Shown here: positions 1 through 33,352 of the stretch, piece by piece
Layout of the letters: each line of letters starts with the position of its first letter
Position numbering within the stretch: the first letter of the stretch is position 1
Virus record (IMG/VR): IMGVR_UViG_3300008267_000187
Span: 1-33,352 of that record
Length of the DNA: 33,352 nt
Source: a virus
Strand: one strand, 5' to 3'
The notes under the pieces: generated by a model
What the model was told of the DNA's origin: nothing
The model's input: the letters and a program-made list of their open reading frames with translations, nothing else
Database searches by the model: none
Program-made: the position numbers and the translations under genes

Positions 1-1
1 G

Positions 2-1924
2 AGATACCAAGAGAGAATATATATACAGAATGAAATTTCTGCTGTTAGAAATAGGAACTTTAATAATTTCAATATGAGTTCTGATATGTGTGTTTTTAAC
101 AATCCGTTGTACAATATTAGTGGGGCAACAAAAATACTTTGTTGTGAATGTCCAACTGAAATTATCCCACACGATACATATAGTGGAGACCCAGTTACTT
201 TACCAACAGTATATACTGGTGATTGTGTTGATGCTACAACGATAATGAGAGCAGCAATTGATGATGCAATATCTGATTATAATATTTCTGGTGAGACAGC
301 TATTACTAGTCGTATTTTTATTGAAGATTTAACATGCTCTAAAGTAGTTAAATTTAGACAAATACCAAATATTGAAGAAGGTTGGGTTGTTTATAATTTA
401 GATGGAAATATGGATGGGTATTTTATTAATGATTATACTGACACACAAAACACAATTGTAAAAACATCATCTAATAATTTAGGGTTTTTCGGTCAATGTT
501 GTGATAATCAGTATTACAACCATATAACTTTTTGGAACTCATGGTTAAGTACTAATTATACTGGTACCACTAATTATTTTTTAGATGTACCTTACAGTTC
601 TGCAACATCATGTAATGTTGCAAAAGTTCCATGTACAACTGGTGGAACAATAACTGGTGCTAGTTACATTATTTCAGCAAATACACAGACAATACCTTTA
701 ACATTTGATTTTACAGCAAATACACAAACATTTATTGATACAGAAGCTAATTTTAGATATGAAATTTATAAATATGATAATTCACAAAGTCAATTTAGTG
801 CCATTCCAGTATATAAATCACAAAGATTAAATTATTCAGCCTTTAGTGCTACAAACACAACAACAGAATATATTCCATCAAGTGGTATAACATTAGATGG
901 TGATTATTTGGTAAAAGGGTTTTATCAATTCAGTGCTTGTACTGATTTCTTAAAACGATTGGGTAAAGGTGTTGACACAATAAATTATAAATATGGGTCA
1001 CAATATGGTATTTACGACAATAATTTGGATTATTATTTTATTGCTTTAAAACAAGCTGAAATACCTTATTTTACCAATAATGGTTCAAATGACACACTAG
1101 CAAATAGTTTAACTCAAAGTGTTTTTTTACCAGCAGCTGGTATACAAAATATACCTAAACCACAAAATATTGGTCATTTTATAATGACACTTAACGGATT
1201 GGTTTTGGCAAATGGTTCTGACTATACATATACTGGTGATGTTGTAACACTTAATGGGTTTACAGCTGAAGATGATATTATTACATTTATTTATACATCT
1301 ATTGGAGGTACAAATTTAATTGCCGACAATATTGATGTTACAACATCAATTGTAAGCGGTGCAACAAACGGACAAGGTTCAAATCTGGTTTATTTTAATA
1401 CAACTAGTGGTAAATATGAAATATATACTTCAGTTGAGCCAGCACCATTAAATGATATTATTGTCATGTTAAATGGTGTAACACTTGCAAATAACGTAGA
1501 TTATTACCAATCAACTTCAAATTTAAAAAGAATTATACTAGAAGGTGACTTGGTTGTTGGTGATATTATCACAATAGTTTATTTTCCAGCAAATAGTACC
1601 GTAAATGGTTTAAATACAAATAATCCTATTGTATCATGGTTAATAAATGAATTACCTCAAAAAGAAAATGGTTATTTTTCATTAGAGGTTAGTACAAACA
1701 ATGCGTTTACTAATTTTTATTACACTGGGTATACACCTTACAATACAGCAACTATTAGTTATTCAGATTCATTTATAGCAAGTGGTACTATTGGTACAAC
1801 ATTGTATTATAGAGTAAAAAATGAAAAAAATTACGAAACTTTGTGTGGTAATATTATAACTAGCGTTGCTTATAGCGACATTGTACCAATCGTGATACAA
1901 TCAAATGCAATAAATTCATACTAA
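2..1924 (+). CDS. Virion structural protein, 5'-truncated by the window edge (fibre/baseplate-like)
   Basis: The frame is open from base 2 with no stop, and the 24 codons before the first ATG (74) read as ordinary protein, so the true start lies upstream of the window. The visible part is about 640 residues, rich in Thr, Ser, Asn, Tyr and Gly, as in phage fibres and baseplate proteins. Two related modules of about 40 residues (DNA about 1184-1310 and 1463-1593) each carry a LNG(V/L)xLANxxDY pattern, then a strand and a (D)DIITxxY ending, resembling beta-sandwich repeats seen in phage tail fibres. There is no signal peptide or membrane helix in the visible part. It lies just upstream of two paralogous structural genes, which supports a tail or baseplate role. 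The exact T4 counterpart is not recognised. Confidence 0.7.
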   Translation, partial: RYQERIYIQNEISAVRNRNFNNFNMSSDMCVFNNPLYNISGATKILCCECPTEIIPHDTYSGDPVTLPTVYTGDCVDATTIMRAAIDDAISDYNISGETAITSRIFIEDLTCSKVVKFRQIPNIEEGWVVYNLDGNMDGYFINDYTDTQNTIVKTSSNNLGFFGQCCDNQYYNHITFWNSWLSTNYTGTTNYFLDVPYSSATSCNVAKVPCTTGGTITGASYIISANTQTIPLTFDFTANTQTFIDTEANFRYEIYKYDNSQSQFSAIPVYKSQRLNYSAFSATNTTTEYIPSSGITLDGDYLVKGFYQFSACTDFLKRLGKGVDTINYKYGSQYGIYDNNLDYYFIALKQAEIPYFTNNGSNDTLANSLTQSVFLPAAGIQNIPKPQNIGHFIMTLNGLVLANGSDYTYTGDVVTLNGFTAEDDIITFIYTSIGGTNLIADNIDVTTSIVSGATNGQGSNLVYFNTTSGKYEIYTSVEPAPLNDIIVMLNGVTLANNVDYYQSTSNLKRIILEGDLVVGDIITIVYFPANSTVNGLNTNNPIVSWLINELPQKENGYFSLEVSTNNAFTNFYYTGYTPYNTATISYSDSFIASGTIGTTLYYRVKNEKNYETLCGNIITSVAYSDIVPIVIQSNAINSY

Positions 1925-1940
1925 TAATATTTACTATTGT

Positions 1941-1950
1941 ATATTTATAA
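1941..1950 (+). promoter_or_regulatory. Late-type promoter motif (ATATTTATAA)
   Basis: Matches the motif found before most late genes here (ATATTTATnnTAAAA), followed by an A-rich stretch, and lies 32 nt before the ATG at 1982. A second copy at 1969-1978 is only 3 nt from the start codon and is less likely to be used. No TTG is placed 20 nt upstream. Confidence 0.5.
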
Positions 1951-1981
1951 CTAAAATAAAGAAAAAACATATTTATAACAT

Positions 1982-4165
1982 ATGAGTTACATAATTAAAA
2001 ACACTAGTCCATTTGTAAGTATCAAATTGACTCAAACTGGTAGAGAACAATTAGCACAAGGGAAACTTACATTTTCTTATTGGGCTATTGGTGATTCTGA
2101 ATTAAATTACGAAAGAGAAGCAATAATAGATGCTGCACCATCGGCTGGTTTTCCATCAAATGTTGCTTTATCAGCAACTAGTGTTGTGATGAGACCTTTT
2201 GATAGACAACCTAAATTAAAATCATTTATTTATCCATCAACTAGTGGTGAATATTATAAACCAATAGATGGTGGTGTGTTGAGTGTTGTAAAAGTAGTTG
2301 TTAATAATGAAGCAACTGAAAGAGGATTTTTTGAATTATCTGGTTCTTCTTATATTACAAAAACAGATTATGACCATTGTATCTACAATCAATTTAATGC
2401 AACACCTAGTACTATTGTTTTCAGTGGTGGTAATCAATTTATTTTAGGAACTAGTGGTGTAACAATTGGTGATTTAGTGTTGGTTAAATATGGTCCTATG
2501 AATGCTAACTTATTAGTACCAAACACAAACGATAAACCATTACAACATTTATGGTATAAAATAGAAAATCTTACAATAAATTCAGCAACAGAGGCGATAA
2601 TTGAAGTGGATAGAACTTTACCAGATTTAACTAGTATGACTGGTTATTCTCAAATTTATATTTATAAAGGTGGTGAAGTGGCTGAAGCGTTTGGTGCTGA
2701 CAATACAACTGCTTATTGGGATAGTGGAACCCTTTCATTTGATTCAGCAAACAACGTTACATGTTCTGACGTTCCAGTATGGAACATGAACAACGTATGG
2801 TGTGAAACTTTAGCTGGTGTGACTGGTATTACAACACCAGCAATATATGAAGATTATACAAAATATGGTTCTTATCCTTATTTAGGTACTAAAAACCCTT
2901 ATTTAGAATATTTGTGTAAAACAACTGCTGATACTGAAACAGCATTAGCATTTAGTTGTAGTGGACCTGGACAAAGTTATTTAGATGATGTATCTAAATC
3001 AATTTCAATATTGCATTACACAAACAACACAATTTCAAACTTATACGGTGAATTCTTCTATACTGATGCAGCAAACAACAAATATTTAGGTATAGATTTA
3101 CCAGATTTGATGTATCATAGAAGAAAAGGAAGCACAGCTAGTGGTACAACTATGGGAATGAGATTCATTGCGACTGGTGGTACATATCTTACAACACAAG
3201 ATATTGAATATATTGAGTTGATTGAAGACCCAACACTTATAGCTTCTGGTACAACACCAAACGTAGTTGGTAGAGTTTATCCACAATTAAAAACTGTTGT
3301 CATTCACAATGACGAAATTGTGGCAGCAATGTCTTATAAATCAAATAGAAACTGGACGTTGCCAGAATTATCTGCAACATTAGCATCACCTTCTGGTGGT
3401 ACATCTACTGGTGTATTGAATACAAACCAAACAATGTATATGACATATGTTTTAGACAACGTTGGACAAACAACTGGTTTCACTAGTGCTTTACCTTGTC
3501 AAACATATATTAAAATTACAAACAACACATCATCACCAAAAGATGTTTCATTTAAAATTAATGAAACAGATATGTTACCATACATGAGAAAGAAAGAAAC
3601 ATCTACTGATGGTTATGGTTTCTATGCTTATAATTTTAAATTATTATACCAAACAGTTTCTGATTCAATGAATAGACCAGACCCTACTGCTTGGAAACAA
3701 TATGATTTCACATCAACAGCTATTACTGGTGTAGCTGGTCAAACAATTGACCCTAAATTATTAGAAAATCAATCACCTTTGATTACTGGTTTTGTTTTAG
3801 ATAAATTAAAAGACACATCTGCAACAACATTTAGTTTGAATAGTGTTTTAAATTTACCTTTAAATGCTGAACCAGAAAAGTTACAATTTGGTGATGAAAG
3901 ATTTTTCTATGGAAACTTAAACACATATATTGGGGCAACTATTTATAAAACAATATTTGACCTAAGAGTTAATAGTAGTGAATACAACTCAACTACAAAC
4001 TCAACTAGAAGTACCGACACAACTACAAACCCACCTAATATTAAAGTTAGTGAGGTAGGTATTTACGATACTGACAAAAACTTAGTATGTATTGGTAAAT
4101 TAAGCACACCAGTTGCTTTGGCCAATGGAAACACAATAATGCTTGAATTATCAATGGATTTTTAA
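1982..4165 (+). CDS. Phage tail-collar/fibre-like virion protein A (727 aa)
   Basis: The N-terminus carries KLTxxGRxxLxxG and then GDSELNY (residues about 15-43), and the C-terminus (from about 689) carries VSEVGIYDTDKNLVCIGKL. This pairing of a KLT..G..L..G / GDS..NY head with a (E)(V/I)G(I/L)YD..GNL tail is typical of tail-collar fibre (DUF3751-like) and baseplate-attached proteins. The next gene has the same two ends, so the two are paralogues with different central parts. The protein is rich in Thr, Ser and Asn and lacks signal or membrane segments. ATG 1982 is chosen because it follows an A-rich leader and a late-type motif. Probably an exterior tail or baseplate component; which T4 protein it replaces cannot be told. 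Confidence 0.72.
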   Translation: MSYIIKNTSPFVSIKLTQTGREQLAQGKLTFSYWAIGDSELNYEREAIIDAAPSAGFPSNVALSATSVVMRPFDRQPKLKSFIYPSTSGEYYKPIDGGVLSVVKVVVNNEATERGFFELSGSSYITKTDYDHCIYNQFNATPSTIVFSGGNQFILGTSGVTIGDLVLVKYGPMNANLLVPNTNDKPLQHLWYKIENLTINSATEAIIEVDRTLPDLTSMTGYSQIYIYKGGEVAEAFGADNTTAYWDSGTLSFDSANNVTCSDVPVWNMNNVWCETLAGVTGITTPAIYEDYTKYGSYPYLGTKNPYLEYLCKTTADTETALAFSCSGPGQSYLDDVSKSISILHYTNNTISNLYGEFFYTDAANNKYLGIDLPDLMYHRRKGSTASGTTMGMRFIATGGTYLTTQDIEYIELIEDPTLIASGTTPNVVGRVYPQLKTVVIHNDEIVAAMSYKSNRNWTLPELSATLASPSGGTSTGVLNTNQTMYMTYVLDNVGQTTGFTSALPCQTYIKITNNTSSPKDVSFKINETDMLPYMRKKETSTDGYGFYAYNFKLLYQTVSDSMNRPDPTAWKQYDFTSTAITGVAGQTIDPKLLENQSPLITGFVLDKLKDTSATTFSLNSVLNLPLNAEPEKLQFGDERFFYGNLNTYIGATIYKTIFDLRVNSSEYNSTTNSTRSTDTTTNPPNIKVSEVGIYDTDKNLVCIGKLSTPVALANGNTIMLELSMDF

Positions 4166-4166
4166 T

Positions 4167-5387
4167 ATGGGATTTAATAGTACCGCATCGACACTTACAC
4201 TTACAGCTAAATTAACTCCACTAGGGAGACAAAAGCTTGTATCAACAAATAACGCATTAATCAAAACTTTTAGTTTAGGTGATTCTGATGCTAATTATAA
4301 TATGGACTTAACTTTAGAGTCTGGTCAAGTTCCAGGTATAAACGGAACGATTGGATTTGCTAATACTTCAAGTAATAGTACTTCTAGGTCTATTGGGTTA
4401 ACTAGTTATTTAATTGTAAACCCATCTGGTGCTATATCAAAACCAGTATCATCTCAATCAGTTAACATTATAACTGAAAATAGTGTTCTCGGTTCAACTG
4501 TTGTTAGTGGTTCTAATTTAACCATGAATTATATTGATAGAAATACTTATTTAACAAACCCATTGGTTAACTTGTTTAAATCTTTTGGTTTACCATTAGA
4601 TTCTAATGGTGATATTAAATTTACTGGTACAACATACATAAATGGTGGTTTCTCAGATACAGCTTTGAGCGGATTAGCTTCAAGTAAAATTATAGTAATT
4701 GGTGTTGATAATTCAAAATATGGTGAATTGATGGATGGTAAAACAGTTAAAGTTGAATTACCAACTAGTGCTGGTACATATACTATATATAGTACGTTTT
4801 TAGGTGGTTTAACACAACTTCATGAATTAGATGCTAGATTCACTGATACAGCATCGGTAACTGGTTCATTTGGATTTAATATTGCCCCTATGTTTTGCGA
4901 TACAATTATGAAACCAAACGGTGGTGATGCATCATTGAGTTGGGCTACTGGTTATGGGTTACAAAAACCTTTCAGTGTAAATGGTAAAAAAACTTACAAT
5001 TTACAAACAAATAATAATTTAAGTCTTACAGCTGATACGGTTGTTGGTATGTCTTATTTGGATAAAGGATTTATTGTGATTACACACCCTACAATTGTTA
5101 ATGATGTGATGTCATCTGGTACAACTTTATTTTCTGGTGTTACAGCTGCAACAGTTACTGTTGATAGCGTATCAACTAGTGTTACTCAGATGATTACATG
5201 TATTGCTGATAGAGGTGAATTTGCTAGTACAACAAATCAATCATTTGGTACTGGTGATGTCCCTAGAATTAGTGAAATTGGATTGTATGATGACTTAGGT
5301 AATTTAATAGCATATGGTAAAACTGACCGTCATGTTACTAAAACTGCTAACCAATTTTTAGCACTTTCTGTAAATATTATGATTTAA
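4167..5387 (+). CDS. Phage tail-collar/fibre-like virion protein B (406 aa), paralogue of the preceding gene
   Basis: ATG 4167 lies one base after the previous stop codon; a TTG at 4143 would overlap the upstream gene and is less likely. Residues 15-44 show KLTPLGRQKL and GDSDANY, and the C-terminus (from about 368) shows ISEIGLYDDLGNLIAYGK, matching the two ends of the 727-residue neighbour. The middle differs, as expected for paralogues with different partners or receptors. The tight spacing implies co-transcription, and it is the last gene of the structural block, followed by a hairpin at its stop codon. Likely a tail or baseplate protein; receptor binding is possible but unproven. Confidence 0.72.
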   Translation: MGFNSTASTLTLTAKLTPLGRQKLVSTNNALIKTFSLGDSDANYNMDLTLESGQVPGINGTIGFANTSSNSTSRSIGLTSYLIVNPSGAISKPVSSQSVNIITENSVLGSTVVSGSNLTMNYIDRNTYLTNPLVNLFKSFGLPLDSNGDIKFTGTTYINGGFSDTALSGLASSKIIVIGVDNSKYGELMDGKTVKVELPTSAGTYTIYSTFLGGLTQLHELDARFTDTASVTGSFGFNIAPMFCDTIMKPNGGDASLSWATGYGLQKPFSVNGKKTYNLQTNNNLSLTADTVVGMSYLDKGFIVITHPTIVNDVMSSGTTLFSGVTAATVTVDSVSTSVTQMITCIADRGEFASTTNQSFGTGDVPRISEIGLYDDLGNLIAYGKTDRHVTKTANQFLALSVNIMI

Positions 5388-5413
5388 CACTTTATTTTTT
5401 AATAAACTGTGTT
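5386..5413 (+). terminator. AT-rich hairpin at the end of the structural block
   Basis: AACAC-TTTATT pairs with AATAAA-(CT)-GTGTT around a TTTT loop, with a two-base bulge, starting inside the stop codon of the preceding gene. It lacks a strong GC core and an immediate U-run, so it is a weak terminator or an mRNA 3'-end structure. Confidence 0.35.
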
Positions 5414-5434
5414 AGATTAGAATAAAAAGTTTTT

Positions 5435-6097
5435 ATGGAAAAAGAACCAGAATTTTTATTAGCACTAGATGTTTCGACATCAACTATTGGTATTGCATTA
5501 TTTGAAGACCTAGGTACTAGTGGTGAACTTAAATTATTACACCATGTATCACCAAAGGTGAAACCTAAACCAGAGAATAAAATGGAAGAACTGTTCAGAA
5601 AAGTTGAAATTTTTGAACAAGAATTTCTTACACATTATAGCGATTTCGGTATTACTAGAGTAGTTATCGAGGAACCACTTTTACAATCTAACAACGTTTA
5701 TACTATTGCAACGTTATTACGTTTTAATGGTATGATTTCAAAATCAGTGTATGATACAATTGGTGTTGTACCAGAATTCATTTCATCATACGATGCACGT
5801 AAATATGCATTTCCAGAGCTTATGGCTGTCAGAAAACTTAAAAAAGACGGAACACCATTAGCTGAAAAAGCTATTGCGAAGAACTCACCAGTATTGTTTG
5901 GTGATTACCCTTTTGATGTTGATAAAAAATATGTTCTTTGGGAGAAAGTTGCTGAATTAGAACCACAAGTAACATGGTTTTATGATAAAAACAACAAATT
6001 GAAAAAAGAAACATTCGACACTTCAGATGCTTATGTGGCTGGTATTGGTTACATGCAAAAAAACAATATCTGGAAAATAGCAGCCAAAGTCCAATAA
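5435..6097 (+). CDS. RuvC-like Holliday junction resolvase (RNase H fold)
   Basis: The 220-residue protein opens with a beta-strand plus catalytic Asp, LALDVSTSTIGIALF (D12), has an acidic pair after a strand in VVIEEPLL (E79/E80), and ends with DTSDAYVAGIGYM (D195, D198). This order is the RuvC/RNase H-fold resolvase pattern, with the final Asp in an Ala/Gly-rich helix. It probably resolves branched DNA before packaging, the job T4 gives to endonuclease VII (gp49), a different fold. It stands between the structural block and the primase, with no promoter of either class recognised in the 47-nt gap. Confidence is high for the fold, and lower for Holliday junctions as the exact substrate. Confidence 0.78.
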   Translation: MEKEPEFLLALDVSTSTIGIALFEDLGTSGELKLLHHVSPKVKPKPENKMEELFRKVEIFEQEFLTHYSDFGITRVVIEEPLLQSNNVYTIATLLRFNGMISKSVYDTIGVVPEFISSYDARKYAFPELMAVRKLKKDGTPLAEKAIAKNSPVLFGDYPFDVDKKYVLWEKVAELEPQVTWFYDKNNKLKKETFDTSDAYVAGIGYMQKNNIWKIAAKVQ

Positions 6098-6114
6098 AAT
6101 AAATGACTAATTTT

Positions 6115-6145
6115 TTGTAATTTACAAAAAGATGTAGTACATTTG
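6115..6145 (+). promoter_or_regulatory. Bacteroidetes-type promoter for the primase gene
   Basis: TTG at 6115-6117, a 20-nt spacer and TACATTTG at 6138-6145, preceded by TAG. The -33 TTG sits in an inverted repeat (TTTTTGTA, 3-nt loop, TACAAAAA; 6112-6130), which could be an operator or chance in AT-rich DNA. The start codon at 6150 is only 4 nt after the -7 box, so the transcript is predicted to be leaderless or nearly so. Confidence 0.75.
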
Positions 6146-6149
6146 CACT

Positions 6150-7106
6150 ATGGATTTCTTAGTGGTTGATATTTTAAAGAGTTTTTTAGGGGAACCAAGA
6201 AAACACAATGAAGATTCTGGACAAGTGGCATTTGATTGTCCAGCTTGTTCGGATGAAAAGAATATGCCCGATGGTGACGGTAAAGGAAACCTAGAAATAA
6301 ACTACAATAGAGGTATGTTTAAGTGTTGGGCTTGTCAAGAAACCAACAACATGCATGGACCAGTAATAAAATTACTGAAAAAATATGCAACTCCCAAAAA
6401 TATTAGAGATTATCTATTGGTTAAACCAGATACTGATTTAATTTCCAAAAAAGATAAACCTAAAGTAATATTAACTCTACCAGAGGGTTATAAAAAATTA
6501 TCAGAATGTACCGAAAAAGATTATAAATCGCAACAAGCGTTGGCTTATTTGCGTGAACGTGGTATTACTGATGAAATAATCGAAGAATATGAAATAGGTT
6601 ATACATATAGAGGTAAATTCTTTAATAGGGTTATCATACCATCTTATGATTCTGAGGGTGAATTAAACTATTTTATAGCAAGATGGTTCCCAAAAGAATA
6701 TACCAAACTAAAATATCTTAATCCAGAGGTTGAGAAACAAGAAATCATATTCAACGAAGGTAAAATAAATTGGGATTCAACAATATACATAGTTGAAGGT
6801 GCTACCGACCATATAGTAACACCAAATTCAGTACCTCTGTTGGGTAAATTCTTATCACCACAATTATTAGAATTGCTACATGATAAAGCACAAGGGTTTG
6901 TTGTAATAGTTTTAGATGATGATGCATATGAAGATGCTAAAAGATTGTATAGAGAACTTAATTTTGGTAACCTAAGAGATAGAATACGCTTGGTTAAACC
7001 ACCAGAAGGTTATGACCCATCAAAAATATTTGAAAAATTAGGACATAGAGGTATAGTAAAACTACTTATGGGTGCTTATAAATTGGAAGAATATGAAATT
7101 TACTGA
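6150..7106 (+). CDS. DNA primase, T4 gp61/DnaG-like (zinc finger plus Toprim)
   Basis: At 318 residues it is close to T4 gp61 (about 340). The N-terminal zinc-binding domain shows CPAC (C30, C33) and CWAC (C59, C62). The central part (about 125-200) resembles the DnaG catalytic N-subdomain, with ALAYLRERGI and a YRGKFFNRVIIP strand. Toprim motifs follow: EGATD (E216) and LDDDA (D256-D258), the metal-binding acidic residues. It makes the RNA primers for lagging-strand synthesis and should act with a phage helicase encoded elsewhere. It has its own host-type promoter, and its stop codon overlaps the late-type motif of the next gene, marking the end of an early unit. Confidence 0.88.
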   Translation: MDFLVVDILKSFLGEPRKHNEDSGQVAFDCPACSDEKNMPDGDGKGNLEINYNRGMFKCWACQETNNMHGPVIKLLKKYATPKNIRDYLLVKPDTDLISKKDKPKVILTLPEGYKKLSECTEKDYKSQQALAYLRERGITDEIIEEYEIGYTYRGKFFNRVIIPSYDSEGELNYFIARWFPKEYTKLKYLNPEVEKQEIIFNEGKINWDSTIYIVEGATDHIVTPNSVPLLGKFLSPQLLELLHDKAQGFVVIVLDDDAYEDAKRLYRELNFGNLRDRIRLVKPPEGYDPSKIFEKLGHRGIVKLLMGAYKLEEYEIY

Positions 7107-7120
7107 TATTTATTGCTAAA
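7106..7120 (+). promoter_or_regulatory. Late-type promoter motif (ATATTTATtgcTAAA)
   Basis: A variant of the late motif, beginning at the last base of the primase stop codon and 23 nt before the ATG at 7129. No -33 TTG at the expected place. Confidence 0.5.
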
Positions 7121-7128
7121 CAAGTAAT

Positions 7129-7746
7129 ATGAATATAAAAAGTAGATTAAGACAACTTATTTTTGAATCAGAAGGTGATTTAGGTTATCATGCTGGTAAT
7201 TTACAATATAAAGCTGAGAAACTTTCAGATAGAGGTTTTATTATCGGTAAAACTGGTCAAATGGGTACTGGTCATTATTTCTATGGAAATATAGAAAATG
7301 CAAAAGAACATGCAGCAAAATTTGGTGGTAAAATAGGTGACAAATCAGTATACGCTGTTGATTTTTCTAAATATTCATTGTTTAGACCATCTAACCCAAA
7401 AGAATACTACGATAATCTAGTTGTACCAATAAACAACGAATTCTTAAAACATTTAACGATAGAAGATTTTGAAGATGAAGAAGTGTTAGAAACACTTAAA
7501 GATGCTGCTGACTTTTATAGAAGTTATGGTGCTAATATTTCTGACGATTATTTTATTCTAATTGCAAAACAATTCGTTCAAGATTTACAGTCAAAATCTT
7601 CTAAAAGTGACGACATGTTCAACACTAGAGTTTTAAAAGCTGCTGGGTTTGAAGGTGTAGATGTTAGAAATACTCCGTTAGATAATTTTGCTGTTGGTTC
7701 TATCATATTCGATATCAAACCAAATACTTTAAAACAAATCCAATAA
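7129..7746 (+). CDS. ADP-ribosyltransferase-like protein with capsid-targeting-like N-terminus
   Basis: The 205-residue protein begins with a short basic amphipathic segment, MNIKSRLRQLIFES, ending in I-x-E followed by Ser (E13/S14). This resembles the (L/I)xE cleavage signal that T4 protease gp21 cuts in internal head proteins. The rest has ART-like landmarks: YHAG near the start (His), a MGTGHYFYGN strand, and late AAGFEGVDVR plus GSIIFDI, as in toxins and phage ARTs that end with a 'GYDGI...VVFD' block. The catalytic Glu of the H-Y-E triad is not obvious, so the activity is uncertain. T4 Alt is also an ART packaged in the head. A late-type motif precedes it although it sits among replication genes. 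The ART assignment is tentative. Confidence 0.45.
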   Translation: MNIKSRLRQLIFESEGDLGYHAGNLQYKAEKLSDRGFIIGKTGQMGTGHYFYGNIENAKEHAAKFGGKIGDKSVYAVDFSKYSLFRPSNPKEYYDNLVVPINNEFLKHLTIEDFEDEEVLETLKDAADFYRSYGANISDDYFILIAKQFVQDLQSKSSKSDDMFNTRVLKAAGFEGVDVRNTPLDNFAVGSIIFDIKPNTLKQIQ

Positions 7747-7761
7747 TAATCTCTATTTTAG

Positions 7762-7792
7762 TTGTAATTTAATAAAAATTATAGTACATTTG
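7762..7792 (+). promoter_or_regulatory. Bacteroidetes-type promoter for the recombination operon
   Basis: TTG at 7762-7764, a 20-nt spacer and TACATTTG at 7785-7792, preceded by TAG. It shares GTAATTTA in the spacer with the primase promoter. The ATG at 7809 is 16 nt downstream of the -7 box. Confidence 0.78.
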
Positions 7793-7808
7793 TATTAAAA
7801 TTTTAATT

Positions 7809-8591
7809 ATGAGTAAAGCTAAACTATGGGTTGGTCCAGTATTTCTTGAGCCAATTGAACATAAGTATCATCACAGAGAAACTGGTAAAATTTACAAATC
7901 TGTAACTACAACACTTACATCTATTGAACCTCACTTCGATTCTGAAGCTGTGTCATTGGCTATTACTAGACAAGCAGATAATGTTAAACAAGAACGTTAT
8001 ATAGGTTTATCACAACAAGAAATTTTGGATTATTGGCAAATGCTTAATGATGAAGCTAACATATACGGTACAAAGGTACACGATATTGTTGAGCGTTATT
8101 TGTTAGCTAACAAATGGTATTTTCCAGATGATACTGAAGACGGTCAATTTGAACAAAAAGTTATTGATGGTTATGAAGCATTGAAAGTTGACGAAGGAAT
8201 TGCTATATGGCCAGAAAGAATCCTTTTTGCTGAACAATATGAGTTGGCTGGTATGTCAGATTTAATCATCGATATTGACGATGTTTATTTTGATGTATGG
8301 GATTGGAAAACCAACAGAGAATTCAACTTCTTCAACCCTTATGGGTACGAAACATTATTTAAACCATTTGACCATTTACAAGCTTGTCAGTGGTCAATTT
8401 ATTCACTTCAATTATCGGTTTATGCTTATATGTATGAATTGGAGTTCCCTGGTAGAAAATGTAGACAAATACGTATTGGATATTGGGATAAAGAAAAAAT
8501 GACTTTCGAAAGAATACAAATAATGTATTTAAAACATGAAGCGAAAAAACTTATTGAAATGCATCACTATAATTTAATGAAAAATTCATAA
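7809..8591 (+). CDS. PD-(D/E)XK nuclease (RecB/Cas4-like phage exonuclease)
   Basis: The 260-residue protein shows the RecB-family nuclease order: GTKVHDIVERYL (H91), ERILFAEQYELAGMSDLII (E142, D151), FDVWDWKT (D165, K167) and a C-terminal QLSVYAYMYE helix (Q201, Y205). There are no Cys clusters, so no Cas4-type iron-sulfur site is expected. It starts an operon with gp47 and gp46 homologues, which suggests DNA end processing or recombination-dependent replication. Downstream genes follow within 1-5 nt. The nuclease fold is confident; polarity and substrate are unknown. Confidence 0.8.
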   Translation: MSKAKLWVGPVFLEPIEHKYHHRETGKIYKSVTTTLTSIEPHFDSEAVSLAITRQADNVKQERYIGLSQQEILDYWQMLNDEANIYGTKVHDIVERYLLANKWYFPDDTEDGQFEQKVIDGYEALKVDEGIAIWPERILFAEQYELAGMSDLIIDIDDVYFDVWDWKTNREFNFFNPYGYETLFKPFDHLQACQWSIYSLQLSVYAYMYELEFPGRKCRQIRIGYWDKEKMTFERIQIMYLKHEAKKLIEMHHYNLMKNS

Positions 8592-8592
8592 T

Positions 8593-8874
8593 ATGGATAA
8601 AGAAAAAACAAAACCAATGATTGGTGAACACAAATTTCATCAGTTAACTGACAGTAGAGGTGTTAGATATAGCCCTTTTAATTTATCAATGACAACACCA
8701 ATGATTAACCCAGTTTCTTGGCAATTAATCAATAAATGGGAAGACGGTTTCTATCTATATGATAACCTTATTCAAGGTATGGATAGACAAACACTTATAA
8801 GAGTTGTTGATGGTGAAATAATCGAAGGTTATAGATTAGAAAAATTAGAAAAGGGTAAAGATTTAATTTATTAA
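8593..8874 (+). CDS. Conserved-looking small protein of the recombination operon
   Basis: 93 residues, no recognised family. It starts one nt after the nuclease stop codon and ends one nt before the gp47 start, so translation is probably coupled. No membrane helix, signal peptide or Cys motif is seen. The middle contains a Trp-rich stretch (SWQLINKWEDGFYLYDN) and the end is basic and acidic. Position suggests an accessory factor for recombination or replication; no function is claimed. Confidence 0.7.
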   Translation: MDKEKTKPMIGEHKFHQLTDSRGVRYSPFNLSMTTPMINPVSWQLINKWEDGFYLYDNLIQGMDRQTLIRVVDGEIIEGYRLEKLEKGKDLIY

Positions 8875-8875
8875 T

Positions 8876-9688
8876 ATGGTAAAAAAAATAGTACATTTAG
8901 CTGATATACATATCAGAACTCTTAGACTACATGATGAGTATAAAGATGTTTTTAAAACTTTCCTTAGAGATGTAAAAGAACTTGTTTCTGATTACACTAG
9001 AGAAGAAGTTAGAATAGTAGTTGCTGGTGATTTGGTTCACCAAAAGATTGTTATTTCAAATGAGCAGTTGATATTAGGAACTTGGTTTCTAAGAAAACTA
9101 GAAGAAATAGCACCAGTTATTCTTATTGCTGGAAACCATGATTTGTTGGAAAACAACACAAATAGAATGGATAGTGTAACACCTATGGTACAATTCTTGG
9201 GCGATAAAGAAATAAACTATTTTAAAGAATCTAAGTGTTATTTAGATGACAATATCGTTTGGTGTCCTTATTCAATCTTTGAAGAAAACGCTAGACCAGA
9301 CATTGAGTCAGCTAGAGTTGAATTTGGTGATGAAAAAACTTACATTGGTTTATTCCATGCACCTTTGATTAATGCTAAAACAGATATTGGTTATGAAATT
9401 GACCATGGTGCTGAATTAGATATCTTTGAAGGTTGTGATATGGTTATGTTGGGTGATATTCACAAAAGACAAGTCTTCAACCATAAAGGTATACTTGTGG
9501 CATACCCATCTAGCCTTATTCAACAGAATTTTGGTGAAAATGTAAGTAAACATGGATTCTTGTTTTGGGATGTTGAAACAAAAACATTTACAGAACACGA
9601 TGTAGAAAATAAATCTCCTTATTACCAATTTAAAATCACTTCATTGGAAGATATTGAGAACGGAACAGAAAAAATTACAAACTTATAA
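8876..9688 (+). CDS. 47: Recombination endonuclease subunit gp47 (SbcD/Mre11-like phosphoesterase)
   Basis: Calcineurin-type phosphoesterase motifs appear in order: LADIH (D10, H12), VVAGDLVH (D52), LIAGNHD (N87, H88), LFHAPL (H161) and LGDIH (H196). This is the Mre11/SbcD/gp47 pattern. It should pair with the Rad50-like gp46 to process DNA ends for recombination-dependent replication and possibly to degrade host DNA. At 270 residues it is shorter than T4 gp47 (339) and ends soon after the phosphoesterase domain, so the capping and Rad50-binding C-terminal part appears short or missing. A GIY-YIG gene starts 4 nt later, separating it from its partner. The catalytic core is intact. Confidence 0.85.
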   Translation: MVKKIVHLADIHIRTLRLHDEYKDVFKTFLRDVKELVSDYTREEVRIVVAGDLVHQKIVISNEQLILGTWFLRKLEEIAPVILIAGNHDLLENNTNRMDSVTPMVQFLGDKEINYFKESKCYLDDNIVWCPYSIFEENARPDIESARVEFGDEKTYIGLFHAPLINAKTDIGYEIDHGAELDIFEGCDMVMLGDIHKRQVFNHKGILVAYPSSLIQQNFGENVSKHGFLFWDVETKTFTEHDVENKSPYYQFKITSLEDIENGTEKITNL

Positions 9689-9692
9689 TAAT

Positions 9693-10145
9693 ATGATGTA
9701 TAGTTATTTAATTGAGTGCACTAGAACTGGTGTCTGCAAAATAGGTAAATCAAATAATCCAATTAAACGATTAGAATCTATTAAAACTGGTAACCCATTT
9801 GTTAAGCTAATTGGTCTTAGTGAATTAAAAGAAAATGATTTACATGTAAAATATGGTGAATTTAGATTTTCTGGTGAATGGTTTGAATTTCCAGAAAATA
9901 TAAAAAATGAAGTTTATTCGTTATTTAAACCGATAGAAAATTACGGTAAAATAAATAACCAAGAAATAGATAAAGAATTTTTAAATAAAATAAAAGAACT
10001 AGATGAAAATTTTAATTTAGTAAAAGTGAATGAATTTACTGATATTGTTTTTAAAAAACTTGGTTCTAAAGGTTATTCAAAATTATTAAAGAATTGTAAA
10101 GAATTTAATGAATTAGTATCAAAATCAATTTATTTATCAATATAG
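9693..10145 (+). CDS. GIY-YIG family protein (T5orf172/MUG113-like)
   Basis: About 150 residues from ATG 9693 (a second ATG is at 9696; a TTG at 9654 would overlap gp47). The first 70 residues carry YSYLIECTRTGVCKIGKS, then NPIKRLESIKTGNP, LHVKYGEFRFSGEWFEF, the layout of the T5orf172-type GIY-YIG nuclease domain (strand, KIGKT/S, R..L..TG.P, LH..F...R..GEWF). The C-terminal half is Lys/Glu/Asn rich and unrecognised. It sits between the two subunits of one complex (gp47 and gp46), a common place for free-standing homing endonucleases. Nuclease or homing activity is inferred. Confidence 0.65.
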   Translation: MMYSYLIECTRTGVCKIGKSNNPIKRLESIKTGNPFVKLIGLSELKENDLHVKYGEFRFSGEWFEFPENIKNEVYSLFKPIENYGKINNQEIDKEFLNKIKELDENFNLVKVNEFTDIVFKKLGSKGYSKLLKNCKEFNELVSKSIYLSI

Positions 10146-10151
10146 AAAAAT

Positions 10152-10382
10152 ATGAAATTAAGCGAATTAAAAGAGTTTATTAACTCACTACCAGTAGAAA
10201 TGGATGATTTCACTGTTGTTAACGGTGAATATGGGTTTATGGACCCAGAGAATGAAGAAGGATTTATCTATAGAGTAGATAAACCAGTATTAGCAATAAA
10301 CGTTGATGAGAAAGACAATGAAGTTGTATTGTTACATCAAACACGTGAAGACTTAACAAATGTTGACCTTGGAGATATCTAA
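10152..10382 (+). CDS. Small protein of the LxELxxxLxxLP(x)2M type
   Basis: 76 residues beginning MKLSELKEFINSLPVEMDD, then a beta-rich part with short strands and a VDEKDNEVVLLHQT end. Many phages carry small acidic proteins of this layout; their function is unknown. It starts 6 nt after the GIY-YIG stop codon, and its last 23 bases overlap the next gene in another frame, consistent with coupled translation. No membrane or metal-binding motif. Confidence 0.6.
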   Translation: MKLSELKEFINSLPVEMDDFTVVNGEYGFMDPENEEGFIYRVDKPVLAINVDEKDNEVVLLHQTREDLTNVDLGDI

Positions 10383-10773
10383 AGAACTTAAAGATGAAAT
10401 TTGGGATTATTGTAGAGTAAACAATATCACAAATATTGATGAATTTACAATCAAAATACTTAAACAAGGTTTTACTGTTGAAAAATTCGGTGCAACACCT
10501 CAAGTTATTGAAAAGAAAGTACCAGTTGAAAAAATAGTAGAAAAAATAGTAGAAAAGATTGTTGAGGTAAAGGTAGAAGTTCCAACTGAAAAGGAAGTGT
10601 ATATAACTGATGATTCTCAAGTTAAAGAGTTATCTAATAAAATAACAAAACTTGAAGAAGAACGTGATGCATATAAAAAAGATGCTGAACACTTTAAGAA
10701 AGAATGGAATGAAACATTACAGAAATTAGAAGTTGAACAAAAGAAAAATAAAAGAGATATTTATGGAGAATAA
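10360..10773 (+). CDS. Coiled-coil protein with a possible helix-rich DNA-binding N-terminus
   Basis: 137 residues. The first 40 residues (MLTLEISKELKDEIWDYC and a following helix) resemble ribbon-helix-helix-like segments only loosely. Residues about 53-72 contain a (V/I)EKIVEK repeat, and the C-terminal half is a long charged coiled coil. The start overlaps the upstream gene by 23 nt and the end overlaps the gp46 start by 11 nt, so the three are probably translated in series. Position suggests a partner or scaffold of the gp46/gp47 machine; function unknown. Confidence 0.6.
   Translation: MLTLEISKELKDEIWDYCRVNNITNIDEFTIKILKQGFTVEKFGATPQVIEKKVPVEKIVEKIVEKIVEVKVEVPTEKEVYITDDSQVKELSNKITKLEEERDAYKKDAEHFKKEWNETLQKLEVEQKKNKRDIYGE
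10525..10572 (+). repeat. Four tandem 12-bp units inside the coiled-coil gene
   Basis: Units begin at 10525, 10537, 10549 and 10561, each reading GT(T/A)GA(A/G)..., encoding (V)EKI-type tetrapeptides. The second unit differs from the first at one base; the fourth is diverged. In-frame expansion of a coiled-coil linker. Confidence 0.7.
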
Positions 10774-13147
10774 TTTAGAAATAGAAATGGTAACAGTAGA
10801 TACTAAAACGATATCACCGTATTCAAAAATAAAAGTTTATTGGGATGACCGTCCAGAGAACTATAGCAAAGAAGCTAAAAATAGAGTAAGAAACTATTTT
10901 GCTAACAAGTATGGTGTTAATAAAAACAACATAAACGTTGTTTATCGTCCAGTTAGAACAACTGCCAACGGTGATGTAATTGAAATCACTGGTGCTGGTA
11001 TTGAAAACATTATGGATGTTAACTATCAAAGAGCCCTTATGAAGGAGTTAATTGATAGAGATGGTAAAACGGTTGACTTTAATAGAATCATAGCGTTAGA
11101 CGAGAAAGTTAACGCTGAATTAAATGTTGATGTAAATGAAACACAACATAGAAGTTGGAATGTTAAATGGGTTATGTTAAATAACTTTTTATCTTTTGGT
11201 GAAGATAATTACTTATCATTTAGTAAATTAAGAGGATTAACTATTGTAAACTCTATTCCAGCAAACCAAGGTGGTAAAACAACGTTGAGTATTGATTCAA
11301 TCAAATTCTTATTGCATGGTAGTACAACTAAAACAGAAACAAACGAACAAATCTTCAACACTTATAGTGATAAAAATGAGTTGACAGTTCGTGGTATGAT
11401 TGAAATTGATAATGAAGAAACAATCATTGAACGTAAAATGAAAAGAACTGCCAAAAAAGGTGGTGGTTGGACTGTAACAAACAAAGTTAATTATTACAAG
11501 TTATTACCAGACGGTGAAGAAGAACAATTGAATGAAGAAGATGCCACTAGAACGACTAAAAAGTTAAAGGAGACTATTGGTAGCGAAAAAGATTTTGAGA
11601 TGCTTGTATTAGCTACAGAGAAGAATCTAGATGATTTAATTGGATTAACTACGACAGAATCTGGAAAAGTTTTAACTAGACTTATTGGATTAGAGATTTT
11701 AGAGTTAAAAGAAGCGGCTGCTAGAACAATGTACAACGAATTTGCTAGAAAGAAAAAATCTAATGATTTTGATGTTATTACATTGACTGAAGAAATAGAA
11801 GACCACAAAGAAAAAGGTGTTTTAGCAGTTGAATTAGAAACTAGTTTAAACGAAAAATTAGAAAAAGCTAAAGCTGATATCATTACTTTGGGTGATGAAA
11901 AAGATAAATTGGTTAACAGCAAAGAAAAGATTGATGTAACTATCTCTGAATTAAACCCATCTAATTTGGAAACAGAAATAGCTGAATTAATCGAAAAAGG
12001 TGTTGGGTTAAAAGAAAGTGTTGATGCATACGTTGTTAAAATAAATGAAATAGGTGAAGTAACATTTGATGAAGACCGTCACCATGCATTGACCAAAGAC
12101 CTATCAACACAAACATCATCAAAAGCTGTAAAAACTGCTGAGATAACTAGATTAGAAAAAGTTGTTGAAGATTTAGTTGCTGGTGGTATTTGCCAATCAT
12201 GTAATCGTAAATTAGATGACGTTGATAACTCTGAACACATAGCTAAACATGAATCTGATATTGAAAAACTTAGAAAAGAAGTTAAAGCTGTTGAATCTAA
12301 AATAAAAGTTATAAACGATGAATTAGAAACATTAAATAAGACTAAAACACTTATTGATGATAAGAATAAATATGAATTAAATAGAGATAGATTAGAAGTT
12401 CAAATTGGTTCTTTGAAAAATGATATAGTTTCTAAACGCAACGATTTAAAGAAATACAAACTTAATTTAGATGCTATTGAATTAAACAAAAAGATTGATA
12501 GTGAAATAGAAAAAGTTAAAACAGATATTTCTGTGTTGGAGTATTCTAAAGATGATGCTATCACTAGAATAGAAAGAGTACAAACTGATATTAAAAATCA
12601 TAAAATTGGTGTTGATACTAAAACAAAATTGATTGAAACCATAAAGAAAGAAGAAGAGATTGATAAGATATTCAAAATCTATATTGAGTTGGTTGGGAAG
12701 AAAGGTGTTAGCAAGTTGGTATTGCGTTCTGTGTTACCTATTATCAATTCTGAAGTACAAAGATTGTTAGATGAGGTTGTAGATTTCGATGTCGAGATAT
12801 TTATTAATGATAAGAACGATGTTCAATTTTTATTGGTTAAAGACGATGTATCAAAATTGTTAAAGTCTGGTTCTGGTTTAGAGAAAACAGCTGCTAGTTT
12901 AGCTTTGAGAGCTGTTTTGGGTAAATTATCTACTCTACCTATGCCAAACTTTATTACATTTGATGAAGTATTGGGTAAGATAGCACCAGAAAATTTAGAA
13001 AAATTGAAAGTACTTTTCGACAAAATAAAAGATATGTATGAGATTGTTTTCTTCATTACACACAACGATTTAGTTAAAGATTGGGGCGATAATGTGGTTA
13101 CAGTTGTTAAGGGTAACAACAACATCTCAAAAATTTCTATGAAATAA
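10763..13147 (+). CDS. 46: Recombination endonuclease subunit gp46 (SbcC/Rad50-like ATPase)
   Basis: 794 residues from ATG 10763 (a TTG at 10733 is less likely). Rad50 features in order: strand LNNFLSFG, Walker A at about 166-173 (PANQGGKT, with Pro where the first Gly is usual), long coiled coil (about 320-640), zinc hook CQSC (477-480) at its middle, signature-like SGSGLEKTAASLALR, Walker B FITFDEV (D734, E735) and H-loop FFITHND. It should form the ATPase arm of the gp46/gp47 complex. It has an extension of about 135 residues before the ATPase domain that T4 gp46 (560 aa) lacks, with KVYWDDRPENY and NYFANKYGV. The ATG overlaps the upstream gene. Confidence 0.88.
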   Translation: MENNLEIEMVTVDTKTISPYSKIKVYWDDRPENYSKEAKNRVRNYFANKYGVNKNNINVVYRPVRTTANGDVIEITGAGIENIMDVNYQRALMKELIDRDGKTVDFNRIIALDEKVNAELNVDVNETQHRSWNVKWVMLNNFLSFGEDNYLSFSKLRGLTIVNSIPANQGGKTTLSIDSIKFLLHGSTTKTETNEQIFNTYSDKNELTVRGMIEIDNEETIIERKMKRTAKKGGGWTVTNKVNYYKLLPDGEEEQLNEEDATRTTKKLKETIGSEKDFEMLVLATEKNLDDLIGLTTTESGKVLTRLIGLEILELKEAAARTMYNEFARKKKSNDFDVITLTEEIEDHKEKGVLAVELETSLNEKLEKAKADIITLGDEKDKLVNSKEKIDVTISELNPSNLETEIAELIEKGVGLKESVDAYVVKINEIGEVTFDEDRHHALTKDLSTQTSSKAVKTAEITRLEKVVEDLVAGGICQSCNRKLDDVDNSEHIAKHESDIEKLRKEVKAVESKIKVINDELETLNKTKTLIDDKNKYELNRDRLEVQIGSLKNDIVSKRNDLKKYKLNLDAIELNKKIDSEIEKVKTDISVLEYSKDDAITRIERVQTDIKNHKIGVDTKTKLIETIKKEEEIDKIFKIYIELVGKKGVSKLVLRSVLPIINSEVQRLLDEVVDFDVEIFINDKNDVQFLLVKDDVSKLLKSGSGLEKTAASLALRAVLGKLSTLPMPNFITFDEVLGKIAPENLEKLKVLFDKIKDMYEIVFFITHNDLVKDWGDNVVTVVKGNNNISKISMK

Positions 13148-13148
13148 T

Positions 13149-13179
13149 TTGTATTTTTATGAAAATAAATGTACATTTG
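13149..13179 (+). promoter_or_regulatory. Bacteroidetes-type promoter before the 178-residue gene
   Basis: TTG at 13149-13151 (as TTTG from 13148), a 20-nt spacer and TACATTTG at 13172-13179. It begins one base after the gp46 stop codon. The ATG at 13195 is 15 nt downstream of the -7 box. Confidence 0.78.
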
Positions 13180-13194
13180 TTAAAAAAGTGATAT

Positions 13195-13731
13195 ATGAAA
13201 TTTAGAAATTATTGCGTTGTTATCATGGGGGATACCAAAGGTGTCTTCAATGAAATTGAAAAAGTTAGCGATGATAAACCAAATGTTTTAGATGCTAGAG
13301 GGATTGTTATCGCTACTTTTTCCTCAGCTCTGGAACCTAAAGAGTTGACTGATTGGTTTAAATTAAATCAAAGAAGTTTTTTTGTTTTTGATTTAGACCC
13401 AGAATCTTCTGGATATAATATAACCAAAAAAGAGATTCATGATGGATTATTTGGTTTTTTAGCCAATATGGATAAAGACATATTGAAAAAAAGGGCATCA
13501 AAATTGATGGATGCTATTGAAGATGCTAAAATAATACAAGAAAACAGTAAAAAGTTCAAAGAAAGAGGTATGGAAGTAAAAACGGTTATAAAACCAAAAA
13601 GACTTACCGAATCTGAAATTGAAGAAATGACCCCAAGAGAAAGGGAAGAAATAATGAATAAAATTATCGATAACGGCATTGAAAATATGACCGATTACGA
13701 TAAAAAAATATTACCACTTTTAGTAAAATAA
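13195..13731 (+). CDS. Unknown protein with early-type promoter (178 aa)
   Basis: Family not recognised. The N-terminal half looks like an alpha/beta domain (CVVIMGDTKGVF, then GIVIATFSSALEPKEL, then FFVFDLDPESSGYN). The C-terminal half is a charged helix with TESEIEEMTPREREEIMNKI. No membrane, signal or Cys motifs. It has its own strong host-type promoter and a rho-independent terminator, so it is a single-gene unit expressed with DNA-metabolism genes. It lies immediately before the sigma factor gene. Confidence 0.7.
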   Translation: MKFRNYCVVIMGDTKGVFNEIEKVSDDKPNVLDARGIVIATFSSALEPKELTDWFKLNQRSFFVFDLDPESSGYNITKKEIHDGLFGFLANMDKDILKKRASKLMDAIEDAKIIQENSKKFKERGMEVKTVIKPKRLTESEIEEMTPREREEIMNKIIDNGIENMTDYDKKILPLLVK

Positions 13732-13737
13732 TTGATT

Positions 13738-13763
13738 AAAACCCTTGACTTTTAAGGGTTTTT
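13738..13763 (+). terminator. Rho-independent terminator overlapping the sigma-gene promoter
   Basis: AAAACCCTT (13738-13746) pairs with AAGGGTTTT (13754-13762) around a 7-nt loop and ends in a T-run. The -33 TTG of the next promoter straddles the left arm and loop. Confidence 0.85.
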
Positions 13764-13775
13764 GTCGTATATTTA
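13745..13775 (+). promoter_or_regulatory. Hybrid promoter of the sigma factor gene
   Basis: TTG at 13745-13747, a 20-nt spacer and TATATTTA at 13768-13775. The spacing is that of the host-type promoters, but the -7 box ends in TTTA, and ATATTTACATAGTAAAA also resembles the late-type motif. It could therefore respond to both polymerase forms. Confidence 0.5.
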
Positions 13776-13796
13776 CATAGTAAAAAATAACGAAAA

Positions 13797-13820
13797 ATGA
13801 GAGTAAATGAAACGTTTTGA
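13797..13820 (+). other. Possible 7-codon leader ORF (MRVNETF) before the sigma gene
   Basis: ATG at 13797 follows an A-rich leader; seven codons end in TGA (13818-13820), which shares its last base with the sigma ATG (TGATG). This could couple or restrict translation of the sigma factor. It may equally be chance. Confidence 0.3.
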
Positions 13821-14647
13821 TGAATAAAAAGTATGTTAATTTTGAGACTGAAGATAGTATTTCAAAATATTTTAAAGATGTAAGAAAATCAGTAGTTTTA
13901 ACTTCAGTACAAGAAGTTAATTTGGCAAAAAGAATAAAAAATGGTGATAAAAAAGCAGTTGAGGAATTAGTAAATGCTAACCTCAAATTTGTTGTTTCTA
14001 TCGCAAAAGAATATCAAGGACAAGGGTTACCGTTGTCTGATTTAATAAGTGAAGGTAATTACGGATTGGTTAAAGCTGCAACCAGATTTGATTATAAAAG
14101 AGGTTTTAGATTTATATCTTATGCTGTATGGTGGGTAAAACAATCTATAATCCAAAGTCTTAATGATAACGCTAGAGTTGTAAGACTTCCAGCAAATGTA
14201 ATCAATAAGATTTCAAAACTAAACAAAGAAATTGCAAAGTTTGAATATGCTAACGAAAGAGAACCAATATTTGGTGAAATCTTTGATGGTGAAACAGAAC
14301 TTTCAATGACTAAATACCCTAAATGTGCTTCATTAAATGAATACATTAATGAAGAAGGTGATGAATTGATTGATTTAATTCCAGGTGAAATGCCAGATGA
14401 GAATCAAATAGAGATTGATGAAAGAATAAAAAAACAACTATCTAAAACTCTTTCTATTTTAGATGAAAGAGAAAGAAGTATAATTGAATGTTATTTCGGT
14501 ATAGACACTGATTGTGAAGCTATGACTCTTGAAGCTATCGGTGAAAAGTACGGTTTAACAAAAGAAAGAATTAGACAAATTAAAGAAAAGGCGATACGAA
14601 AGTTAAGACATAACGCCCATGACTTATATGATTTGATTAATGAATAA
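13820..14647 (+). CDS. RNA polymerase sigma-70 factor, primary (RpoD/SigA) type
   Basis: 275 residues from ATG 13820. Region 1.2 (SISKYFKDVRK and following), region 2 (about 45-113) with NLKFVVSIAKEYQ, LSDLISEGNYGLVKAATRFD and FRFISYAVWWVKQSIIQSL, region 3.0 RVVRLP, and region 4 (about 207-263) with LEAIGEKYGLTKERIRQIKEKAIRKLR are all present. This is the short primary sigma form of Bacteroidetes (about 285 aa), not the T4 gp55 type. The region 3 segment (about 130-190) is shortened and diverged. It probably reprogrammes host RNA polymerase; whether it reads the host-type or the late-type motif is unknown. Framed by two terminators, so a single-gene unit. Confidence 0.9.
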   Translation: MNKKYVNFETEDSISKYFKDVRKSVVLTSVQEVNLAKRIKNGDKKAVEELVNANLKFVVSIAKEYQGQGLPLSDLISEGNYGLVKAATRFDYKRGFRFISYAVWWVKQSIIQSLNDNARVVRLPANVINKISKLNKEIAKFEYANEREPIFGEIFDGETELSMTKYPKCASLNEYINEEGDELIDLIPGEMPDENQIEIDERIKKQLSKTLSILDERERSIIECYFGIDTDCEAMTLEAIGEKYGLTKERIRQIKEKAIRKLRHNAHDLYDLINE

Positions 14648-14649
14648 AT

Positions 14650-14676
14650 AAAAAAGGGGTTTTTAATCCCTTTTTT
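14650..14676 (+). terminator. Rho-independent terminator after the sigma gene
   Basis: AAAAAAGGG (14650-14658) pairs with CCCTTTTTT (14668-14676) around a 9-nt loop, with a possible extra G-T pair; ends in a run of T. Confidence 0.88.
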
Positions 14677-14685
14677 GGTTATTGA

Positions 14686-14700
14686 ATATTTATCTTAAAA
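14686..14700 (+). promoter_or_regulatory. Late-type promoter motif (ATATTTATctTAAAA)
   Basis: A 15-nt match to the late motif, 24 nt before the ATG at 14710 and directly after a terminator. It heads the five-gene unit ending at 18474. No -33 TTG at the expected position. Confidence 0.6.
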
Positions 14701-14709
14701 CAAAAGAAA

Positions 14710-16032
14710 ATGAAAATTAAATTTAGTTACATAATGTTGATATTAGCACTTTCAGTTGCTGGTTGTGCTGCATATTTTTCAGTATGGGGTTTAAGTCAGC
14801 TATTTGCTGGTGCTAGTACTGCTGTTATTATAATGGCTAGCGTATTGGAAATTGGTAAAGTAGTTACAACAACTGCGTTGCACACATATTGGCATAAATT
14901 AGCCAGAGGATTAAAGATTTATTTAACAATAAGCGTTGGGATTCTTATGATAATAACATCAGCTGGTATCTACGGTTTCCTCTCAAATGCTTATCAATCA
15001 ACTGCTAACAAATTGGAATTACATGAAGGTGAGTTAGGTGTGTTAGAAGCTAAAAAACAAACGTTTGAGAAAACTATAGCCGACAACACAAAAATTATTG
15101 AAACAAAAACTAAACGTGCTGACCAATTGAATAACCTTAGAGGTAATCAAGAATCACGATTGGATAATTCAACCAATAACAGAAACCAAAGAAACGCTAG
15201 ACGAGATATTGAAAGTTCTGACAAACAAATCCAATTGTTAAACAGTGAAATAGATGCCTTGAATGCTAAAAATATTGTTTTATCAGATTCAGTAAATGCT
15301 TATAATGTAAAAGCGATTGAATTAAAAGCTGGTAGTGAAGTAGCTGGTGAAGTTGGTCCACTTAAATATGTTTCTGAATTGACTGGAACACCTATGGCTA
15401 ACGTAGTTAACTACATGATACTATTACTTATATTTGTGTTTGACCCATTGGCTATTGCACTGGTATTGGCTACCAATAGAGTATTTGAATTGGAAGGTAG
15501 ACAAACACCGTTGGAACCTAAAATAAATTATATACCATCTGGTGAAACACCAACAACAATTGTTGAAGTTATAAAAGAAAAAGCGAAAAATGAGGGTGTA
15601 AATGAGGGTGTAAATGAGGGAATAAAAGTTGATGAGGAAACTGGTGAGATTGATTTATCTGGAGTATCATTACCTATACCAGAAGATATTTGGTTTCCAA
15701 TTGAAGAACCAATACTAGAAGATGAACAACATGATGATGCTGTAAGTGATGCTTTAAGTGATGCTGTAAATGACCAAATAACTGATGCTGTAACTCAAAT
15801 AGAACCATCAACTACTGTTAGTGATAAAAATGTTGAGGTTCCATTATATAAAAAACAACCAGTAATACCAACTGGTAAAGTTAATTTGGAAGATATCAAA
15901 GAAATAAAAGAAGGTAGAGGGTTTTCAGTAGATATTCCACAACCTAAAACATCAAACACTATTGAAAGAATAGGTTCAAACAAAATCGTTAAAAACGGTG
16001 ATAATAACAAAGTATATTTTAAACGTGGATAA
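14710..16032 (+). CDS. Polytopic membrane protein with central coiled coil and acidic tail
   Basis: 440 residues. Hydrophobic helices at about 5-25, 33-53, 70-92 and 232-256 suggest four membrane spans. Between the third and fourth lies a coiled coil rich in Lys/Glu/Asn (about 95-205). The C-terminal 180 residues are acidic and Pro-rich, with short repeats (EGVNEGVNEGI; DAVSDALSDAVNDQITDAV). Proteins of this layout occur in T4-like phages of marine and Bacteroidetes hosts without known function. It starts a late operon with amidase and spanin-like genes, so an inner-membrane role in lysis, superinfection control or assembly is possible. Its stop overlaps the next ATG (TAATG). Confidence 0.72.
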   Translation: MKIKFSYIMLILALSVAGCAAYFSVWGLSQLFAGASTAVIIMASVLEIGKVVTTTALHTYWHKLARGLKIYLTISVGILMIITSAGIYGFLSNAYQSTANKLELHEGELGVLEAKKQTFEKTIADNTKIIETKTKRADQLNNLRGNQESRLDNSTNNRNQRNARRDIESSDKQIQLLNSEIDALNAKNIVLSDSVNAYNVKAIELKAGSEVAGEVGPLKYVSELTGTPMANVVNYMILLLIFVFDPLAIALVLATNRVFELEGRQTPLEPKINYIPSGETPTTIVEVIKEKAKNEGVNEGVNEGIKVDEETGEIDLSGVSLPIPEDIWFPIEEPILEDEQHDDAVSDALSDAVNDQITDAVTQIEPSTTVSDKNVEVPLYKKQPVIPTGKVNLEDIKEIKEGRGFSVDIPQPKTSNTIERIGSNKIVKNGDNNKVYFKRG

Positions 16033-16637
16033 TGATAATCGATGATAAAACATATCTTTTAGAAGAAAAAAACTATATACCGATTGAATGTATTAAAAAA
16101 CAAATAGTAATCGGACACACCAATAACCATGATATGAAACATTTTGTGGGTTGGAAAAAAAGAAACAACGGACACTATAATAAAACAGCTGCATTTACAA
16201 TAGATGCAGCTGGTGTTGTTTATAAGCACTTTGACCCTAAGTATCAATCAAAATATTTTGGTAAGTTAGAACTAGATACCAAATCAATTATTATTTTATT
16301 AGAGAATGATGGTTGGTTGACAAGAAAAAAAGATGGTGATGCGTTTTATAACTGGAAAGGTGATATTTATAATGGTAGAGTTGTAGGGAAGTTATGGAGA
16401 GGCAATAATATGTGGGCTCATTATACTGATAAACAATTCGAATCATGTGCAGAATTAGTAACTATGTTGTGTGATGAGTTTTTCATTCCAAATGTTGCGA
16501 TGTCTCACAACACTAAAATAGATGATTTAACCGATTTCCAAGGGGTTGTTTATAAAAGTAATATTGAAAGGTATTATAATGATTTATCACCAGCATGGAA
16601 TTGTGAAGAGTTTAAAAATAAAGTTGAACAAATATAA
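16032..16637 (+). CDS. N-acetylmuramoyl-L-alanine amidase-like (amidase_2 fold)
   Basis: 201 residues with the amidase_2/PGRP layout: IVIGHTNNHDM near the start (zinc His H29), AAFTIDAAGVVYKHFDP, SIIILLENDGWL, WAHYTDKQFESCAELVTMLC (the usual 'yt..Q..al..l' helix) and a C-terminal NDLSPAWN. The usual second zinc His (in a 'GHsd' motif) appears replaced, the matching stretch reading GVVYKSN, so the metal site is unusual. No signal peptide is seen, so it needs holin-type release or acts in the virion. It overlaps the upstream stop by one base. It should cut the peptide stem from peptidoglycan at lysis. Confidence 0.68.
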   Translation: MIIDDKTYLLEEKNYIPIECIKKQIVIGHTNNHDMKHFVGWKKRNNGHYNKTAAFTIDAAGVVYKHFDPKYQSKYFGKLELDTKSIIILLENDGWLTRKKDGDAFYNWKGDIYNGRVVGKLWRGNNMWAHYTDKQFESCAELVTMLCDEFFIPNVAMSHNTKIDDLTDFQGVVYKSNIERYYNDLSPAWNCEEFKNKVEQI

Positions 16638-16643
16638 AAAAAT

Positions 16644-17195
16644 ATGAAAGAAAACATCAATGAACACGACATGACAAAAAAAATGATGGATATCATCAGA
16701 AATAGTCAAAAATCATTAATAAAAGAAGCTGATGAAATGACAGCACCAGCAACAGAAGAAATGCCACAAAATACGTTGGTACCTGGTGATGATTTACCAG
16801 AAGAAGAACCAAAAATGGCTGAATCACCTAAAGAAGGTCGTGAACCACTTATCAATTTAGATGATTCTTATTTTGAATTAGATAAAGATGACCAAAGATT
16901 TAAAGATTTAGATAAAAAATTAGAAGACATTGCAAATGTTAATGTGACTAGTATTTACGTATCAAAAAACAAAGACTTGGTTATCAACGGTGAAGCTTTA
17001 CAATATCAAAATTCTGGATTATATTTTACAATTGCTTTATCTAACAAAGATGTTGTATCATCTAGTGAAAACGTTGAAGGTGATGAAGCTAACGAAATAA
17101 TTAAAAAACTACAAGGTTTCTTGAAAAACCTTAGAGATGATGTTGCTGGTACAAAAGAATTTTTGTATGACGAAAAATTAGACGGTAAAAAATAA
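16644..17195 (+). CDS. Putative internal head protein with capsid-targeting-like N-terminus (183 aa)
   Basis: The first 28 residues are a basic amphipathic helix ending SLIKE followed by Ala (I26-x-E28/A29), which fits the (L/I)xE-(A/G/S) site cut by T4 gp21-type protease. The next part is acidic and Pro-rich (about 30-65). The C-terminal half is a compact alpha/beta domain (NVTSIYVSKNKDLVINGEAL, then LYFTIALSNKDVV) of unknown family. It is fourth from last in the late operon, 6 nt after the amidase and 4 nt before the spanin-like gene. No enzyme motif was found; the head location is inferred from the N-terminus only. Confidence 0.6.
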   Translation: MKENINEHDMTKKMMDIIRNSQKSLIKEADEMTAPATEEMPQNTLVPGDDLPEEEPKMAESPKEGREPLINLDDSYFELDKDDQRFKDLDKKLEDIANVNVTSIYVSKNKDLVINGEALQYQNSGLYFTIALSNKDVVSSSENVEGDEANEIIKKLQGFLKNLRDDVAGTKEFLYDEKLDGKK

Positions 17196-17199
17196 AATC

Positions 17200-17763
17200 A
17201 TGATAAGAAATAGAATAATATTAGTATTAGCAATCGTATTGACGTTATGTTTAACATCTATGTATGGGTTATTTAAACTATATCAAAACGAAAAAGCAGA
17301 AAGAAAAAGATTCAACGACAATTATGTTGCTGTGTTGACTGATAAATCAAGACAACAAGAATTAACTGCAAAAGAATTAGAAAAACTGTATCCAAAATAT
17401 GATAGTTTGGCTAATGAGTTAAAAATAAAAACAAAACAAATCACAAATATAATTGAAACTAGATACAGATTTAGAGATTCAGTTGTGACTACTAGTGTTT
17501 TAAGAAAAGATAGTGTTTCAGAAAAGAGTTATTTCTCTTTAAAAGAAAAATGTTATAATTTAACTGGGTATATTAAAAAAGACTCTATAGCATTTACAAA
17601 TAAAGAGTTCAAAGACAATTTAACGACATTCTTATATAAAGATTACGAACACAAATACTTATGGGGTTTATTCAAATTTAAACCTTATTACACAGCAAAA
17701 GTATACAGTGATTGTATGAAAGATACAGTAAGCGTATTAAATAATATAAAAATAAAAAAATAA
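17200..17763 (+). CDS. Membrane-anchored coiled-coil protein, possible inner-membrane spanin
   Basis: 187 residues: one N-terminal membrane helix (about 5-24) after a short basic start, then a coiled coil (about 28-85), then a small domain with LWGLFKFKPYYTAKV, SDCMKDT and a Lys-rich end. A single N-in anchor, a periplasmic coiled coil and a position next to an amidase fit an Rz-like i-spanin, although no overlapping o-spanin gene is seen. Similar short anchored proteins are common in Bacteroidetes phages. The spanin role is an inference from topology and context. Confidence 0.6.
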   Translation: MIRNRIILVLAIVLTLCLTSMYGLFKLYQNEKAERKRFNDNYVAVLTDKSRQQELTAKELEKLYPKYDSLANELKIKTKQITNIIETRYRFRDSVVTTSVLRKDSVSEKSYFSLKEKCYNLTGYIKKDSIAFTNKEFKDNLTTFLYKDYEHKYLWGLFKFKPYYTAKVYSDCMKDTVSVLNNIKIKK

Positions 17764-17769
17764 AGTTTT

Positions 17770-18474
17770 ATGACACAAAATGTTCCAACACCTCCAAAAC
17801 CAGAGGTTTCTACAACAAAAAAGAAAAATTACAGACAAAAGACTAGAAAATCTGCACCAGTAGCAAACACAACAACTAAACCGTTACCAAAAGCATATAT
17901 TCTAGAAAAGAAAAAAGAGATTCCTCTTTATGACCCATATACTGGTGAAGCTAATCCTTATTATGAACAATTAACTGGTAAGAAAAACCCTTTGACTCAA
18001 GGTAAAAGTGTGTTAGATGGGCCAGTTAATGTTAAAGAAGAACGATTAAAAAATCTAGTACCAGTAAATGTTGAGTACGGTAGAAAAAATAGATTTTTAA
18101 TTAATTTACCAAAAGAAATAGGTATACAACCATTTTTAATTAATAAGATTAGTGGACCAAAAATAAAACATGATTATGTTAAAATATTTGGTATTAAAAC
18201 ACCGATAAAAAAATATAGTGTTGAAGATGTTGAAATAAATTTTAAAATTCAAATCTTTAGTGATGTCCTTAGCAAATTACAGACTATTGCATTAGAAGGC
18301 AACTCAATTAGTTTTTCAGTTGACATATTAGATGCAGCTGCTGCACCGTATCAAACATGGGAATATTCTGATTGCTTGATAAAAGAAATAAATGTTGAAG
18401 AATTAAGTTATAATAGCGGTGATTTTATGAATTGCACTTTAAAGTTAGAAGTTGGTGATTACAAAATCAAATAG
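17770..18474 (+). CDS. Tail-tube-fold protein (T4 gp19-like), N-terminally extended
   Basis: 234 residues. The first 100 are basic, Pro- and Lys-rich and probably disordered. The rest looks like the myovirus tail-tube fold: NRFLINLPKEIGIQPFLINKISGP, then a DAAAAPYQTWEYSDCLIKEI stretch matching the 'vnD..g...e.W...g..i..i' strand, and a C-terminal SGDFMNCTLKLEVGDYKI, as in tubes that end with 'L.Y.s.d...i.ltl..Dy'. It may be a tube, tube-initiator or baseplate-hub component. It is the last gene of a late operon, followed by a strong terminator. Fold assignment is moderate. Confidence 0.5.
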   Translation: MTQNVPTPPKPEVSTTKKKNYRQKTRKSAPVANTTTKPLPKAYILEKKKEIPLYDPYTGEANPYYEQLTGKKNPLTQGKSVLDGPVNVKEERLKNLVPVNVEYGRKNRFLINLPKEIGIQPFLINKISGPKIKHDYVKIFGIKTPIKKYSVEDVEINFKIQIFSDVLSKLQTIALEGNSISFSVDILDAAAAPYQTWEYSDCLIKEINVEELSYNSGDFMNCTLKLEVGDYKIK

Positions 18475-18493
18475 AAAAATATAAATAATAAAT

Positions 18494-18520
18494 AAAAGCC
18501 CTAGGATTAGGGCTTTTTTT
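18494..18520 (+). terminator. Rho-independent terminator ending the late operon
   Basis: AAAAGCCCTA (18494-18503) pairs with TAGGGCTTTT (18508-18517) around a GGAT loop, followed by three more T. Ten base pairs without mismatch. Confidence 0.92.
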
Positions 18521-18531
18521 GTTAATTTATC

Positions 18532-18547
18532 ATATTTATATATAAAA
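18532..18547 (+). promoter_or_regulatory. Late-type promoter motif (ATATTTATataTAAAA)
   Basis: Lies between a terminator and the ATG at 18561, 29 nt upstream of it. No -33 TTG at the expected place. Confidence 0.6.
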
Positions 18548-18560
18548 CAAATTACCCAAA

Positions 18561-18803
18561 ATGAAAAAGAAACTTAACGAAGATTTAACAAAAACTGATG
18601 TTAATAAACAAATCAAGGTCTATATGGATTCTAGTGAGTTTAAAAACAAAATTGAAAAGATTGTTAAAGATAGGATAAAAAATGAAAAAGAGTTAGAAGA
18701 CAAAATTGTTGACATCACTAAAAATGTTTTGACACAATTATATAAAACTCTTTGGGTTAAAAGAGCTACATGGGTGAATAATATATCTAATAAAAATAAC
18801 TAA
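18561..18803 (+). CDS. Small helical, lysine-rich late protein (80 aa)
   Basis: MKKKLNEDLTKTDVNK opens a mostly helical, Lys/Glu-rich chain with a Trp-containing end (TLWVKRATWVNNI). No known family is assigned. The start contains L-x-E followed by Asp (E7), only a poor match to the head-protease site. It begins a late unit, 7 nt upstream of the 563-residue candidate head protein, and both follow one late-type motif. Its small size, charge and late context would suit a minor virion component or internal protein. Confidence 0.65.
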   Translation: MKKKLNEDLTKTDVNKQIKVYMDSSEFKNKIEKIVKDRIKNEKELEDKIVDITKNVLTQLYKTLWVKRATWVNNISNKNN

Positions 18804-18810
18804 ATATATC

Positions 18811-20502
18811 ATGAAAAAAATCAAAATAACCAAAGAACAATACAATAGAATCACTAGCCTTTTAAAAGAAGGGTTTCCAGTACTTAAAAAAAATTTAGTT
18901 GATAAAACTTTTCAAAAAGAATTTGCAAATAAAAATATTAAAAATTTAGGTGAAACAGAATCTGATTTTAATATAAAAAAAGATGTACCTAGCAAAGGTG
19001 TTTCTAGAGCTGGTATGGGTAAATTTATGAAAGAATCTATTGGTGATTTAAAACATGAAACTTTAGAATTGATAAAATATCTTTATAGAAAAACTGAAGA
19101 ATTTTCTCCATTTTGGGCTGAACATGATTTGACTTATGATGATATTTGTGATGCGTTAGAATCAAAAGGTATCATTATTAAAAAAGATGGTAAATTTGAG
19201 TTATCTAAATCATTGGGTTCAGCTGAAGATGCTAAACAAGCTGTAGAATCTGAATTATCACAAATGATTGGTGGTGAAAAAGAAGAAATTGAAGAAGGTG
19301 ATTGGTTTGATTCACACCCAGACCACCCAGCTAATCAACCAGACCCATCATATAGTAAAGCTAGTATACAACCAAATCAATTATCATTTGAAGGACTTTA
19401 CAGTAATAGAGAAATAGCAATATTAAAAGACAAGTCTGGTCAATTATATTCATTCTATTATGACAATGTTTCTGAAGAAGACTTAAACTCAATTGCTTAT
19501 GATTTAGGTTTTGCTGAAGAAGAATATGTAGGTAAAGATGAAGATGGTATGCCAGAATTTGATTACTATTATGATTGGAGAGGAAACCAAGACCAAGAAC
19601 CATTAGTTTTAGCTGCATATGCTGACGAATTAGCTAACGAAGCTGGTGAAGGATTAGAAGATTGGGAAAACGGTGTTGAATTGGTAAAAATTGATGATGC
19701 ACTTAAAAATGAATTATTGAGTGTTTATGATAAAGACACTAAACTTACATCTATATTATCTGGTGTTAACGAAATGGACATGGGTGATATAAAATCAAGA
19801 TTAGCTGAACCATTTAGACAACAACCAAGTGGTTATGAAGAAAAATCACCAGAAGAAAAAGAAAGAATCAGACAAAGTTTAGCTGCAATAAGAGCTAAAT
19901 CTGCTGCACAAGATATTGAAAGATTTAAACAAAGAGATGCTCAAAATGCTATGCACAGTGCAAGAGCTGAAAAAGATATAACTACAAAAACTTTACCAAT
20001 AGAACCTAAAAAACCAATCGGACAATACAACATGTTTGGTGGTATTGATGAAATGAATGCTGGTGATGCTGGTCCGTTTACTCCAGCGTTAGGTGCACAA
20101 ACAATTCAAAAAAGAATGCCGATAGTTACAAATGTTCCAGTTGTTAGAGAAGGAATGACCGCAACACCTAGCACAACTGGTGAATACACAAAACCAGCAT
20201 TCGAAATGAAAAAAAACCATACTGACTTTGCTGAAACAAAACCAAAAGCTTTCAAAAAAACACAATGGGCTGGTGGTGGCTTTGTTGAATTTAACGATTG
20301 TACAAAATTAAACAATAAACCAGCTGGTTCTGGATGTAGTGCTGGGGCTGTTGATAAAGTAGTTACAATTAAAAAAACAAAAGGAAACGTAAATGCACCT
20401 TCTTTATCTGAAAGTAAAATTTATGAAGCGATTGCTAAAAAAACTGGTAAAACAATAGATGAAGTAAAAAGAATTATTCAATCAAAAAATAATAAGTCTT
20501 AA
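18811..20502 (+). CDS. Large putative internal/head-associated protein with cleavable-looking N-terminus (563 aa)
   Basis: Starts MKKIKITKEQYNRITSLLKE followed by Gly: a basic amphipathic helix ending L-x-E/G at E20, a good match to a T4 gp21-type cleavage site. A folded helical part follows (about 60-150), then an acidic Tyr-rich segment (FYYDNVSEEDLNS to DYYYDWRGN, about 215-265), then a long low-complexity, Ala/Glu/Lys-rich part with QYNMFGGIDEMNAGDAG, ending in a small KIYEAIAKKTGKTIDEVKR helix. No catalytic motif is recognised. It shares a late promoter with the 80-residue gene and is followed by another candidate of the same class. Virion location is inferred. Confidence 0.65.
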   Translation: MKKIKITKEQYNRITSLLKEGFPVLKKNLVDKTFQKEFANKNIKNLGETESDFNIKKDVPSKGVSRAGMGKFMKESIGDLKHETLELIKYLYRKTEEFSPFWAEHDLTYDDICDALESKGIIIKKDGKFELSKSLGSAEDAKQAVESELSQMIGGEKEEIEEGDWFDSHPDHPANQPDPSYSKASIQPNQLSFEGLYSNREIAILKDKSGQLYSFYYDNVSEEDLNSIAYDLGFAEEEYVGKDEDGMPEFDYYYDWRGNQDQEPLVLAAYADELANEAGEGLEDWENGVELVKIDDALKNELLSVYDKDTKLTSILSGVNEMDMGDIKSRLAEPFRQQPSGYEEKSPEEKERIRQSLAAIRAKSAAQDIERFKQRDAQNAMHSARAEKDITTKTLPIEPKKPIGQYNMFGGIDEMNAGDAGPFTPALGAQTIQKRMPIVTNVPVVREGMTATPSTTGEYTKPAFEMKKNHTDFAETKPKAFKKTQWAGGGFVEFNDCTKLNNKPAGSGCSAGAVDKVVTIKKTKGNVNAPSLSESKIYEAIAKKTGKTIDEVKRIIQSKNNKS

Positions 20503-20521
20503 TACTTTATCAAAAACTAAG

Positions 20522-20536
20522 ATATTTATAATAAAA
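20522..20536 (+). promoter_or_regulatory. Late-type promoter motif (ATATTTATAATAAAA)
   Basis: Exact consensus, 25 nt before the ATG at 20547; no -33 TTG at the expected position. Confidence 0.65.
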
Positions 20537-20546
20537 TCAATTAAAG

Positions 20547-22406
20547 ATGGACAAAAATATAATAAAAAAACACTTAACTCAAAAATTTGTTAACGAAGCA
20601 AAAGGTGAAACAGCAACCCCAGGGATTACTGTAACAAATGCTGCTAAGAAAAAATCTGGAGAGTTTAATAAACAAGGTGTTAAAGATATCGATAAGAATT
20701 TATCTGCTTATGAGAAATCTTTAGGTAAAGGTATGGAAACAACTAAAACACCTAACAAATTCAACTATACTGACAACAAAGAAGTTGAATATCACGACCA
20801 AATGGAAATCATGAATGGTCAAGAGATGATTCAATATGATAGAGAACCAAACAAAGAATTTAAAGATAGAGCTAAACAAGCTTTAGAAGGTAGTTCAATT
20901 ATGGGTAACAAGGGTGGAAAAGATATGGGTAATGCTGAGGAAACTTGGGGTGCTTCATCTGACGATTTTGGTAAAAATTTAGCTAAAAATGCAAAAGCTT
21001 CATTTAAAAAGAGATTAGATTCTGAAACTGGTATTATGAGTTTCGGTGATGATATTGAAGTTGTTCCTAAAGGTAATAAACCAATGGGTAAACATTCAGC
21101 ATTAGCAGAAAATAAAGATAACAATAAACCGCAAATAAAACAATCAATGAAAAGACTTAACTTTAAAAAAGAATTTAACGGTGTTGGAAACGCACTGAAA
21201 ATGATACCAGAATCATACAAAGTAGATAATAAAGTATTCGAAATGACTGATGGTGTTGAAAACTATAAAATCCGTTGGGAAGGTAATTTGACTGAAGGTA
21301 AAGCAGTTGTTCTTATGGCATCTGACAAAACTATGGTTAACGAAGATATGGCTCACATGAAACATCTTATGGGTTACAAATCTCAAGAAACATTAGGTAC
21401 TGTAAAAGGTAAAGCTAGATTAGATGAAAACAAAATGTTTACTGACATTTGGTCTAAAACTAGAGAATTAATGGAAGCTGAAGACATTGAAAGTGCAAAA
21501 GCTAAAACTGGTAACTTGGAAGATATCAAGAAAAAAGCTCCAGAAGCTACTAAACATGTACAAGGTTCTGTATCTAAAGATAAAGGAACAAAAGCACCAG
21601 CTGCTAAAGAAGGTGATTTAGATGATGCTGTATCACATGCACCAGAAGCTAAAAAACATGTTGAAGGTTCTGTATCAACTGAAAAAGGTACAAAAGCACC
21701 AGCACCTAAAAAAGGTGAGTGGGAAGGAGTTAAGAAAAAAGCATCTGAAGCTACTAAACACGTAACAATGAAAGAATCTTTTAACGCTGATGAAGAAGAA
21801 GAAACTGAAGAAGTTGAAGATGTGACAACTGAAAACGTAGAAACATCAAAAGCAAAAGGTGTTAAAAAAGGTAACTGGGATGAAATTAATGTACCTCACG
21901 CTGCTGAAGCTAAAAAACATGTTCATATGGGTAAAGCTGGTATGAGTGAAGGAATCCAATTAGGTGAAAACTTTTTCGCACCAATGTCTGAAAACTTAGA
22001 CGAATATGATGATTTAATGGATTTAGAATTTGAAAGAAGAAAGAAAGCAAAAGAAGATAAATTAAACGCTGCATCTAAGATTGACACTAGAGATGTTGAT
22101 GATTTAATGGATTTAGAATTTGAAAGAAGAAAGAAAGCAAAAGAAGATAAATTAAACGCTGCATCTAATTCTAATATTGATACTAGAGATGTTTATGATT
22201 TAAACATAAAACAAGTAAAAGAATACGGTGACGAACACGAAATATCAACTGACGATGCTGTTAAAAAAATGGGATTAGATGAGTACGGTGATGAGCATGA
22301 AATATCAACGGATGATGCTGTTAACAAAATGGAATTAGACGAATATGGTGATGAGCATGAAATATCAACGGATGATGCTTTAAAAAAAAAAGTAGTGGCG
22401 AAATAG
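20547..22406 (+). CDS. Repeat-rich putative head protein (0-frame product, 619 aa)
   Basis: Begins with a basic helix ending FVNE followed by Ala (V15-x-E17/A18), a near match to the head-protease site. Residues 20-200 are Lys/Asp/Gly-rich; about 210-290 is a more folded part (GVENYKIRWEGNLTEGKAVVL). Then come imperfect repeats: three or four (E)A(T/K)KHV units (about 335-465), two 30-residue DDLMDLEFERRKKAKEDKL units, and three 20-residue (E)YGDEHEISTDDA units. The frame closes at 22404 just after an A10 tract, and the next gene's frame is open from that tract, so a -1 shift would add about 223 residues. No catalytic motif was seen. Confidence 0.68.
   Translation: MDKNIIKKHLTQKFVNEAKGETATPGITVTNAAKKKSGEFNKQGVKDIDKNLSAYEKSLGKGMETTKTPNKFNYTDNKEVEYHDQMEIMNGQEMIQYDREPNKEFKDRAKQALEGSSIMGNKGGKDMGNAEETWGASSDDFGKNLAKNAKASFKKRLDSETGIMSFGDDIEVVPKGNKPMGKHSALAENKDNNKPQIKQSMKRLNFKKEFNGVGNALKMIPESYKVDNKVFEMTDGVENYKIRWEGNLTEGKAVVLMASDKTMVNEDMAHMKHLMGYKSQETLGTVKGKARLDENKMFTDIWSKTRELMEAEDIESAKAKTGNLEDIKKKAPEATKHVQGSVSKDKGTKAPAAKEGDLDDAVSHAPEAKKHVEGSVSTEKGTKAPAPKKGEWEGVKKKASEATKHVTMKESFNADEEEETEEVEDVTTENVETSKAKGVKKGNWDEINVPHAAEAKKHVHMGKAGMSEGIQLGENFFAPMSENLDEYDDLMDLEFERRKKAKEDKLNAASKIDTRDVDDLMDLEFERRKKAKEDKLNAASNSNIDTRDVYDLNIKQVKEYGDEHEISTDDAVKKMGLDEYGDEHEISTDDAVNKMELDEYGDEHEISTDDALKKKVVAK
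22008..22168 (+). repeat. Two direct repeats, 71 bp identical, 90-bp period
   Basis: Bases 22008-22078 and 22098-22168 are identical over 71 bp, encoding DDLMDLEFERRKKAKEDKL and flanks. Identity at silent sites points to a recent in-frame duplication. Confidence 0.9.
22221..22385 (+). repeat. Three tandem 60-bp coding repeats
   Basis: Units start at 22221, 22281 and 22341, each encoding (E)YGDEHEISTDDA and a linker. Copies two and three are closer to each other than to copy one. The third unit is cut short and runs into the A10 tract, where its GCTGTT..A-run has become GCTTT plus A10. Confidence 0.9.
22379..22391 (+). promoter_or_regulatory. Probable -1 ribosomal frameshift or slippage site (T TTA AAA in an A10 tract)
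   Basis: In the 0 frame the codons are GCT TTA AAA AAA AAA GTA, so T-TTA-AAA (22379-22385) is a canonical X-XXY-YYZ heptamer, and A10 (22382-22391) would also permit polymerase slippage. The -1 frame is open from here through to 23056. Only short, weak stem-loops are seen downstream. An error in homopolymer length is the plain alternative. Confidence 0.6.
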
Positions 22407-23056
22407 AAACAGCTATTCAAAACGCTGTACCAAAGATAATTAACAACCCATTAATACAAAACATATCAGATAAAATAATGAATGACCCAAAAGCTATTGA
22501 TGCACTTAAACAGTTCATGAATATGGGTAATATTCAAGAAGATGAAGATATGGTTGTTAAAATACCAGACATGGCATTTTTAAAAAATGCAATTCATTAT
22601 GGTGTTGAACAATCTAAAAGCTTAACTGAGGGTGACCAAGGTGGTAATATTGGTGCTTTCTTGGGTATGTTTGCTGGTGGTACGTATTTAGCGGATAAAT
22701 TTTTCCCAAACCCTATGATTATGCAAAAAGTGGCAACAAATGTAGGTCTTGTTGATATGCTTCAACATGCACATGACCCAATGGCTGTTGCTGGTTTAGG
22801 TGGGTTAGCAGCTGCTGTATTAGGTTGTATTGCTTATAATGTATTTAAAAAACTTAAAAGTAAGAAAGAACCAAAAGTAAACTACGATGGACCAAAAGAA
22901 CCATCAAATACTGGTGACGCTGAAAAAGATAGTATTATTGATAAAATATTAGCTTTACCAAATATGAATAGAAAAAATGATAATTGGCAATATTTAAGTC
23001 AGTTTGATACAAAACTATTAAAGAATTTTTATATTGAAAAAGGTGGTAAACTATAA
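22382..23056 (+). CDS. -1 frame extension with two membrane-like helices; C-terminal part of a fusion, or 192-aa protein from ATG 22478
   Basis: The -1 frame from the A10 tract reads SSGEIETAIQNAVPKIINN and on into the ATG at 22478 (MNDPKAIDAL) without a stop, and this upstream stretch looks like real protein. The fusion would be about 836 residues. The part after 22478 has a TEG site (L-x-E/G at E51), a Gly/Ala/Phe-rich hydrophobic segment (about 58-76), a second long one (about 101-123, MAVAGLGGLAAAVLGCIAYNVF) followed by KKLKSKK, then a polar tail. Internal initiation at 22478 remains possible. The helices suggest membrane contact, for instance during DNA entry. A terminator follows. Confidence 0.6.
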   Translation, partial: KKKSSGEIETAIQNAVPKIINNPLIQNISDKIMNDPKAIDALKQFMNMGNIQEDEDMVVKIPDMAFLKNAIHYGVEQSKSLTEGDQGGNIGAFLGMFAGGTYLADKFFPNPMIMQKVATNVGLVDMLQHAHDPMAVAGLGGLAAAVLGCIAYNVFKKLKSKKEPKVNYDGPKEPSNTGDAEKDSIIDKILALPNMNRKNDNWQYLSQFDTKLLKNFYIEKGGKL

Positions 23057-23073
23057 ATAAATATAAAACATTA

Positions 23074-23103
23074 AAAAAAGGTACTCTAATGGGTACCTTT
23101 TTT
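23074..23103 (+). terminator. Rho-independent terminator
   Basis: AAAAAAGGTAC (23074-23084) pairs with GTACCTTTTTT (23093-23103) around an 8-nt loop, ending in T6. It closes the repeat-rich head-protein unit. Confidence 0.9.
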
Positions 23104-23111
23104 ATTTATGG

Positions 23112-23128
23112 ATATTTATAAATAAAAA
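23112..23128 (+). promoter_or_regulatory. Late-type promoter motif (ATATTTATAAATAAAAA)
   Basis: Follows the terminator, 20 nt before the lysozyme ATG at 23132. No -33 TTG at the expected position. Confidence 0.62.
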
Positions 23129-23131
23129 GTT

Positions 23132-23593
23132 ATGGAAAAAATTACAAAAACTGGTACCCATGGTATCGAACTAATCAAAAAATTTGAAGGGTTCAGTTCA
23201 AAACCCTATAAGTGTCCAGCTGGGATACCAACGATAGCATACGGAGCAACGTTTTACCCAAACGGTAAAAAAGTAACAATGACTGACAAACCAGTAACAG
23301 AAGCTGAAGGTGTTGAGTTATTAAAGTCTATGTTGTCAAAATTTGAACAATATGTTGACTCATATTGTATCGATAGCATAACACAAAATCAATTCGATGC
23401 GTTGGTATCATTTTGTTATAATTTGGGTCCAGCAAATTTAAAATCATCAACATTGTTGAAGAAAGTTAATGCTAATCCAAACGATGAAACAATCAGAGCA
23501 GAGTTCATGAAATGGACAAAAGCTGGTGGTAGAACACTTAAAGGTTTGGTGACAAGAAGAACCGCTGAAGCTGATTTATATTTTAAAAAATAA
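23132..23593 (+). CDS. Endolysin, glycoside hydrolase family 24 lysozyme
   Basis: 153 residues, typical of GH24 endolysins. The catalytic set is visible: KKFEGF (E19), then C28 and T34, exactly E-x8-C-x5-T, the form found in phage 21 and P1-like lysozymes. Further family signs are YGAT, a QFDALVSFCYNLGPANLKSSTLL segment and a C-terminal GLVTRRTAEADLY. It should hydrolyse the glycan strands of peptidoglycan. No signal-anchor or signal peptide is seen, so it should depend on a holin. It forms a single-gene unit with its own late-type motif and terminator. Confidence 0.92.
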   Translation: MEKITKTGTHGIELIKKFEGFSSKPYKCPAGIPTIAYGATFYPNGKKVTMTDKPVTEAEGVELLKSMLSKFEQYVDSYCIDSITQNQFDALVSFCYNLGPANLKSSTLLKKVNANPNDETIRAEFMKWTKAGGRTLKGLVTRRTAEADLYFKK

Positions 23594-23612
23594 AATTACT
23601 AATAAATTCAAT

Positions 23613-23639
23613 AAAACCCTGGCTACGGCTGGGGTTTTT
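23613..23639 (+). terminator. Rho-independent terminator with TACG tetraloop
   Basis: AAAACCCTGGC (23613-23623), loop TACG, then GGCTGGGGTTTT (23627-23638) with two G-T pairs and a T-run. C(TACG)G is a stable UNCG-type tetraloop. Confidence 0.9.
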
Positions 23640-23651
23640 CGTTTTATTTTA

Positions 23652-23666
23652 ATATTTATTATAAAA
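23652..23666 (+). promoter_or_regulatory. Late-type promoter motif (ATATTTATtATAAAA)
   Basis: Directly after a terminator and 24 nt before the histidine kinase ATG at 23676. No -33 TTG at the expected position. Confidence 0.62.
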
Positions 23667-23675
23667 AGTTATAAC

Positions 23676-25439
23676 ATGGATAAATTGAATAAAATTTATA
23701 TTGGTATCGGTTCTGCAATAATGGTGTTTTATATTTTAACGCATACTTTTGTTATGTTAGATTATATTCCATTATGTAAAGAAATTGCAATTTTTAATTA
23801 CGTATCAATAATTTTATTTAGTATTCCAGCTGCATTATTTATTAAAGGTTTTATTAAAAAAAGCAAAGAGTCAACCAAGTTAAATTTTTACGCTAAAAAA
23901 TTAAACGAAACTCTAATTCATCAATCTCACAATCAATTATTTTACGAAGGAAATATTGTAGATGGTTCTAAACATTTAACAAAAGAAGTAACTCTATCAA
24001 CTAATACTGATAGATGTTCAATATGGTTATATAATGATGATAAAACAGAAATAATATGTAAACAGTTATATGTAAAGCATGAAGACAAATGGTATGATAA
24101 TATTACGTTATATAAGAAGGATTATGAGCCTTATTTTAATGCGTTGATAGTTGACCCTATAATTGTTGCAAATGATGCAAGAACACACCAATCAACGAAA
24201 TGTTTTACTGAATCATATTTAATTCCTTTGGGTGTAAATTCTATGTTAGATGTTCCAATTTATTACAAGGGTAAAGTTATTGGTGTTATTTGTATTGAAT
24301 CATTTGAATCTAGAGAATGGCACAAAGTAGAAATTAATTTTGCTGAGATGTTATCATCTTTATTTGCATTTATGTATTCAGTTAAAGAAAACAAAATGGT
24401 TGAGAAAAATATGGTTGATTTTGAAGAATTCGTGAATGAAACAGCATTGATTTCAAAAACCGACAAGCATGGTAAAATAACTTATGCAAACAAAAAGTTT
24501 ATTGAAGTTTGTGGGTATAGCAAGAGAGAAGTTTTGGGTAAAGACCATAACATAGTAAACTCTGGAATACAATCAAAAGATTATTGGACTAAGATGTATA
24601 AGACTACTGTTAAAAACAGAAAAATTTGGCACGATTTAGTTGTTAATAAAAATAAAAAAGGTGAACTATATTACGTTGATACATACATCAAAGCAGAATT
24701 TAATCATGATACTGATGAATTAATTGGTTTCACATCAATAAGACAAGATGTTACAGAATTATATGAATCATTGAATGAATTAAACAAAAAGAATACCTAT
24801 TTAGAACACGCTGCAAAGATTCTAAGACACGATATGCATTCTGGTATAAATACATATATCCCAAGAGGTATTAGTTCATTAGAGAGAAGATTATCACCAG
24901 AAATCATTGAAGAATCAAAACTAGAAGCACCTTTAAGAATGTTGAAAGAAGGTTTAAAACATACACAAAAAGTTTATAAGGGTGTTTATGAATTTACAAA
25001 CTTAGTTAAACAAGACGCTGTTTTATCTAAAGATTATCATAATCTTAAAGAAATTTTATCTAATTTCTTAAAATCAACAGCATATTTTAGTCAAATTAAA
25101 ATTGAAGATTTACCTAATCATGAGGTAAATGAATCTTTATTTTGTACTGCTATTGATAACCTTATTAGAAATGGTTTAAAATATAATGATTCAAATAATA
25201 AAATGATTAGTATCTATATGGAAGACGAAGACACATTGATTGTACAAGACAATGGTAGAGGTCTAACACAAGAACAATTCGAAGAATACTCAAAACCTTA
25301 CACTAGAAATAAAAACCAAAAAGAACCAGGAACTGGCTTAGGTTTAAATATTTGTATTGCGATATTAAAGGAACATGGTTTTGGTATTAGATGTGAAAAA
25401 AATGAAATAGGTACTAAAATGAAAATTAAAATTAAATAG
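23676..25439 (+). CDS. Membrane sensor histidine kinase (GAF-PAS-HisKA-HATPase)
   Basis: 587 residues. Two hydrophobic helices (about 8-28 and 39-60) with a very short loop anchor it in the inner membrane. A GAF-like domain follows (about 75-235; SIWLYNDDKTEIICKQLY, LDVPIYYKGKVIGVICIES), then PAS/PAC (about 250-360; ISKTDKHGKITYANKKF, GFTSIRQDVTE). The dimerisation helix has LRHDMHS with H385 as likely phospho-acceptor. The ATPase has N-box DNLIRNGLKY (N495), G1 DNGRG and G2 GTGLGLNI. All catalytic motifs look intact. It should phosphorylate the receiver protein encoded 2 nt downstream. Complete sensor kinases are rare in phages. With almost no periplasmic part, the input is probably internal or within the membrane. 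Confidence 0.9.
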   Translation: MDKLNKIYIGIGSAIMVFYILTHTFVMLDYIPLCKEIAIFNYVSIILFSIPAALFIKGFIKKSKESTKLNFYAKKLNETLIHQSHNQLFYEGNIVDGSKHLTKEVTLSTNTDRCSIWLYNDDKTEIICKQLYVKHEDKWYDNITLYKKDYEPYFNALIVDPIIVANDARTHQSTKCFTESYLIPLGVNSMLDVPIYYKGKVIGVICIESFESREWHKVEINFAEMLSSLFAFMYSVKENKMVEKNMVDFEEFVNETALISKTDKHGKITYANKKFIEVCGYSKREVLGKDHNIVNSGIQSKDYWTKMYKTTVKNRKIWHDLVVNKNKKGELYYVDTYIKAEFNHDTDELIGFTSIRQDVTELYESLNELNKKNTYLEHAAKILRHDMHSGINTYIPRGISSLERRLSPEIIEESKLEAPLRMLKEGLKHTQKVYKGVYEFTNLVKQDAVLSKDYHNLKEILSNFLKSTAYFSQIKIEDLPNHEVNESLFCTAIDNLIRNGLKYNDSNNKMISIYMEDEDTLIVQDNGRGLTQEQFEEYSKPYTRNKNQKEPGTGLGLNICIAILKEHGFGIRCEKNEIGTKMKIKIK

Positions 25440-25441
25440 TT

Positions 25442-25879
25442 ATGATAGATTCAATCTTATTGGTGGATGACGAAGACTTATTCCACTTAGTTTTTGAAGA
25501 TGCTTGCAGTCTTCTGGATATAACACTTTCGCTACAAAGCGTTTCTTCAGCAGATGAAGCTGAAAAAATGTTCAAGGAGTGGTACGAAAATAATAAAACA
25601 GATGAAAGACCAGAGTGTGTTTTTGTTGATTTAAACATTATAGGTTCAAGTTTTGATGGTATTGAATTGATTAGAAGAATCAATTTTGAATATGGTAACC
25701 ACGTTATAATTGGAATAATATCATCTAGTGATGAACCAGAAGAACAAGCAAAAGCTGTAAAAGCTGGTGCTCAATTTTGGATAGTTAAAACAGATGATAT
25801 AGAACCTAGATTAGAGGACTTCAGAAAAGATTTTGAAAATTACAAACACGGTAAAACGTCATTTAAAGTATATAGATAA
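25442..25879 (+). CDS. Single-domain response regulator (CheY-like receiver)
   Basis: 145 residues, one receiver domain with no output domain. Acidic pocket DD (D9, D10), phospho-acceptor D63 in CVFVDLNI, a Ser/Thr switch position in IISSSDE (S94-S96) and K116 in WIVKTDD are all present. The gap to the kinase stop is 2 nt and its own stop shares one base with the next ATG, so the pair is one unit. Receiver-only proteins act by protein contacts, as with CheY or Spo0F. The partner could be the membrane coiled-coil protein encoded next, or a host protein; neither is shown. Confidence 0.9.
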   Translation: MIDSILLVDDEDLFHLVFEDACSLLDITLSLQSVSSADEAEKMFKEWYENNKTDERPECVFVDLNIIGSSFDGIELIRRINFEYGNHVIIGIISSSDEPEEQAKAVKAGAQFWIVKTDDIEPRLEDFRKDFENYKHGKTSFKVYR

Positions 25880-26433
25880 TGATAACATTCGATAAAAAAA
25901 CAATAGAAAAACTTTTAAAACTATATGAATCTAGAAAAATAGGTTTAGAGGGAAATATTGCCAAAATTATTGAAACGGATGATGAAGATTTTAAAAAATA
26001 TTTAGAAACTTGTATTGAAAACGATAATGAAAACCGAAGAAAAAGGTTAAATATTACAAAACAAGTACAAGCTCAAAATTCTCAATTAATAAAAGCTAAA
26101 GAAGAAAACGAAAGAATAAACGTAGAATTAAAAGAAGCGTTAGAAAAAACAGAAGAAGCTAAAAAATTAGCTGAAGATGATTTAGATTTATTACAAAAAA
26201 GAACACAATTTGAACTTATTGGGTTGATTGTTAAAATAGCGTTGACAATTATAATAAGTGTTGGTGTTATAACAACATTCATATACGTATACATATTAGC
26301 AATAGGTGGTGACACAAAAATAATCGAATCTTCATGGAGTAACATGTTTGGTATTTTATTAACAAACAGTTTTAGTATAATAGGTACAATAATGGGGGTA
26401 AAATATGCCTCAGACAAAAAAGATAAAAATTAA
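25879..26433 (+). CDS. Coiled-coil membrane protein co-transcribed with the two-component pair
   Basis: 184 residues: a helical N-terminal part (about 1-55), a coiled coil rich in Lys/Glu/Gln (about 55-110), a membrane helix (about 114-140, LIVKIALTIIISVGVITTFIY) and a second hydrophobic helix (about 152-173) before a short KKDKN tail. There is no signal peptide. Both ends face the cytoplasm if the two helices form a hairpin. The ATG overlaps the receiver stop by one base, which implies coupled production and perhaps fixed stoichiometry. It may be the receiver's target at the membrane, or a holin- or antiholin-like element; neither is proven. Confidence 0.65.
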   Translation: MITFDKKTIEKLLKLYESRKIGLEGNIAKIIETDDEDFKKYLETCIENDNENRRKRLNITKQVQAQNSQLIKAKEENERINVELKEALEKTEEAKKLAEDDLDLLQKRTQFELIGLIVKIALTIIISVGVITTFIYVYILAIGGDTKIIESSWSNMFGILLTNSFSIIGTIMGVKYASDKKDKN

Positions 26434-26436
26434 TTT

Positions 26437-27036
26437 ATGATTTACACAAGAGAAAAAATTCAAGCAGCATTAAAAGCTAAAGGGTATGTTTATTTTGAAG
26501 ACACAGCGAATAAAACATATGATGTTAACATTGTAGGTGTTAGAAATTCATCAACTGGGAATAAAGTAACAAATGTGTTTGACGATATCATTACAATTTC
26601 TTACAAAGATGAAACTGGTGCGTGGGTTTATAAAGAATGGATGAACACAACCGAGCCAGGAAAAAAAGGTGTTATGGAATTTCACAACGCTGGTGGTGTT
26701 GCTAGGTTAGTTGAAGGGCAATATAGAGGCTCACATGCGTTAGGACTTCACCAAGGTAAATATGAAGCATTAAGACAAGTTAAACCAGTAAAAGTTTATC
26801 GTGATGCAAACAAAGATATGATATTTGATGAGAAAACAATAACTGAAGGTGTTTATGGTATCAATATACATAAAGCTGGACAAGATTCAACATGGGTTGA
26901 AAACTGGAGCGAAGGTTGTCAAGTATTTAAAAGAGTTAAAGATTTTGATGAGTTTATGAAAATCGTTAAAAAATCTGCAAAAATTCATGGTAATTCATTC
27001 ACTTACACACTTATTGAGTCGAATGATATAAAATAA
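26437..27036 (+). CDS. L,D-transpeptidase (YkuD)-like or peptidoglycan-active cysteine enzyme
   Basis: 199 residues. The C-terminal part carries GVYGINIHKAG (H145) and WSEGCQVF (S158, C161), the H...SxGC signature of YkuD-type L,D-transpeptidases and related phage peptidases. Earlier segments (VGVRNSSTGNKVTNVFDDI, MNTTEPG, LVEGQYRGSHALGLHQGKYEAL) fit the phage and bacterial group with this catalytic end. There is no signal peptide. It begins 3 nt after the membrane coiled-coil gene, as the last gene of the two-component operon. It may remodel or cleave wall peptides during lysis, or seal them. Confidence 0.65.
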   Translation: MIYTREKIQAALKAKGYVYFEDTANKTYDVNIVGVRNSSTGNKVTNVFDDIITISYKDETGAWVYKEWMNTTEPGKKGVMEFHNAGGVARLVEGQYRGSHALGLHQGKYEALRQVKPVKVYRDANKDMIFDEKTITEGVYGINIHKAGQDSTWVENWSEGCQVFKRVKDFDEFMKIVKKSAKIHGNSFTYTLIESNDIK

Positions 27037-27082
27037 ACTTTATTTTTATTGATTAGTCATTATATTCAATAAAAATTAAAAG

Positions 27083-27556
27083 ATGGATAATAATTACGAT
27101 AAACTTAGTTTCTTGGCCTACATACACAATCCAATAAGTAAGGAAAGTATATCTATTATATACGCTTCTAACAACATAAAATATGAAAAATGCGAGCTCT
27201 ATGGTGATTTTGTTCAATCACTACTGATGCTTGCATTTGATACATATATGGGTGATGATGTTATGGGTGTTGAGGACCAAATAAAACATTTTAAATGGTG
27301 TTGGGATAAAATAATTCAAAATTTTAAAGAAGAGGGTATTTATTTTAAAAGTGTTAAATTATATAATTATTTTTTAGAATTTATGCTAGAAGTGTTTTAT
27401 ACTTATGATGGTAAAAAACCATATGATTATACAGATACTGGTATATTGAAAATATGGAATGATGTTTTTACATATGACAAATCAAAAACACAAGCAGACA
27501 TAGATACACTTATTGAAATTTATAATATTTTTGAAAAATCGTTGATTAATCAATAA
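27083..27556 (+). CDS. Unknown late-region protein (157 aa)
   Basis: No recognised family. A mixed helical sequence rich in Tyr, Phe and Trp (FKWCWDKIIQNFKEEGIYF; KLYNYFLEFMLEVFYTYDG), without signal or membrane segments. A degenerate late-type motif (ATATTCaATAAAA, about 27062-27075) precedes the start at a distance of about 20 nt. It lies between the two-component operon and a run of small genes. Confidence 0.65.
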   Translation: MDNNYDKLSFLAYIHNPISKESISIIYASNNIKYEKCELYGDFVQSLLMLAFDTYMGDDVMGVEDQIKHFKWCWDKIIQNFKEEGIYFKSVKLYNYFLEFMLEVFYTYDGKKPYDYTDTGILKIWNDVFTYDKSKTQADIDTLIEIYNIFEKSLINQ

Positions 27557-27606
27557 AAAATACGTTTTACTATTTATTTTTAATAATAATGCATTAGTTT
27601 TATAAC

Positions 27607-27834
27607 ATGAATACTGAAAGACTTTTTAACATTGTAATGGCTGAACTTTCAATAGATAAATTGAAATTGGAAAGCGAACTGGAAGACGCTATAAATTCAA
27701 AAGACCAATCTATTGACGTTAGGGTCAATAACATAAAAAATATTTTGGCTAGATTATCAGCCATTGAAAACAGTATTGCTAAATTTAGCAATCTAATAAA
27801 TAATAACAATAACAATATCCAAAAAGAAAACTAA
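27607..27834 (+). CDS. Small helical protein (75 aa)
   Basis: A predicted helical, probably coiled-coil chain (ELSIDKLKLESELEDAI; NNIKNILARLSAIENSIAKF) with an Asn-rich end. A weak late-type element (TATTTATTTTTAATAA, from 27571) lies 36 nt upstream. Its stop is one base before the histone-like gene, so the two are co-transcribed. Function unknown. Confidence 0.6.
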   Translation: MNTERLFNIVMAELSIDKLKLESELEDAINSKDQSIDVRVNNIKNILARLSAIENSIAKFSNLINNNNNNIQKEN

Positions 27835-27835
27835 A

Positions 27836-28021
27836 ATGGAAAAATTTGAAGAATTAAAAACGTTAATCGCTTCTATCGAAGAAGATGCGACTAAATTTTA
27901 CGAAAAAGGTAATAAAGCTGCTGGTGTAAGACTTAGAAAAGGTTTACAAGAAATCAGAACTTTATCACAAACTTTGAGACAAGATGTTTCATCTAAAAAT
28001 AAGACAGCTAAAGCTGCTTAA
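27836..28021 (+). CDS. Histone H1-like nucleoid protein (Hc1 family)
   Basis: 61 residues that closely follow the Bacteroidetes Hc1/histone H1-like pattern: MEKFEELKTLIASIEEDATKF, then YEKGNKAAGVRLRKGLQEI, then TLSQTLRQDVSSKNK and a Lys/Ala tail. Such proteins coat or compact DNA in Bacteroidetes and Chlamydia. In a phage it could help condense DNA for packaging, be carried in the head, or mimic the host nucleoid protein. It starts 1 nt after the 75-residue gene. The family call rests on remembered sequence patterns, not a search. Confidence 0.8.
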   Translation: MEKFEELKTLIASIEEDATKFYEKGNKAAGVRLRKGLQEIRTLSQTLRQDVSSKNKTAKAA

Positions 28022-28035
28022 TAAAAATTAAAATT

Positions 28036-28248
28036 ATGCTAATAGTTATACTTAATAAAATATTTCTAATATTATTCTTTATGTCATGTCTAAATTTACT
28101 TAGACATTCATATTACTTTCTACAAGCGGCATTAACATCAACAGATGAAGAACCAAAAAAATACAGAATTTCGAATGTATCATTATACTTGTTAGGTATA
28201 TCTATTGCATATATTTTATCGGTAATTTTTACTGGCATAACAATTTAA
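28036..28248 (+). CDS. Small two-helix membrane protein (70 aa)
   Basis: Two hydrophobic segments (about 3-31 and 46-69) separated by a short polar loop with DEEPKKYRISN. Both size and topology resemble class II holins, but there is no family motif and the lysozyme gene is 4.4 kb away. Co-oriented with the histone-like gene (14 nt upstream) and the 228-residue gene (12 nt downstream). Holin is a speculation from topology only. Confidence 0.6.
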   Translation: MLIVILNKIFLILFFMSCLNLLRHSYYFLQAALTSTDEEPKKYRISNVSLYLLGISIAYILSVIFTGITI

Positions 28249-28260
28249 ACTAAGAAAACT

Positions 28261-28947
28261 ATGTCAAATATACAAAAAACACTAGATTCTTTACAGCCAT
28301 ATGTTATAGGGATACGATATTTAGAAGGTACTCCTTTGGTTGATGCTGTTTTTAAAGAAGGGTGGACACTACCAGATGACTCTAAAGTCAAAAAGGTTAA
28401 AGGAAACGATGAAATGAACTACTTTATGTTATTTAGTGAAGTAGAAGGTATTGGTTTAGATGAATTACTAGGTTACGTTAAGAAAACAATCGATATCAAT
28501 GTAGAACGTGAGAAAAAACACGACTTACTTAGAGAAAAAGTTAACGAACTTAAAGAAGTGTTCAAAAAGAACAGTTTAGATAAACTAAAAAGACTTAAAT
28601 TCAGTTTTACTGAAGAAGATTTGGTACCAAAATTAAATGATTTCGATATAGATATTGAAGACACTTATGAAGAGGAAGAAGTTATTGAAACAGTGACACC
28701 AGATTTATATCCAGAAAATATTGAAGAATATGCAACATCTGGTGAAGAAAAATTTGAAAATGAAATAAATTCACAACAACACACTTATTTAGATGAAAAT
28801 GGAAATCCTATTGAACTTTCTGAAGAAGAAATGGAGGCTATTGAAGAAGAAGAAAGAGCTAGAAAAAACATTGAATATTTAAAAAGTAAAAAACAAACCG
28901 ACAAAATAAAGAATGTTTCAAGCAAGGTGGAGTTACCACCTAGATAA
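28261..28947 (+). CDS. Unknown acidic phage protein (228 aa)
   Basis: The N-terminal 110 residues look folded (SLQPYVIGIRYLEGTPLVDAVF; EGWTLPDDSKVKKVKG; YFMLFSEVEGIGLDELL) and run into a charged helix. The rest is strongly acidic, with YLDENGNPIELSEEEMEAIEE. It resembles hypothetical proteins of T4-like environmental phages without assigned function. It is the last gene of the unit closed by the terminator at 28979. Possibly a small virion or assembly factor; nothing catalytic is visible. Confidence 0.65.
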   Translation: MSNIQKTLDSLQPYVIGIRYLEGTPLVDAVFKEGWTLPDDSKVKKVKGNDEMNYFMLFSEVEGIGLDELLGYVKKTIDINVEREKKHDLLREKVNELKEVFKKNSLDKLKRLKFSFTEEDLVPKLNDFDIDIEDTYEEEEVIETVTPDLYPENIEEYATSGEEKFENEINSQQHTYLDENGNPIELSEEEMEAIEEEERARKNIEYLKSKKQTDKIKNVSSKVELPPR

Positions 28948-28978
28948 AAACCGATTGTGATAATCAAAAATCTTTAAT

Positions 28979-29007
28979 AAAAAGCCCTTAATATTAAGGG
29001 CTTTTTT
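28979..29007 (+). terminator. Rho-independent terminator
   Basis: AAAAAGCCCTTA (28979-28990) pairs with TAAGGGCTTTTT (28995-29006) around an ATAT loop, with T-run. Confidence 0.92.
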
Positions 29008-29018
29008 ATTTGTTTTAA

Positions 29019-29033
29019 ATATTTATAATAAAA
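29019..29033 (+). promoter_or_regulatory. Late-type promoter motif (ATATTTATAATAAAA)
   Basis: Exact consensus, directly after a terminator and 20 nt before the ATG at 29039. No -33 TTG at the expected position. Confidence 0.65.
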
Positions 29034-29038
29034 ATTAG

Positions 29039-29947
29039 ATGAAAGATTTTATTAAATCTAAATTGTTAGAATATCTAACAGTTGTTGATGAATCAAATAT
29101 TGTTACCATTGATAAGGTTTCACCAGAAGCTGATGAAATAACTAGAACAGTTGTTTTTCCAGTTGTTAAATCTTTATATCGTGGTATAAACAAATTAAAA
29201 AAAGGTGAACAACAAAATTTGACTAGAGATGAAAAATTAGTCATAAATAAAATATTTCCACAAATCATAAACAAGAAAACAAAAGAATTTAATAAAGAAT
29301 TTGAACATATTGATGGTTATATTAGACCAGAAAACTTTTTTAAACTATACAGAATTAAAACACTAGATGGTAAATACAAAAAAGTATCTGTTGGGTTCTT
29401 TTATAACAAGGACTCAAACGATATAGCTTATTTTGAAACTGGCAATTATGGTATCGCAATAAACGTAGCTAAATTAAACATAAATAACTTAAATCAATTA
29501 GAATCAACTATTAGACATGAATTAATTCATGCAGCTGACCCTAAAGTTACCAAAAAGAAGATAAGAAAAACTATTGATTCTAAAGAAACAGAATACGATA
29601 AACTTCCATATGAATTTGAATCGTTTACACATGAGTTTATAACCACAATCGACAAAAATTTAAAAATGATTGATGATGAGGAAATTAAAAATGATTTAAT
29701 TGTTGGTTTGTGGTATATTGTACAAAATTTGAAAAATGGATTTTCAGCAAATGTTTTGTATAAAGAATATTACAACGATGGAGTGATTAGGTTATTTAGT
29801 GAAAACGGTGTTACATCTAAAAATATAAGAGGTCTTAGAAATAATTTTTATCAGTTCTTAGCAACAGCCAATAGTTGGGCTACCAAACCAACCTTATTTG
29901 ATAGATTTACCAAAAGGTTGGTTAGATATGTCCCGTATAAAATTTAA
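29039..29947 (+). CDS. HExxH zinc metalloprotease-like protein with head-signal-like N-terminus
   Basis: 302 residues. The metal motif is STIRHELIHAADP (H160, E161, H164), followed by a candidate third ligand in LPYEFESFTHEF (E192 or E194), the order expected of gluzincin-like or phage HExxH proteins. The first 12 residues (MKDFIKSKLLE, then Tyr) form a short basic amphipathic segment ending L-x-E, similar to the other cargo candidates here, although Tyr at P1' is atypical. The region 95-145 includes a beta-rich part (KKVSVGFFYNKDSNDIAYFE). A late-type motif precedes it. The stop overlaps a convergent gene. Protease activity is likely but the target is unknown. Confidence 0.65.
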   Translation: MKDFIKSKLLEYLTVVDESNIVTIDKVSPEADEITRTVVFPVVKSLYRGINKLKKGEQQNLTRDEKLVINKIFPQIINKKTKEFNKEFEHIDGYIRPENFFKLYRIKTLDGKYKKVSVGFFYNKDSNDIAYFETGNYGIAINVAKLNINNLNQLESTIRHELIHAADPKVTKKKIRKTIDSKETEYDKLPYEFESFTHEFITTIDKNLKMIDDEEIKNDLIVGLWYIVQNLKNGFSANVLYKEYYNDGVIRLFSENGVTSKNIRGLRNNFYQFLATANSWATKPTLFDRFTKRLVRYVPYKI

Positions 29948-30288
29948 TCTGGTTTGGTAAAAGCTCTTTCAAAAGCTTCTTGAACTGTGTGTGTTAACCA
30001 AACACCAGCAGTTGATAATAATCCGTTAAAGAAAACGATTAAGTAAGGATTATCAACACCTAAACTACCCATAGGGGTTAATTTACCATATCCAAAATAC
30101 AACATAATTGCGGATATAGCAAACCCCATCCAAGTACCTAAACACATAAAGCATGTGAATAATTTGTGGATACTGTAACCTCCAGTACCCATTCTTGCTA
30201 GAAAGTTTCTCCAACCTTCAAATACGGAACCGTAAATCATGTTGTTACACGCACCGTAGCAAATAAGAATAAAAATTAATGTAATCAT
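29944..30288 (-). CDS. Small integral membrane protein, the only minus-strand gene (114 aa)
   Basis: ATG at 30288-30286 (minus) is chosen; an upstream in-frame start would need a different leader. Three or four hydrophobic segments: about 1-20, a central FTCFMCLGTWMGFAISAIML stretch, and about 80-100. The TCxxCLGxW pattern resembles DUF1360-like small membrane proteins (Tc.fC.g.W). Its last bases (TTAA) overlap the stop of the convergent HExxH gene by 4 nt. On its own strand the leader carries ATATTTAAAATAAAAA. A convergent gene with its own promoter may act separately from the surrounding operons. Confidence 0.72.
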   Translation of the reverse strand: MITLIFILICYGACNNMIYGSVFEGWRNFLARMGTGGYSIHKLFTCFMCLGTWMGFAISAIMLYFGYGKLTPMGSLGVDNPYLIVFFNGLLSTAGVWLTHTVQEAFERAFTKPD

Positions 30289-30290
30289 AG

Positions 30291-30306
30291 TTTTTATTTT
30301 AAATAT
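30291..30306 (-). promoter_or_regulatory. Late-type motif on the minus strand
   Basis: Reads ATATTTAAAATAAAAA on the minus strand, ending 2 nt before the minus-strand ATG (17-18 nt from motif start to codon). One mismatch to the ATATTTAT core, but it follows gene direction. Confidence 0.45.
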
Positions 30307-30329
30307 AGTGATTATAGATGGTATAGTCA

Positions 30330-30344
30330 ATATTTATAATAAAA
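30330..30344 (+). promoter_or_regulatory. Late-type promoter motif (ATATTTATAATAAAA)
   Basis: Exact consensus, 24 nt before the ATG at 30354, between divergently transcribed genes. No -33 TTG at the expected position. Confidence 0.65.
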
Positions 30345-30353
30345 TAGTTTATA

Positions 30354-30908
30354 ATGAAAACACTAATTAAAAATTTATTAAAAGAAGCGGTAAATGATTT
30401 TACTATAACATGTGAAAACTGTGGTTGGGATTGGAAAGCTTCAGAATCAGATAAATCTGATTTATATGTTTGTCATAAATGTGGTCATGATAACGAACCA
30501 CCATATGATGATGAAAAACTTAATGAATCAGAAGATGAACAACAAGTTGCTGGTGTTCTTATTAAATGTCTTAAAACAAATCGTGTGTTTTTATTATATA
30601 GAAATGACCCAAGCCCAAAATGGGCTCTTATGTCTGGTGGTATGGATGAAGGTGAAAAACCAGTTGACACATTAAGAAGAGAAATTGGTGAAGAGTTACA
30701 AATAGATGCATCAGACATTCAATTTGAATATGATAGAACCGAGTATATACCAAGTAAAAATAGAAAATTTTATTACTATAAAGGCTTTACAATGTCAGAA
30801 TTTAAACCTACATTAGACCATGAAAACCTTAAATATGGGTGGTTTTCAAAGGATAAAATACCAACACCTTTATATAAAGGTTTGTCTGAAAAAATTACTA
30901 GAATATGA
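30354..30908 (+). CDS. NUDIX hydrolase with zinc ribbon and capsid-targeting-like N-terminus
   Basis: 184 residues in three parts. First, MKTLIKNLLKE then Ala: L-x-E/A at E11, a strong match to a T4-type head-protease site and close to the T4 internal-protein signal. Second, a four-Cys zinc ribbon, CENCGWDWKAS (C20, C23) and CHKCGHDNEP (C40, C43). Third, a NUDIX fold with the box GGMDEGEKPVDTLRREIGEEL (G95, E101, R109, E110, E113, E114); the late Gly of the consensus is Gln (116). It may act on nucleotides, capped RNA or ADP-ribose-type compounds. It follows a late-type motif. A packaged enzyme injected with DNA is the working idea. Confidence 0.82.
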   Translation: MKTLIKNLLKEAVNDFTITCENCGWDWKASESDKSDLYVCHKCGHDNEPPYDDEKLNESEDEQQVAGVLIKCLKTNRVFLLYRNDPSPKWALMSGGMDEGEKPVDTLRREIGEELQIDASDIQFEYDRTEYIPSKNRKFYYYKGFTMSEFKPTLDHENLKYGWFSKDKIPTPLYKGLSEKITRI

Positions 30909-31123
30909 ACGATAAGATGTTAGATAGAGAAATGAACCAAGCTGGTAACGCTATCTTGAATGAAAAATATAAAACTGCTTTGAAAAAAGCTCAGCTAATC
31001 AACGAAATAAAATCTGGGTTAGGTGAAGAAATTAAAAAGAACCCTAACAAGGTTAAAATCATAAAAAAAACTTGGTTTGAAAGACTTATGATTAATATAA
31101 AAAAGTTATTTACAAAATTTTAA
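30905..31123 (+). CDS. Small basic helical protein (72 aa)
   Basis: Start overlaps the NUDIX stop by four bases (ATGA), so translation is coupled. Lys-rich and mostly helical, with a C-terminal basic amphipathic stretch ending TWFERLMINIKKLFTKF, which may bind membrane or nucleic acid. No recognised family. Confidence 0.65.
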   Translation: MNDKMLDREMNQAGNAILNEKYKTALKKAQLINEIKSGLGEEIKKNPNKVKIIKKTWFERLMINIKKLFTKF

Positions 31124-31125
31124 AA

Positions 31126-31356
31126 ATGGATTACAATAAATTAATAAAAACGGTTTCTGAAATCTTTGAAAATGAAAATATAGAAAAAAAAGGGTTAAGT
31201 TTAATTTATGAGTTGAACCCTAAAAACCATAAAGCAATGACCGAACAATTGTTTTACAAATCAAATCCACCATCAGAAAAATGTGTTTATACAGATGAAT
31301 TTGAAGTTGAAATAGCTGGTATATTGGTTAAATTTATCAAAAAAATAGAAGAATAA
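31126..31356 (+). CDS. Small unknown protein (76 aa)
   Basis: MDYNKLIKTVSEIFENENIE start, then a beta-rich segment with KGLSLIYELNP, YKSNPPSEKC and FEVEIAGILVKFIKK. No membrane, signal or metal motif. It starts 2 nt after the previous stop and is the last gene of the late-type unit. A host-type promoter lies just downstream. Confidence 0.62.
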   Translation: MDYNKLIKTVSEIFENENIEKKGLSLIYELNPKNHKAMTEQLFYKSNPPSEKCVYTDEFEVEIAGILVKFIKKIEE

Positions 31357-31380
31357 TTAGGTTTTATTGATATTAAGTCG

Positions 31381-31388
31381 TACATTTG
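31381..31388 (+). promoter_or_regulatory. Bacteroidetes-type -7 box (TACATTTG) for the RNase HII gene
   Basis: TACATTTG preceded by G, 10 nt before the ATG at 31399. The base triplet 20 nt upstream is TAG rather than TTG, so the -33 element is weak. A late-type motif is absent. Confidence 0.6.
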
Positions 31389-31398
31389 TGAAAAAAGT

Positions 31399-31998
31399 AT
31401 GGCAAAAGAAAAGAAAACACTAGAAGATTTCGGTGATTACAAGTTGGTTGCTGGATTAGATGAAGTTGGGCGAGGTTGTGGTGCTGGTCCAGTCGTCACA
31501 GCGGCTGTAATAATGCCAAAAGGTTTTAAATCACCACTCATTAGAGATTCAAAGAAACTATCCCCAAAACAAAGAGATGAAGCCTATAAATTAATCATGG
31601 ATAACGCTATTGCTGTTTCATGTCACGCTGGTTCTGTTAAAGAAATAGACGATATAGGTATAAACCCATCAACATTCAACACTATGTATAAGTGTTTAGA
31701 TGATTTATCAGTAACACCAGAACACATTCTTATTGATGGTACAGTATGGACGAAACGTGATAAAGATGCTGAAGTAACTCTAGTACCAAAAGGTGATGAT
31801 ACGTATACATGCATTGCAGCAGCTGCTATTGTTGCTAAAGTAAGACGTGATGAATACATGTGTAAACTACATGCACTTTATCCAGAATATAATTGGTGTG
31901 GAAACAAAGGGTATTTAACACCAGACCATATTGAAGCATTGAAAAAACATGGTTCAAACAAATATCATAGAAAACAATATGTAAGAAATTTTGTTTAA
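31399..31998 (+). CDS. rnhB: Ribonuclease HII
   Basis: 199 residues, the normal size. Family motifs: AGLDEVGRGCGAGPVV (D21, E22), DSKKLS (D50), LIDGT (D113), AAAAIVAKVRRDEYM (D151) and a C-terminal GYLTPDHIEALKKHG. The four acidic residues of the DEDD site are all present. It removes RNA from RNA/DNA hybrids, such as primers, and single ribonucleotides. T4 uses a FEN-type RNase H for primers, so this is a different solution, likely acquired from a host. It has its own host-type -7 box, in keeping with early, DNA-metabolism expression. Confidence 0.93.
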   Translation: MAKEKKTLEDFGDYKLVAGLDEVGRGCGAGPVVTAAVIMPKGFKSPLIRDSKKLSPKQRDEAYKLIMDNAIAVSCHAGSVKEIDDIGINPSTFNTMYKCLDDLSVTPEHILIDGTVWTKRDKDAEVTLVPKGDDTYTCIAAAAIVAKVRRDEYMCKLHALYPEYNWCGNKGYLTPDHIEALKKHGSNKYHRKQYVRNFV

Positions 31999-32000
31999 AA

Positions 32001-32032
32001 TTTGGATAATTAAAAAATTATACTTACATTTG
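32001..32032 (+). promoter_or_regulatory. Bacteroidetes-type promoter for the lipoprotein gene
   Basis: TTTG at 32001-32004, a 20-nt spacer and TACATTTG at 32025-32032, starting just after the RNase HII stop. ATG at 32053, 20 nt downstream of the -7 box. Confidence 0.78.
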
Positions 32033-32052
32033 TATTATCAAATTAAAAAACT

Positions 32053-32589
32053 ATGAAAAAAGAGATTATATATGTGGTAAAAAGTATTGGGTTAATTATA
32101 CTATTATGTTTTGGGTTGTTTTTATTTTTATCCTTATTTACATCATGTAAAAAAGAACCTATAACACCTGGAAATTATACAGCTGGTACACTACCACAAG
32201 AAGATACAACAACATGGCAATGGCAATACGGTAACGGTGGTACGTTACCAACTTGGGGTAGTCAAGTAAATGAATTAATTGGAACAAAATGGGTGTTGAC
32301 AAAAGTGATTAGTGGATTTGCTACTACATACCCAAATGATACTATTAGATTTATTAGCAACACAAATTATACATGTAATAACAATGCCCCTAGACCGTAT
32401 CAATTATCGGCTGGTGTTGCATCAACAAATAAAACACTTACATTGAATTATTTTTATCCATTTGGTGGTAGTCATTATAGTGGTGAAGTTGGACAGTTTT
32501 TTGTTAGTGATGGTGTGATTAATAACTGTGAGTTTATGAACATACAAAACACCACAACAACAATAAAAGCTTGGTTTGTTAAAATTTAA
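32053..32589 (+). CDS. Secreted lipoprotein
   Basis: 178 residues. The N-terminus is a basic start, a long hydrophobic stretch (about 10-28) and a lipobox LFTSC with Cys at 32, followed by KKEP. The mature part has a short Pro/Thr/Gly-rich linker, then ELIGTKWVLTKV and an alternating beta pattern ending in IKAWFVKI, similar to small lipocalin-like lipoproteins of Bacteroidetes. It is expected to be lipidated and anchored in the inner or outer membrane. Own host-type promoter. Phage-encoded lipoproteins can block superinfection by masking a receptor (for example T5 Llp); that role is an inference. Confidence 0.78.
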   Translation: MKKEIIYVVKSIGLIILLCFGLFLFLSLFTSCKKEPITPGNYTAGTLPQEDTTTWQWQYGNGGTLPTWGSQVNELIGTKWVLTKVISGFATTYPNDTIRFISNTNYTCNNNAPRPYQLSAGVASTNKTLTLNYFYPFGGSHYSGEVGQFFVSDGVINNCEFMNIQNTTTTIKAWFVKI

Positions 32590-32642
32590 AACGCTGAAAT
32601 TGAGGTAAATAAAAAATAAAATAAAAAAAGTTGTAAAAAAAG

Positions 32643-32673
32643 TTGGCAAATGGAAAAATAGTTAGTACATTTG
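32643..32673 (+). promoter_or_regulatory. Bacteroidetes-type promoter for the DUF2828-like gene
   Basis: TTG at 32643-32645, a 20-nt spacer and TACATTTG at 32666-32673, preceded by TAG. The start codon is at 32710, giving a leader of about 30 nt. The gap 32590-32709 holds nothing else recognised. Confidence 0.78.
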
Positions 32674-32709
32674 CAATGTTAAAATTAAAAACTAAATAAA
32701 TTTAAAATC

Positions 32710-33352
32710 ATGAGTACATTTTTAAAAGCAATGCAAACAGAAAATTCGTTAACTGAAAACGGAATGGTGACTAACTCTTCTTCATTGAACCACTGTGTAG
32801 ATTTATTCTTCCAAATTGGAGCAATGAGAGGACAAGATAAGCAAAGACTTATCAATGCGTTTACGAAAGCGTTTGCTGAAAATCCATTACATGCAATGAA
32901 ATTGTTGTTTTGGGCTCGTGACGTAAGAGGTGGAGCTGGTGAAAGACAAATCTTTAGAGATATTGTTACTTACTTGGCTGAAAACCGTACAGAAACATTA
33001 GGTAAGAATTTACATTTGTTTAACGAGTTTGGTCGTTGGGATGATTTACTAACACTTGTTGGTACACCATTACAAACTAAAGCGTTAAACATCATATCTG
33101 ATGCGTTAGATAGAAAAGATGGGTTGGTATCTAAATGGATGCCAAGACCAAACGTGTCTAACCGTGAGAAAAAAAGATGGGCGAATGCTTTAAGAAAGCA
33201 TTTGGGGTTAACACCAAAAGAATACCGTAAATTATTAGCGGAAAACTCTAACACAGTTGAGCAATTAATGTGTGCTAGAGAATACTCTAAGATTGAGTAC
33301 TCTAAATTGCCATCAAAAGCAATGAGTGACTACATGAAAGCGTTCTCTAAGA
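32710..33352 (+). CDS. DUF2828/TROVE (Ro60)-like protein, 3'-truncated by the window edge
   Basis: The frame is open from ATG 32710 to the window end (214 codons visible). Motifs follow the DUF2828/Ro HEAT-like ring pattern: HCVDLFFQIGAMRG, ARDVRGGAGERQIFRDIV, EFGRWDDLLTLVG, LVSKWMPRPN and YRKLLAENSNTVEQLM, then AREYSKIEYSKLPSKAM. Full members continue with a von Willebrand A-like domain that would lie beyond the window. Ro-type proteins form a ring that binds misfolded RNA or Y RNAs. A strong host-type promoter precedes it. A role in RNA quality control or host takeover is inferred. Confidence 0.82.
   Translation, partial: MSTFLKAMQTENSLTENGMVTNSSSLNHCVDLFFQIGAMRGQDKQRLINAFTKAFAENPLHAMKLLFWARDVRGGAGERQIFRDIVTYLAENRTETLGKNLHLFNEFGRWDDLLTLVGTPLQTKALNIISDALDRKDGLVSKWMPRPNVSNREKKRWANALRKHLGLTPKEYRKLLAENSNTVEQLMCAREYSKIEYSKLPSKAMSDYMKAFSK

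Follow-up and report, generated by a model that had tools for sequence, protein, structure and literature searches.

The sequence analysed here (the window) is the 33,352-base IMG/VR phage fragment IMGVR_UViG_3300008267_000187, from an uncultured T4-like phage. The 0 frame of a gene starting at position 20547 ends with GCT TTA AAA AAA AAA GTA GTG GCG AAA TAG, and the -1 frame, open between 22376 and 23053, crosses the run of ten A residues (A10) and stops at 23054. The features of the locus are as follows:

18811..20502, plus strand: preceding gene, 563 aa; its homologue in the related contig L022 has an A10/-1 break
20547..22406, plus strand: 0-frame open reading frame (ORF) for the short form, 619 aa, with the N-terminal family domain (approximately residues 1-309), lysine/alanine repeats, the 60-bp repeats and DDALKKKVVAK before TAG
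20547..20597, plus strand: capsid-targeting-like N-terminus, MDKNIIKKHLTQKFVNE/A, motif as in PMC9026906
22221..22388, plus strand: 60-bp tandem repeat, 2.8 copies, unit EYGDEHEISTDDAV, the third copy running into A10
22379..22391, plus strand: overlapping in-phase -1 heptamers, T_TTA_AAA at 22379 and A_AAA_AAA at 22382 and 22385
22382..22391, plus strand: A10 tract of exactly ten A residues, the proposed slippage site
22391..23056, plus strand: -1 frame tail, SSGEIETAIQ...EKGGKL, 221 aa plus stop, with two hydrophobic segments and in-frame homologues in L023 and L124
22404..22406, plus strand: 0-frame stop codon TAG, four codons past the A10 tract
22478..23056, plus strand: mechanically called ORF from ATG 22478, 192 aa, without approximately 29 homologous residues upstream
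23132..23593, plus strand: endolysin gene (PHROG 7, by PHROGs match), next after the tail

An earlier note on this DNA had proposed that a probable -1 frameshift or slippage at 22379-22391 joins two frames of a head protein with a 619-aa short form and a long form of about 836 aa. The sequence and phase given there are correct, with the 0 frame stopping at TAG and the -1 frame open through A10; counted from AGT at 22391, the first codon lying wholly in the -1 frame, the tail comprises 221 codons, and the computed sizes of the predicted products, 619 and 836 aa, agree with those of the note. The segment of the -1 frame 5′ of ATG 22478 is coding-like in codon usage (codon score +9.5, vs. -47 and -30 for the other frames and -23 ± 13 for shuffled sequences) and is homologous to an in-frame protein in L023. 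No other frame breaks were found in the window, 80% of which is covered by relatives.

The A10 tract exceeds every other homopolymer in the window, six A8 runs coming next in length, and sits at the edge of the 60-bp tandem repeat. The third repeat copy is one base shorter at A10 than the first and second copies (GCTTTAAA vs. GCTGTTAA), and because of this shortfall the break in the window lineage could possibly have come from a one-base change; a one-base loss may have been its origin, and the break may be recent. An exact-DNA search found no second strain at this site. The T-TTA-AAA heptamer that the note described as textbook is present in the right phase, but it is not a distinctive signal, as T_TTA_AAA occurs in phase 16 times across the genes of the window (A_AAA_AAA, 15 times). 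Downstream of A10, no stimulatory structure was seen in the window (fold z -0.6 and +0.9), and no Shine-Dalgarno-like element was seen by eye just upstream of the tract.

At the thresholds used, a search of INPHARED detected no homologue of the 20547 protein, its tail or the neighbouring genes, the one match to the tail being insignificant (E = 0.2). Nearest-neighbour searches of INPHARED and IMG/VR, for which the 20547 protein, its tail and flanking genes served as queries, gave nothing useful, and no relatives were found among the genome contigs searched. The family was opened up by the sigma factor gene at 13817, which led to 80 related contigs, and the N-terminal domain, used as a profile query, brought in further members. 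The closest relatives encode the 20547 homologue as one uninterrupted ORF with a very variable C-terminus, and in the relatives examined a lysis gene is next after it. The first reading, drawn from these closest relatives, was an ordinary one-base indel in a continuous gene; it was overturned by a recurrent -1 pattern past the stops of homologues. A clean two-gene arrangement at the 20547 junction, which the note had named among the findings that would refute its reading, was seen in no relative.

The window tail is 44% identical to an in-frame domain of L023 (6e-38), the homology starting directly after the A run, and also matches L124 (tblastn, 6e-4; hhalign, 1.2e-8), where the domain is fused to the same N-terminal domain. 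L023, its closest homologue, is in frame without any A run. These fusions bear out the contention that the two frames encode one product, which is further backed by the same -1 break after A9 or A10 in nine homologues, including two groups with a conserved junction. Pfam and PHROGs gave no functional assignment for the 20547 protein, for its tail or for the tails that relatives have in the -1 frame, a PDB search returned a single uninformative match (E = 0.014), and the AlphaFold models of the tail and the N-terminal region (pLDDT 48 for each) were unusable. With its two hydrophobic segments, the window tail might be active at a membrane.

A survey was performed on 100 family genes from IMG/VR phage contigs and 1,707 other genes, in which any other frame open past the stop of each homologue was sought and the DNA at that place was then inspected. 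All contigs are metagenomic, with sequencing platforms unstated, and the family counts treat related sequences as independent. A break was identified in 10 of the approximately 100 homologous genes, window included, and about 90% are unbroken. At the ten breaks, the 0 frame stops 0-4 codons after A10 (eight genes) or A9 (two genes), and the -1 frame continues without a stop for 82-220 codons. All ten breaks are -1 (two-sided binomial p = 0.002), and they fall at 10 of the 22 family runs of nine or more A residues (A9+), compared with none of 175 A7-8 runs; in the other genes, a break occurs at 1 of 35 A9+ runs. No +1 break was found at A9+ runs in either the family or the other genes. Apparent breaks at short runs in the other genes occur in both directions, +1 being commoner, as overlaps between neighbouring genes would predict. 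In L037/L147, a single record, the N-terminal domain is split over several frames; this contig is probably error-rich, and its break is not counted among the ten.

The lengths of the A runs are also biased. The family contains 29 A8, 8 A9, 15 A10 and 1 A11 runs, the corresponding numbers in the other genes being 348, 42, 11 and 2, so that A10+ is enriched in the family relative to both A8 (p = 9e-10) and A9 (p = 7e-4). Family A10 runs occur in all three codon phases. In synonymous shuffles of a first set of 81 genes, 32 A9 and 18 A10+ runs were expected and 3 and 14 were observed; A9 is therefore depleted and A10 is not. Another eight genes of the family keep the module in the 0 frame behind a long run (A10 in seven, A11 in one); insertion of a further A there would bring up a stop after a few codons. 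Six of the ten tails, among them those of L093 (19 residues), L119, L123/L152 and the window, have homologues that are read in frame, mostly as fusions in the same protein family. ATG, GTG and TTG are all missing from the first 47 codons of five of the ten tails, and from the whole of one, so several of the tails cannot be made by separate initiation.

Pairs of related genes allow the same junction to be compared. The N-terminal domains of L109 and L137 are 68% identical, both genes break, at A10 and A9, and their tails are homologous (59% identity, dS 1.56, dN 0.29); this tail domain is a mobile module, which further members of the family and the family of the preceding gene carry in frame. 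In L093 and L094 (83%), too, each gene is broken and the tails are homologous (dS 0.65, dN 0.35), and both edges of the run in L094 are shifted by one base relative to L093, which moves the codon phase and leaves the run at A10 with the same frame relation; L128 contains part of this tail, also in -1, as a weaker third member of the group. At a homologous site, L222:5848 carries A11 and is in frame and L119:6046 carries A10 and has the -1 break, their tails being 73% identical (dS 1.34, dN 0.19); a one-base change can therefore flip the frame, as mutation or phase variation also would. These values are pairwise and give no date for a break of recent origin in one or other lineage. L117:7111 and L118:6996 are 93% identical up to the run, and L118 stops before it and has no tail, indicating that the short form can stand alone.

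A comparable break occurs in the preceding gene family. In L022:15625, from the same record as L105, the homologue of 18811-20502 has a -1 break at A10, beyond which lies a C-terminus encoded in the 0 frame by approximately 50 relatives. This may be a second family with the same device, or one indel.

The best reading of the 20547 locus, which the comparisons of frames and homologues render fairly probable, is that slippage on the A tract yields a short form and a minor long form of the protein. Standard decoding of the A10 message would give the 619-aa form, ending just past the lysines; in a fraction of messages, RNA polymerase would slip on A10 and add one A, or the ribosome would move back one base, and the shifted reading would enter the -1 frame and produce the 836-aa form, whose C-terminal module has two hydrophobic segments. 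The design proposed for the family would place an A9-A11 run just 5′ of exchangeable C-terminal modules, which some phages encode in the 0 frame and others in the -1 frame, and slippage would result in a mixture of short and long forms in both cases. The protein would be capsid-internal, and its minority long form would take an accessory module along into the head. The analysis established the frames, the homology, the recurrence and direction of the breaks, the tract-length bias and dN < dS in the tails; slippage, its transcriptional nature and the capsid role are what we infer. The survey suggests that A10 slippage may be a recurring, selected route to a short and a tailed long protein in the family.

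Slippage by RNA polymerase appears more likely than slippage on the T-TTA-AAA heptamer. A run of approximately nine or more A or T residues, as expected for transcriptional slippage, is present at the junction of all ten breaks (A9 or A10), the frame reached by adding one A is a conserved coding continuation (L023 and L124; ten homologues), and tract length is kept regardless of codon phase in L093 and L094, the exception being L119 (A10) and L222 (A11). Because the breaks need A9+, length rather than phase is kept and the window has no downstream structure, polymerase slippage, which the earlier note had offered as its alternative, is favoured, and the heptamer is probably not the signal, since unbroken in-phase heptamers are common. 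Ribosomal -1 frameshifting on T_TTA_AAA or A_AAA_AAA as the source of the long form is accordingly considered unlikely. An in-phase X_XXY_YYZ heptamer does exist at 22379-22391, the A9/A10 runs at the breaks contain in-phase A_AAA_AAR sites, and stable downstream folds are found in a few relatives (L123, z -3.7; L093, z -3.1; L022, z -2.7), so that the ribosome may contribute in part. Such heptamers are, however, common in the window and are not conserved as a minimal element, approximately 100 in-phase A_AAA_AAR sites in the A7-8 runs of the family show no break, neither a stimulatory structure nor a Shine-Dalgarno-like element accompanies the window site, and between L093 and L094 it is the length of the tract, not its codon phase, that is preserved. 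In Escherichia coli, moreover, heptamers without stimulators raise frameshifting at most approximately tenfold over a background of approximately 0.05% (PMC4066793), which counts against this explanation.

A one-base deletion in an ordinary gene with nothing programmed, arising either in the phage or during assembly, would agree with the uninterrupted ORF of the closest relatives, with the short third repeat copy, with the one-base difference between L222 and L119, and with the position of the break at the longest homopolymer of the window, where mutation and base-calling errors concentrate; it is nevertheless quite improbable given ten breaks in a single direction and all at A9 or A10, two homologous pairs in which both members are broken (one with dS 1.56), a window tail open for 221 codons with coding-like codon use, and the over-representation of A10, which in-frame members keep too. 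Homopolymer A runs are hypermutable in general, and a contingency tract in which replication slippage between A10 and A11 heritably toggles the tail would account for L119 and L222, one A apart at the same site with the frame toggled; such phase variation should populate all frames, yet neither broken A11 or A12 forms nor +1 breaks were seen, and we hold it to be a poor prospect. Highly improbable is the possibility of two separate genes, with the 192-aa ORF translated alone, for example as a membrane protein beside the endolysin. The ATG at 22478, the two hydrophobic segments and the endolysin gene 75 bp downstream would be in keeping with it; against it, the homology with L023 starts approximately 29 codons 5′ of this ATG, L023 and L124 both carry the domain as an in-frame fusion, and a usable start codon is lacking from several other broken tails in the family.

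The N-terminus bears on where the protein might act. In T4, capsid-targeting peptides are cut by gp21 after L/I-x-E (PMC9026906). Of the 70 N-termini of the family, 64 carry an [LIV]xE motif within residues 11-22, vs. 21% of other genes and 21% of internal windows; in the window it reads VNE, that is, with V where the T4-type motif has L or I. A second [LIV]xE follows the A run in the long frame at 16 of 18 sites (approximately 20% after lysine pairs elsewhere), the two sites without it being the window and L132. A gp21-type protease (PF03420) was detected in 2 of 13 related records and a Gp23 match in 4 of 13, records that may be fragments. The capsid-targeting-like N-terminus and the T4-like relatives point indirectly to the head protein assumed by the earlier note, and the 20547 product, a probable capsid-internal protein, may be a carrier with exchangeable C-terminal modules. 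Doubtful as yet, and put forward tentatively, is the wider idea that the A9-A11 runs are a selected, family-wide recoding device of uncultured T4-like phages, docking different C-terminal cargo modules on a capsid-targeted carrier at a fixed low ratio by polymerase slippage, the modules in most members being freed by prohead-protease cleavage after the run, in the logic of retroviral Gag-Pol but with transcriptional slippage as its basis.

Further features were noted elsewhere in the window. Capsid-targeting-like N-termini with L/I-x-E are also encoded at window positions 7129-7746 (LIFES), 16644-17195 (LIKEA), 18811-20502 (LLKEG) and 30354-30908 (LLKEA); one of these four genes is NUDIX-like, and all are candidates for virion-internal enzymes. 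T4-late-promoter-like TATTTATAA(ATA)-like sequences lie just upstream of 20547 (20524-20536) and of 23132 (23111-23124), and none was seen before 22478. Positions 23676-25439 encode a sensor-kinase-like protein (ATPase motifs by eye), followed at 25442-25879 by a response regulator (Pfam PF00072); this phage-encoded two-component-like pair is kept in some relatives (L052), and the kinase-like gene is also present in L003 and L006. At 9654-10145, after a gp47-like gene, there is an ORF resembling GIY-YIG/T5orf172-type endonucleases by eye.

Homopolymer frame breaks in metagenomic phages are usually written off as sequencing errors or split gene calls. The breaks of the 20547 family occur in one protein family and in one direction, with a near-constant tract length and dN < dS in the compared C-terminal modules. 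If confirmed, this would be, as far as we have found, the first family-wide polymerase slippage in a phage virion-type protein. The device would let the phage set the dose of accessory modules in the head, and gene callers would have grounds to join such frames.

Short and long forms of structural proteins arise in other phages by -1 ribosomal shifts, as for lambda G/GT and T7 10A/10B, which use a slippery site and often stimulators. The 20547 family resembles these in its proposed short and long forms of a structural gene related by a -1 shift and differs in that its recurrent element is an A9-A10 run. We know of no use of frameshifting in the internal proteins of T4. The family shares with them a short N-terminal peptide ending in hydrophobic-x-E and, as proposed, accessory proteins carried into the head (PMC9026906); it differs in that no sequence homology with them is evident and that its virion location is putative. 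In the Campylobacter T4-like phage CPt10, a poly-A frame break in a methyltransferase gene was confirmed, and its authors suggested transcriptional slippage (PMC2853527); this is a single gene for an unrelated protein and does not recur in a family. Thermus thermophilus dnaX likewise yields two products of one gene by polymerase slippage at an A9 homopolymer, nine A residues being the usual length at which selection against slippage shows in many bacteria (PMC1088944). Slippage in dnaX produces the short form, and the 0 frame encodes the long one; the arrangement of the window is the reverse, and that of the in-frame A10 members of the family matches dnaX. Closest in layout is Citrobacter rodentium tssM1, where slippage at A11 gives two TssM forms, the long one amounting to approximately 20% (PMC4256274). 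As in the phage family, the A run lies shortly before the stop, and with one added A the reading continues into a C-terminal domain that relatives encode in frame; as proposed for the phage family, short and long forms coexist with no stimulatory structure needed (PMC4256274). In contrast to the phage family, which is known here from sequence, tssM1 is a bacterial secretion gene with an A11 run, proven by mass spectrometry; the only other tssM found with such a run is Yersinia pseudotuberculosis tssM3, whereas the phage family has many different C-terminal modules.
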